A stretch of 64,000 nucleotides of DNA from Heliopora coerulea (lineage: Eukaryota > Cnidaria > Anthozoa > Scleralcyonacea > Helioporidae). Below, in pieces: positions 1 to 64,000 of the stretch (position 1 is its first letter; every line of letters begins with the position of its first letter). The DNA is taken from the NCBI GenBank assembly GCA_030142905.1, contig JASJOG010000097.1, positions 310,001-374,000 of the forward strand, written 5' to 3'. The notes beneath the pieces are model-generated. The model saw only the letters and a list, made by a program, of their open reading frames with translations, was not told where the DNA came from and did no database searches. A program made the position numbers and the translations under genes.

Positions 1-90
1 CCAGAGATTCTCGTGACAACTTGACGCTTTATATCTGTGAGGGTGTACTGTATTTCGATTTTAATTCAGAATGATCCTTGGGTATAAAAT
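1..90 (-). repeat. Tail fragment of the tRNA-headed repeat family, cut by the window edge
   Basis: This stretch matches 21098-21185 nearly base for base: both carry a gattctcRtgacaactt block, a tatcYgtgag block and then a cagaatSaYcctYgggtat end. Read on the minus strand it ends in a decayed form of the CTGANGA...GAAAC core discussed in the findings. It is a dispersed repeat, not a gene. Confidence 0.6.
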
Positions 91-667
91 GAACAGACTA
101 TTTCAAACTAAAATCAGTTAAAAGGAGTGCCATTTCAGCCTTCCAGGAACGATTTGGATGTTTATCAATACTATCATCAAATACAGAGCAGATGTTTATA
201 GACTTGATTTACATCATGTACCCAGCAGGCATTAAGTTTCCTATTTAATCAGTAAACCTACATATTACATTCAGTATGGACCCTTTTACCTGCATACAAA
301 CATAATCCATTTCATATCATGTAATGTTTTGGTTCTTTATCATTTCAATCAAAGTGCTTTCAGGCATAACCAAATATGACTAAATTATAAAAAACCAAAA
401 CATCACATGCATTACATGCAAGCAAAATGGTCCATTGCTACATAGTGGAGGAAGGGTAGAATTGACCATTCAGACTGGTTTCCATACATGGTTTTAATCA
501 TTGTAATTCAGTTGGAAACTGTCACCAATCAAGTCTTATGACAATTGCAACTTAATGGTACGCAAGTTGCAATTGTTGTAAATGGATCAGTGATAAATCA
601 ACACATTGTAGAAGTTGAATCGATTTTTCAAAATAGTGGCAATTGAGGAACCAGGCAGAAAGCGCAA

Positions 668-1080
668 TCTTGTTAGGAATATCAAAGCCCAGCATATAAT
701 TTTGAATAAACCCATAATAATCCAGACATGAGTTATTGAAAAATATTTTTAATTTAGCTAATGTTTCGTTGCCAGTCCTGCAACACCTTCAGAGTAAGTG
801 ATAAATTTACAAGGTGTTCTCGACTATATAATATTCTATTTACAATGACAGGAAGTAATTAACTGAAAGACCACCAGTCTTTCTGTTAATTACTTCCTGT
901 CATTGTAAATAGAATATTATATAGTTGAGAACACCTTGTAAATTTATCACTTACTCTGAAGATGTTGCAGGACTGGCAACAAAACGTTGGTTAAATTAAA
1001 AATATTTTTCAATAACTCATGTCTGGATTATTATGGGTTTATTCAAAATTATATGCTGGGCTTTGATATTCCTAACAAGA
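668..1080. repeat. 412-bp near-perfect palindrome (foldback element)
   Basis: The two arms of about 200 bases are reverse complements with only a few mismatches and an axis near 874. For example tcttgttagg at 668-677 pairs with cctaacaaga at 1071-1080, and gaaagac pairs with gtctttc at the centre. Each arm contains a CTGAAGR - GTTGC hairpin - (G/A)AAAC string. A 112-residue reading frame at 987-1325 runs out of the right arm; I see no protein family in it and take it as chance. Confidence 0.85.
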
Positions 1081-2607
1081 AGTTGAATCCAACTAATGGA
1101 AACACGGCTGTTGTAGATTTGATCAGCAACAGTCACCAACTGAATAACAATAATTACAGCTATAAGGAAACAAGCCTTAATACAGACTATTCATCAATTG
1201 TGTGGATAAAGGTACATGTAGACCACAGAAGAGAGGTACACATAGTCCAAAAGAAGTTCACTTTATGCTCAAGAAAATTTTCTTTTGACTTAAATTTAAC
1301 ATGCAACTTCAGTAGGTTTTCTTGAGTTCATGAATAGACCCTATACCAAAAATGGCTGCCAATTTAATATTCTTGTATTGGGGTTTAAATTAGCTCTTCA
1401 AGCCTTGTTCTTGTGTGAACATTTCTTTGAATAATCAACTCAAGAATGATGCCTGAAAGGCTCATATAAATTGTTGGTCATTTTTCCATTGTAACTATTA
1501 TTATTATAAAGTAAGAGGAACAAAATATGAAAACAAAAACTCAGCAATAATGCTAACACTATACTGAAATCAAGGTAAGTTGAAATTTGTTTGTCAGATT
1601 CTTCAATTTGTTCAGTATTAGATTTACAATTAAGCCTCAGAAATGCCTTGTGCAAAATGAGGAAGAGCTAACAGAGGGTCAGCTGGGTACAGTTACTGTA
1701 AATTTTGATCACAAGTACAAAATATATGTGTAGCTTAGAAACCATGATAGTTGCTAACTGTCATCATTTGTAAAATCTATGTACATATATGCTTTGCCAA
1801 ACTATTTTGAAATTTCACAGCACAGCAGTACATGTTTAGAGCATATGCCCTTCAAGCCACTGTATTAATTGCAGTACCACATGCATTATCTAAGAGGCCA
1901 TTCATCACATTTGCTACATTGGCCTTTATGATCACTTCATAGACTATATCTATGACACACTTTCAAACCTGAATGTGTGACATATACTGTATGAGGTATA
2001 TATGATATAGATATACTGTATGAAGTATGGCTGGAGTAAAATTTCAGCAGGTCTGATAGCATACACTAAAAGAAGACTGTGCATGTTGAAACAGCAACAT
2101 TATGCATAATAGTTGAGTCCCACATTATTCTGGGTAGATTGTGTTTAAAAATGCTCACCAAGATCTTTCTGTGTAAACTGGATTTACCATGTTATATACC
2201 TGTAATTAAATGCAACTGAACTTTAATTTCTATCATGACACAAAAGACAATGGTAACTAACTTGTTAGAATGCTGCAACACACATTGATCTTCAGAAGCC
2301 TTGCCTTTAATGTCTAAAACATTCAAAAACAGCAAGGAAGATTTTTAATATAAAATTAAATTTGATGAATTTATGAGGCAAAATTTACATCATGTTTTGG
2401 GTAATGTACAGCACATTAAGACAAGATGAAACAGGTGAATCAGAAACTAAACTGGAAGTCATCACAGAAATCATGAAGTTTTTCTTTTTCAAATTTTGGG
2501 ATATATGGCCTTATCATGTGCCATTTGCTCCATTGAGTCATGGTTGTTTCAAGCAAAGCTTTAAAATTCTACAGTGTATATGACAACAAACAAACATATG
2601 CACATAT

Positions 2608-2608
<1 letters not shown>
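1081..2608. other. Intergenic, no gene seen
   Basis: AT-rich sequence with only short reading frames lacking any recognisable motif. I see no exon with splice sites, no RNA gene and no clear repeat here apart from short tatgat/atatactgta runs near 1980-2030. Confidence 0.5.

Positions 2609-2640
<32 letters not shown>
2609..2640. repeat. (CA)n(TA)n microsatellite
   Basis: Uninterrupted CA dinucleotides followed by TA dinucleotides. It borders the Penelope-like tail at 2641. Confidence 0.95.
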
Positions 2641-2641
<1 letters not shown>

Positions 2642-2990
2642 TAGTGAGGTTTTGCTTAAGAGTATATGGTTGCTACTCCGAGTTTCACGTGGATGCAATC
2701 TTCAGGCACCTCACTACATTTAAGCTCTGCCCCATATGGTATCGAGCACTCTTGGATCCATCGTAAACATCATCTCAGTTATATATATATACATATATAT
2801 ATGTTTAATCTGCAGATGTACTTTTCACCATACTACAGCTTGTCAGTGCAGCTCGGAACAAACTTGGATTGATAAGGGACCAGAGTGCTCAAACTGCTGC
2901 TTAAGCGGTGGGCATTGCTTAATGCTATTGGTTATCCTTATATATCTGTAGAGCACTCAACAATATCAAAACGTGGGAGCGTATACATCT
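2641..2990 (-). repeat. Penelope-like tail remnant with degenerate hammerhead-like core
   Basis: On the minus strand 2710-2650 reads CTGAAGA, a 12-base arm, GAAAC, a short ACT/AGT hairpin and GTA, followed by GCAACC facing GGTGC upstream. That is the order of a type I hammerhead, but stem II does not pair well. The octamer GAGCACTC or its complement recurs at about 2745, 2884 and 2951, and again at 51475 and 51534 next to the better hammerhead. Both loci are bounded by TA tracts. Assignment to Penelope-like elements is inference from the ribozyme order and the microsatellite setting. Confidence 0.45.
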
Positions 2991-3059
2991 ATATATATCT
3001 ATATATCATATTACAAATAGGCATATAAAGTTATTTACATATTTATAATGGAGGAAGGG

Positions 3060-3107
<48 letters not shown>
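3060..3107. repeat. (TA)n microsatellite
   Basis: About 48 bases of nearly pure TA repeat. Confidence 0.95.
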
Positions 3108-3110
<3 letters not shown>

Positions 3111-3211
3111 AAAAAAACCTTAAGTCTGAGCATGTTCAATAATTTTCATTTCGAGCTGGTCTAGTAAGTAAATATGCTTTGACAGATATAGTGCAAAAAA
3201 GGTTGTTCACA

Positions 3212-4769
3212 TACAGTCACTCAGAAAAGTGAGTACACCCTTTGCACTTTTGAAATTATTTCACTACAACTTTTCAAGCAGCTGCACTAGTGGCACTGGC
3301 ACAAAGTTCATTAGAGTGTAGACATTCTGTGATTCATTTGCATATACAAAACTGCTATTCCACAAAAACAATTTAATATACGATTGAGAATTCTGAAAAC
3401 AGTGGCAACAAAAGTGAGTACACCCTTACAGCACAGTCACTTAAAATCTGCACAAGTGTTAATATTTTGTGTGAGAACCATTTTTTTTCAGAACAGTCTT
3501 GATCCTATTGGGCATTGAGTTCACAAGAGTTGCACTGGTTTTTGCTGGAATGTTCTTCCACTCTTCTGTGATAACCTCTCAGAGCTGCCTGATGTTGGAC
3601 ACCCAATGTTCTTCTACCTTGCATTTCAGGATGCCCCATAAGTATTGAATTGGGTTCAGATCAGGCAACATGCTAGGCCACTCTAACATTTTCACTTTCC
3701 ACTTCTCCAGAAAGGCAGTGATCTGTTTGGAGCGATGCTTTGGGTCATTATAGTGCTGAAATACAGCTCTTTTACCAAGCTTTTGTAGGGAGGGCACCAT
3801 CTTCTCCTTCAAAATGTTACAGTACATAGTGGAATCCATAATTCCATCAACGAATTTGATCTGTACAGTACCAGCACCATGTTTGACTGTAGGTACAACA
3901 CAGTTTTCTTGGTACTGTTCATCAGGTCATTGCCATGCAAACCGTTTCCCTTAGATCCAAACAAGTTGGTCTTTGTTTTATCAGACCACAAGACATGCTG
4001 CCAGTAGGTCATCGGTTTGGATTGATGTGCTTCAGCGAACTGTTTGCAAGCCTTCTTGTGTACTTGATTCAGTAAAGGTTTATGCCTTGAATGATGCCCA
4101 TGTTAATTGACCTAGCGGAGTGTGTGACATATGGTTTGCACACTCACAGTCTGACCAGATGTTTTGGAGATCTGTTCAGCAATACTAGCGGCACTTTTAC
4201 TTCTGTCCTGAAGAGCCAGCTTGCAAACTTAGCAAACAGGACATGCAGTTATTTTCCTAGGTCTGCCTTGGTGACTCTGATTCACTTTCATATGATTCTT
4301 GGCAAATCTCATATCCTTGGCAATCTTTATGAAGGGCAATAATTTTGTCCTTGAGATCTTTAGAGAGTTCTTGGCCATGAGGTGTCATGCTGACTATTCA
4401 GTAACTACTTGTGTGGTATTTCTGAGGCATGTACTTCTTCAGGTTGAATATTTTATAGCCTGCCAGCACATGGTATTACAACACAGATGTCTAGTGATTC
4501 GGAAAGAATGTAAACACGACAGCTATCTTTCCATGGTTGGCCAACTTCCGACCAAAGAGTCTCTAGGGTGTACTCACTTTTGTTGCTACTGTTTTCAGAA
4601 TTCTCAGTCGTATATTAAATTGTTTTTGTGGAATAGCAGTTTTGTATGTGCAAGTAAATCGCAGAATGTCTGCACTTTAATGAACTTCATGCCAGTGCCA
4701 CTAGTGCAGCTGCTTGAAAAGTTGCAGTGAAAAAGGTGAAGGGTGTACTCAATTTTGTAAGCGACTGTA
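3212..4769 (-). mobile_element. Tc1/mariner element with IR/DR ends, inactive
   Basis: The ends are TACAGTCACT... and ...GCGACTGTA with the TA target duplication. Each inverted repeat is about 210 bases and holds two copies of a GTGAGTACACCCTT box: at about 3230 and 3415 on the left, and near 4565 and 4740 on the right. That is the IR/DR layout known from Sleeping Beauty-type Tc1 elements. The transposase lies on the minus strand and is broken. It inserted upstream of ELP2, ending about 435 bases before its start codon. Confidence 0.92.
3579..4012 (-). pseudogene. Tc1-type DDE transposase, broken
   Basis: Two overlapping frames on the minus strand cover the catalytic part. The upstream piece has VLWSDKTKTNLFG, which matches the first-aspartate motif of Tc1 (WSDE). 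The downstream piece has FQHYNDPKHRSK and WPSMLPDLNPIQYLW, which match the second and third catalytic blocks. In the family the second block reads QDND and the third NPIE; here the catalytic Asp is Tyr and the Glu is Gln. Together with the frameshift near 3820 this shows an enzyme that cannot be active. Decayed paired-type DNA-binding sequence should lie between 4012 and about 4450, but I could not read a clean frame there. Confidence 0.85.
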
Positions 4770-5063
4770 TCTTATATTTATCATTAACTCTAATTTTTGT
4801 GGACAGACTTTCAAAGTACCAGTCAAAGGGGTGGGGGTCGTTGTTAAAGCTTTCCAAACTTGACAAAGCTGTATTGAGTGTGAAAACCTGCATTTGACAA
4901 ATCATATAAAACTGGCCAAAAACTTGAAACTGCTGCTCAAAACTTGAAAAAAAACTCTCCTAAGTTTTTAATTAAAGTGTTTTTAACTCACTTACTAGTT
5001 TTATAAAACTGCTTGAAGTACCTTTGTAGAACAGAACGATACTTTTTAGAACGAGTCAATTCC

Positions 5064-5074
5064 GCAGCCATCTT
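5064..5074 (-). promoter_or_regulatory. YY1-like motif upstream of ELP2
   Basis: The minus strand reads AAGATGGCTGC, one base off the AAGATGGCGGC consensus known for YY1 at housekeeping promoters. It lies 131 bases before the ATG, a plausible distance from the transcription start. No TATA box is obvious. The motif match is seen; the function is inferred. Confidence 0.4.
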
Positions 5075-5204
5075 AACTATTTTCGAGTTCAGTGCAGACG
5101 ACAAATACGTGTAGCCAGCGGTTACCTAATGCTGTGATTGCTGTCCATAACATAAAAATAGGTCAGAAAAGAATTACCATTTGAATCATAAAAAGAGGAA
5201 CACC

Positions 5205-5345
5205 ATGGCCACTAATTGTAAACTTCTTGTAAAACAAAAATATATCAGTGTTGGTTGTAACAGAACGCCACTTTGCCTTGATTGGGGATTCAATGGACTT
5301 GTGGCTTTTGGTGCATATAACTCTATTGCCCTGTATGAACCAGGG
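5205..5345 (+). CDS. ELP2: ELP2 exon 1 (residues 1-47)
   Basis: Starts at ATG in a strong caccATGG context and ends at GGG|gtaagt, phase 0. It encodes the N-terminal strand of the first propeller, with [15 protein letters not shown] matching the LLAFGT...VVLYDP block of animal ELP2. Confidence 0.92.
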
Positions 5346-8300
5346 GTAAGTATGAAAAAAAGTAAAACAAGTTTGAAGGTAGTATGCTGCCAGAAATTGG
5401 GAGAACAAGGTACTGTCTGATGTACATAGATTTTTCTCTTGATTTTGAATACTACCTGTAAAGGTTTTTTATTTCATTCAGAACTGCCTACTCAGCACTC
5501 TATTTTTTTTATATTGTAAGTATGAAACGCTTCAAAAATAGGACTACTACAATTTGGAAAACTTGAACAAGAAATGTGAAAATCTGTAGGCCTATCTGTG
5601 ACACAGACACTGATCAAGGGTTAGGTAACCCAAGCCATTTGCAGATATAGATTTACAAATGTGGTCAAAAATGAAATCTCTGAGAGCCTTGTTGAACAGT
5701 GGCAGGCCTATAAGAGTTTCAAGATTTCCAAGGAAGCCCCCTTGAAAATTCTACTGAGTGCAAGTCAAAAGGATTCCTGTCAGACTGAGTACATAGTAAG
5801 CTATCTTAAATGTCCTGTAATCCCATTAATACTAGAAGTATAAGACTGTCTTTCTAAAGCCCACAGGGACTACCAGAAATGATCTCATGATGTCTAATTT
5901 TCAAAAATTTTCCTGGAGAAACATGCCCCCAGATCCCCTTGAACAGCATGCTCACCACACCAATGTTCACCCAACAAACCATTTATTCACTATCCTGAAT
6001 TGAGTTGTATTTTATGTTTCAATTGGCTAGAATGAAGGGAATGGTGGACGTATTGATTGTCTTCTCTATGGGCACAAAGATCGAGTAAACTGTGTAAAAT
6101 GGATTCCAAAGGATGACCAAGGTAATCAGTACCACAAACATCCTTTGATAAGGTCCCCTGAACTTAGCCCTCCCTTAAAAAAGAAGTAAATGAAATAAAA
6201 GCCTAAAGACACTTTTCTGTGCAGCATAAAATGAACAAAAACTAAGGGAAAAATGTTTTATATGTAAGTGTTAGTAATCAAATAACAATTTGTTGTTTAT
6301 TTTTCTCTCATGCGTTTTTCAAAACCCAGAATTTCAGGTTTATAATGCAAGCAAAGTTACATAAAAGATCTACAGAATTATTTCCATTTTTTGCACTTTT
6401 CAATTTGCAACACAAATCATCCTTAAAATTCATATGGTGCAACATCACTGTAAGAGTGTCTGTGAGGGAGACTAACTGAAGACCCTCTGGAAAAACCCCT
6501 TATATGCTCAAAACAAGGATGGAAATCACAAAATGCAGTGTTCAAAACTCAGGCTTTACTGGTACTGATTTGCTTTATTGATAAGTAAAAATCTTAACTG
6601 ATATGGAAAGAAGAATTAGGTGTCTGCATCACCTTTAAAACAGATTAAACTACAAGGCACAGGTCACATGGTTAGGGGACCCTGATGAAAGCAATTGCTT
6701 TGACAGGAACTGGGGGAAATGGTGGTTGTAGGGTCCCAACAGTAATTGGTTATGGCTCCATAATGACAAATAAGCTTGTACTCTTCACCACCTGGGTTGG
6801 AGACTCCAAAAGCCATTTTGTGTGAAGAAAAGAAATAATGTTTTACAGCTATGGGAATTTTAAGTCTGTTTTTTGTGCTTTAAATGTATCATTGAGAATA
6901 GCGGTTGTAAGAGCTTCCTTATTTTGGACACTTGCTGTATGATTTTTTGTATTAATAACATTGGTACTGCAGGATGATTATTCTTGTTGTAGGGATCTTG
7001 CCCTCTCCTGGGGCAGATTTTCCTAGGACTGTTGTGTCTCAGGGGTTATATCCCTAATAATATAGTCCCCTCTAAGGATCTGACGCTTCTAGGGAAATTC
7101 TTACCCCATTTCTTTTGGTCTTCAATTTATTGCATTTTATTCACTGCATTGTTTTAAGGCATTTCATAGAGATGTGGAATAATTAACACAAAGAAAATTG
7201 TCTAAATCAGTTTTAGCTACAAAAATAAAGATTAACACATTTTAAATACATTTTAAAATACAAATATGTCATGTTCTTTATATGCATACTCTCAAGCTAT
7301 TATACTCATTAGAACATTATATAACTACCAAGCTACCACATTTACAACAAATGTCATTTTCTTTGTGGCCTAGCTTTTGGTAATGGCGTGTTAGTGGCAT
7401 TGAACAATCGAATTTAGAAGAATAACTTTACGTTTTGAGCAAAGTCTCTTGATCAAAATAAACGTTGGAAACGGCAGTTCAATACCGCTAATCCTTAAAG
7501 GGCTGTTTACACTTGGGATTTCTTCCCTTACGATTGGCATCTTGGAGTATGTGTTTAACTGACGAGAGCGTCAAGGACAATCTACGGCGAACCATAAGCG
7601 GATATCTTGCTGCATAGAATGTAATTAGTTTATTACATACACCCGAATGATAATCGCAACGTGCAAAATCCCACGTGCAAACAGCCCTTAGGAAGGCGAT
7701 GTCTCTTGGAATATCGGCCTGGACAGGAGAAAATCACTTGGAAGCGAGACCCCTGCATGACACCGGCTTTCAGAACGAATCCACGTTACCAAATGCTAAG
7801 CCCTGATTTGCTAATTAATTATTCATGAACTTAAAACATCTGTACAGTATAAGCAGTAAATACAACATGCATGCATGTTATGAATTCTGATTCGAGTGAA
7901 CCATACACCTCAGACTTGGAGCTGAGGTGTTCATTCAATTTTTCCCGAAATCTAGGAATATAGTCTTAATATTAAAATCCTTTAAAATTTTCCCGTAGTG
8001 AAACGTCCGCTTGGAGGAAGTAAGATTGAAATATTTACTCAAAAGCTAAAGCCCTGGCCGAACGCTTTCAACATTTCATTCAACATCTTTCAACATTGTT
8101 GAGTGCAACATTTTGAACGCGTTGGCCACCCACTTTCAATGATGTTGAACGTTGTTGAACGATGGTGAACGATGTTGAAAGAAATTTGAACATGTTCAAA
8201 TTTTTGTTTAACATCCATTCAAAATTTATATTGGTTTTGCCGAAGGTGGAATATGTTGAATGCGTTTGGCCATCCCTGACTTCAACATCGTTCACCATCG

Positions 8301-11300
8301 TTCAACAGTGTTGAAAGGTGTTGAACAAAATGTTCACTTGAAAGCGTGTGGCCAGGGCCCAAAGCAGCCCACTCCAAGTCCTATGTGGGATTTCCTCAAC
8401 TTTCATTGGTACGCGACTTCAAGTTCCATTTGTCTCGGATTTGGTATCGATCTTTGCATCTGTTAATCTTATATTTGATATCCTTTTTTCAGGTCCAGAA
8501 ACCGAGTTGGTGTCAGGGTCTACCGACTCATCAGCTTTAATTTGGCGATATTCCAGTGCCAAGGTTAATATTGTAATGTGAAAATATCGTTGTCGCCTAG
8601 AGGCCTATATGTATAAATTAGGATTATCGCAGCGCAGTGTAGCGGCGTGCCCGTATAAGGGAATGTTTACATGGAGGTGACCCAGCTTGGGTACCCGAGT
8701 TGGCCCGCTTGGGCGAGACCATGCGTGTAACACCCCCATATGACCTTGACTTCATGCACTTCTGTGATTGGTCAAATCGTTTTGTAGGGCAAAACAATGT
8801 AAGTATCTTCTAATACTGTGTTCATATTTATGTTCAACTCTATAAAGATTCCTATTTTTTAATGTTTTAAATCGTATTAATCGAAATGGTAAATAGTTCC
8901 CATGACCCATGCTGTACAAGTCGATACAATCCTAGTTCAGGTATTTCATTTTGTCGTTTACCGTAAACGAAACCGAACTCATAATATTAATCTCGTGTTT
9001 ATATAATATCTGAGCCAGCCCGCCAAGCCGATATCTCGCTTTGCGTAACCAGGATTACGGTTACCCGGATTGAGTTTTTCCCGTGCAAACCAGATTGACC
9101 AGGCCAGCAACTCAAAGCTCAGTACACGCAGCAAAGTTTGCCTTTACCGATATCTCTTGGACTACTCTTCTTTTTACAATTTTGTCAAAATTGCGAGACA
9201 AGTTTCATCAGTAACTGCATCGTGTAACATATGGTAGTGTGCCATCGCCTACTCTATCAACTTTTTTTTGCTGCAAGCGTGCAAGTAGTTTAAACCAAGT
9301 TCTACTTTTCACAACGTTCAACATGTACGACCTAACATATTGTGGCTTCCGTTTAAGTCACACATATGTCGAATTTGCACCTTAGCTCACCATCTGAGTC
9401 TTGGAAGCACAATGATTACAGCGTCTCACCGGTCACCAGAAGGTTGCGTGTTTGTTCCCCGTCTTGGGCTCAGAAATCGTTTTTCTGAAGATAGAGCTTG
9501 ACGAACATTCATCTGTCATTCAAGATGTCTCCAAGCTTCCACATTTTCAAAATATACAGCTCATTATAACATTAACATATAGTGGCATATATAACATATA
9601 GCTTAGGTCGCACATATATGTCGAGCTTGCACCTTAGCTCACCATCTGAGTCTTGGTAGCTCAATGGTTAGAGCGTCTCACCAGTCATCGAAAGGTTACG
9701 GGTTTGATCCTCGTCTGGGGCTCAGGAATCGTTTTTCTGAGGATAGAGCTTGGCGAACGTTTATCTATCATTCTCAAACTCATTAATAATTTACGAAGAA
9801 AAAACAAAAGAAATACATAATCAGTATTTAGAAATCGGAGGAAGATTACAGCTCAAGTTTTCCAACTTTCGGCTGGATTTTCGCCTAAAATACTGGTTCG
9901 TTTGAGAAGTAACTTCAAACACTCGTTTAGTGTTCTTCCTCCGATTTCTAGATACTTCGAAACTCGTTAAAAAAACTCGGCTTCGCCTCGTTTTTCAACT
10001 CGTGTGTCGGTATCTAGAAATCGGAGGAAGAACACCAACTCGTACTTGAAATATTACGTCAATGGCATTTGTTAACACAACCCATGTTCCACAATACTTT
10101 AACCACAAGAAACTGATACGATTACATGACACAATTCTGTGTTTGTAAGACATTGAAGCACATTAAAGAGGTTCATAGTGGAAGAAAAAAATTCACCCAA
10201 TCGCGCATTAATCTAAATGTTTCAATTGAACACAAATTTTGTAACCATTAAGAACGTCCGACATAAAATGATCTCGAATTAATATTTAGCCAGTTGGCGT
10301 AAAAATAGCGACGTCCTTCAGTCAGGAGACGTTGTTGTTCGGCTTTTCATGAAAGGGCTACCAGCGAAACAGAATCTTCCAATTGGGGAATGTCCAGCAT
10401 TTCTGAACTTGAGCTTTCTAAGGCCCCAGTTACACTATATCGGATTGTTTTTCGTATCAGATTACCTCAACCCAATCTGATTCCAAAATAACTCGTTCCA
10501 GTTCGCATTTACACTGTACCGCTCCTTTGCTTGTTCAAGGAAACATCACACATTTGCTGCCAAATAAATGACAGAGGAAACACAGCCATGATGAATAGGA
10601 ACAAGACAGACAATTTCATTTGGACAGACAGCTAAATTGAACTTGTTCTCGAGTCAGTGAAGTCATTCGCAGAGCGTTTGCATAGGATTGAGGCGGTTAC
10701 ACGGCAAAGGAACGTATCGGATCACTTTTCATATCACCTTCAGAGCGGAGTGATTTTGTTCCGGATTCGCAAATCGTTACGTACCGTATTGCCGCGGAGT
10801 AGTGTAACTTAAACCCAAATCCGATACGAAAAGTAATCCGATACACAAGCAATCCGGTATGGTGTGATTGGGGCCTAAGTCCACGTCTTAGGCAATCAGG
10901 TACGAAAGTTGGTCATGACAGCCGTACGCCAGAAGTCATAAGTAGGACCCAGAAGCCCTGCATTATGAAGTACCTGTAGAGAGGTTCATGAGCTTTTTTG
11001 ACATTTTTATAAGACCTTTGCTTTTTGTGTGTGGCTCCATCACAAAATAAATTACATTACATCGTAAGAGTTCTAAACATTTCGACCGGAATGTGTGAAG
11101 TATAATTGGAGTTTTTCTCCTGCCTCATTTTATGGAATTCTGTTTTGTTAGCTGTTTTAATTTGTGTATCTTTTTCATTCAGTGGATACGAACTAATTCC
11201 TTGGAAGGTCACAAAGGTGCCATTATCGCTGTTGCTGCTCTTACAGTTACTGGAGATGTGAATGGTTCTCGAACGGTACTAGCTACAGCATCCGCTGACT

Positions 11301-14300
11301 CGACCGTTAGAATATGGGAGAGGGAAGGTTCAGAAGGTATGTGTTTGAGTGGCTATTCTGTGTTGTACACCAAGTCACGTATGCATATGGTAAATATATA
11401 CAAATACATTATACGTATATTTATACATATGCATATACATATATATAGATAGATATACATACACATACACATATACATATACACATACACACATACACAC
11501 ATACACATACATGTTGCAAACGCTGCCAAATTTTAACGAATGTGCAGCACGTTTGTGGGAATTAGGAGACTATATCCTTGGAGTATAATAATTTCCATTG
11601 GATTCTCAATTACATGCGAGAAAAATTTGAAAGCTATGAGCTGGAAGAATTGCCCTGTTTGGAAACTGATACGTAAAAGCATTTAACACTCAAGTATTCT
11701 TCCTTTGTATGGGATACCCGAGTGAAAACAGTAAGAGAACAAAGTATGAAAGAAAAAAATTCAGGATTTGAAGGGTTAAATAGTTCGAACATCTTCTTTT
11801 TTCACCTCCAGAAAAAAGGTTTTGCATACCTCCAAATCCGTTTTAGTAACCGTTGTATCAAAGCTTTAGTTACCCTCCTTTGCAAGGTCATTAGTTTAGG
11901 ATTGACTCTTAACTAAGTGAATATTGTTTCAGTTTAATATGCATTAATCTTGTGTTTTTAAAGGAAGCTTTGGATGCTTAGACAGTTTAAACCTTGATGG
12001 AGGATTTGCATTTTGTATTACCCTTTCAACATTGCCTGGGACGAAAGGTACTTTGACGAGATGAACTTTTTCATAGCAAAAAAGTACTAATTTTTCCCGG
12101 CGCTACCACAGCTGTACATATCTGATCGGTTTGTACTGTTGGCAGTTGATGTTAATTCAATCACCTTTTTATTGCCACTAAATTTATTATTAGATTTAAA
12201 ATTTGATGCATCAAGATTAGTTTAAATTCATTTTGTTTTGGTTTTAGCTATTTACTCTTTTTCGTATTAGAATTAGCCCGCAATGTTTACTCGTTACATT
12301 TTTGCTATATCCAATGCAATATTCACTTGCACCAAACTTTTATGTATCTGTGAATTTTGTTCAATTTATATGATACATTTGGTGACCCATTCATGTTATT
12401 TTCAATGATAGCTTGTGTTGTGGCGTGTGGTTGTGAAGATGCCGCGGTTCATTTATTTGCTCAAGGTGGCCATAAGGTGCGATATATCTTTTATACATAT
12501 CTGTAGCATTCAACACTAAAAGGAGAGTTTAACAATCTCCTTGAGTGGTTACTTAATCTATCTTAATTCTTTCTTGCCTGTTCAGGTGAAAACATTGTGT
12601 CAGTTACTTTGCTTCACGAACCTTAATTTTACATCAATTTTTAGCAGCCACATCCGTGGTCATTAATACTGGTACAGTATGTATACATTCAATGGTGAGG
12701 AATGATAATCCAAAAGATATATTACGTACAGTCCAGAGTCATCATTTTTAAGAGGTGTCTACACGGTCAATTCTTCTTGCGATTTTCCCGATTCTGAAGG
12801 ATGTGATTCAGTAATCAACTCGTCAAAGTATTGTACCTTATAGCTATACACAAATGATCCGCTAGTCAATCCACTCGATTGCATGTGTCAGGAGGCTAAA
12901 AATCGCAGCAACAATCGCCCTTGTAAACAGCCCTTTAGTTTGACGACCAGTATTTTCAATAATTCCGACAGAAAAGTCAAAAACGGGTGATTACTACCAA
13001 TCAAACGTAGACATTCGACGATCCGCTGTCCTGCAAACATGAAAATTCTCGCCAGGCATATGCCTCTGGGTTTTTTTTTGTGCGTTCGTTTCCTAATATA
13101 AGTTTTAAAACGTGGAGAAAAACTATTGATATTGCCGGTAAGATACTTTTTAGATTAATCGAAGTTGCTTTTCTCTCTTACGTAAATTTCACATGTCCTT
13201 TCACATGTGAAAAATATATGAAAATGGAACATTTTCACATATGAAATTATCATTTTACATATGAGATGGTATCGTTTTCACAAATCAAATACCTAATTCA
13301 CATGTGAAACGAAACTTTCATATGTGAAAATTTCACATATGAAATGGAAGATTTAACGAATGAAAATTTATTTTACATATGCAGTTTTCATTTTATGTAT
13401 TGGATTGAAACAATTCACATGTGAAATACAACCTTCATATATGAAATTGCATGCGAAATTTCGAAAGGTTCTGTAGCATCTTGTAAAAAATACTGATCTG
13501 AAGGATATCAGTTTGGTGCTCCACCTGTTGTTTTAAAGAAGTCCTCATTTTTGTAAGCTTTTATTATCCACGACATCACGATAAGTCTGGTAATCATCAG
13601 GTTTCTTAAAGGAAATTAAGAATTTTTAAAACAGTAAAAACTGCGTTCTTTCGAATCGTTTTTAAGTGTTTGGTGAGATAGCTTGTTTTACATCATCATG
13701 CTGTATCTGAAAAGGTATGATATATTAACCGAAAAGTAATTGATAAGAGCAGTACACGTGCCCATAACTGAAAACGCAAAATGGCGACACCTTTGGAAAA
13801 ACCAGCAGCAGTGATATCTGACACCTTTTGGAAAAGTCCTCCATACAGTCAATTTGTTGTCTATTTCAGCCATAGAATTTAAACTGTTTTTTGCCAAGGA
13901 CACAACACAAGATTTAATTCATATATCCGCTGCCTTCTTAGTAAAAGCTAGAGTAAAACGACTTAGAACAGAATAATCAACGACTTCTTCATTTGCAAAG
14001 CCAAACATATGCCAAATCAGTACCCTTAAAATGTCTAGGAAATAGATCTCCAATGATGTACAGGGTTTGAAATGCAGCAATCGATACGGTCTCCAGATAC
14101 AGGGAGATAATATTCCTCCTTTTTAGCTTAGTACATATATATTTTTCGTGGGTTTTGCCGATTAGTTGCAAATTAGTTCTCCAGAAATGGTCCAATTTCC
14201 CTCGAAACGAAGGGGACATTGGCCAAGTCTATATGGTCCACCACATGTACACTCTACTCCAAAAGAATTTCTGGGATAAGTACTTTTTCCCTCTTGTTCC

Positions 14301-17300
14301 ATTCAGTTCTGTTTCGAATGGTGTGCATTATTCAAGCCCTATGCGTAACATCGATTTATGACTATGGTCTTTCAAAGTTTCGCCTTTAATTGGCCCTTGA
14401 GAAATAGCAAATTCAGGAAAACAGAAGAAAATATATTACTAAACCCGCGTCTTTTGACGACGAAAATTTGTTGGGAGAGGAGGCTGTTTTGAAACCTCCA
14501 CGCCATACCATTACTTTACCTTGCGTTATACCACTATATTTTTGTCTTATTTCGAGTGTTTATCATTGACAGTTTGATCGAGCTTTAAAATTGGCTGGTC
14601 ACGAGGATTGGATCCGTGACGTAACATTCGTTGACATAGGTAAACATATTTCCTATGCTTTTTCATTGCTATAGCTTTTTTCATTTTCTGAAATTTCTAG
14701 TTTGATGACCGATGTCTTTCACCTCGTTAAAATGCTTACAGTTTTTGATTGATGATGAGGTACCTTGAAGATTATAGTTCTGCGTGCATAAGTTTAACAG
14801 CTTTCAGAGTAGTGGATATACTTTTACTTTCTGCACCATTGGGCGTAGAGTCTGGGGGAGCTGAGTGACTTCAGCCTCCTCAGAAATACTTCTTGACGGA
14901 GCTTAGCCCCTTGGAATTTCACAGCAATTGACATGTGATTGATGAATGATAGTGTTATTGACATACTGGTTGGGGTTAGATAACCGTCAAAGTCTCATTA
15001 TTTCTTCAACCAAAAGACATCCAAGATGCACCTGAGAAAATGAACTAGACCCGACGCTGGAATTCAAAAACTTAATAAGAATTCAGCTGCCATCATAAAA
15101 GAGCGTGCTCAAATCTATCTTGGCCCCATTTGTCAATAGATGACCTTCTTGACGATTTTATTTCAGCGTAAAACCAGCGTGAGAAAGAACACATTCCGAT
15201 CATCTAACTTGGTAGAACTGTGGTTTATATGAGATTGAACAATGTTATTATGTACTCTTGACGTAGTTGTTGGTTTAATCGTATCGAGTGTCACTGTTGA
15301 GTTAAAACATATTAATGATAGTATTCAAACTTTTAGATTTGTTTCTTATAACGTTTATCCAAAAGTACTTCTCCAGCAGATGGGTTGTTAGGCCAGTTCT
15401 ATCAAATTAGGAAATCACCTCATTTCCGTGGAACCTGTAACAATCACCAGTCTTGAGATCAGGCTCATGTACCTTCAGTTTTGACACCCCCGGCAATAAC
15501 CAAACTCTGCGCTTATGTTTTGTACTCTTAGCCGTAAATGATATTGGGTGGAAAACAAGCACGGATTCATTTGAAGGAAATACTTTCAATTCACCTATAA
15601 CCACAAAACGTTTCAAACTACCTCATGAATCAATTAAGGCGACTCCATACTGTTGCTTGAAAGTGACTAAATGCAAGTTTGACTGTGAAAAATTGTGAAT
15701 GAATATTTTAGAGAAGAATGGGACATATTCCGGTAAAAAGAAAAACATTTTTGGAATCAAACATACTGCGGAAAGAAACTGTACTTTCGGTTGCTGTGGC
15801 TACCATAACTTTTCAAAATGGCTCCTAGTTACTGTTCAGCTTTATTTAACTTTGAAACCTTTTTTCACCAGTGGGCCTTCAGTAAGCAGACTAAGAAAAT
15901 TCTGTAATCCGAGATTTTTTACGTAAGTAAAACATCACTTGTCCAATAAAAGAAATTGAAGTTACAGGCGGTCGGCACTAGAACGAAACCTTTGAGACCA
16001 GGTAACCATGTGGAGACTGGGCCTGGAAAACTAAGTATTTTATTTACCCGATGACTTTTTGGAAAAAATCGTTGAGGTTTAGGTTAAAATATCAACAGGT
16101 GTAACATGTCAACCGTTATAATTACAGTTAGGATTAGGGCTCGGATTAGGACCCTAACCCTAACGCTAATCCTAATCCTAATCATAATATCCAGGATAAT
16201 TCTGAATCTTAGGACCATTGACATTTTAGGATTATCCTGAATCTTAGGTGAGAGATTACCAGGTACATAAAGAACTTAGTTTTCCAGTCCCAGTCTCCAC
16301 ACGGTTACCTGATCTCAGTGGTTCCGTTCTAGTGCCGACCGTTACAGACAGAACACAAGTGCAGTTTAGCGAATGTCCCTGATTTAAATATGGAATCGCG
16401 GGCTCAACTCTCCTAACCCTGACCCTGTCCTAACCGTAATCTTGACCTTAACCCTAAAAGGTTAGTGGCTTTTCTGCGTCCGCTTAACTGCACCATACCC
16501 CAGAAATTTTATGAAGTCGTGCTTATTTATTTCCCATGAGAAAAAGTTGTGGGTCGCCAAGACCTCTTTCATATTAAACAATGTTGAATGGTAATTTGAA
16601 GCTATTTTGAAACGTTGTTGTTGCCTTGGCAGCTTGAGGATTGCTTTTCTTTGTACTACTTTTTTGATTCTAAAGTTCTTTTTCAATCTATGACAACACG
16701 TTTCACTCTCCTCAAAATTATTCATCTACAAATTTATGAAGTCTCAGCATGCATTTCAATTTTATTCAAGAAACTGTGTGGAGCCTCCCAAGCTTGGTAC
16801 GCTCTCACATACCTTTCAAATCAGGAATGTAACCATCATACTTTTTATATGATTTGGAACGATTTTTTTAATTTTTTTATACACTCGATGAATAAGCCTG
16901 TATGATTTATAGAGGAAAAGGCTGGGAAAAGTTTTAGGTATCAATAAACCGTTAAATTTTTTACGTCAGTCTCGTAATTTAATTGCTCGGAGAAAAAAGA
17001 GTTTAGGCTGAAAACTAAAGTGCACTATTCAATTAAATAAACTGTGGATAATTCTAACACAAACTCTCTCATATTTAAGCAAACAATTCTTCCAAATTGT
17101 AATTTAACTATTTAGTGTCCTTTCTTCTAAACTGCTTGTTTAAAATGGAATGGAGAATAGTGTTCAAGCCTTTCAAAATCTTAGATCTGTCTCAAATAAG
17201 TTCATGGAATCAGTTTTCTCTGAAATGGATTTCGGTTCTCAAAAATCATGAACGGCAAGGTAAATACTTTGTCAGTCTCGTACCCAGACTCTTCCTCCTT

Positions 17301-20300
17301 GGTTGAGGGGGGGAGAAGACTCCAAGGGTAGTCAAATTTTTTCGAATTGGGGTTGTCTTTTGGCCCTTCGTAATTTCGGGGAGAAATTGCATTCACTACA
17401 AAACTGACATACTTCGACGGTGAGTAATCAAAATATGAGTATTGTCTCCTTTTAACGATTTCTTGAATGAATTAGCATCCAGATTATGGAGGTGTATATT
17501 GACTTGAAGCTGATGATGACTTTAAAATAATGTCAAAATATCACTGTAGAAAATTGTGTCACTTGATTTATATTACTGCCAAAGCAACTCTGCCTATTTT
17601 GATATTAAATAACAGTTTGTTTTTGTTTGTTTTTTTGTGTTTCTTTTGTTTTTATGTTGTTTTTTGTTTTGTATTGTTTTTCCCACACGGAAAACATGTT
17701 TACTGTAGTTAAACCCGAGACTGAATGACGCTGGTCATTGGCAACGTACAGATTTGCTAAGATTTGACATATCAAGAGCAGACATACCAAAGAAAAGATC
17801 ATATATTTAATACCAGACTGTCATTTATATAAGGCTGATGATTATTATAAATACGAAATTACGAAATTACTGGAGTCAAGACCAAAGGATTTATTTATTT
17901 GTACGATGACTGGTGTTTACTCCACCTCAATTGCGATGTGCCTATTTTAGGAGACATGTTGAAAGAGCTATTTGCGGTAATATAATCAAGCCATCATCAC
18001 CAAAATTTACGCGAAGAAAATGGACGTAAACTCAATAGACGATGAAGTGAAAACTGGAAAAGCGTCAAACGAGCCTTCTGAATCCTCCATTGTAGATGAC
18101 CAGAAACGTCAAGCGTATGCTCAATAATATGATATCCAAAATCAAATGTTGAAAATTTGATCTCTCCAGAGTCATCCCCAAACGGTAGGAAACCGGAAGG
18201 TTCAATAAGAAAAAACTAAGTCAAATAACTAGTACCAATACAATACTCTCTTTATTGTAGACTGTGGTGACCTTTTGTTGGGCAGCTGTTCTCAGGATAG
18301 TTCTGTTCGAGTGTGGAGAATAGCGAAAGAGCAAGCAAATGATCTGGTGTCGAATAATATTGAGAGTCGAATGGAAAATCTAACATTAACTTCCAATAAG
18401 TTCACTGCGATTTGGAAAGGTAAGAAAAACATAAAGGAAAGGAGGAAGGTGAGAGGGAGAGAGAGAACGAAGGAAGACAAGCAGGAATCCAGACAGGGAG
18501 AAGCAGCACCGTCTTCCCCAAGCCTGGTCTTCATTCCTGGTTGGTTGGTTCGTTGGTTGGATGGTTATGTAAGTGGTTGCATGTTTGGTACTGTGGATAG
18601 GTCGATTGGTAGTTATATGGTTGTACGGATGTTTGGTTGAATATTTGGGTGTGTGGAGTCTTGCTTAGCTGAGGGGGTAATTACATGAAGAATTTCAACC
18701 CGGCCTTCGGATAAAATACTTGAAAAACGGAGCTCGCGATTACATGAAGAAATTTCAGCTTGGTTTGGCCTACCCGGGCTGAAAAGATGATTTGACAGAC
18801 GTGGGAAGATGCAAATTACCAAAAGAACAAAGGCTACCGACAAATTCCTGCCTAGGCTCACTTCCGATTTCAGTTTCAGCCCGGGCTGAAATATTTCATG
18901 TAATTGGGACATTTTTCAACCCGGTCTGCCGGGCTGAACTTTTTCCAAGCAATCAGCCCCTAAATGTTTAGTTGACAAGGATGATTGGTTCGTTGAAAAC
19001 ATGAAAGAAATGCGAGTTCATATAATTTCAATTTAGAGACTACATAAGTAAAACATTGAAAGACTGAAGATTCTCTTGGTGCTGACATGGAATGTTTATA
19101 GACATCAAGTGGACGGTGGATAGGAAAAGTTTGTTTTACAAGCTGAAGGAAAATACCACCAAATTGCTAAAACAACAATAATTTTTTGGTATTTAGATGA
19201 CAAACTGGATTTTTCCGTTGTGCTTGAAACAATTTTGACAGGCCATGAGGGGTGGGTCTACGGCATAAGTTGGCACCCAAAAATACCACAAGGTAAGCGG
19301 TTAAAAGGAAAATTATCAGAAACTACTCAAGCACACCTCTTTCTTTTGTAACTAGAGAATCCGTGAATAAAAACGACTTAATTCATAACGTGAATGTTTT
19401 TCCCAAATTGTTAGTCAGTCCCAGAGTTAGTGAGAAAAATAATAACAATGATGTTGAGTTTGAGGATAGAATGTTCGTTGCCTAACCCTCTCCAGACGGT
19501 TGCGACTCCCATACTACTTTCTCTGGCTAATTTCAAACGATGATAGTCGTGAATGGCTGGCCTACCGTCAAGAAAGAGTTCAAAACTATCTCATTAAGCC
19601 TTTTCATTACGGTAACTATTATTTAGTATTTTACTCTAGCTAGAACCAGACGAGTTGCTCGTCAACGGGAGACGTACCCTCAGGAAAGATTTAAACGATT
19701 AAGAAGTCTAACTTTCAGATTAGCCCGCCTTATCTTTGTTCAACCGAAACAATACACTGGAATTTGAATAGTCTCAACTGAGAACAATTGTGACAACTTG
19801 CTGTTGTGTTGATTCTTTTATACACGTAACTGATACAATATGTAAATAATGGGAGATTTGAGATCTTAAGGCATTCTGTCCTTGAAGTTCAAAAAGTGCA
19901 ATTGTAGAAGAGTTGAGGGGAAAACGAGCCGTTGTTTGATGTGAGGAAAGCTGTACGAAATCAATTTGCAAATTTGAATGAGATAAGAGAGAGATCGTCG
20001 TCGCGTAAAGGGAAGAATGAAGCTGACGATCTACTGTATTTTTTTACGACCGAAGCTTTGGAACTTGAAAGAAATTCTTGTCCAAGAAAGAAACGAACTA
20101 CTCTTTTCGATAACCTACTCAGGATAACCAATGATTATGAAAATTTGTTTGAATTTTTCGATTTCCATACGAAATTTTTCGTAGGATGAATAAAAGTTAA
20201 AATAACGTTTCAGAAAAGGTGAACATCAATCTATTTTGTAGTTAAGGGGAATAAAGTTTCATAGATTGTGCATGAACCAATAAGTGTGGGTTTGTGGAAA

Positions 20301-23300
20301 ACAGAATTAGAAATAAAGCCAATGAGCAGTAAAATGTTGATTTCTAGGAATAGTAATGACCAGTCAGTTTCTGTTTCTGCAGTGAAACTGGTACTGCGTC
20401 GTTTTTTAAGTTAAATAATTAAGAAAGGGTTAAATATGTTCGGTTAAAAGGAAAAGACGAAAACAATCATCAGCATACTTGCGGTAAAAAACGTGTTTGA
20501 AACCAGTGAGGCAATTGTTAATTCGAAAGAGCAGGAAAATGATCGTCAAGGTAGGCCCAAGTGGGGCCCATTTAAAGAACTGGCGTTTATTATAAGCTTT
20601 AAGTTATTTACAAATCTTTCTGTTTTTCTCGTACCAAAGCCCATATAATAACAATTCTAACTTTATTTTAGGGAACAGAATGCATCAACCACTTTGTTTA
20701 ATGTCGTCTTCAATGGATAAAACAATAGTTGTGTGGAGGTTGGACGAACAATCCGGGGTGTGGGTGGATGAAGTGAGTCTTTGAGTGAAAAGCCATTAAT
20801 GTGTGTAGGCTGGATAGTTGATGAGTATAAAAGTTAAAGATTGGTAAACTGGGAGTAACAATTAAGGTCACCTATAAGGTACTGCTTTATTTTCAGAATC
20901 ATCCTCAGGGTAAGATAAAGGGAATATTTTATGAATTGACTTACGCTGCTGAAGTCAACTACAAAAGTTGACTAGAGCGGGATTCGAACTCGTATGAAGA
21001 TGCGAAACCCGAAGTGGTTTCCGAACCGCTGCTTTACCAATTGACCTATCAAATCATCTGGGAAAAGTATGCTCTTTTAATCCATTGTAAGTGCGCGAGG
21101 GATTCTCATGACAACTTAACGCTCGATATCCGTGAGAATTTGCAGTGTTTCGACTCTTTCAGAATCACCCTCAGGGTATAACACCTGGCAAAAGAACTGC
21201 CAAACAGATGGTTGAGACGGTGGACGGATACAGACAAAACCAAACGATGGATGAACTGAAAAGTACATGAAGGGATAGATGAATGTATGAATGGATGCCT
21301 GGTAGATATTAGAGAGATTATTGTTTTGGGCAACTACTATCTTTGTCATCTTCAAACCTTTCGCACGTCTAATGTTGACACAGCAAAAATACCATTACAG
21401 GGGCTTTCACCGATATTTTAATTTACACGGTCATTATTACAAGATGGAATTCTGAGAAAGCTAAGATATACATGTGGCGTTAGTTAAAAGTTGAAAGTGG
21501 TAAACGAACGTTTTCCGTTTACGTGGTCATCTTCAGGTGATAAACATGACTTTTAGATTGAAATGACACTATCACGTCATTCTCTGTGTGGAATAGGGAA
21601 AATAGAAATATCGAAGCTTTTTGTTGAGTATAGGCTAGTATTTAGAGATAAGAAGGGCTTTGATTATAGCTCTTTTATTCCAGAGTTGCCAAGTTAGAAA
21701 GTGCTGCGTATTTGAAGCTAGATATCAGGTCGATACTGAAACCTTTAGGTTTATCTTCATGATCCAGTATATCGTTGTTAATGGTGAGAATTTTCATACA
21801 TACAGTGGAACCCCGCCTTACGACCACCCCGTTAATACGACCACTTTTTTTTTCCCCGAATAAGAGCTAACTTTTTTTCTTATCTGAAAACCTCGTTAAT
21901 ACGACCACCTCGTTAATACGACCAACGACCATATTTTGATGTCCCCTACTGTTTAATACGACCACTGAACGTGTTGAGTAATGCCATTTTTGATATCAAA
22001 TTCCCGACATGACTCCTTCGACGTTACCGGCGGAAATACGAGTGTATGCACGCGCAGGCTATGAAAAGCGCCGAATCTGTCAGCGATCCATATTTCACAC
22101 TTTTTCTAATTTAATCAGTGCAAAATTTTCACACATGTCTTGACGATTTTTCTGATTTATTACCTTTTGTCCGAACACGCTTCGCAGCTTTGTGTATAAG
22201 CACTTTGACCAGTCATCATGTTTTCAAGTTGTAAGCGGAAACGGCAGGAACTTGACTTACAAAAACGTTACGAAGTCGTGATATTTAAGCAAAAGAACCC
22301 TATTGCCAGCGCAAGAAAAATTGCAGAGCACTTTAATTGTGGGAAAACCCAGATTCAAAGCATCTTATTAAAGAAAGATGAGATTGTTAAAGACTATGAG
22401 GCCAATGTTAGGGGCACTATCAAACGGTCAAGAGGTGCCCAGCATGAAAATATCGACAACGCTTTACTCGACTGGTTTGGAAAAGCAAGATCAAAAAACA
22501 TTCCAATTACAGGACCAATGCTTCAAGAAAAGGCTACAAAAATAGCAGAAGTTCTAGAAGTTCCACAAGAGAAATTCAAGGCTTCGAACGGATGGCTGGA
22601 TCGTTTTAAAAAGAGATGTGGTATCAGGGCAAAGGTCATTTCAGGAGAGTCAGGGGATGTTAGAGAAGAAACAGTAGATTCGTGGAAGGAAAGACTCCCG
22701 GAAATTTTGGAATGACGAGAACCTCGCGATATCTGGAATATGGATGAAACAGGTCAGTTTTTCTGAGCCCTTCCAAACAAATCAGTGGTCGAAGTTTCCC
22801 AGAATTGCACCGGCGAAAAAACGTCAAAGCATAGGATTACTTGTGCGTTCTTTGTCAACGCTAGTGGTGGAAAAGAAAAGCCAATCGTAATTGGAAAATC
22901 AGCAAGACCAAGATGTTTTAAAGGCATCTGAGATTTGGATAACTTACCGTGCCAATATTTCAACCAACCAAAAGCCTGGATGGAAGGTAGCATCATGATG
23001 GAAATTCTATCAAAACTCAATCGGAGACTGAGACGAGAAAACAGAAGAATTCTCTTGTTTATGGACAATGCCCCTTGCTACCCTGAAGACCTGGATGAAA
23101 TGTATGAGCAAATCAAAATCGTCTTCTTGCCCAAAAACACGACATCACGACTGCAGCCACTTGATCTCGGTATTATTCAAGCTTTTAAGCTCCAGTATTA
23201 TAAACGCCTGCTTACACACGTTGTCAGTAAAGTGGATGAGTGTATTTCTGCATCGGAAGTATGCAAGTCTGTTGATATTCTTCAGGCAATTAGATGGACG

Positions 23301-26300
23301 GCGATAGCGTGGAATGAAGTTTCCGAAACAACAGTTGTCAAGTGTTTCATCATGGCAGGTATCTTGGATTCCGAAGGAAACACGAATACAGTAGATTCCA
23401 GTGGCAGTGACGTTGATCCATTTGCAGATCTTGAAAGCGAACTTGTTGCAGTTCAAGTCTTGGCAAATGAGACCAATGAAGACAATACAGTTTCATTGAG
23501 ACAAGTGGTAGGTGGATGTCTTGATGCACCATTTTGTCAAGAACTTCCAGACAAATGGGAAGACAGCTTTTTTCGGCAAGTAGGACGTGAACAAATCGAT
23601 TCAACCACTGCAAGCGAAGAAAATCACGAGGACGGTAATGATGAGGTTGAAGAGCTCCCGACAGCGCCAAAACTATCCTCGTATCGAACGGCAATATCCT
23701 CAATGCAGGATGCTTTGGATTTTCTCGAACAGAAAGGAAATTCAAAAACGGCAAATGAGCTCGCCAGAGTAATCTGCCAAGCTCAAACCGATTGGCATGA
23801 GTGTCGGAGAAACCAGCGGAAGCTTACAGATTTTTTTAAACCTGAAGAAATTTAAATAACTAATGTAGGGGCTTATCATCAAGGTTATTCATCTCATTTG
23901 GTCAATTTTGTTGAGTTGTGTTCAGTTAATAAAATTTATTTGTGGATTATTTTGTGGTTTTAGCGTTATGCTAATTGAAATCTGACTCCGTTTGCCATGA
24001 CGTCATTTAAAAAAACATTTGTTACGTATCTGATCCACCCCCGTTAATACGACCAAATTTTTTCGGCCCAACAGTGGTCGTATTAACGGGGTTCCACTGT
24101 ACATTCAAATTTTAAAGGCACTTGCATATGTAAGAGATTTTATTTCGTTTTTTGAGGCATAAGTCTTTGTGCTCCAAATGGTTGCGAACTTGACCACAAC
24201 GTTTAGAAGACTTTCAAAGGAGATTTCGACAATCATCAAACCATTGTGATTGAATTAGGGTTTCGGAAGTATTGGGGTTCTGGTATTGAAATTCTGAATA
24301 ATGTTCATAATTAATTTATACTGTAGGAGTAATCTTTTTGATCAAAATTTTACATGGCACATAATTTGTCTTTGTTAACATTATTCTGATTTTTTTTCTT
24401 TAGGTTCGCGTGGGAGAGGTTGGCGGAAACACGCTGGGTTTTTATGGTGGAACATTTAGTCCAGACGGAAATAGGATTCTGGCTCATAGTTACCAGGGGG
24501 CGTTGCACATGTGGAAAAAGCAAACTGACACGACGGTGAGTTTCTGTCATTACAGTGGCTCTTAACTTACGTGAATTACCTTGTTTAGATTTTAGTATTT
24601 ATTAGTACACAGAATTGTTTTACAAAAGAATATGCGTGCAGTAATTCATCCAACCATACATCCGCCGAACCAACCACCCACCAAAGCAGCCAGTCATTTC
24701 AACCTCGCTTTCACGGCTCTTTGTAAGGAGCTGCTTCAAGATTATGGAAAATCCAAAACAGTGGCAACAAATGCATGGTCGTGGAAAAGGCCAGTTGATA
24801 ATAAGTAGTATTTTCATTAAGTAGACACAAGAGTTTGAGGAAACGTCATATTGTTTACTTGTTAATTTTGCTGAGCTTTCCTCCCGGACACTCAGGACTT
24901 CCCCAGATCAAGAACTGAAATTTGATGTTGACTAAGTGTTTATATTCGTCAAAATCTTATTACAACGGATTCACGGTAATGGCATGTTTCAGGATGTCAC
25001 GACGCCAACTGAAAGAAATTTCAACCATTTTGTTCCTAACAAATAATCACATTGACAGATAACCTGACAGTCTACGCCCAATTTAAAAGGAGATATTTAC
25101 CAGAGGATTGTTAATAGAATAAATTTAGGAAAAAAGGGGCTGTCCAAGTATCATTTAAAGGCTGTCCCTCTTGCGGAATGGTGGCATGTTTAAATATTTC
25201 TATTGATTGCCGTATTCTTCTAGTAAAGTCATCTTTAGCGTTACTCAGAAGAGAGGTTTTGTCCCATTCTATTCTATGGCCCGTCTCCCAGTCGTGTTTT
25301 GCCACGGATGATTTCTCGATTTGACCTTTAACCCAGCACGTGTAATGTTATTTTTTGCACTATAAAACTGTTAAGTAGTATTTTGTTCGTTGAGTTATTA
25401 TGAACGCAGAACAAATTGTTGTTATTTAGAGTAAATATCTGAACTTGAAAACAATTAACTCGATAGATATCTTGAATTTTTGTGTAAATTCTGGGTCAGC
25501 TTTAAAACGAACAAAATACAGTTTATTTTAGCTAGCACATGTCTCGACCCCCCTGAACTCTATTACGCCTGAAAGGCTGATTTCAGCCAATGATTGGGAG
25601 TGAAGCCAAACATTGCGGATGCGGAGGCTTTTTTGGACATTAGTTCCAGGTCCTAAAGGATCATGAACGTCAAACGAGCGCATAAAAGATTTAAACTAAT
25701 GTCCCAAAAGGCTTTCATTTCCGCCATTTTTGGCCTCAATTTTTTATTGACAGTTAACCTTCCAGTTTTAATAGATTTCAGTGGCCAGAGCCCTCTGTTC
25801 CCGCCATTTTCAAATTTTCCACATTCTAAGTCCAACCTCGTATAAATTGCTTTGGGTGATGCGTTGCCGTTCATCTACCTTCTACCGTCTCATCCATGTT
25901 TTGTGGTTTATAAGTTGATTCTGATGATTCTGTGAATTGAAATATCATTCGGAGGTGTTACGTGGGATGTCACTCTGACCTTTTTGTTGCCTCTAAAGTC
26001 CATTTCAAAGCACGTTGAAACATTGGTTGTTGAAGTTATTGCACACCTGTGTACATAGAGATTATATACTAACTAGAGGGGCATTGCAGCTGTATGTCAC
26101 CCAACCTAGGGGGGAAATTAGGTAAAAAGTTAAAAGGTTGATAACTGCCGTGACTGATCTCAAAGAATTCCAACGTTTCGAGCAAAGGCCCTTCGTCAGA
26201 AGAACACGTTTCTTTCTTGACGAAGGCCTTTGCTCGAAACGTTGGAATTCTTTGAGATCAGTCACAGCAGTTATCAACCTTTGAACTTTTTACCTTATTT

Positions 26301-27030
26301 ATCACTGTCTACGCAGTATTCTATTTTTATATCGTCGAAGGGGAAATTGATTGCCACAATATTGGATAAATCGGGAAGCCGAACAAGCATGCTCGGATGG
26401 TAAGTTCAAGGTTTTTCATTGATACCAGAATCTCAGTTTTTCTGATGAAGTTAACCTGTATAATTATAAAGAATTATTATTATTACTAAGGTCAAGGTTA
26501 AAGGCCACTTCACTTTTGTCCCTTCTTTGTTTGTGGGTTTTTTTGCTTGTTTTTTTTTTTTTTTTTTTTTTTTTGGGGGGGGGCGGGTTTTTTTAAAAAA
26601 AAAAAGAATGTAAAACAACTAACTCAAAAGTAATAACCAACTAATGCCCAGAAAAGCGGTTTTTCTGCTACATAGTTAATTAAAACAAACATGAAACAAT
26701 TTCCTAAAGATCAGTTGTTTGACTTCGAGGTTCTCGAACCGACGGAAAAGGGCCTGGAGAAGAACAACTTGCCCCCCAGTTGATCCAAAATGGTGGCGTT
26801 CAAGTTCACCCGAATTTTTGGCCCTCATGCTCCCTCTAGTTTTATATGATCTTTATGCCTGTGTGGCCATACGCCATGTTGATATACCTGTAGCTGAATA
26901 TTATCAGGACTTGGGACTTTGAACATGTGAAAAACATTAAAGTGTGAAAAACCACATGTGACATGTGTCGACATGTGAAATTTAAAGATGTTTAACTTTT
27001 TCCTGTCCAAGAAGTCTGCCCTTTGAAAAA

Positions 27031-27061
<31 letters not shown>

Positions 27062-30000
27062 ACCAAAGTCGGTTATGAACCCGAACGGGTTAAACGTTTC
27101 ACCAGTGATTGCCCAATTTTCTGCGAAATGATGTGGAATTTTGGTGAGAAGTCATGTGGAGTTTTCGTGAAGGTAGTTAAATACCTGACATACATCCATT
27201 TCTTCCTGTTCATCAGATACATCTCTTCTTCTATAATCCTGAATACTGACGTTCCTATTCGCTGTGTTAAAGCCGGTGATTCTTGTCCATGCACTGGCAT
27301 CTATTTATGTCTGGGGACGTGGGGTGATTACAAAAGTCATAGCAAAATTCTTATCCTTTGATAAACCTGGCATTTCTGGTGACATCCTTAGAGGAACAGA
27401 TATTAAGTGTATAGCTACGCTCGTTCAATATGCGAATGTTCGTCAAGCTTAAATGTTTTTACGTTCTACTTTCGGATTGAATGCGCATTTTCAGGGGCCG
27501 AAATTAGCTTTTTAAGAATCTTTTCCGATATAGGCGTCCAAGATGAAATCTAGTCGCCACGTTTGGGTGTTACTGCTCAGCAGTAGTACGCAAAACAAGA
27601 TGACGGAGAATACGAACATTCGGAATGTTGTGTACGAATCATTAAATAACAAATGGCTGGTTGTATATTTGTACCTTTCTCTTGCAAATACTTGGAATTG
27701 AAATTATGATTTTTTTGGTCTTAACATCAGTTCTCGAAGAGGTTTGGCATCTTGATTTGTGATCGTACAATGGGCCACTTTGTCAGTCTTTAAATTTGGT
27801 CGTTTCTGACGACTGGACGACCGTAAATTTCGGACCCTGAATTTGCTGCTGATTTGCTGTAAGAAGGTTATGTGTTCGATCCAGCTCCAGGATTAGAAAA
27901 CATTTTCCGGGGGATTTGAGATTGACGAACCTTCGCATATCTTCTGTTATAGCCCAAGCTCCCACATACAGTATGACAACGTGTAACATTTGTTAAGTCG
28001 ATGATTACAATGCTTTATTGAGACATCAATCAATTACGATAAGGGATCTCACATTTGCCCACAACTTTGTATCGTATGAATTGTTTTTGTTACAAGCTGG
28101 ATGCCCCTGTATTTTGAATTGTCCACTATATATTACGTGGTAACTTTGTTTCTTTAACAGGCAACACATTCATGGGAAGCAACCGTGACAGTCAGCGGCC
28201 ATTTTGGTCCTGTGCAGGTGTTTATAATTAAAAGTGTGTTATTAAACGTGTGTTCTGACTTTTGCTCCACCAGAAGTGACGACGTACATTCACTGATGAT
28301 GAAATGTGTAGGATTCACCAATATGTTTAAACGTTAAATGCGGTACGGGAGACGTATGGTCGACAAAGCGCCTTACAATTAATGTCGCCAATGCAAGTCT
28401 TGCCTTCACTTTGATATTTACATCATTTAACGTTGAGATTGCTGATAGTTTATTAGCTGTATAGTGAGTGTTGACTGATTGATTTTTTGCTATTGTGATG
28501 ATGCTAAAATTTAAGACGTCAATTCCGACATTTGCTTATAAAAACAGGTTATGAGAGGTTTTTTGATGTTCTAATTCTCGCTAGCCTACTTGCACTGCTT
28601 TTGCGTCACAACTCTCAGTTCTCGACTTGCAGGTCGCATTAGGAATCCCAACAGAAATTCAAGTCGCTCAAGTTTCTTTTTTGCTCAGGCTGTTTAATAT
28701 ATATGTTATAAGTTATTATTTACACTAATATCATTCAAATATAGTTTTTCCTGAACTTAAAAATTCTCAGGCTTAAGTCAGCATATTTTTGACGTGCGTG
28801 ACCGGCTCTATGATACCAGTGTGAAAGTATACGCTTATTTTTACCGAGGAAAGAAGACTAGGTAACGTGAAAGCACGTAATAAAAACCTGTTTCGTCGAA
28901 CTATTTCAATTTTTTTAAACCTTTGCGAGAAGATTTTCTAAGCCCTCAAAGTACATTAAAGTCCTCGCCAAACGCGCTACTACAAATACACCTACCTACT
29001 TCACTTGTTATTTATGATTTTCATACCCCTTCTTTTTGTTGTTCAGATTCTTCTGCATTCTTTTCTTTCCTTTTCTCTTTTCCTTTTTCTTTCTTTTCGG
29101 TTCTTTTTCTGTTATTTTAGTTTGTTTCCTTTTCTTTTCTTCTCCTTTATCCTTTCTTCCCTTTTCTTTTCCGTTTATTTCTTTTGTTTTCTATCCTGTT
29201 TCTTTCCCTTTCTTTTCTCTTATTTCCTTCTTCCTTTTTTCTGTTTCTTTTCTTCTCTTTTTTCTTTTCTTTTTTCTTTTCTATTCTTTTCCTTCTTTTC
29301 CTTCTCTTCTCTTCTTTTCTTATCTTACGTCCTTTTACATTTTCTAAGTCGTGTTTATTATCAGGATGTTGCTTGGGATACAGAAGGTGGGGAATTCCTC
29401 GTCACTTTGAGCTCAGACCAAACCACCAGAATTCACGCACCTTGGAGAAGGCAAGGACACGAGGTATAAAATGTGCTATTTTTTATTAATCGTGCTGCTC
29501 GAAGGTAACTGCTTAGTTAAAGTAAAGTGAAGTACCTTTATTTATACTGGATAACACTATCAGCTACCTAAGCTGTTCTCCTAGAGGTCCAGTAAGGGCC
29601 ACCCCTCGTGTGTCCAGTGTTACTACATGAGGAAATCGGAGTGCCGGGAGAAAACCTGCGATCCTTGGTAGAGTCGAACTGTACAATACTCTTCTCACAT
29701 GTGACAAAAGTAACTTTAATCAGATAACTGCACGGAGCCGGAATCGAACCCTAGTCACAGAGGTGAGAGACCCGTGCACTACCACTGTGCTTTCTTGTAA
29801 ATGAACCAACTGTACCCTAGAATTCCGAAAGTAGCGGCCCTCGTTACTGTCGGATTTAGCAGGCCTTAAGCCTAGTTTTCGTTAAGTCGCAACAATCACA
29901 AAAGCCGTGTCGTAGCAGTCGTCGCAACCCTTGCGATTTGATGGAAAACGTGAATCGAAGTGACTTGCGGCTCAAGCGACTAAATCGCAAATATAGGATT

Positions 30001-33000
30001 ATTGCGATTTTTGCGATTCTAACGATTTAATGGAAACCAGGATTTAGGGGCCGCTACTTTCGGAAAATTTTAGAAGTGTCCCAAATTTGACGTTACTTTC
30101 GGGGGTCGTTACTTTCTGGGAAGCCGTTACTTTCGGAATTCTACGGCACTGTAATTTGATTTATAGTCTCTAACCATAACCAGTTTAAATAGGTTGCGGT
30201 TCCTCTCTCTAGAGACGTCAAGTGCGATCCAAGCAGCTAGCTTCTGTAACTTGTATACATGATCTGCATCCTCTAAAGGGCACGAACTAAATCTCCTGTT
30301 ACTTTATAACATAATGGTTGTAAGTTACAGTGTTTTGCTTCTAGACTACCTGGTACGAAATAAGCAGGCCCCAAATCCATGGCTACAATATGCAATGCTT
30401 AGCGATGATTTCGAGGTACAGTTTTGCATCCGGAGCAGATGAAAAGGTACAGTCATGTTACCAAACCTACGGAGCAGAATGTCATTTCTATCGGTGATAT
30501 TTATACTATTAACTTGAATAACGTCCTCCCAAGCTGTAGTTGTTTTAGGCATGTTCTACTCTTTTTTGTTTTCGTAAAGGTTATTCGAGTATTCGATGCT
30601 CCTAAAAGCTTCATAGACAAGTTAACATCCCTTTGTCAAATAAACGATGACAGTGTGAGTAGCAAATTGATTAATAACCTTTTAAATTCTGGAAATGTCA
30701 TTGGTTCCTGGTACTTTCCTGAGAAAAATCTGATGTGCAATTTGACATGTGAAATGAAAATTTCATATGTGAAATTAGTTTTCATATGTGAAATTCTGAA
30801 ACCGTTCATTACACATGTGAATCAGGTACTTCATGTATGAGAACGTTCCGATATCACATCTGCAATGAAAATTTTATGTGTTAAAATGTTTCAGTTCCAT
30901 GTGTTTTTCACGTAGTAAATGACATGTGAAATTTTCGTAAGGGTTGGAAGGGGTTGTATAGATACCAGCAGTTTTGAACTCCTAGAGAATGTTAACTTTC
31001 TGAAGAACACCTAAAGCGAGATAGTGAATCCAAAGACCTTTAAACATGATAACATGTCGATTGTGAAGTGATATGCAGTTACAAAGCAAAAAATTCATTT
31101 CAATCCTTTCATGACATTACATATAAGAAATGTACAAAACAACTTTAAATGAAGGTATAACTGGATTGTTCCTTGGCCAATTTTAAAGCCAATTTTAAAT
31201 CTAAAGTGTTCAGCAAGGGTGCGTGCGTCGAATAATAGTGAAAAGTAACAGTACTTAATAGGCGGGATTTTTTTGCTGAATATTTTCAAATCCAAGTTGC
31301 TCGTCAGAGTGTGACAGACGTGATAAGAATGATTTCGTCACATAGCATGAGATTCTACGTGTACAAATTCATTAGAACAAGCCACTCTCCACCGTAAAGC
31401 GCCGTCACATATATGATTATTTTGGACTCCTACTTCCGACCATAAATTAGTCCTTAAGTATAAAAATATTTCTGTCATTGTAAATCTACATTATTTTTTC
31501 ATTTTTTCCACCATCAAGAACACACGTCTTTAAAATTTTTCTCTGCCAAAAAGCTTTTGAAATAGTAAGGAATGACTCACTATTTTCTTGAGATAGTAGA
31601 CATGTGTTTTATATGTAAACGATAGTGAACATCATTACTTAGTTCAGGTATTATCATGATTTATGGGTGAAATAATTGCCAAGTTAAGATGACGTTGTAA
31701 TTTAACCTGCTTACAAAGTGTGTGGAGAGCGACTTAACGGCCTTTTATACCAACTAAAGAATTCCGGCACCGCATTATTCCATGTGGCAAAACTTTCAAC
31801 AGCTACCATCAACAAACTTACTAATGCTGGTCACTTTCCCTCCTCCATCTTCATTTATTACACGTCATGTCCCAAATCTTTGAACTTTGGATCACTAAAA
31901 CTAGCCGATGTTTCTCTGACAGGTTTGCAGAACATCTTCGGCCCGTTAGAAACAACGCCATTAACAAGCTTATCTCCCGTCATTTCAGTAGCACTGGCCA
32001 TTCGTATTCCGACGTGAAAGCGTGCTATTGGTGCCATCTCATCCATCTTAGATGGTAACGAAAGTCGGTTTCTAGAAGAACAGCTTTTCATTTTCGAGCT
32101 TCGAACCATCACTCCCTACGAACTGATCGAACTATAATCATTTATTTGATTGCTAGCGAGTTACTGTTTTTGTGTGGGCAAATTGAAAAGTGAGCTGGTT
32201 TATTTTACTCCCTTGTCTTAATTCAGGGTTCGTACGGGTCCTCAAGTACCATAAAAGTTCTTAAATTTTCTTTTTTTAAAGTTAAGTACTCGAGATCCTT
32301 AAATTTTGTAAAAACCTACCCAAACTCATGAGAAGATCTTAAATTCTGTTTGGCTGGTTGCCTTTGAATGAAGCTGGTATTAATTTTAAATAAGCATGGG
32401 TTATTTTATATCATGTATTTGTAATCACTTATCTTTGTTCCAATGAAGTCAGATATAGTCTAGTCATCTACATGAATCTTGGTATTATTATGGCAATATG
32501 AGAGATATATTTTAGAAGTGTGGGAGCTTGGAGATATCTTGAGATAGATGGACGATCGTCAAGCTCTATCCTCAGAAAAACGATTTCTGAACCCCAGACG
32601 GGAATCGCACCCGCAACCTTCTGATGACCGGTGAGACGTTCTAACCATTGAGCTACCAAGGATCAGATGGTGATCTAAGGTGCAAGTTCGACGTATGTGC
32701 GACTTAAGTGGAAGCCACTATTTGTTAATAATGATATTAATGAGATAAATTGTTTTTCTGAGGATACAGCTCGATGAACGTTCATCTCATGATATGTGCA
32801 AGCTCCCACACATCTAAAGTATATATCTCATTAATATCATTATTAACATATAGTAGCTTCTGCTTAGGTCGCACATATGTCGAACTTGTACCTTAGCTCA
32901 CCATCTGAGTCTTAGTAGCTCGATGGTTAGAGCGTCTCACCGGTCATCAGAAGGTTGCGGGTTTGATCCCCGTCTGGGGCTCAAGAATCGTTTTTCTGAG

Positions 33001-36000
33001 GATGGAGTTTGACGAAAGTTCATCTATCATCTCAATATTAAAACATTATATATTATCTAGAGTTTTTTTCAAATTGGGTGCCATAAGCTATGAATCCTTA
33101 AAATGACTTAAATGTACCACAAAAAGTCCTTAAAAAGTCCTTAAAATTTATACTGACATAAAGGGATGAACCCTGTTTATTCTTTGTTTTACCTCATGCA
33201 TGTTTGTGTTTCCTTCGGGCTTCTGGTGGTTTCTTCCCATCGTTACCAACTTATAAAAACAGAGTATGCGTCACAGATTTTTGGCTCTCTTTTGGCTTTC
33301 TAATGATTGAAATTTTATTGCAATTTGTTGTTTTAGTATTAAAAAGTCTCGCCTTATTTCTCCACTGTAGATGAAGAATTGCCAACCACTTGGTGCTAGT
33401 GTTCCAGTGTTGGGGCTGTCAAATAAAGCTGTTTTTGAAGGTGAATGTTTTAAGTAATGACACACAAGGAAATGTGTTTGACCCTTAGATCAAACATCGT
33501 TTTAAAAACGATGTGAAGTAAGGGGGGTTTAAACGCACTGCGAGGTTGATCGCTAGTTAAACACTCTCAAGAGTGTTTGATATGCCCTCTCAAACCTTGA
33601 ACAAAATTTAAAGTTGACATGGTGTATTCATGGTTTTTGAGTCAGTACTCGTCCTGGTTATGGTTTTTGGTTGGCCATTCCTCATGATTAAATTATTCAT
33701 GAGTTTGAGAATGTATTATTGAAGACTTTTGAATGAATTTTCCTTCAGCAGCATGTCTTGCGAACCTGTGTAGTAAGTTCAATTGAGCTAAATAAGCCAC
33801 TGTCTGAGAACTTTATAATTTTTTTTTAGCTTTTTTAAATAAAGCAAAAACGAGTGGAGCTTTCGTTCTAAAAATTCGACTTTTTTGGTCTTTTTACGGG
33901 ATTCAAAAATATTTTACAAGGCTCAACAAACTATTAAGTCACTGTGGCGACTTATCGTTAATTGACCAGTTTGCAGTTGTCAAAGCTCAGAAGCGCCTGT
34001 TTTAAGTTTTCTTTAAATTTTAAGTAACAAAAAACAAAAAGCACAAAAATCACTTGTCTCTACAATATTAACTCTTTTCATTATAGAATAATGAGCTTTC
34101 ATTATAGAATAGTAGGCGCCCTCCGGCCTTCTCATTATAGAATAATGAGAAGGTCGGGGGGCGCCTTAAAATAAATTTTCCCCCCTTGCAAATTACCACC
34201 GATGTACGGCTGTGTTTGCTCAGTTAAACTTAAATTGGATTGTAGGCTTTAATGCACTCGTTAGATTTAGCGCAGGTTAAATTATCTATTGCTTCTGCAC
34301 GTTTCGCCATCATCAACAAAGGTTTAGTCCCCCATCCAGAAAAGTCCACCAATTTCAAGGAATGACTCAAAAAGAGTTAGCAAATATAGATTTTTGTGTT
34401 TTAAAATATTTCCTCTCGCGTGTGTGGTTTTTACGTAGTATCGTTGTCCATTTTTACGTTGGACACACGTATGGCCTGCACATGACAGTCCACAGTCTCT
34501 CAAGTCCACTGGTATAAATTTAAATTTTTGAAAGATTCGTTTAACAAAAATTAGTCTAATACGAAACAAAAGCATGATGACAACGAATTTTTTGTCAAAC
34601 ATTGGGAAAAAATACGAACATGACGAAGAGGCAAGCTTTCCTATCCATTAGTTTTAATTACACCTTTTGCTGTTCATTACCAGAAAATATACTATCATTA
34701 ACGGCAACCTCAAACTCATTAAAGCCAACCTTAAACTCATTAACGCAAAAATACATTCATGTCAATCGACATTCATCAGCGTGGATACTCTACCATTTTC
34801 ATCAAAGGGCATTCCATAGCGCGAACAGACGACCATTAACACCATTCTACTATACATTAGGGATATAAAGATTTCAATTAGGCAAGACATTTCTCTTGCG
34901 TAATTGAAGTTTTATAATAATATAATCAATATAATATAATAATATCCCTAGTGTTAATAGTCGTCTGTTGGCACTATAGAATGCCCTTCGATGCAAATGG
35001 TTGCATATCTACGCAAGTGTATGTCGATTGAATAAAGTGAATGTATTTTTGCGTTAATGAGTTTGAGGTTGGCGTTAGTGACAGTATATTTTCTGGTGAT
35101 GGACAGCAAAAGGTGTAGTATCCATTAGTACTATCATTAAGTTCTCTGCTGCATTAAATTTTCCCCTTAAATGTGGCTAGTCAACTATGTTACTGTCTTA
35201 CATGCTAATACCGTGTTGCTCGAGACATGTAAGTGCACCGGTACAACCTGCTGGAGCCGAATAAATTGAAGGAAGAGTTTTCTGTAAACGAGGACGAATT
35301 TTAGATCACGACGAGTTTTGAATCAAGATTTAATAGGTCAAACACGAGTTCAAGTGTTTTGTCAAGGGTTCCAAACACGAAAAAATGTTGAAATTCTTGT
35401 TTTAAAGCGTTTTAAGTCTCCCAATGAGATGAGTTTGAGGTTGTTTCTCAAACGAGTGCTCCCATCGATTTATTGCATCTTGGTTTCATTGATTTGGATA
35501 CGTAGATTAGGATATGTGATCCAGATCACTGGTGATTTTTCTGCTGGTTTTCATTTGGTATCAAAAGGTGGGCACTAGAACGTAAGCACTGAGGTCAGGT
35601 AACCTTGTGGAGACTGGGACTGGAAAATTAAGTACTTAATTTACCTGACAGCGAATGTCCAAATTATCTGAACCGATCAAATGATAAACAAGTTACTGCA
35701 AGCGAAGGAGAAAGACAAATTCGTTTACCGAGTTCATTTTGAAAAGTACGCTCTGCTTAAACTCAGTGGATGTTGAACTAATTAAACACTATCTGACCAA
35801 CCTAAGTGGATATTAAACTATTTGAATACATTCTGCTTTACCTGAATGGATGTTGAGCTAGTTAAATACACTCTGCCTAACCTCAGTAGATGTCGAACTA
35901 TTTAAACACACTCTGCCTAACCTCAGTGGATACTGAACTGTTTAAATTCACTCCGCTTTACCTCAGTGGATGTAGAACTAATTAAGTATACTCTACCTAA

Positions 36001-39000
36001 TCTTAGTTGATGTTGAACTTTTTTAATACACTCTGTCTAACTTCAGTCTATATTGAACTATTTAAATACACTCTGCCTAAACCTAACTTGAGTCTATGAC
36101 GAACCCTATAAATATACATCTGCCTGACCTCGGTGGATGCAGAATCTCAGTGAATGTTGAATTGTTTACATTCACTCCGCATAACCTCAGTGGATGATGA
36201 ACTAGTTAAATACACACTGCCTAACCTCACGGAATGTTGAAGTACAGTAATTAAATGTCAGTAGATGTTGCTGACTTGTTGATCGCAGAATATCTGTTAC
36301 CAATTCACGCACATTGGTATCGTTTTTAAAGTGGTCAAATACTTACTAGACGAAAAGAACCACTTTTTCAACAAATATTTTTTCCACATTAATTATCAGG
36401 TAAATGAAATACTTAATTTTCCTGTCCCAGTCTTCACCAGTGAACTCGATTTCCATATCTGGAATGCTAACTCCCAGTCATTTGCTCGAGCAAAAAGTTA
36501 AGCCAAAATGGATACCCATGGAAGGAAATTTTGGACATCAGTTTCAGTCCTCTTCGCGGTCTTGTACGTCAGTTTCAGTCCTTTACACGACTTTAACTTT
36601 CAGTTTTTTGTTTGGTTCGACTTCGAAAACATTCGCAATCATGGAAAAAGTGCACTGACGAAATTTTACTGGACCAGTTTTACATATTCGAGTTTTTAAA
36701 AGGATTCGTTTTTGCCTTGTGGCGTAAAAACTGTTCTAAATTGTGTGAAGATGGTAAACTAACGGTAAAAAAGGTCTTGCACTTAGTAGTTTCTTGAAGT
36801 AACTTTTCGAGACCGTTTTATCAGGTTTCTTGTATGTTTGGTAATTTATTTTCATGAAAATATATAATCTGTAACTCGATTTCACTTTGTCGAAATATAT
36901 TTAAAATTTTTAAACTTATTTCTATATTTTGAAGACAGCTTTTGTGTGTATTTCCTAAGAAAACTCGTCAGAAAATGTAAAAAGTCGCATGGGAGACTAA
37001 AACTGACGTACAGGCCTGCGTAGGGGACTGAAACTGACGTCCAAAATTGGCCTCCGTGGGTGGCCATCTTGGCTTCGCTTTTCACTGGCCAGTTAGCATT
37101 CCAGATATGGAAACTGAGTTCACTAGTCTCCACACGCTTACCTGACCTCTGTGGTTACGTACTAGCGCTCACCTGTATCAAAATACGTTCGTGTGATGTG
37201 ATACGTGTTCATGGATTGGCCTTGATAATTCACAACAATTTTGTTTATTCCTCATGAATTATTAATGATTTGATAAGTTTTGCTAACTTTCCTCAGATAT
37301 TCTTGTAACTGTGATATTTATTAATTGAAACCTCTTGTTCTACGCCCCTTCCCGACTAGGGAAAAAAGGAGATATGTATTATTTCCATACTTGTGTGCTC
37401 CTAACTGAAAGAAGGTATATCTGGAGGAAATTATGGACTTGATATCTTACGCTTCTACTCCCAGTGTACCACGAAGGATGCTATGTAACGTTGCTATGAT
37501 TTATTTGGGTACTTGATTAGAGCTTGGATGGTCATAACAGCTACCGTAGAATTTGAGTTTATGTTTTTTGTGTGTTCCAGTTGACCTTGAAAATTTAAAG
37601 AATGACCTGAAAGATCTTCAGCGTCCAATGAAAGCGTCAACATTTGCTAGTGAAGAACCTGCACCTTTTACCCCCGTTCTTTCCGAAAGTAAGTGAAAAT
37701 ATTACGACGCATTGTCTTTGCCACTTGTTCTTAAACAATCTTAGATTCATATGATTCCTATGTTTGTTTGATTATTTCAGAATCATCCTCAGAGATACAT
37801 GAACAGAAAATTTTTTCTGATAATCTGACACTGCCGAAGTCAACTGAAAAAATGTTTACTCCAGCTGGATTTGAACTCGCGTTAAGTTGTCGCAAGAATA
37901 TAGTTGTCGCTTAAGTTCGATAAAAACTCGCCTTTAATCCCTGTGGACTCGATAGCTCAACAGGTAGAGCAGTGGACCGGTATCCCGGAGGCGCAAGCTC
38001 AAATCCCGCTCGAGTCAACAGTTTTCAGTTGACTTCGGCAGTGTCAAATTATCATGAAAAATTTTTGTTTAATTATGTTCATGCAAAATGTAATCCGAAA
38101 CTTACGAGGCGTTTTTTACCGGTATTCTCTGCACCTTTCTGCAATGCTCCCAGTTCTTTCTCTTTTGTTGTTTACCAAAGCTTTATGAACGGAAAAACAT
38201 GTTCTTGTGTTTGGAATTTTGCTAAATTAGCATTTCCCCTCTTTAGTTCGTAGATTTGCACACCAAGATACGCTTTCGTGTATCTTTCGCTCCGTGACGA
38301 CTACTCAGTAGACATATATTTCAACTTTTTTTCCAAATTTTGATAGTTTGGCGTGCAAATATCTCTTTTAGAGCCACCCACAGAAAATAACTTAATGCAG
38401 AATACATTGTGGCCTGAGACACAAAAACTGTAAGTACATAGGAGTTAAAGAATTCTTAAAATACTCAATCTGTAGTATTGCGTTGGCATACTGTGAATAA
38501 TTCCCGATGACATCCTCAGTAAACATTAACGCAGCTTTTCTGTTCTATTTCTTGTCGAAAGAACTTCAGATTTTTTGCCGGAACCCCATCTCGAACTTTA
38601 CTGTGTATCAAGTAAAATATTAGCAGTAATTTTAAGAACTAATAACATAAGAATTATGTAGCTAATTAAAACCACGAGTTTCGTCACATACGTGACATGT
38701 TGTACTGAGTGAAGCCCCAGAGCAGAACATACGTTTTCCCACCCGCGTCATAACTTGACGTCCAATCCAAGGGGGGAGATTTAGAGCGGTGCTGAAGGGG
38801 TCGTGTTCCTACTTTTCTTTGGGAACTAATTTGTTAAACGGACGCCTAACTCGATTCTTGACGACAAAAAATGCCATTTTTATTATCCAAAATATTGTTA
38901 TATTAAAATGGTGTATGCTGGAAGCTCACAATTTCTGGAGGGAAGTTTCTCCTTTCGATGGGAACTGCACTTTTTCAGCTTTGCGATAAAATAACTGGCA

Positions 39001-42000
39001 TGACGGTGTTTTACGGTTCAATCCTTTGACTGTTTACTCGATGAATTTCGATGGCGTTCGAAGTCCATCTTTGGATCAGCATCCAATCGATTGCTACCGA
39101 CCGCGATCAATGCTGATCCCGATCGACATTCCAATAATTTTGCACCCGGTAAACGGGGTACAGCTCTGATGGTCGATATCAATGTTTGTATTTGGAATTC
39201 ATTTGAATGTATCGAAAAAGTTCATTTAATGAAGTTCAAAAGCTGCGGCAGAAGATATTTTCCTGTACCTCAAAACCTTGTACAGGACAATCTCTCCGCG
39301 GTCCCCTCTTTAAGACCGAAGTATTTGGCTGGTGAAAGTGACAACTACGACACTCTTAGTCTTTGTCACCCAACAGTTTCACAGACTGCGTATGACAAGT
39401 CTCACAGTTATTGGCATGCTGTCCTGATATGACGTACGTTGTCTTACCAAGGTATGGTCATGGATATGAGATATTTTCTCTGGCATACGACCGTGGATCG
39501 AATATTCTTGCTTCATCATGCAGGGTTAGTTGTTTTCTTGAAGTTTACGTAATTTTTTTATTTGCATTGGTAAGTGTTAAAGGTATATGAAATTGACACA
39601 AGTGTATTGAATGCCTTTTTAAAAGTTAGGGAAATCTGGAACATTTCCATTTCTGACCTTACTTATTAAAGTTATGTTGAAAAACAGAAGCTTACTTGTT
39701 ATTTTTTAAGGCTATAAGTATACCAGCAAAGTTTTCTTCATCTCAATACCTTGTTAAATTCTATAGTCTCGGACTTCTTAAAATTACTTCTCCCACCATT
39801 TTGGCGTCGTTGAGATCTTTAACATGTCCTTAGTTTGTAAAAACAGCTGGTATTCAGATATGGATTGAAAAATGCTTAACTTGTTTACGCTCATTGATTT
39901 GAAAAAAGGCTGTTAAATCATAAGCGCTTTTCAATCGGCCAGTCAACGATCGTTCCTGAAAAAATTAAGGTTACGTCATGAGAGGAAACGTCTTGTGTTT
40001 CATAGTTTGATACAATTTTATCTGCTCATACTCGTGCAGGCATGTCAAATGTGGAAGTTTTTAGTAGGATTCCTCATAGTTCTATTTTCAGGTATCTTAC
40101 TGTTCTTGATCTATATTAATGACCCAGCAGAATGTTGTAATCGTCCAATCACGGCGCTGTGTGCAAATGACGTAAATTTAACTCTAACCATTTGGTGAGT
40201 CCAAACTGACGGGCTAAGTCTGAAACATTTATTGAAAACAAACCAAGCTAAGCGAATTTTTTGAAAACAAGATTCTTGAGATCATTATTGTTCAGTACTT
40301 ATAAGGTGTAAAATATAGAAAATATTGATAAAAAATTATATCAGGGATAGGAGCCATTTAACTGTTGGTGAAGAAAGGGCTTCATCTTGAAACTTTAGAC
40401 TCTTGTTTTCGTATTTCAGAAGTTCAAAAGCTTTAAACTTTTGTAATTTCGTAAATTTTTGTAATTTATGAAGGATTCTGTTGTATACTTTTCATGGAAA
40501 CCACATCCAGCCCGATAAGAGCTGACGTTACATGAAAATTTAACTTTGCTTGATTACCCAATTGTCTTGCAGGCTTCTAAAGCAGATTATGCGAACATTT
40601 TACTGTGGGACACAAAGTCGTGGAAACTGCTTGATTCTTTGGAGGCTCACACGCTAACCATTACTCAAATGGAATTCTCTTACTCTGGGAAATATTTGCT
40701 TTCTGTGTCACGTGATAGGACGTGGGCCCTTTTTGAACAAACCAATAAAGAAAGTATAGGTAAGGTGATAGTTACTCTCTTTTTTTTTCTAACCCAACTT
40801 TATGGGGCATTTCATTGAATTCCTATATTTTCTTATAAATCGATTTAATGTGATCGATGCTATGAAATTAAACTTCAGAGTTTACCCTACCTTGTTTTAG
40901 TTTCATACAGAATTGTTTCAAAAACCGATAAGAAGTCTAAAGTACACTCAAGGGTTATTTGGTCGTGTGCATGGACGGTCGATGAATGCCACTTTTTCAC
41001 AGCTTCCAGAGATAAAAAGGTAGGCTTAAGGGTCGTGGGCTCGTCGAAACAACTCACAAGATATTTATAGACTGATGAAAAATATTCGTTTTCAGAATTA
41101 ACCTCACCATTCTCATCGTCTTTACTTTCTTATTTAGCCACTTTCAATCGCTGCAAAATGGCTATCCGACCTTAACTGTACATTCGCTATTATTGTTCCA
41201 TAATAAAATAAAATCTTTTTTTCATGGACGATCAAAGTTTTTTAAGCCGTGATTGATTTTGAAATCAAAAAGTTTTGACGTGGTTAAAACTTTCTGGCCG
41301 CGATAGGTTAAGGTTTATTGCTACGGCTTAAAGATGTCTGCCGCGATAAATTATAGGTTTTTTGCCATATTTTAAAGTTTATCGTTGTGGATTAGTATTT
41401 GCCAGGCTAGAGTCTTAAAGGTCTTTGCTTAATACAAATTAACAAGTTGAGTTCAAAGAATTTTATGAACTTTTTGTATGTAAGATGCTTACTTAATAGG
41501 TCTGAAGCATGACTTTATAAGATCAACAAGTTCGTTCTTTCGCATTTTCTCTTCAAGCAGACGTCGAAAACAGACATCATTATCTGCATTTTATCAATAC
41601 CTCTGTACCAAACATGTTATGGTTATTGTTGTTTAGTAATACCCCTCCTAATGCATGTTCCCGTAAAACACCCACTTTAGTCAGTTTAAAGGAACACGAG
41701 CACTGCATTCCATTATACTTTGTTACAGATCATAGTCTTGACAACATCTCGACTTATTGTTTGGTCTTGAATTGAAATCAGAGTGCCTTGATAGTCGAGG
41801 CTGTAAGCTGGCTATATGTGCTGATTCTTTAAGGTCGTAGTTTGGAGAAAAGACGACAACAAAGGAGTGTGGTTACCTGCTGGTTCTTCTCTGGACGTCG
41901 GGGAGCCTGCAACAGCTGTTGCTGTATCGTCTGTTTGTCCCTTGCAATCTGGGTAAGCCTATGATTTTATGCTGCTTGAGTTTTTTACGTGTAGAGTACA

Positions 42001-45000
42001 AATGTGGATTATATACGTGGGCAGTATTTAAATGTGTGGTGATAAACAAATTACAATGTACAGGTGCTTAACAGGAAGATGAAGATGAATAAGCTCCTCT
42101 GGAGAAATAGGATATAGTATAAAATAAGTAAGAGTTGCAACTGCCGTGCGCAATCTTGATAGTGAAACTATCAGGGAATCTGTTTAGATCGCGAAGACCT
42201 CGACAGATGATTAAAGAAGGTCAAACTATAGCTATTAGTTGGATTATATATTAGTATTCGTTCATCTCTGATGTGTTTAAAACTGCTATATGAGTTGGGT
42301 GCGAACTGTACAGTTAGTATACTCTTCAAAATTGAGGTACTTGTCGAGGGACTGCAGTCAGCAGTCTAATTCTTTATTGAAACTAAATTTCAGCCTTTCG
42401 AAACTGAACCAAATTTTGTGTTTTAAAATTAAAAAAACTGTTGAGTGTCAAACTTGTACTTATGCCTACTTCTTCACTCAAGTCGCTATGCGTGCGATAG
42501 AGGGCTAGACTGTTTGATATAATATTCGCTTGGATTATCAATTACGTAAATTACGTGTAGAAATATTATTAACCAAGTGGTAAAAATCATTGTATCATCC
42601 TTCAACTTCAAATCGGATTTTATTTACTTAAAGAGCTCGCTTCTGCCTTTTTTCTTTTGGATGTTTTTGCGTTTATGAAATTATTTGTGCTAGATTCGTG
42701 GTTCGTCTACAGTCTTGGACAAATCCTGTTACAGAACGCAGATACTGAAATTTATTATTCACTCTCCAAAAAGTGCTTTCAAAAGACGATTACGAAGTTT
42801 ACAAATCTAAAGATATAAATAAATCGGTGAAAATGTGAAATAAATTCGCACTAACGATAAGAATACAACTGTTAAATTAGGTCTTAAATTTCCTCAAAAA
42901 TCTAGAACAGATTTACATAATTTAAGTTGCTATTTGATGTCATTCCTGTCAACTGACTGTCCACTATTAGAAGGTCCTTTGGCGAGTGGACAAAACACTT
43001 TAGGGGGGGTGTTTAACTGCTTGTCATTGGGGTAAAACGTACTCTGTTTTCACTACGCTTGAAAAATTGGTAGGATAACTAGTTGGGCACTCAGCCATGT
43101 GCTTGAAGGTTAGGATTGCATTCCGAAACAAAAATAAATTTTAACTAACAGGCAACGTAAATCTTTAAAGGCTGGCTTAACTCTTTGGCAACGGATGGGG
43201 TGGTATACTACTCAACGTTTACTCTTCGGCCTTTTAGCTACGACAAATAAACAAAAAAGGCAAAAAAGCGCAATTTCAACTTGTTAGTTATAACATTGTT
43301 AAAAGGTGACCAAAACAAACTAACAAAAGGAGCCCCTGTCTCTGCCCCTACCCTGTACCCCCTAGCCTGTACCCCCTACCCTGTACCCCCTAGCCTTACC
43401 CAGGCCCTGGGCCCAATTCTTCAGAAGGCGATTAGCTTAATCCAGTATTAACGAAAATTTTGTGTGCACCTGTCTGATCATGCTGCTGAGAAATGCTGGA
43501 ATTTTCTTGTAAAGAGTTTGGGTTTATACAAAAAGGTTTTAAGCTGTGAAATCTGAACAAGATTGTTCAACCAAAGTAAACGAAACCAAAATAACAAGTT
43601 AACTAGTAATCCTGGGTTAGCAATTATCGTGCTTTGAAGGCTCGACTGTCAAAAATTTCTAAACAAAATACATACCTACGAATTTTCCATTTACCATTCA
43701 TGTTTTCTATACAAATTTACAACCAAATATGAAGCAATCAGTTGAAATTTATTTGCAACCCTAAGAAATTGTATCTGAAAACAGATTTCCCATAGGTTAA
43801 CTTTTATTTTGATCATTTATTTTCTTGCAGGTACCTTGTGGCTGTTGGCACTGAAGCCGGCAAAGTACTGTTGTATACTTGGAACTTTTCTTCAGGCTGG
43901 ACGAATGTAACAGTTCAGGAAGACATGTATCCTTATTCATTTTTCCAAATCTTCTTTTCTACTACTCTATGGTATCCTTATGAAAAAGGAGGGATTTCTC
44001 CATTGTCGCACGTTGCGATACCTTTTTTGGCATATGGGGCAGACTTCAGTTCTACTAGTAACTTGAGGATTTTTAAAGGGAATATAAATTTCTGAGCTTA
44101 GGGACTCATTAGGTACCCTCTCTGTAGGACGAGGACTTTCAAAACTTCTTATTTTACTTGTATTGCAAAGCCACGGAACATCGTTTGTATTGAGGTTCTT
44201 CCAATTTCTTTGGTGAAGTATCTGACCCTTCAGTTACGATTCATTTTCTTATTTTTCTTTTTGTTCTTTATGAGTATTTAAAATGCTTTTGTATGCTTGT
44301 TTTTGTGTTGTATTGACTTTTTTTCCATCTAATGTTTTTTTTTTATTTTTCCATCTTTGAGGTAAATTCTGTTGTAACTAGCAATTTGTCGTTTTTTGTT
44401 TGTTTGTTTGTTTTGTTAACTCATTTATTGCTTTTATCAACTTTTTTAGTTGTACAAGTATGACATTTAGGCTCAGTGGAACTGTTAAAAAATAATTTGT
44501 GGTGAAATCAGACTACCCATCTTCGGTTATTAACATGTAATTATTTGGTCGACCATTTGGCCGATAACCCCAATATTCGACTTCAAACCCGCTCCAGTTA
44601 ATTTATTTCTACGTAATATTTAAAAACCGAGCAGAAGTGCTTTATCGGGATTTAAAACACAAGGCAATAGCCGAGTACTGCGAGATTTTTAAAATGTCTT
44701 ATAAAATTCATATCTTAATACGCTAATTTGTGAAGGTTTGGAAATTTTTGTTTTCTATGCCAAAAACATTAACTCCTTCACCACCTATAAAGGCACATGC
44801 GTCTTTATCACATATAAATTCACGAAACGATTATGATTTCCCTTTGTATTTTCCTTCAGAATTCTTAATGAATATAAGTTGATATTTATAAGATATTTAC
44901 TAGTTGATATTAACGGTGTCAGATAAACATAATATCCTTTTTTGGATCACGCCACGAATGCCGCCATCTTGTCTTTAAACTACCTTTTCGCAAGTGATAA

Positions 45001-47148
45001 TGAGTTTAAAAATGTCATCATATATTTTCATTTGCTTAGAAGTGTTATGTAGTTTTCCTCCAAGTAAATCTTTATACAGTATGTCTCAAAAGTGAGTACA
45101 CCCCTTCTGATTTTTAAGAAAAAGTAATTTTTTCCCCCAAATAAAACAAACATGGTAAACAAGATCATAGATGTAGTAATGTACAATCAATTGTGATCTT
45201 CTATTGATATTCAAATATTAGAAATATTTAAACGCAACGTGTCTGTGGCTAGTTTTGTAAAATAATATTGTTTCAAAAGTGATTGCACCCCTGACAAGAG
45301 CATTTAAAAACGTTTAATTTGGGGCTCTTTTGTCATTCTTAAATTATCACATAACGTATATTGTTGCATTTTGATAATAGTGAAACGCTCGATTACCTTC
45401 AGAGATTACGTTAGCTTGCATAAATTGGTGATTTTATGCATATATTTTGCACTTCGACCCTTTCGGTCATTGGGTTCAGACATGGCACCACATGGTAAAG
45501 AATTGTCGCTTAATCTTAAGAAGACTATTGTTTCAATGCATCAGAACAAGCAGGGATACAACAAAATAGCTACTACATTAAAACTCAGTAATGGCACCGT
45601 GGCAAAAATTGTACAAAAGTATTGGAAGACTGGTACACTTGTAACCGTAAATGGTCGTTCAGGTTGACCAAAAAAATTAACAGTCCGATCAGAGCGTTGT
45701 GTGGCTAGAGTGGTCGATCAAAATCCAAGGGAGAGTGCTGCCAATCTCGCTAACGTTGTCTCTGAGGCTACCGGTATTACTGTTTCAACTTCAACTGTAC
45801 GACGTACCGTCCATCGACTAAACCTACACGGTAGACGACCTTGCAAGAAGCCTCTTATAAAGCCGAGACACAAACTAGCCCGTTTACAGTTTGCACAAGA
45901 GTACAGCGATAGGCCAATGTCTATTTGGGAGTCTATATTGTGGTCAGATGAGAACAAAATAAATCTTTTTGGTTCTGATGGCGTAAAAAATGTGTGGCGT
46001 CACCCTGGGGAAGAATACAGCTAGAAAAACCTGGTACCTGTAATGATATAATACTTAATATTCCGAAATTATTAATAACAGACTAATTAGTTAATGATAC
46101 AACAAAGCTGTAACATGGGAACACATAGGTCAGTTGTCACTTGAGTTCATGAGAGCTAGGATAATAAAATACCACAGATCATAACAGTACTTACTGTTAA
46201 ACATGGTGGTGGCAGCTTGATGGTTTGGGGTTGTATGAGTGCCCAGGGTGTAGGCGAGCTTCATTTTATAGAAAACATCATGAATGCAGACATGTACTGC
46301 GAAATTTTGAATACAAAAATGATGCCATCCCTGAAACGCCTTGGCAGAGGAAAAATTTTTCAACATGATAATGACCCCAAGCATTCCGCTAGAGTCACAT
46401 CTGCTTTTTTAAAGAAAAAGAAAGTAAAGGTACTTGATTGACCAAGCATGTCAACCGATTTAAGTCCTATTGAGTACCTTTGGAATGTGCTTAAACGTGA
46501 AGTTGAACAACGCAAGCCCTCAAACATTGCAGAACTAAGGGACATTACCACAGAGTGGGAAAGTATTGAACCAAGCACTTGCACTAATGTAGTCCATTCA
46601 ATGCCAAGGCGCCTGGCAGCTTCTATTAATAATCAAGGCTCACACACAAAATATTGAAGAAATATTGACATAAAAAGAAACTTTATACCCTGACTCTTGT
46701 AAGGGGTGTAGTCCCTTTTGAAATGAGACCATCTAACAAAATTAGCCATATGTAAGTTGTGTGTAAATATTTCTATTATCTAAATATCAATAAAAGATCA
46801 CAACTGATTGTATGTTACTATATTTAAGTCCTTTGTTCTTACTTTTTTTGTATCTGTGAAAAAATTACTTTTTCTTAAAAATTACGAGGGGTATACTCAA
46901 TTTTGAGACACTGTAAGTTAGTCAGCAGTATATCTTTATTGCTATAAATTCCAACTTATCTCGAATTACCTTGACTCGGCGTTTCTACATTTAGACTGTG
47001 TCACTGCGGTACTGTTAAGAGGTTACGCTGGAGACCTTCTACTGGGTCTGGTTTGTTATACTTAGCGAGTTGCAGTACCGATAATAGCGTCAAAATTTTT
47101 GAAATCGAAGAAAATGACTTGTCCGTGGTCCAAGGAAGTGTGAAATAG
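5205..47148 (+). CDS. ELP2: Elongator complex protein 2, complete 24-exon gene
   Basis: ELP2 is the double WD40-propeller scaffold of the Elongator subcomplex Elp1-Elp2-Elp3, which acts mainly in the cytoplasm to add carboxymethyl groups to wobble U34 of tRNAs. Joined exons (start-end): 5205-5345, 6031-6121, 8493-8563, 11183-11336, 11964-12047, 12412-12476, 14573-14639, 18261-18419, 19197-19292, 20672-20772, 24404-24535, 28161-28217, 29365-29463, 30345-30446, 30580-30654, 33371-33440, 37581-37688, 38372-38429, 39452-39524, 40573-40759, 40901-41019, 41834-41952, 43831-43926, 46995-47148. Every intron is GT..AG and all phases agree, giving 825 residues; the human protein is 826. WD-type blade ends such as [10 protein letters not shown] (137-146), [11 protein letters not shown] (233-243), [10 protein letters not shown] (322-331) and SRDRTWALF (647-655) run from end to end, and no stop or frameshift breaks the product. 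The start lies in a caccATGG context. The introns are heavily invaded by transposons, yet no coding base seems lost. Confidence 0.96.
5346..7368. other. ELP2 introns 1 and most of 2
   Basis: Apart from exon 2 this is AT-rich intron. A 60-residue frame at 5661-5843 shows no motif. I see no RNA gene or clear transposon end here. Confidence 0.5.
6031..6121 (+). CDS. ELP2: ELP2 exon 2 (residues 48-78)
   Basis: Acceptor ggctag, donor g|gtaatc, ends in phase 1. It contains [16 protein letters not shown], the GH...V..V.W pattern of a WD blade. Confidence 0.92.
7369..7804. mobile_element. MITE carrying a nested MITE
   Basis: Outer ends ggcctagcttttggtaa (left) and ttaccaaatgctaagccc (right) are inverted copies with a few differences. 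The inner element at 7498-7687 splits it. No coding capacity is visible. Confidence 0.55.
7498..7687. mobile_element. Small Harbinger-like MITE, TTA target site
   Basis: The termini (AA)GGGCTGTTTACAC and GTGCAAACAGCCC are inverted, and TTA flanks both sides (7495-7497 and 7688-7690). A three-base TWA duplication is typical of PIF/Harbinger elements. The same terminus recurs at 12934. Confidence 0.6.
8052..8357. mobile_element. MITE with ccctggcc/ggccaggg ends
   Basis: The outer octamers are exact inverted copies, and both arms repeat ttcaacattg/gttgaac units (TTCAACATCGTTCA and close variants), so the element can fold along its full length. A 72-residue frame on the minus strand is a product of these repeats. 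Confidence 0.7.
8493..8563 (+). CDS. ELP2: ELP2 exon 3 (residues 78-101)
   Basis: Acceptor ttttttcag, donor aag|gttaat, ends in phase 0. It encodes [16 protein letters not shown], a blade end with the final W. The donor is weaker than the others, but the frame and family match hold. Confidence 0.9.
9358..9530 (+). repeat. tRNA-derived SINE, family A, copy 1 (diverged)
   Basis: Contains caatgattacagcgtctcac (A-box region) and ggttgcgtgtttgttcccc (B-box region), then ctcagaaatcgtttttctga. It aligns along its whole length with the copy at 9600. Confidence 0.75.
9600..9770 (+). repeat. tRNA-derived SINE, family A, copy 2
   Basis: Has tagctcaatggttagagcg (A box) and ggttacgggtttgatcc (B box), then ggctcaggaatcgtttttct. 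It is too long and lacks an acceptor stem for a tRNA gene. Four copies occur in the window. Confidence 0.8.
9930..10035. repeat. Inverted repeat with 26-base perfect arms
   Basis: The arm at 9930-9955 (gtgttcttcctccgat...) is the exact reverse complement of 10010-10035. The loop holds aactcggcttcgcctcgtt. A third, partial copy of the aaatcggaggaag block lies at 9833, so the repeat is part of a larger 9833-10035 unit. Confidence 0.8.
10422..10875. mobile_element. Harbinger-like MITE, 454 bases, TAA target site
   Basis: The ends GGCCCCAGTTACACTATA and (complement) GGCCCCAATCACACCATA are inverted, extend through CGGATTG, and are flanked by TAA on both sides (10419-10421, 10876-10878). No transposase frame is present. 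Confidence 0.75.
11183..11336 (+). CDS. ELP2: ELP2 exon 4 (residues 102-153)
   Basis: Acceptor attcag, donor g|gtatgt, ends in phase 1. It encodes [14 protein letters not shown] and then [13 protein letters not shown] (137-149), a full WD blade end. Confidence 0.94.
11396..11515. repeat. ATAC/ACAC microsatellite next to ELP2 exon 4
   Basis: Mixed TATACA, TATA and CACATA units about 60 bases after the exon 4 donor. Confidence 0.9.
11964..12047 (+). CDS. ELP2: ELP2 exon 5 (residues 153-181)
   Basis: Acceptor ttttaaag, donor g|gtactt, phase 1 to phase 1. The [18 protein letters not shown] block corresponds to the NFGNGFALALCLSFLP block of the human protein. Confidence 0.88.
12412..12476 (+). 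CDS. ELP2: ELP2 exon 6 (residues 181-202)
   Basis: Acceptor aatgatag, donor aag|gtgcga, ends in phase 0. It encodes [14 protein letters not shown], a blade end resembling ILACGNDDCRIHIF. Confidence 0.9.
12751..12934. mobile_element. Harbinger-like MITE, 184 bases, TTA target site
   Basis: The ends AGAGGTGTCTACACGG and (complement) AGGGCTGTTTACAAGG face each other, with inner gcgattttcc/aaaaatcgc pairing, and TTA lies on both flanks (12748-12750, 12935-12937). Confidence 0.65.
13192..13450. repeat. Cluster of TTTCACATGTGAAA-type palindromes, cluster 1
   Basis: The self-complementary 14-mer and its CATATG variant occur about ten times at irregular spacing, for example tttcacatgtgaaa at 13200 and tttcacatatgaaa at 13331. 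The units are neither tandem nor of fixed period. Two more clusters lie at 26925 and 30735. Confidence 0.85.
13451..14572. other. ELP2 intron 6, rest
   Basis: No gene or repeat end recognised. Frames of about 70 residues on the minus strand at 13688-13903 and 13989-14219 have no motif. Confidence 0.5.
14573..14639 (+). CDS. ELP2: ELP2 exon 7 (residues 203-225)
   Basis: Acceptor attgacag, donor g|gtaaac, ends in phase 1. It encodes [15 protein letters not shown], matching the GHEDWIRGVEW signature of ELP2. Confidence 0.94.
14640..15969. other. ELP2 intron 7, first part
   Basis: No recognisable gene, RNA or transposon end. Short open frames at 15407-15926 show no conserved motif. Confidence 0.45.
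15970..16340. mobile_element. Mutator-like MITE, 371 bases, about 70-base inverted ends
   Basis: The left end GGTCGGCACTAGAACGAAAC and the right end (complement GGTCGGCACTAGAACGGAAC) stay paired through ggtaacc..gtggagactggg..ctggaaaactaagta. The flanks gttacaggc and gttacagac form a 9-base target duplication with one mismatch. Nine bases and long inverted ends fit Mutator-like elements. The centre is made of telomere-like ccctaaccctaa/ttagggctcgg units. A larger relative lies at 35566. Confidence 0.8.
16341..18260. other. ELP2 intron 7, rest
   Basis: A short (CCTAACCCT)-like tract lies at 16415-16460. Otherwise AT-rich sequence with a T/G-rich run at 17615-17690. No gene seen. Confidence 0.45.
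18261..18419 (+). CDS. ELP2: ELP2 exon 8 (residues 225-278)
   Basis: Acceptor attgtag, donor g|gtaaga, ends in phase 1. It encodes [14 protein letters not shown] (232-245) and then a polar insert of about 30 residues before the next blade, as in the family. Confidence 0.94.
18672..18960. mobile_element. MITE with GGGG-TRATTRC ends, copy 1
   Basis: Left gggggtaattacatgaag and right (complement) ggggctgattgcttggaa are inverted, with inner ccgggctgaa/ttcagcccgg pairs. The same outer signature bounds the element at 61255-61813, so they belong to one family. Confidence 0.6.
19197..19292 (+). CDS. ELP2: ELP2 exon 9 (residues 278-310)
   Basis: Acceptor tatttag, donor g|gtaagc, phase 1 to phase 1. 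It encodes [19 protein letters not shown], matching the TLETVLAGHENWV block. Confidence 0.94.
19631..19672. repeat. Short dispersed repeat (GCCAGACGA...TTACTCGTCAA type)
   Basis: ttttactctagctagaacc then agacgagttgctcgtcaacg. Related copies lie at 27023, 54558, 56273 and 60527. The unit is too short to classify. Confidence 0.5.
20672..20772 (+). CDS. ELP2: ELP2 exon 10 (residues 310-343)
   Basis: Acceptor ttttag, donor gaa|gtgagt, ends in phase 0. It encodes [17 protein letters not shown] and SGVWVDE, matching LLSASMDKTMILW...SGVWLEQ. Confidence 0.95.
20890..21075 (-). repeat. tRNA-headed repeat, family B, full copy
   Basis: On the minus strand it reads taggtcaattggtaaagcag (A-box-like), cgagttcgaatcccgctc (B box), then agttgacttcagcagcg and finally CTGAGGATGATTCTGAA. 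Gene prediction of a tRNA is unlikely: the 5' half is long and the acceptor stem is missing. Partial copies lie at 1, 21098, 37770 and 48190. Confidence 0.75.
21098..21185 (-). repeat. Family B tail, second copy in tandem
   Basis: The minus strand reads CCTGAGGGTGATTCTGAAAG, then AGTCGAAACACTGC, and runs on to a gacaactt/gattctc block identical in layout to window bases 1-90. It keeps the GAAAC that the full copy lacks. Confidence 0.65.
21801..24101 (+). mobile_element. pogo/Tigger-type DNA transposon, nearly full length, 2.3 kb
   Basis: The ends TACAGTGGAACCCC and GGGGTTCCACTGTA are exact inverted copies including the TA target duplication. Subterminal cgttaatacgacca boxes repeat at least five times across both ends. 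The single transposase frame fills the interior on the plus strand. It lies in ELP2 intron 10 in the same orientation as the host gene. Confidence 0.93.
22218..23858 (+). pseudogene. pogo/Tigger (CENP-B-like) transposase with three in-frame stops
   Basis: The enzyme would cut and paste the surrounding element. Residues 1-165 hold a CENP-B-like DNA-binding part: a basic start [15 protein letters not shown], a helix-turn-helix [18 protein letters not shown] and a second HTH with [13 protein letters not shown]. The catalytic part follows in the same frame: NMDETG carries the first Asp, [11 protein letters not shown] the second and [13 protein letters not shown] the third, the D-D-D order of the pogo group. 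The C-terminus is acidic and ends in LTDFF. TGA stops at 22713, 22764 and 22929 interrupt it, all without a change of frame, so the copy is dead but young. It closes at TAA 23856-23858. Confidence 0.9.
24404..24535 (+). CDS. ELP2: ELP2 exon 11 (residues 344-387)
   Basis: Acceptor ctttag, donor acg|gtgagt, phase 0. It begins [16 protein letters not shown], one of the most conserved ELP2 blocks. The pogo element sits in the intron just upstream. Confidence 0.96.
24536..25110. other. ELP2 intron 11, first part
   Basis: No gene, RNA or repeat end recognised. Confidence 0.5.
25111..25330 (-). pseudogene. GIY-YIG endonuclease end of a Penelope-like element
   Basis: The minus strand encodes [19 protein letters not shown] followed by [14 protein letters not shown]. 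This is the HxxxxGHxIxWDxxxxL...RRxxESIxI block at the C-terminus of the GIY-YIG domain of Penelope-like retroelements, from family knowledge. Only this fragment is left, so it is a 5'-truncated relic. Confidence 0.65.
26120..26295. repeat. 176-bp palindrome with CTGACGA...CGAAACGTT arms
   Basis: Two arms with axis near 26207 are reverse complements with few mismatches. Each reads out as CTGACGAAGG(G)CCTTTGCTC then GAAACGTTGGAATTC. It may be a head-to-head pair of retroelement tails. Confidence 0.85.
26550..26605. repeat. Homopolymer run T/G/A
   Basis: About 25 T, then 10 G broken by one C, then T7 and A11. It has the look of a poly(A) tail relic or an assembly-sensitive tract. Confidence 0.8.
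26925..26985. repeat. CACATGTG palindrome cluster 2 (short)
   Basis: aacatgtgaaaaac, ccacatgtgacatgtg and gacatgtgaaattt occur in 60 bases. Same motif as 13192 and 30735. Confidence 0.75.
27023..28160. other. ELP2 intron 11, last part
   Basis: Contains a copy of the short GTCTGGCGTTAGACAGAGTA repeat at 27037-27060. No gene or RNA is visible in the rest. Confidence 0.45.
28161..28217 (+). CDS. ELP2: ELP2 exon 12 (residues 388-406)
   Basis: Acceptor tttaacag, donor cag|gtgttt, phase 0. It encodes [10 protein letters not shown], matching the VISGHFDGVQ block. At 57 bases it is the shortest exon. Confidence 0.92.
28218..29040. other. ELP2 intron 12, first part
   Basis: AT-rich sequence, no feature recognised before the pyrimidine tract at 29041. 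Confidence 0.5.
29041..29345 (+). repeat. 300-base CTTTT/TTCC pyrimidine tract before ELP2 exon 13
   Basis: Almost only C and T on the coding strand, built from cttttcttt-like units, ending about 20 bases before the exon 13 acceptor. The long 'proteins' read from it (SFLFSF...) are artefacts of the tract. Confidence 0.95.
29365..29463 (+). CDS. ELP2: ELP2 exon 13 (residues 407-439)
   Basis: Acceptor tatcag, donor gag|gtataa, phase 0. It encodes [14 protein letters not shown] and [14 protein letters not shown] (422-435), the family signature TDQTTRLFAPW. A 300-base pyrimidine tract precedes it. Confidence 0.95.
29690..29805 (-). repeat. tRNA-derived SINE, family C
   Basis: The minus strand reads gcacagtggtagtgcacggg (A-box region) and ctagggttcgattccggctc (B box). 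A tRNA gene is unlikely because the arms do not fold into an acceptor stem. Confidence 0.65.
29810..30151. mobile_element. MITE with TAGAATTCCGAAAGTA ends
   Basis: Left ctagaattccgaaagtagcg and right cgttactttcggaattctac are inverted copies. Inner copies of ttactttcgg occur at about 30055 and 30105. It carries a nested MITE at 29869-30043. Confidence 0.7.
29869..30043. mobile_element. Nested Harbinger-like MITE, 175 bases, TTA target site
   Basis: The ends AGCCTAGTTTTCGTTAAGTCG and (complement) ATCCTGGTTTCCATTAAATCG are inverted, with TTA at 29866-29868 and 30044-30046. The interior repeats tcgcaa/ttgcga. Confidence 0.65.
30345..30446 (+). CDS. ELP2: ELP2 exon 14 (residues 440-473)
   Basis: Acceptor gcttctag, donor aag|gtacag, phase 0. 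It encodes [15 protein letters not shown] and FASGADEK, matching TWHEIARPQIHGYD and FVSGADEK. Confidence 0.96.
30580..30654 (+). CDS. ELP2: ELP2 exon 15 (residues 474-498)
   Basis: Acceptor cgtaaag, donor agt|gtgagt, phase 0. It encodes [15 protein letters not shown], matching VLRVFSAPRNFVENF. Confidence 0.94.
30735..30935. repeat. TTTCAYATGTGAAA palindrome cluster 3
   Basis: About eight copies, such as gacatgtgaaatg, atttcatatgtgaaat and acacatgtgaatc, within 200 bases. Sits in the intron after exon 15. Confidence 0.85.
30936..31866. other. ELP2 intron 15, first part
   Basis: No feature recognised. A 99-residue frame at 31718-32017 is out of phase with the GIY-YIG relic that it overlaps. 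Confidence 0.45.
31867..32137 (+). pseudogene. GIY-YIG endonuclease domain of a Penelope-like element, frameshifted
   Basis: First frame: [35 protein letters not shown]. After a frameshift near 32024 the next frame reads [20 protein letters not shown] and ends at TAA 32135-32137. This follows the R.L..RF.EH...V......ARHF...GHS..D....(G)...ESR..LE...IF.L.TL.P order of GIY-YIG domains in cnidarian and vertebrate Penelope-like retroelements. No reverse transcriptase is left upstream. Confidence 0.75.
32500..33030. repeat. Two family A SINEs as an inverted pair, about 530 bases
   Basis: The minus-strand copy (B-box region ggttgcgggtgcgattcccg, about 32590-32620) and the plus-strand copy (tagctcgatggttagagcg at 32915, ggttgcgggtttgatcccc at 32952) face away from an axis near 32780. 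The spacer ends tattaatgagata/tatctcattaata are also inverted. A 63-residue minus-strand frame here reads through the SINE. Confidence 0.8.
33371..33440 (+). CDS. ELP2: ELP2 exon 16 (residues 499-522)
   Basis: Acceptor cactgtag, donor g|gtgaat, ends in phase 1. It encodes [16 protein letters not shown], matching [16 protein letters not shown]. Confidence 0.95.
34076..34170. repeat. Repeated tcattatagaataatga hairpins
   Basis: tcattatagaata occurs three times, and ggcgccctccggccttctc faces gagaaggtcggggggcgcc across it, making a GC-rich stem with an AT-rich tip. Confidence 0.7.
34660..35116. repeat. 457-bp foldback element
   Basis: Arms of about 200 bases with axis near 34888: caccttttgctgt at 34661 faces acagcaaaaggtg ending at 35115. 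Further pairs include agaaaatatact/agtatattttct, aactcattaacgcaaaaata/tatttttgcgttaatgagtt and agacgacc/agtcgtct. The centre, atttcaatta..taattgaagt, also pairs. No target duplication is obvious. Confidence 0.85.
35566..37174. mobile_element. Mutator-like element, 1.6 kb, exact target duplication, with minisatellite
   Basis: Left AGGTGGGCACTAGAACGTAA and right (complement) AGGTGAGCGCTAGTACGTAA continue as paired ends through the gaggtcaggtaa..gtggagact block shared with the MITE at 15970. The flanks repeat GTATCAAA exactly (35558-35565 and 37175-37182), a duplication of 8 or 9 bases. A second set of inverted segments lies inside: 36420-36600 against 36970-37135 (cagtttcagtcc/ggactgaaactg). 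There is no transposase. Short frames at 36404-36797 are not recognised. Confidence 0.8.
35751..36243. repeat. 40-bp minisatellite, about 12 copies
   Basis: The unit is close to tctgcctaacctcagtggat + gttgaactatttaaatacac. Copies diverge by point changes; one is extended near 36080 and one near 36140. It lies wholly inside the Mutator-like element at 35566-37174. Confidence 0.93.
37581..37688 (+). CDS. ELP2: ELP2 exon 17 (residues 522-558)
   Basis: Acceptor ttccag, donor a|gtaagt, phase 1 to phase 1. It encodes the variable inter-propeller linker, rich in charged residues and ending [10 protein letters not shown], which matches the QPSILTEPP region. Confidence 0.9.
37770..38060 (-). repeat. 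tRNA-headed repeat, family B, with extra tRNA-like block
   Basis: On the minus strand a B-box-like gcgagttcaaatccagctgg is followed by agttgacttcggcagtgtc and the tail CTGAGGATGATTCTGAA at about 37790-37774. On the plus strand a tRNA-like block ctcgatagctcaacaggtag...caagctcaaatcccgctcg lies at 37947-38012. It has A and B boxes but no closed acceptor stem. The two strands thus carry divergent tRNA-like heads. Confidence 0.7.
38061..38371. other. ELP2 intron 17, last part
   Basis: No feature recognised. The 93-residue frame at 37972-38253 starts inside the SINE and has no motif. Confidence 0.5.
38372..38429 (+). CDS. ELP2: ELP2 exon 18 (residues 558-577)
   Basis: Acceptor cttttag, donor ct|gtaagt, ends in phase 2. 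It encodes [18 protein letters not shown], matching PPTEDHLLQNTLWPEVQK. Confidence 0.95.
38430..40572. other. ELP2 introns 18 and 19
   Basis: Apart from exon 19 I see no gene. A 113-residue frame at 39091-39432 abuts the exon 19 acceptor but is in a different frame and resembles no known family. Confidence 0.45.
39452..39524 (+). CDS. ELP2: ELP2 exon 19 (residues 577-601)
   Basis: Acceptor taccaag, donor agg|gttagt, ends in phase 0. It encodes [14 protein letters not shown] and ILASSCR, matching [11 protein letters not shown] and LASACK. The donor could be placed one base away, but only this choice keeps the frame. Confidence 0.92.
40573..40759 (+). CDS. ELP2: ELP2 exon 20 (residues 602-664)
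   Basis: Acceptor cttgcag, donor g|gtaagg, ends in phase 1. It encodes [30 protein letters not shown] and SRDRTWALF, all matching the second propeller. It is the longest exon. Confidence 0.96.
40901..41019 (+). CDS. ELP2: ELP2 exon 21 (residues 664-703)
   Basis: Acceptor gttttag, donor aag|gtaggc, ends in phase 0. It encodes [15 protein letters not shown] and FFTASRDKK, matching HSRIIWSCDWSPD and FFTGSRDKK. Confidence 0.96.
41834..41952 (+). CDS. ELP2: ELP2 exon 22 (residues 704-743)
   Basis: Acceptor tttaag, donor gg|gtaagc, ends in phase 2. It encodes VVVWRKDD and [17 protein letters not shown], matching VVVW and LDVGGAVTAVSVCP. Confidence 0.95.
43345..43400. repeat. Minisatellite of taccctgtacccccta units
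   Basis: Four to five short units alternating ctaccctgtacccc and ctagcctgtacccc. Confidence 0.85.
43831..43926 (+). CDS. ELP2: ELP2 exon 23 (residues 743-775)
   Basis: Acceptor cttgcag, donor at|gtatcc, ends in phase 2. It encodes [17 protein letters not shown], matching YVVAVGLECGKICLYTW. The reading frame stays open past this donor to 44094, but only the splice joins in frame to the conserved C-terminal exon at 46995. Confidence 0.85.
43927..45074. other. ELP2 intron 23, first part
   Basis: T-rich tracts at 44230-44420; no gene or repeat end recognised before the Tc1 element at 45075. Confidence 0.5.
45075..46915 (+). mobile_element. Second Tc1/mariner element with IR/DR ends, in the last ELP2 intron
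   Basis: The ends TACAGTATGTCTCAAAAGTG and (complement) TACAGTGTCTCAAAATTGAG include the TA target site. Inner direct-repeat boxes tttcaaaagtgattgcaccc (45270) and its partner ggtgtagtcccttttgaaa (46704) complete the IR/DR layout. The sequence differs from the element at 3212, so this is a separate family. It has the same orientation as ELP2. Confidence 0.9.
45482..46657 (+). pseudogene. Tc1-type transposase, stops and a small insertion, catalytic triad kept
   Basis: Starting at [14 protein letters not shown], the N-terminus has a paired-type helix-turn-helix ([20 protein letters not shown]), then a second HTH region ([20 protein letters not shown]). The catalytic part has [30 protein letters not shown] and [13 protein letters not shown], so all three acidic residues of the DDE triad survive. 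Breaks: TGA at 45665, TAG at 46022, an insertion of roughly 150 bases after GEEYS, and TGA at 46439 where the family has Trp before PS. All pieces stay in one frame. It ends at 46657. Confidence 0.88.
46995..47148 (+). CDS. ELP2: ELP2 exon 24, C-terminus (residues 775-825)
   Basis: Acceptor acatttag; the first base completes the split codon and the frame ends at TAG 47146-47148. It encodes VKRLRWRP and [17 protein letters not shown], matching the human IRKLCW and FASCGEDHTVKIHRV end. A Tc1 element lies in the intron before it. Confidence 0.9.
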
Positions 47149-47172
47149 TGATTTCCGAAAACCCGGGTATCG

Positions 47173-47178
47173 AATAAA
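47173..47178 (+). terminator. Possible ELP2 polyadenylation signal
   Basis: AATAAA begins 25 bases after the stop codon. That leaves a very short 3' UTR, so a later signal may be used instead. Confidence 0.35.
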
Positions 47179-48189
47179 GAAGGCTTTGCTTGACGGGCTA
47201 CAAACTTGGACATCGACCTTTGAACCATTAACTAGCAGTTTTCGTCCAATAGGCGTGGCAGACCAGATGAGAAGGATCGGAATGTTTGTTTTGCTGTTTG
47301 CTTCATTCTGTGGTTATTTTTACACCTAAAATGCGCACGTCGTAGTGTGAGTTTAAACACTTATGTTCAACTTTTCATAGTTTCAGTTCCCGAATGTCAC
47401 CCGTGCATCTGATACAAACTGATGATTTTGGAAACTCCAACAATGTTTAATTGTAGCTGAGCTACTTGCAAAGTCATTTTTGAAGATCATCTTTTCTCAT
47501 ATTTCGCCAACATCAGTCCCAAACACTTTGCAAACTCAATCAGATACATTTCAAACTACTCAGATATGACGCTTGTAATCAAATTCTAGTTGTTTCTTCT
47601 GGACTTACTTCCTCTACCATAACAACACAAGACACATAGACCTTAAAGAAAATTTCTCGCATTTACGCACCACGAACTATTTAATGACTGCAATTATCAA
47701 TGTGAAGTTATAAATTCTACCATTGACCCTCTTTAAGTATTGAACTTGAGTGGATTTTTACCATTAAGTTAACGCTGTTAAGGATTTTTTCATATCTTTG
47801 TTTTTCAATGGCATTGTATCAAAAGTGTTCGTGATGAAAATTTAAAACCAAAATAAAAAACGGCATTTACGAGAGAGTTTGGCAAGCTAGGATAGCATAG
47901 CCCAACCGTGTGTATCTTGGTTGACCGGTCAACAGCGTGCAGACTGAAGTTTTTAATAATGTCAAGGGATCGCCACACAAGCCTGTCGCAATGTTACAAA
48001 AGCCTGGTTCCCTACCATTGAAGATAAGTTTAAACTCGGTGGCAATTCAGTCGAAACTGAAGTCTGCTTGCTGTTCATGGTTAGACTGATAGTGTCCAAA
48101 AGTCTCTTGCAGTCAACCCTTGCAACCTCAATTGATGTAAAAAGTGGCCAAGCTTTGACCTTTTAGTGTTGTAAAGTAAGTTGACTAAA
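47179..48189. other. Intergenic region after ELP2
   Basis: No gene recognised. The block actgaagtctgcttgctgtt at 48056 returns at 48387, a direct repeat that brackets the family B copy at 48190. Confidence 0.45.
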
Positions 48190-48305
48190 AATGCGAGTTC
48201 AAATCCCGCTCGAGTGAAGATTTTTCAGTTGACTTCGGCAGCGTCAGATTATCATGAAAAAACTTCTGTTCATGTACATCTCTGAAGATGATTCTGAAGT
48301 TGAAC
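48190..48305 (+). repeat. tRNA-headed repeat, family B, 3' part
   Basis: gcgagttcaaatcccgctcg (B box), then agttgacttcggcagcgtc and cagattatcatgaaaaaact, ending CTCTGAAGATGATTCTGAAG. The order matches the minus strand of 37770-37880. The A-box half is missing. Confidence 0.75.
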
Positions 48306-48512
48306 GAGAGCGTTTAGGTAATATTGTGAAGTAAGTAGAGTGAACGACTGGCTTTATTGGCCGTTCCTTGAAGCCACTCTTCAATACTGAAGTCTGCTTG
48401 CTGTTCACGGTTCCAGGGCAACGAAGCTACATGTTGTTAGACCAAACGATCGTACCTTGTTAAACCTCTGCTCGCTACATGCAAAGAAAGTGTTCGAATT
48501 CCTCTCGTCATC

Positions 48513-48900
48513 AGTGGCGTAGCCAGGAGGGCAAGAGATGGCGGTCCTCCCCTAATCGTCTCCAAGACCATCTTGAAGAAAACAATAAATCCGTAGAGAA
48601 ACGTATGGGGGGATGTGTTACAGTGGCGTAGCCTGGATTTTCCTTAGGATGGGTGGGTTGGGGGCATCAACCGACCACAAAGAGTTGAAAGGCCAATTTC
48701 ACACCTTCCCCAACTTGGTCCGGGTTAATTTTTGTGACCAATTCAAGAGGGGAGATCCCCTTTAATAACTTATATATAAAATTTATAACTTATTATAAGT
48801 TATAAAAAGCGCGTGAATCTGACATGAGTAAATTTCTTATGCAAAGTAACACATGAAGAGGGCATGGTGCCCCCTCCCCTCTAAATACGCTAGCGCTATC
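48513..48900. repeat. hAT-type end fragments (CAGTGGCGTAGCC)
   Basis: cagtggcgtagccaggaggg at 48513 and cagtggcgtagcctggattt at 48624 resemble the terminus of the hAT element at 49870. A decayed opposite end may be atacgctagcgcta at about 48884. No transposase is present. Confidence 0.5.
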
Positions 48901-49090
48901 AAGAGAGTTAAAGAATGTAAATCTTTAGGTATTTATATTGATGAATTGCTTAATTGGTCCACACATTGAGAAATTAACGCAAAAAATTTTTTCAGTAATC
49001 AGTGGACTAAGACAAATTCAACCATATGTGCCACAGAAAACAATCATAATTTACAAGTCACTTATATTACCAATTATATTACTGCACAAA
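48893..49090 (+). pseudogene. Non-LTR retrotransposon reverse transcriptase fragment
   Basis: RVKECKSLGIYIDELLNWS then, after a stop and a frameshift, VISGLRQIQPYVPQKTIIIY and KSLILPII. This is the KxLGVxID..L.W..HI...K.....G.LR..R.YVP..T...IY.SLI.P order at the end of the palm/thumb of LINE reverse transcriptases. Confidence 0.7.
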
Positions 49091-50514
49091 GTTATCTCAG
49101 TCGCGACAATGTGAAATTGAAATAAACTCATCTTTTAGTTTTGTTATTGTTTCCAAAGGGAAAGTGTCCTCATTAATTGAAAATGATGAAAATTAGAATA
49201 AGGGCCCATCTTCAAGGTCACAGAATTAAAAATTATCTACAATAATTAATGCGTAAATAGGATATTAACGAACATTAACAATTACTACATAAACTATCCA
49301 CTAGTACCAGAAAAGTCCGCTTTTAACTATGTTACAGAAGCCCCGAGGGATTCATAATATTTCATTCGTTTGTCATCTATAACCAACGGCGCCCACGAAC
49401 TCTGATCCACCCATCGGTTCCAGATCCACCAATTCGAAAGAAAGCAACCTACAGTTGATCTGAAATTGTTTCTTAGCATTGGCGATCGAGTGGATTCAAG
49501 TTAAATTTGAAATTAATTTGCGTGAGTATGTTGTTCAAAGACACCAATAAAAAGATAATTTGGACACTTACAAACACACGAGGACTAAAGCCGTGTTCAT
49601 ACTAGCATCGCAGGCCTGGCCAGATCCTGACCTGGGACAAGATTTTTGATAGTGTGTACGGGTTTTACCTTGCCTAGACCTGACCTGGGCCTGACCTTGG
49701 CCATCAAAACCAGACCAGCAAAAGTAACCGGACTACGCCTCAATCTTCCTGGTGTGAACGGGTTTTACCTGGCCCTGGCCCTGGCCTGGCCCCGCTCAAA
49801 TTACCGTGACAACGAGCGCTACCGTTAAACTGTTAATAGAGTTTTTTAAATGTAATGTTACTAGTTGAGCAGTGGCGTAGCAATAGGGGGATTCAGATTG
49901 TTCATTGAACTAGGACCCCCAACTGTCCAGGGGCCCCCAAGGGTTCCAAAATTCTGAGGCAATCGATCATTCCGCTGACTGCCTAATACTTCTTGCCATG
50001 CCTCTCCTCAACAAATAAGCCAGTGAAGAAAACAGCAAAAGACTATTAAAAGTTTAGTTGAAACATATAGTTCATACGTGTATCCTTGAAAATAAAGCAC
50101 GAGTAGTGAATTTTGAAGCCTACATGACCCTTCAATTTTGAACAACACATGAATTATAAGCTGCCTCACTTGTCAACAATAAAAGAACTCGAAGCCTCAA
50201 ACTTTTTCGTGTTTTGCCTCATTTGATCATACCAACAACTATTTTGAACACTTTTTTGTCTTTCTCTTGTGGTTGGACACAATCTTTATGTCATTCAGCA
50301 TTTCTTGTTTTCATAAGGTATGTGAAAAGAAGGAAATTTATCTGGGCTCAGCTACAAGCTTTTGGATCTGACTAAGTTCAACAAGGTGGGAGAGCTGGCT
50401 CAAATCTGTATCACCGCTTATTGCGCAGTATCCCATCATCCTCAAGACATTCGCACATTTGAAGTTGTCCTCCAAGAGTGCGGATGTTCGCCGCAGCGCT
50501 GAGCACCGAACGAA

Positions 50515-51346
50515 ATGCATTTTTTGGTTTCACTTTTGATGTGGGAAAAGATTCTGCGTGCCGTTTATGCAGTCTCCAAGCAACTGCCGTCAAAATCTGC
50601 GAATCTAAGTGCATCAGTGGTTCTCTTGGGTGAAACTGTTACTTTTATTTCAACACTGAGAAATGATTTCGATAACATTTGTCAATTAGCAGAAGATATA
50701 GCGAAAAAATGGGGTGTTGAAACTTCATTCAATGGGACCAGAATTCGAACAAGGAAGAGATTTTTTGATGAACTCTTGAATGATGCTTGCCTGGAAAGTC
50801 CTCGTGATCGATTCAGAATTCATGTCTTTCTTCCTGTGGTGGACACCTGCTTAGGGCATTTGAAAACCCGGTTTGGATCATTTCGTTGTATTGTGGATTT
50901 ATTTTCATTTTTGTTCCTCCAGCAGCTAACAGAACTATCGGAAACAGATTTGAAAATCCCAGTGATGAAATTCACTACAGTGCACAATGCTGATGTATCT
51001 CCTGATCTTCTGCGACAGATTTTGGCATTCGGAGAACTTCATTCCAAGAGCAGAAAACCCACAGGACATCCTGAATACCATTATGAAGCTGGAACTTAAC
51101 TCATGTTTTCCAGATTTGGTCACCTCGTACTTTCTCTTTCTTACCTTGCCAGTGACTACAGCTAGCAACGAGCGCACCGTCTTAAAGTTAAAATTGATAC
51201 AAACGTATCTTCGATCCTCAATGGCGCAAGGACGATTGTCAGATTTGGCATTTCTCAGCGTTGAAAGAGACCGATTTTCCGATGTTGACCGGGATAATAT
51301 CCTGAGAACTTTTGCCAATGCTAAAGCACGAAAACATGTTTTCTAA
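50515..51346 (+). pseudogene. hAT transposase (ZMYM1-like), C-terminal half, frameshifted
   Basis: Frame 1 (50515-51099) encodes WGVETSFNGTRIRTRKRFFD and FRIHVFLPVVDTCLGHLKTR, the linker and RNase H-fold part found in ZMYM1-like hAT proteins. Near 51060 the coding sequence moves to another frame, which runs to 51346 and encodes the hAT dimerisation block: DLVTSYFLFLTLPVTTASNE then RSSMAQGRLSDLAFLSVERD. The usual S-ER-F-KLK pattern is kept as S-ER-V-KLK. The N-terminal half is not open. Frames on the minus strand here are shadows. Confidence 0.85.
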
Positions 51347-51401
51347 CTGATTCAGATTGTCAAAAAATTAGACGTATATTTCGTTTTATTATCTCAATAA
51401 A

Positions 51402-51427
51402 TAATATATATGTATATATATATATAT
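51402..51427. repeat. (TA)n microsatellite, left border of the hammerhead segment
   Basis: Nearly pure TA with one G. Confidence 0.9.
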
Positions 51428-51670
51428 CTGTCTGTAGTTAGATATCGCTCTATGGCCTCTTGGTTCATATTGAGCACTCTACAGGATGAGTCATGCCGCT
51501 AGCGAATTTGCGCACGCTCACTAGTCTCTAGTTAGAGCACTCTGGCAAGGCTTAGATGTACCACAAGTGTGGGACATTTGAATTGCCTATATAATATAGG
51601 CTTCTCCATCCTGCTCGTCAGCACTACACTGATGAGGCTCAGTAGGCCGAAACGGTTCCGTCTGTAGTAG
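51428..51670 (+). mobile_element. Penelope-like/retrozyme-like insert between TA tracts
   Basis: A 243-base segment bounded by TA tracts (51402-51427, 51671-51696), with GAGCACTC at 51475 and 51534 and a hammerhead motif at its end. It starts ctgtctgtagttag and ends tctgtagtag, so the same ctgtagt string stands at both borders. Non-coding. Its type is inferred from the ribozyme and microsatellite setting known for Penelope-like elements. Confidence 0.55.
51623..51668 (+). ncRNA. Type I hammerhead ribozyme motif, complete core
   Basis: In order: stem I 5' half ACTACA (51623-51628), CTGATGA (51629-51635), stem II GGC...GCC closed by a short loop (51636-51648), GAAA (51649-51652), stem III from A-C-G-G to C-C-G-T (51652-51661), then GTC (51660-51662) as cleavage triplet and stem I 3' half TGTAGT (51663-51668). 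Stem I is a perfect six-base match and every invariant core base of the hammerhead is present. Stem III is short with a tiny loop, as in ribozymes of Penelope-like elements and retrozymes. Activity is inferred. Confidence 0.8.
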
Positions 51671-51801
51671 TTATATATATATATATATATATATAACTAC
51701 ATATATGATGAAAAGTTTGTTCTCAAGCTTTTATCTCAATACATATATCCAAGCTTACAAACATCTACACTTAGTAAGATGAAATTTACATACATAACTA
51801 C

Positions 51802-51837
<36 letters not shown>
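51671..51837. repeat. TA microsatellites, right of the hammerhead segment
   Basis: TA runs at 51671-51696 and 51804-51837, separated by about 105 bases of non-repeat sequence. Both are ended by ataacta. Confidence 0.9.
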
Positions 51838-52332
51838 CTATACTATTGTTTTAACTATACTATTGTGTTTAACTATACTATTGTGTGTTTATTTTTGCAT
51901 TATGCCATTGATGGTAAATGAAATTTTAGCGAAGTAAGGGTGGGAGGGCCTCAACCCTTACTCTTGAACTGGGGCCTCTGAAACTCCAGCTGCACCACTG
52001 TAGTTGAGAGAAATTTACTGCGTTCTGTGAGTTCATTGAACCACGGCATACCTTACATTTAGGTTTTGTCGATATTAAGGTCAAATTCTCTGACAAACGA
52101 TGAGACCAAACTTCAGTTCATGCCACGACTTGAATGTAATCAAAAGAATCTTGCGTTATCAAGTTTCGATCACACAAAAAACCTCTGCCGGTGAAGCGTC
52201 ATTTTTCGTTTACAACAGCAATAACCAAAATCAGGGGAAAATTGGCGAGTCTGCGATTGTCAAAGCTAGTTTTGATTCTGTTGTTTGTCTGCTGACCCTT
52301 CTAGGCTAAAGTGAGGCCTGTTGTGTTAAGCC

Positions 52333-53928
52333 TGAGCACCAGTGCTTCCACTGTGCCACGATGAAATTTCCTCCTATTAGTCTGATTTTTCCTTTTTCAG
52401 CCCAAAATTTCCTACGGAAATACTAAGATTTCCTTCAAATCTACTCCACAATTATCATAAAATAAAACATGACTGCGTTGCCGAAATTAACAAATCACTG
52501 GTTTGTTACGTTTGATCGAGGCAGGGTATAGTGCTGAGGAGCTGGAACAAGGCTGTTGCTAGCCAATCAGAAGTGATCTTTGCGGACTAGTATCCTCTCG
52601 GGCATACCATACATATACAATCATAAATTCCCAAACGTTTTATAGGTTTTTTTACATATTCTTAAATGTTCAAACGTAATACCAAAACAAGTTAGATTTA
52701 TGTAACGTAAGTTATGATCGCGTTGATTGGGAATTGCCGAGTATCGTTATAACGTGTCTCGAACATTGCTCTATAGAAAAGCATTTTTACGGTTGCTAAT
52801 CGCCGTTCAAAAAGTCCGTTAACCTCTAGTCATAGTAACATTTCACGACCTGCCGTCTTATATACATAAATTTGAAATTGCAAATAGCTCAAAATTGTCA
52901 TTTTCGTAGGCAGTCCAAAAATAAAGTCATATTCGTAAAAATTTGGTTTCGGGATGTAAAACTGCCAGTAGGCAAACCTGTCACTATGCGTAAATTGAAC
53001 TTGTTTCGATAAAAGAAAAACTTCGAGAATAATTGTCTTCGTCACTCTTGGATAACTTAGCCGAGATGACAAAGATATGTCAACACCATTACAAGGTTTT
53101 CGGCAGTGGATTTGTGTCACTTTCAGAGTTTTAGTTAACACTCTCCCTATATAAGACGAACTGTACCATTTTACTATGGCAAATGCCAGACGCTTCTAAT
53201 TGTCAAGGGAGAACTTCAGTGGTGAAAAGGTTAAGTAAACCTTACGCTTGTTTCGACAAGTAGTTTTTCACCAGCAGTGACACGAACATGAAATCATGAA
53301 TTGGTAAATCTGACGAATACAGTACATCAGAAAATCCCAAATTCGCAGTTCTCGGTACATTTACAAAATAGTTTCAGAGTCGTCGGACTCATTTCAAGAT
53401 AAATAGAAACATTCAAAACAATTCTGATTTAGTTCGATTGTTGGACATTTCAGTGCGATTCACATTTGGCGACCTACGTCTGATCTTGACACAAAATATA
53501 GAAACAATAAAATGATATCAGCTTCAAATGACGCAACAGCTGTTCCAAACGTTCGAAATCTTTTGCTCTGAAGACTAACTAAAAGATTACGCTCCTGTCG
53601 CAGTATTAGAGCGCGTGCAATGCATGACGGTTACGACTCAGGACGCAAGTCAAGTGTCGCTCAGATTGTTTTCGTTGTCTTCAGCAAGCAGTCGTTCCAC
53701 AATTGACTGACGTTTAACCTCATTTGTTAATTTTGCATCAGCTACTGCAACATTACAAATAAAATTGTTAGAAAGTGCGGGTTCCATTAAATTTCCTTCA
53801 AATTGTCAAAAAAATCCTTCAAATTTCCTTCTAAATTTGATTTCTTTCAAATCTCCTTTATTACCTCAAAATTTCCTTCAAAAAAAAGGAAATGTTCTTC
53901 AAAGTGGAAGTACTGGGCTGGAGTTTAC
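52333..53928. mobile_element. Possible 1.6-kb element with CCAGTGCTTCCACT ends
   Basis: ccagtgcttccactgtg (left) and agtggaagtactgg (right) are inverted with one mismatch, and both ends run into tttcct/aggaaa arms with repeated aaatttccttcaa units (53785-53900). No target duplication fits well. The interior has frames of up to 103 residues without a motif. Confidence 0.5.
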
Positions 53929-54115
53929 TGGCTAGGAATACGGCGGATCTAGCGCATGCGCACTTGAAAACGTGAACACTTTGCACCCCCAAGTGGTCCT
54001 GGTTATTCCTTATTCTGTGGCCTGAGAGTATAGTGTGAACGGATGCACTTTGACCTAGGCCTGGGCAAGGTCTGGCCCAGGTCAGGCCTACCCCGATAGT
54101 GTGAACGTGGCTTAA

Positions 54116-56272
54116 CTAATTCTAGACTGAAAGAGAAACTGTATGATTACCCAATATTAATTTACATTAAAAATTATTGAGAAAGCGAACGCGAATAACG
54201 AAATTCGCTTGCCTACTATCATCCACGGGCCTATGTAGCACGATGCTACTATTGCCGTCAGCGGCGTAATTAGATCTGCACTGTTGGTTCGAGGGGGGGA
54301 CACATAATCGAAGATGTATTGTACCGTCAAACTGTAAAAAGTGTGGCGGTGCTGTAGTCTAACGTCGCTACTATGTCCATTAACTTAATGAGGTACAACT
54401 GTGACGTAGACCTGTTACAAGGATTGCATCCAAGCACCATTTTCTTTTCTCTTCTTTTTTCTTCCCAAATTGCGAAGCCGGTACAGTTCGTACAAAAACA
54501 TTGTAACTAAAACGAGAGAATATGAGAATAAGTTCAAAACAACTTTAACTCTTTTAAGGCGGAACTCTCCCTCTGACGAGCAAAATAGTCTGGCGTTAAC
54601 TAGAGTAACATAAAAGTAATATGGCGCCGGGAAAGAGTTGATAATCTATGTTGTTGAAGTAAATCAGTAAGTAAATCGAAAAACTCAAGTAGAAATCGTT
54701 GGAATCTTTTTAAGTAGCAAGAGGGAATTTCGTAAAAAAATGTTTGTTACTGGACAATAAAGAAGGAAGAATAGCCCTTTGCCATTTCACCGATGATGTA
54801 CCGACGGTTTACTAGGTTGTACCGACAGACGTGGAATGATCATGGCTGGGGGCACGGCCTTCCGGGCCCTCCATTGGGTACACCACGAGTTGCCGTTAAC
54901 TGATTCATATGCGGTTGCGTATAAATTCTCTTTAAAAAAATGAAAAATCACAACATAAACCGCGTATTCGGAAATAAAAGAAACGTGTCCTTAATTTGGA
55001 TACAAATTCGTATCTCAAGATCGTGGCTGTATCCGTGTCCGTACAAATGGAAATGTAGCTTAACCCTGACCAGCACGATTTGAATCTGTAACTTTGACCT
55101 TGTTTTCACCTTACTGAAATTAAAATGATGCAAAAACATTCACGATATGCCGGTTGATCGGCAGTTCCATGTTACGTGTAGAGTTATGGCTTCAAATCAT
55201 TCTGGTCAAAATTACCGTTTCACACCTTTTAGTTCCGGTGACGTCCGAACGCATGGAATTATGGAAAATCCGTAACGGTTTAGTTACGGTTTCAGGACGT
55301 ACAACTATTATGTGAACGGTGTCTTAAGATAAGGGCGGCTGAAGCAGGGGGTAGTGGGGGCATTCGCCCTCTCAAAACTTACACAGTGGGGGCATAGCTC
55401 CCACGAATGGTGGCAATGTCCCTAACCACAACGCCCCGAAGCATGGCTTTATTGTTCTCACCGTAAGCCGTGTGAAGCATTTCAATGCAATTTGAGCTAT
55501 TTTGACCTGCGGCAAAGCTGCCGAAAGCCTGAAATACATTCAACTGATAAAATGTAAACGAAATGCTGTAAATTCTTGTTGCTGTTTCGCGCAAAATTCT
55601 TGCCGCGGTGTCGACAAAAAATCTAACGTTGCGTTTGTAAAAAAGGAATAAAAAGTTAACAGAAATTTAGAAATATGAAAATTCAAAAAGGATTCAAGTA
55701 ACAGCACGCCTCAGAATTTGGTGCACTTTTTAGACTATGATCTCAAAGTTCCCTAACAATAGTAGAACATTTGGACCTCGTCCCCACGAAACTCAAACTG
55801 TTCCGCCGCCATTGTCTTAACAATTTATCAGTGCAGCGAAGCCGTGCGAAACCTACGAGATTTTCAGAAGTTATTTTTTTGTTAGAATATAATTTTTATT
55901 AATTTTTTTTTTATTTTTCAGGACTTAATCGAACTGCAGTGCCCATTTCATGGGACGACGGACTGCTCTTTAGCGGGCAAATATGATCCCATCACTCCCT
56001 AACTTGGAAGAAGTTAATTTGCTGGTGTTAGAATGACAATTTGTGACGAGATTTTAAACAGTTCTGTCCATGACAGACTGCTATCGACATTTATTCTAAT
56101 GCAAACCCTATCCTTAAACTAACCTTGATTCTTAACGTTTTTCAAAGCAATTCTTCCGTTACTTATCCACATCCAAACCCAAAGCCTGTGCCTGTGTGTG
56201 TTCTTCCATAATGTCGTGGAATGTATCCCCTAATCTATGTTTCTAAGCTTTTCTAGTCAGTACCGTACGTTT
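54116..56272. other. Intergenic region before the second gene
   Basis: A short repeat ctgacgagcaaaatagtctg occurs at 54575. Otherwise no feature recognised. Minus-strand frames at 54948-55139 and 55379-55594 have no motif. Confidence 0.45.
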
Positions 56273-56548
56273 TGATTTTACTCTGGTTAACGCCAGATGA
56301 TTTACTCGTCAACAGTAACCTGACCAGTAATAAATGTTCGAAACGTTACAGAGTACGGCACCCCGAAAAGCTTCTGTTCAAGAAGTGGGCAACACTGGAG
56401 ATTCCGCCTTTGCGAAAGAACGAGCATGACACCACCCTATGCGAGCTTGGACACCTCGTCGTTTTTCCGACTTATCACGAGGGGCCTAAGAATGAGCATG
56501 AATTGTCATCTACATTTCACACTTCCGTAAAGGTTGGCAAAGAAGCCA

Positions 56549-56559
56549 ACATGGCGGAC
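56549..56559 (+). promoter_or_regulatory. YY1-like motif on the start codon of the second gene
   Basis: acATGGCGGac matches the AANATGGCGGC core apart from two positions. In known housekeeping genes YY1 sites often cover the initiator ATG. Confidence 0.35.
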
Positions 56560-56648
56560 TGGTCCAACGTAGTTGAGATACTTTCCGCTATTTTACATGG
56601 ATCATCGCTGGAAGCTATTCCTGATTTATGTCGAGTTTTAAACAAGAG
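56551..56648 (+). CDS. Unidentified gene, exon 1 (residues 1-33)
   Basis: ATG in aacATGGCGG context; donor ag|gtaaga. Phase 2. Confidence 0.75.
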
Positions 56649-58025
56649 GTAAGATGTTATGTTTTACGCTTAGTCTCCCTTCATATCACTATTTTAATTA
56701 GTGTGTTATTATAAGAACAATGACATAGGTAGAGTGAATCATTGTCAGGGCAGAAACTTGAAGGTATCAGGAAATAAAAGTGGTGCTATTTATTTTAGTT
56801 TACAACATTTTTGATAATGTAGTTTTTCCAACATGATGTATGTTTCATTTCTTTCACCGAAGTCAGATAATTTTGGCTGCCAGTCGAAAGCACAAAGTAA
56901 ATTTATTTGCATTAGTATTAGGACGTTTTTTAGTCCATTGCAGCTGCTTTGTGCAGTCAGTATCCTCAGACGCGGAGAGCTAGAATAACAATTTTTATTT
57001 CACAACCTTGCATTATCTAAAATATATCTTCTCTGAAAGTTACTCTCTTCAACATGCATATACCCAGCTGGCTGCTGTCAGACACTGGACATCTTTGGCA
57101 TGACTCAGCAATTGATTCTCCCGGTTAATTTGGTCAGTAAAGAAATATAGTAAAGTTATTTTGTAATTTTTTAAGGATTATATGTACCATTTAGTTTGAT
57201 AATTCAGGTTTTATAACTGCTCAGTCCTCTCAACATACAGTTATATAATGTTATACAATGTAATAAAATGTACATATAAATACAGGGATCACAACAGCAT
57301 TTTTAATGGCTGTAGCTGTTAAATCAATATACTGGTCTTACAATTAAATGAAAACTGTGAAATGAATATGGGTATCATGTAATGGGTATTCCAGATTGTG
57401 TAGGTTCAATTAAGAATGAAGAAAAGTATCCCGACATAACTTCTTGAAACATAATGTAATGTGTTGTAATATTCAGTATGTAGTGGTATGTATCTGATGG
57501 TATAACAACATAATGGAGAATCTGAAAATATATATAACATACACTGTAACATTTCACAATGCAAAATATATGTAACATGATGCAATACCTTAATAACTGA
57601 CAATGGACAGCCTTTCATCTGCTAAATAAAATCATGTGCTGTAGCACTGGACAGAGTGAAGTTGGGAAAATGACATTTGGCAGGAGTGAACTGCATGTAA
57701 TTATACACCATACGGGTATACAGAGCAAGGTGAAAAATAAGGGCAGATCAGGTCTGGTATATTACCACATAGCTAAAAGTGAGCCAAGTGAAAGTCACAA
57801 AGTACATAATGTGACAGGTACATATGTATGTAGTAAACTGTAATAGTCAGCATACTGTAGAACATAATTACAGTCTTACATTTGCCTACATGTATCTGAC
57901 AGAAGTATAGAGTTCATAAGGTGAGACTAAGTTATTATTCAGGAGTTCAAATTGATTATTGAAAAACAGTTCATGATTTTTCAGGAATTTTAAAGCTCAA
58001 TTATGCAGATTATACTACCATGCTG

Positions 58026-58070
<45 letters not shown>

Positions 58071-61000
58071 GAATTTTTAGAATTTAATTTAAGATCTGTT
58101 ACATTTCAGTTACCATGCTGATAATAATAGTAATAGAATTTTTAGAATTTGATTTAAGGTCTGTTGCATTTCAGTTATTACTCATTTACAAAAAATATAC
58201 AGAAATATCTCATTGTCTAAAATGATGGTTGTCATCCTCAATCTCATTTTTTAAATCGTGCATTATAAATCTGCATTCCCATTAGATATTACAATTGTTA
58301 AAATCTTTTTCGAACCATTGAATTCAAATCAAATTCAAATAATTTTGCCACTTAGTTACAGGCTGGAGAATTTATACTGGTTTTCTTTGGCATGTTTATT
58401 AGCCTGAATGATTGCACAAAAATAGTTTGTATATCCCAACAAACTTGATGGCTTTGACAATAATTTTGCAATGAAATATAGAGAATTTCCAATATGAATA
58501 CGTTCAAAAAAATGTCTACCAAGCCTTGAGATATATCTTGCAAATCTACTGGTCACATTTGTCTTTTTCTTTGTGACCTATAAACTCCACTTTTGTTTGT
58601 CTTGGATGCAATAGTCAAGGTCATTGCTCATTTTTCAGCACTGTCACTGCTTTTTGGTGGTGTTGTTAAAAAAGAACACACGTGTGCTAGTTGTGCTTGT
58701 TTTCTATTCACGATTCACTTTTCACCAGCAAAAGGTTACTTACACTTCACTTATCATCACTTAGAACGTGCCCAACCTGATACTGTTTTTCACTGTAACT
58801 AAAAACACACATTACAAACGGTGTTTCACTGCATGAACTATGCCTGAATATTTAGTATTTGGACAACAATAGACAGAACAATTGTTCTCCATAGTGACTA
58901 GCAAAGAGTAATGACAACTGCTATGTGCCATGAGGTATTGTGCATTAGTGTGACATTTTAACCTGAGATGCAAGTGTTTCAACAGGAGGAATTTCTGTAA
59001 TGCTTGCAGCATTTTGAGTTGAGATGTTAGCTTGAAATATATATTCACAATGATACCAAAAGTAACATTTTCTGAAATAAGAAACTGGATCTTATTCACA
59101 CTTTTTTTGTGGGAAAAAAAAAAAATTACTGGTCATGGATGACTGGTAAACCACAATATTTGCCAGTCAAAAAGGATAGTTCTACTGGCCAATGACCGGT
59201 GACCAGCACTAATTTCCAGGCTTGGTCATTACTAACCCAGTATACCAAAGAATGACAGGCTGTGACAGCTACTAAAATGTGCCAGCCACATCAGAAAATT
59301 TTGATTCATGATTTTGCTCAAATTGTCGAAATTTTCAATCACAAAAGTTGTAATTTGATTTATAAATCACAAATTGTTATTTCAAACTTTGTTATTGCCT
59401 ACTTGCCTGCTATTACTTGGCAATGTATCTGTACAATGGTAACTTATATTGTCATTTAATGTTTGTAGGAGTTATAATATATTGAACCACAGTGATGAAT
59501 ATGAAGAATATTTTTCATGTTTGGTTGCTTTGTCAGCTCATTCCATTGGCCTAAATGCATCCTCTTGTAAGTAAACTAATTTTTTGATCTGAAAAACTAG
59601 ATATAGTATAAGATTATAGGATCTTAAATAAGAACATAATAACTAAAGTTGGTGGTCAAGTTTTAAATTTTTTTGTCATTACTGATGGGACTTCCTACTT
59701 GTGATGAAAGGAATGCATAGAGTGCATTCAGTCTTGCTAAGTTTGGTAAAATTGGTGTTAAAAAGGGTTAAAAGCCATTTCTAGTAATACAGGGTAGGTG
59801 GGTCCTGGTTTTGAAGTAGAACAGCTCCAAATTCTTTGTCAGCTATAGTACCATGGAGTGGTCACAATGCTGTATGTCTGACTGGAAGGGCTGTATGATT
59901 GTAATGCTGTACCTATACTGTTGACTTTCTAAAAGTGTAATAGTTATGTTAGCCTGGATACTATACTCATCCACTGTAGAAACTTTTCAAACTGTTCCTG
60001 TGTCAGTAAAACAGCCATTTTTCTGAGTTGAATACACTGTTATGCCATGATGAATGTATAAAATCCAGTTATCCAAATCATGGGTGTTACTGTTGTAGTA
60101 CAGTATATCCTACTGTATCATGTTTTCAAAAAAAGTACATGTATATGCCAACTTCACTGCAATGTAGACAAAATTTATGGCCAGCCTATCTACATAGATC
60201 AGTAGGTAGAGCTGCAGTAGCTTTTAGGGTCATGGATTTGATTCCTGTTAAAAGGCCTGCATGTAGTATACTGTATTTGCAACAGGTCTCAGCTGAGTTT
60301 GGAAAACAGAAATGTTAATCACATAACTTTAAAATTAAGTAGAAATATTTTCTTTTTCATGTTTGTATTGTTTTGCCTCTTAAATCTTGAGCTTACAAGA
60401 TGTACAATTTCATACAAATTTCAATGAAATGTCAGAAATTGTTTACTTATTTATTTGTTTATTTCCCTACTTTACTTTCCTATTAACTCTTTCCTGGCAG
60501 CATAAGATTTGTTTTATTTTATCCAGGCTAATGCTATATTATTTTACTGTGGTTAAAGTGGTATTATTTTATTCAAGTTAATGCCTGTTGGTTTTACTCA
60601 TCAAGAGGAGAGCTCCCACTGGGAAAGAGTCAATCCATTACGTCTGTGCTTAGGGCTAAGTTTATTTGCATATTTAAGCTTGTGACTTAGAAACGGTTTG
60701 TAGATACACGTACTGTACAGTGTACGCCATGACATAAATCATGCCAACTCATCTATCAGTGTCATGAATATCTAGTGGAACATTATGGCGTTTACACATG
60801 ACTACTAATTGTAAGTCAAAAATTCTGATGAAGGAAAATCTCAAGCGCATAGATACCTCGACTTTAAGACCCAATTGGGACCTGTTGCGAAAATGCAACT
60901 TTTGGCGTTCCTGCTGGGAATCGAACCCGTTACATTGCGAATCTAGTGCGATGCTCTACCAACTGAGTTATGGACGCTGTTGCCGAGAACATGGCCACAA

Positions 61001-61971
61001 GTTCAGTATTTTATGAAGTGATAATGCCAATTAAGTTAAGAGTACAGTATATTCAGGAGCATTATGGCATTTACTTTGAAATACTAATTGTAAGTCATTA
61101 ATTCTGATGAAGGAAAATCTCGGGTGCCTAGATACCTCGACTTTAACGTTATGAATATCTAATGTGGTGTGAGAAAGACTTTTCACTGATTTACAAGGGT
61201 ACATATACACTGTAAACCCATATATACATTTGAGTTTGCACAAAACAGTCTTATGGGGTGATTACATGAGACCGGTGCGAAAGTGAAAATTTTCTGAAAT
61301 GTTGACATGAGACCGGAATGAAACTCAAGCCATGTTCCTGCAAATATTCCGGACAGCATTCTGAACTTTCGTTCTCAGCAGCAATGTTTTTCTTATTATT
61401 TCTCACATCAGTGGTTGACAAAATAGTTACCAGCGATTTATCAGACGGAAAGCGAAGTCGTAATATAAAAATAAGAGCCCAGCTCAAAATTCTCACAGAA
61501 AGAGACATTGATTAAAAATATATTTTACTGACGTTTCGTCGTTAGACGCGCGACAAATTGTTTTATCCTATACCATGTAAATATAATTTAATATGCAAAC
61601 TCTCAGTATTCATTCCTACTCTGAAGATGTCGTTTTCATGAATAAAATGTCGTAGCGGTCCGTATTCGAACCGGTCTGAACTGTTTCGTGTTGGTCCAGC
61701 ACTGGAAGTGATACCAATCCAAACTAGTTTTTCGAACTGGTCTCATGTAAACTAAAACAAGGATTTGTAAGGGGAGCGATCTCAAGTCGTATTGGTCTCA
61801 TGCAATCAGCCCCGTACAGTTTGCTCTACCGTCCATTTTGACTTCTAATACATCGATCTTGTAATGCTTTTAGGTGCAGATTGTCTGACTCATGCGCTGA
61901 GTGCGTGTAATGTTATTCTGAAGTTCTGCTTGGCGCAGATTAAAAAACAGAAGAATAAATTGTTGTCAAAG
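56551..61971 (+). CDS. Unidentified gene, first three coding exons, continues beyond the window
   Basis: Exons 56551-56648, 59469-59566 and 61874-61971 join in frame through GT..AG introns (phases 2, 1, 0) and encode 98 residues so far. I do not recognise the protein. What can be seen: a soluble, mostly helical start with MADWSNVVEILSAIL and LEAIPDLCRVLNK, then YEEYFSCLVALSAHSIGLNA, then LTHALSACNVILKFCLAQIK and a basic KKQKNKLL. Amphipathic helices in a row suggest an armadillo/HEAT-type helical protein, but that is only a guess. The start is set at 56551 (aacATGG); the frame is open further up to 56272, but that stretch is a dispersed repeat. I found no fourth exon before 64000, so the protein must be longer. 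Confidence 0.75.
56649..58015. other. Intron 1 of the unidentified gene, first part
   Basis: AT-rich with many taacat/tgtaat units at 57430-57600. No gene or RNA seen. Confidence 0.5.
58016..58177. repeat. Tandem duplication of an 80-100-base unit with (AAT)n
   Basis: taccatgctgataataat...tagaatttttagaattt...tctgttacatttcagt occurs twice in a row. The first copy has about 15 AAT units, the second only a few. Confidence 0.9.
58178..59468. other. Intron 1 of the unidentified gene, last part
   Basis: A run of ctggtcatggatgactggt-like repeats lies at 59130-59205. No gene recognised; frames of up to 95 residues show no motif. Confidence 0.5.
59469..59566 (+). CDS. Unidentified gene, exon 2 (residues 33-66)
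   Basis: Acceptor gtttgtag, donor t|gtaagt. Encodes YNILNHSDEYEEYFSCLVAL and HSIGLNASS. No stop in the joined frame. Confidence 0.8.
60185..60300 (+). repeat. tRNA-like SINE remnant
   Basis: gatcagtaggtagagctgc (A-box-like) and catggatttgattcctgtt (B-box-like), 40 bases apart. Decayed. Confidence 0.45.
60726..61145 (-). repeat. Direct repeat pair around a tRNA-derived SINE
   Basis: ctgatgaaggaaaatctc..g..tagatacctcgactttaa occurs at 60827-60872 and 61099-61146. Between them the minus strand at 60984-60912 reads cataactcagttggtagagc (A box) and aacgggttcgattcccagca (B box). The acceptor arms mispair, so I prefer a SINE over a functional tRNA. Confidence 0.7.
61255..61813. mobile_element. MITE with GGGG-TGATTACATGAGACC ends, copy 2
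   Basis: Left ggggtgattacatgagacc and right (complement) ggggctgattgcatgagacc are inverted, with gagaccgg/ccggtct boxes repeated inside. It lies just before exon 3 of the unidentified gene. A 65-residue frame inside it is not recognised. Confidence 0.75.
61874..61971 (+). CDS. Unidentified gene, exon 3 (residues 66-98)
   Basis: Acceptor cttttag, donor aag|gtaact. Encodes CADCLTHALSACNVILKF and a basic tail. Ends in phase 0. Confidence 0.8.
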
Positions 61972-62119
61972 GTAACTCTTGCAAGTGTCTACTTCCCTTT
62001 GAAGACGTATTAAAAGAGGTTGTTAAACAACCAATGGTATAAAAACAATGCAGATCACACAGCTTGGCATCCTGGGTACCATCAGTAAATGGCTTTGTCA
62101 GATTCTGAGCTACTACAGT

Positions 62120-62821
62120 CAGTGTTGTAGGACTCGGGTCCGGACTTGAGTGCTTGACTTAGACTCGTGGACGGTGGACTTGGACTCGGCTGGGAAAGAC
62201 CCGGACTCGGACTCGAGTAGTCGTGGCTTGAGAGTTTCGTGCAAGTTCAATATGAGTGCAGCTAAATTTCTATGCTTTTTCTTCTTTCCGTCAATTTTTG
62301 GTCGAGGGATTGTATAAAATATTTGGCCTATTGAGTGCGGCAATGTTTAGTTTCAAGTCTTACAGTCAGAGAAAATACTCACAACTGTACAAGCTGGCAA
62401 TGAAACCTCTTTCAGTGCTAGCATCAAGTTTTCCGTTTGAAAGGTTTTATTTTCAGGGAGGTATTATGATGTGTTCTCATCGTACAAGGCTGGGAGCAGA
62501 AACCCTCTCTTGACTCATTTTTTTGCAATGCAATCAATCATTTTGCTATGAATTATGAAAGTGAAATTAAAATTTAAGGTTGTCTTCGTAAATGTCCTCA
62601 TCACAGTCTTTGTCTATGCGACATATGGGGTACTACATTGCTGTTCATTTGCAGAAGCATAAAGTGTATACGTTGAAGACTCGGACTTAAACTCGAAATG
62701 TAAGGAGTCGGACTCGAGAGAGGTTGACTCGGATTGATATCGTTGGACTCGGACTTGGACTTGGGGTCTAATTGACTGCACTCGGACTTCGACTCGGATG
62801 TAGTGGACGACTACAACACTG
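62120..62821 (+). mobile_element. Short hAT element, 702 bases, with transposase remnant
   Basis: The ends CAGTGTTGTAG and CTACAACACTG are exact inverted copies. Flanks actacagt (62112-62119) and attacagt (62822-62829) form an 8-base target duplication with one mismatch. Both arms are packed with ggactcgg/ccgagtcc units. The centre encodes a hAT C-terminal piece. Confidence 0.85.
62388..62513 (+). pseudogene. hAT dimerisation-domain remnant
   Basis: The frame reads YKLAMKPLSVLASSFPFERF then YFQGGIMMCSHRTRLGAETL and stops at 62513. It matches the ASSxxxER.FS.GG.....R.RL....L block at the C-terminus of hAT transposases. The rest of the enzyme is missing. Confidence 0.7.
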
Positions 62822-62896
62822 ATTACAGTATACTTGTATATAATAGCACTGTTGGAGGAGCTCTAAAAAGTAACCCTAAAATGATAACATGATATA

Positions 62897-63062
62897 TGGG
62901 TCGTGGCTAGAGTGTATACCTGAGAAGGAGGATTAGGATCAGGGTTAGGATAGGTTAGGATTAGGGTTAGTTCTAGCCGTAGCCGTAACCCAAATCCTAA
63001 TCCGAACCCTGATTCTAATCTTAATCTTCCTTCTCATGTATACCTACAAGCCACAACCGTCA
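62897..63062. repeat. Foldback of telomere-like units
   Basis: ggtcgtggctagagtgtata...gagaaggaggattagga faces tcttccttctcatgtatacc...caagccacaacc. The middle is ggttaggattagggttag against cctaatccgaaccctgattc. Confidence 0.8.
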
Positions 63063-64000
63063 TTTATGGGCCCTTGTGCTCATGGTACCGACCGCTGGCC
63101 GAAATTGCTGGCTTTATTATCTACGACCAATCAAATGACGTCTAATATTCTTCGGAACGGTTCATTTTGCGGAACGAAGTGATGTTTAGATAATCCCTTG
63201 ACACCTGAAAACCAAACGAGTGTTTGACATATCAGGAATTTTTTGATAAGGTAATGAATAAAAACTCCTCTACTTCCTACTGATACTTTTGAGCAAATAC
63301 TTCTTAACCCGTGGTTCCATAATTAACGATAACCGACGGTGTAAAGAAAGAAAAACACTATGTATGAACATAGATGATGAATAAGATATTTACCAGAAGG
63401 ACTTACATTATCAAGGACTTATATAAAATCCCTTTAATGATCGCCCACTATTCGGTTAAAATACAAGCCACTGGTCGCCGCCATTAGCAGAAAAAGCAAC
63501 GCTATCTTTTTTAAAACCCTTGATTTGCACGGCATTTTGAATTACCTATTTTCCAAAGGTCACAAACAGGATATAATTTTATTCATCACAATTAGTCTTT
63601 TTTTCGTGCTGTTCGCTATATGTGTATTGCTTACGAACGTCCATGTGATAGTCGAAATAATGAAGAAGACAACTGCATTTTCTTGAATCTCACACACAAA
63701 AAGTCCATGTAACGTCAACGCACATCTGCTCTGGTTGCGATATCAGGTCATGATCTTTGTTCAATTTTTAAGAAGGCTGGGTGCGACAGTCACAGTCATG
63801 TGGAAGGCAGTTTACGCATTAGCCAAAAACCTCTCCGGAAAGAAACATGGTCCCTGTCAACCATCTGAAGAATATTTGAAGAAAAAGAAATGTTAAAATA
63901 TCTTGCCAATGTAAATAGCTTAAGATCTGTCATATTCTAGAGGATATTGCTTTCAATTATCCGGTCGATTGCCTGTTCAATAGTTCCATACAGTGGAATA
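63063..64000. other. Right edge, no feature recognised
   Basis: Presumably intron 3 of the unidentified gene. I found no exon with matching phase and no repeat end. Confidence 0.4.

Follow-up and report, generated by a model that had tools for sequence, protein, structure and literature searches.

A 230-nt hammerhead retrozyme in an older hAT element of Heliopora coerulea: probable (TA)n-primed copying, with Penelope-like elements as the best candidate machinery

We analyzed a stretch of 64,000 nucleotides of the Heliopora coerulea genome (contig JASJOG010000097.1, positions 310,001 to 374,000 of the forward strand; the window, with coordinates counted from its first letter). Judged by its sequence anatomy, the hammerhead ribozyme at 51623-51668 forms the 3′ terminus of a metazoan-type retrozyme copy that is roughly one unit long. 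What is new here is that most copies of this retrozyme in the genome share one 3′ end, which is followed by (TA)n, and have scattered 5′ ends. The account that we consider likely is that a hammerhead retrozyme with a 230-nt unit sits in an older hAT element and was copied by (TA)n-primed reverse transcription, with the machinery of Penelope-like elements (PLEs) as the best candidate for its mobilization. A hammerhead inside a hAT is, by itself, ordinary; the (TA)n target, the common start and the scattered 5′ ends are concrete marks of reverse transcription primed at the target, from a template other than the cut linear RNA, and similar ones are found in several GIY-YIG PLE families of the same genome.

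The ribozyme and the retrozyme unit

The ribozyme and the copy that contains it consist of the following parts.

51623..51668, plus strand: type I hammerhead ribozyme (strict descriptor, Rfam alignment and 33-copy alignment), with predicted cleavage after C51662
51623-51628 with 51663-51668: stem I, ACTACA with TGTAGT
51629-51635: core CTGATGA
51636-51639 with 51645-51648: stem II, GGCT with GGCC, three Watson-Crick pairs and one U-G pair
51649-51651: core GAA
51652-51654 with 51659-51661: stem III, ACG with CGT
51428..51673, plus strand: retrozyme copy, slightly more than one unit (direct repeat and genome copies)
51433..51662, plus strand: one 230-nt unit, cleavage site to cleavage site (direct repeat and genome-wide unit junctions)

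A type I hammerhead core had been proposed at this place from the letters of the window alone, and it is borne out by conserved genome copies and by a strict descriptor (stem I of at least 4 bp, stem II of at least 2, stem III of at least 3), whose single match on both strands of the window is this hammerhead. The conserved core and all three stems are present, with stem I open. The same descriptor gave five matches in 200 first-order Markov resamplings of the window, none of them with stems of at least 6, 3 and 3, and a chance hammerhead is ruled out by this result together with the genome copies. The covariance-model check suggested along with the proposal came out below the curated threshold: in a 73-base scan the full-length Rfam Hammerhead_1 alignment to 51623-51668 scored 24.2 bits (cut-off, 34), HH9 scored 17.4 bits (701-base scan), and a scan of the whole window returned no hammerhead at gathering score. 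That cut-off is a curator's threshold and no defining part of the fold; the genome copies settle the reality of the hammerhead. Two copies in locus L053 (fetched loci carry L numbers) scored 28.1 and 26.1 bits to Hammerhead_1, and on seven other loci Rfam gave no hammerhead at E ≤0.5, though cores were present by pattern. MicroRNA-model matches that Rfam reported at other loci sit on TA repeats and palindromes and were given no weight. For 65 nt in isolation, the minimum-free-energy fold is a different structure (z 0.31) and the centroid retains stems I and II.

In the assembly containing the window (about 430 Mb in 769 contigs), a loose hammerhead pattern gave 1945 and 2087 matches versus 284 and 282 for the same pattern read backward; among the matches listed, many are near the window ribozyme, and pairs are spaced 230 bases apart. 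We took 34 hammerheads from 26 loci and the window and aligned 33 of them, omitting that of L046, which is nearly identical to L045. In the 25 distinct sequences, 96.0% of the pair cells hold standard pairs, and at one stem I pair three of them have G-C in place of A-U, a compensatory change of both sides. Of 500 shuffles, 2 reached the covariation score, 5 the count of double-change cells and 14 the proportion of paired cells, as against 243 for the number of covarying pairs and 475 for the pair types. We conclude that stem covariation among the hammerhead copies is modest. In Viral_contigs, the exact 27-mer had no match, and the loose pattern yielded 29 loci.

The direct repeat 51427-51438 / 51657-51668 duplicates the 3′ side of the hammerhead, the region of the cleavage site, and the copy is therefore slightly longer than one 230-nt unit. 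The sequence-only reading had drawn the unit too small, missing both the 230-nt unit and (TA)n as an insertion target. Genome-wide there are 166 exact junctions of unit to unit (control, 0), a single array accounting for six of these, spaced 229 bases apart, and the 5′ part of the unit (u15-38) occurs at 594 genome places with at most three mismatches. The family thus shows what marks metazoan non-LTR retrozymes, namely a unit of ∼170-400 nt, a type I hammerhead and tandem copies. No long repeat was found flanking the copy, and no ORF of 120 aa lies within it, so that the reverse transcriptase (RT) plus GIY-YIG frame of a Penelope-like element is absent. Its G+C content is 48%. Of 200 shuffles, only one folded more stably than the 242-nt retrozyme RNA (z −2.71). 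In the minimum-energy fold of the linear RNA, and again in that of the circle, CTCGTCAG pairs with CTGATGAG of the hammerhead core, and this predicted pairing could shield the ribozyme in a circle.

The insertion site and the ends of the genome copies

The retrozyme lies in the 3′ part of a hAT element, whose parts and neighboring repeats are these.

49862..49869, unstranded: left copy of the 8-bp hAT target-site duplication, TAGTTGAG
49870..52000, plus strand: hAT element, host of the insertion (terminal inverted repeat CAGTGGCGTAGC at the left end, right end GCTGCACCACTG, target-site duplication)
51083..51346, plus strand: 3′ end of a decayed hAT transposase (Dimer_Tnp_hAT, PF05699, 32.5 bits), in a frame different from that of the ORF 50515-51099
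51413..51427, unstranded: (TA)n tract before the retrozyme (window sequence; a short TA tract is also present in the empty site L152)
51672..51695, unstranded: (TA)n tract directly after the retrozyme tail (window sequence)
51696..51804, minus strand: second repeated element, between TA tracts (genome loci)
51805..51836, unstranded: third (TA)n tract
51835..51886, unstranded: tandem repeat of 18 bp (2.9 copies) that borders the inserted stretch on the right
52001..52008, unstranded: right copy of the hAT target-site duplication

Nesting of the hammerhead in a hAT, as read earlier from the letters, agrees with the terminal inverted repeats, the 8-bp target-site duplication and the hAT C-terminal domain found here, and the ribozyme is of type I, the retrozyme/Penelope kind; the TA tracts said to flank it are likewise present in the window. 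The ORF at about 50515-51099 had no Pfam match. A genome search with hAT 49870-51380 gave 41 matches from 28 candidates, and in the 3′ regions fetched for 15 related hAT copies BLAST returned no retrozyme match. Both sides of the insertion site are visible in 13 of these 15 copies (L158 and L160 show the upstream side only). In six of them (L151, L152, L159, L161, L164 and L165) the site is empty: to within a few bases, window position ∼51410-51427 is joined to ∼51888-51909. In L152 this site holds the short TA tract GTTATATATATGTA, and in L157 it is occupied by another insertion, which ends ATCTCAGTTATATATA. We take the retrozyme to be a non-autonomous, probably non-LTR element inserted in a TA-rich spot of the 3′ part of the hAT.

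Several further features were seen nearby and elsewhere in the window. The repeat at 51696-51804 lies tail-to-tail with the retrozyme, and its minus-strand reading also ends TGTAGTTATATA; pieces of it, identified by eye, flank retrozymes in L049, L074, L095 and L174 as well. Frames with a Tc5-type HTH and DDE_1 at 22218-23855 are a pogo/Tigger-like transposon in two frames. Four tRNA-model matches (9650, 32590, 32909 and 37946) include three that are mutually similar and look, by eye, like tRNA-derived SINEs. The frames 18275-18640, which had no Pfam match, and 29005-29469 resemble exons of a gene for Elongator subunit 2, a WD-repeat protein.

At loci chosen by the hammerhead core, nearly all copies end ...CCGTC|TGTAGTTA and pass immediately into (TA)n, a 3′ end that lies 8 nt past the predicted ribozyme cut. 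The window copy carries a variant tail, with AGTTA at 51669-51673, and reads TGTAGT-AGTTA there. Tandem arrays read TGTAGTTAGATATCGC at the same position, which places the TGTAGTTA-(TA)n tail outside the unit. The exact junction of TGTAGTTA and (TA)n, GTTCCGTCTGTAGTTATATATATA, occurs 626 times genome-wide (reversed control, 0). A survey of 3′ ends that covered the window and 96 fetched loci yielded 57 retrozyme pieces; 51 have the standard end, and 47 of these have a TA tail as scored by a regular expression that matches 1.0% of window positions as background; without the 20 copies chosen by the tail itself, the figure is 27 of 31. Many (TA)n tails are long and pure. On the 5′ side, 38 of the 51 copies have TATA or ATAT within the 12 preceding nucleotides, versus a background of 8.8%. 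The 5′ ends themselves are scattered, with copy lengths from 28 to 393 nt.

Anchoring the search in the middle of the unit removes selection by the 3′ end. The best 40 of 1292 candidates were scored in this way, and 10 of the 39 full-length matches outside the window, all drawn from the best matches to the window, were fetched: all ten reach the hammerhead, and eight end at TGTAGTTA followed by TA-rich DNA, the exceptions (L168 and L169) ending elsewhere. In the survey, the standard end stands without the TA pattern in L055, L052, L127 and one copy in L098, and six pieces lack the standard end (L035, L048, L051, L056, L105 and L113); of these, L048 and L105 do carry a TA tail but have an altered core, and L113 is truncated where the locus ends. 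The sample is not random, since a single two-contig listing and GIY-YIG neighborhoods supplied 29 of the 31 hammerhead-core loci and the mid-anchored loci are best matches. As read from these copies, the common 3′ end, the TA target, the 5′ truncation and the multi-unit copies are directly apparent. Among the titles and abstracts of open-licence papers that our literature searches listed, we found none on (TA)n targeting or on a common 3′ end of animal retrozymes.

Two further ideas were set aside. Copies of about one unit, as run-off at the cut 5′ end would leave, number 5 of 51 (232-244 nt), too few to claim an excess. We also dropped a possible template jump in L050, noticed by eye, that would have left from the cut end of a family-B hammerhead RNA; the junction bases there are common to both sequences, which makes the joining point ambiguous.

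Penelope-like elements and the proposed mobilization cycle

Ends of PLEs in the same genome were read at loci from a GIY-YIG search in which the best 150 of 2962 candidates were scored. Twenty loci (L111-L130) were picked by length and range of the GIY-YIG match, and by eye the PLE ends in a TA-rich repeat in 13 of them (L112, L114, L118-L121, L123-L126 and L128-L130) and in (TC)n in two (L116 and L117); five ends were left unassigned (L111, L113, L115, L122 and L127). In one family the element stops at TATCTTGTCAG and (TA)n follows; L121 and L125 show a second site, GTGATAAGTTATATA. The end of another family is GATGATTTATATA (L118) or GAAGTTTTATATA (L119 and L120). The TATCTTGTCAG end occurs at 110 genome places with one mismatch allowed (control, 0), and among the matches listed at least 15 lie 282-485 nt downstream of a GIY-YIG match on the same strand. 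An earlier set of 30 loci has TA-rich ends in L059, L064, L070, L071, L073, L074, L078 and L081 and a (TC)n end in L084; half of the set (15 of 30) lacks (TA)6 downstream, at least some of these loci not being PLEs. An intact-looking PLE with RVT_1 and GIY-YIG (L088-L090) has a fixed end point and no microsatellite. Since the families compared are PLEs, (TA)n ends may not be special to them.

Other observations concern the PLEs and the remaining hammerheads. The subfamily of L084, L116 and L117 ends in (TC)n, as if the microsatellite preference varied among families. The RT plus GIY-YIG frames of L088-L090 span 630-690 aa, form an inverted pair in L088 and adjoin frames that by eye resemble Polinton-type proteins. 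Among the protein relatives listed for a PLE ORF (at least 120), the named organisms are anthozoans (Stylophora, Oculina, Pocillopora, Montipora, Porites, Dendronephthya and Exaiptasia), which points to a probably cnidarian genome. A second hammerhead family (CTGATGAGCTGTAGTACAGCGAAAC...GTC; L131-L137, also L050, L103 and L106) adjoins the window's retrozyme family in three loci, and six of its seven fetched copies end just after the cut in TA-rich DNA, the exception, L132, continuing without TA. Other hammerhead families, several of them in inverted pairs, have no such TA ends. Inverted pairs of hammerhead cores lie 0.7-5 kb apart in L139, L143 and L146 (and in L140/L141 and L144/L145), resembling the two ends of one element or inverted PLE copies.

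Target-primed reverse transcription is recognized by copies that share their 3′ end, vary at their 5′ end and sit at a preferred target, and the evidence favors the GIY-YIG PLEs of this genome as the best candidate machinery. We infer the cycle from transcription through cleavage, the circle and the priming step to the PLE partner as follows. The retrozyme would be transcribed as a unit or multi-unit RNA, its hammerheads would cut at the unit borders, and the monomer would be ligated into a circle, as in other animal retrozymes. An endonuclease, putatively that of a PLE, would nick microsatellite DNA of the (TA)n type, and the 3′ end so exposed, consisting of TA, would anneal within a retrozyme RNA that is circular or uncut, at the U/A-rich GUUAGAUAU immediately downstream of the cleavage site. 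At this start the RNA GUUAGAUAU matches (TA)n except for one base, and annealing of a nicked TA end to it is the simplest reading. Reverse transcription would run from that internal point back through the hammerhead and stop at a variable distance (28 to 393 nt), sometimes spanning more than one unit, and the 5′ end would then be joined to the remaining TA-rich DNA. Because the copied part starts 8 nt beyond the cut, the template would have been circular or uncut and not a linear cleavage product.

The main rival to a PLE-type mobilizer is the enzymes of LINEs. A LINE-type (non-PLE) RT that targets TA/AT repeats might have moved the retrozyme, starting at a linear RNA end, UGUAGUUA; textbook LINE-driven insertions also combine a fixed 3′ end with 5′ truncation. 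However, several PLE families of this genome likewise have fixed ends in (TA)n, and the hammerhead cuts 8 nt earlier, so that a linear RNA ending at that point would need a different origin. We regard this route as unlikely, if the most serious competitor. That the (TA)n is no target at all, and instead a tail made by RT slippage or by repeated copying at UA, fits the many long and pure tails and the textbook relationship of PLE reverse transcriptases to telomerase; we consider it improbable, given the TATA or ATAT found upstream of the 5′ end as well, in 38 of 51 copies, and the GTTATATATATGTA already present in the empty hAT site of L152. An existing TA tract may, on the other hand, have been lengthened at insertion. 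The sequence-only view that the hAT carried the hammerhead as cargo and spread it agrees with the position of the hammerhead between transposase and right end, but it is scarcely credible in the face of 15 related hAT 3′ regions without a retrozyme match, six clean empty sites and 626 tail junctions elsewhere. Thus, the hAT is the landing place of the retrozyme and no vehicle, and the retrozyme spreads by itself.

Our preferred reading, copying of the retrozyme by PLE machinery from nicked (TA)n, has a broader form, in which animal retrozymes would parasitize microsatellite-targeting PLEs, with the PLE endonuclease opening (TA)n, the TA end priming at a built-in U/A-rich site directly behind the hammerhead and an RNA circle as the template. 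We hold the arguments for and against this generalization to be about evenly balanced. If it were true, the hammerhead would both circularize the template and mark the place of the start signal, and the question of who moves animal retrozymes would be answered.

Comparison with known systems

The Naiad/Chlamys PLEs carry an N-terminal endonuclease and have an insertion bias for microsatellites, as seen here; unlike the window retrozyme, they have, to our knowledge, no canonical hammerheads.

The closest likeness is to metazoan non-LTR retrozymes, which have type I hammerheads and, in Acropora, units of about 225 and 245 bp in the available text of Cervera and de la Peña (2020; PMC7229834). By that description, the window retrozyme resembles them in its type I hammerhead, its apparently non-coding 230-nt unit, its low G+C content (48%), its tandem arrays from dimers up and the thousands of hammerheads per genome; the likeness to the coral units (∼225 and 245 bp) is drawn from description and concerns anatomy (PMC7229834). 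It differs in the common 3′ end and the (TA)n targets, neither of which is described in the corresponding portions of that account (PMC7229834). As far as the available passages go, the mobilizer of animal retrozymes was left open there, with PLEs named as strong or likely candidates (PMC7229834, PMC7761336). Plant LTR retrozymes share the non-coding retroelement with hammerheads (PMC4918200, in the text available), and differ in their type III hammerheads, LTRs and 4-bp target-site duplications as outlined in parts of PMC7229834 and PMC7761336.

A close mechanistic counterpart is the GIY-YIG PLE of Anolis, which has minimal hammerheads. In the available text of Frangieh et al. (2024; PMC11167929), its template is unprocessed RNA on which reverse transcription begins at internal points, its cut sites are AT-rich and its start site is non-homologous to the target. 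According to the same passages, the features shared with the window retrozyme are a fixed internal RT start downstream of the hammerhead, an unprocessed RNA template (presumed for the retrozyme) and a preference for AT-rich DNA (PMC11167929). Unlike the Anolis PLE as described there, the retrozyme has no protein of its own, its start lies 8 nt after the cut, and its start region resembles the target (PMC11167929).
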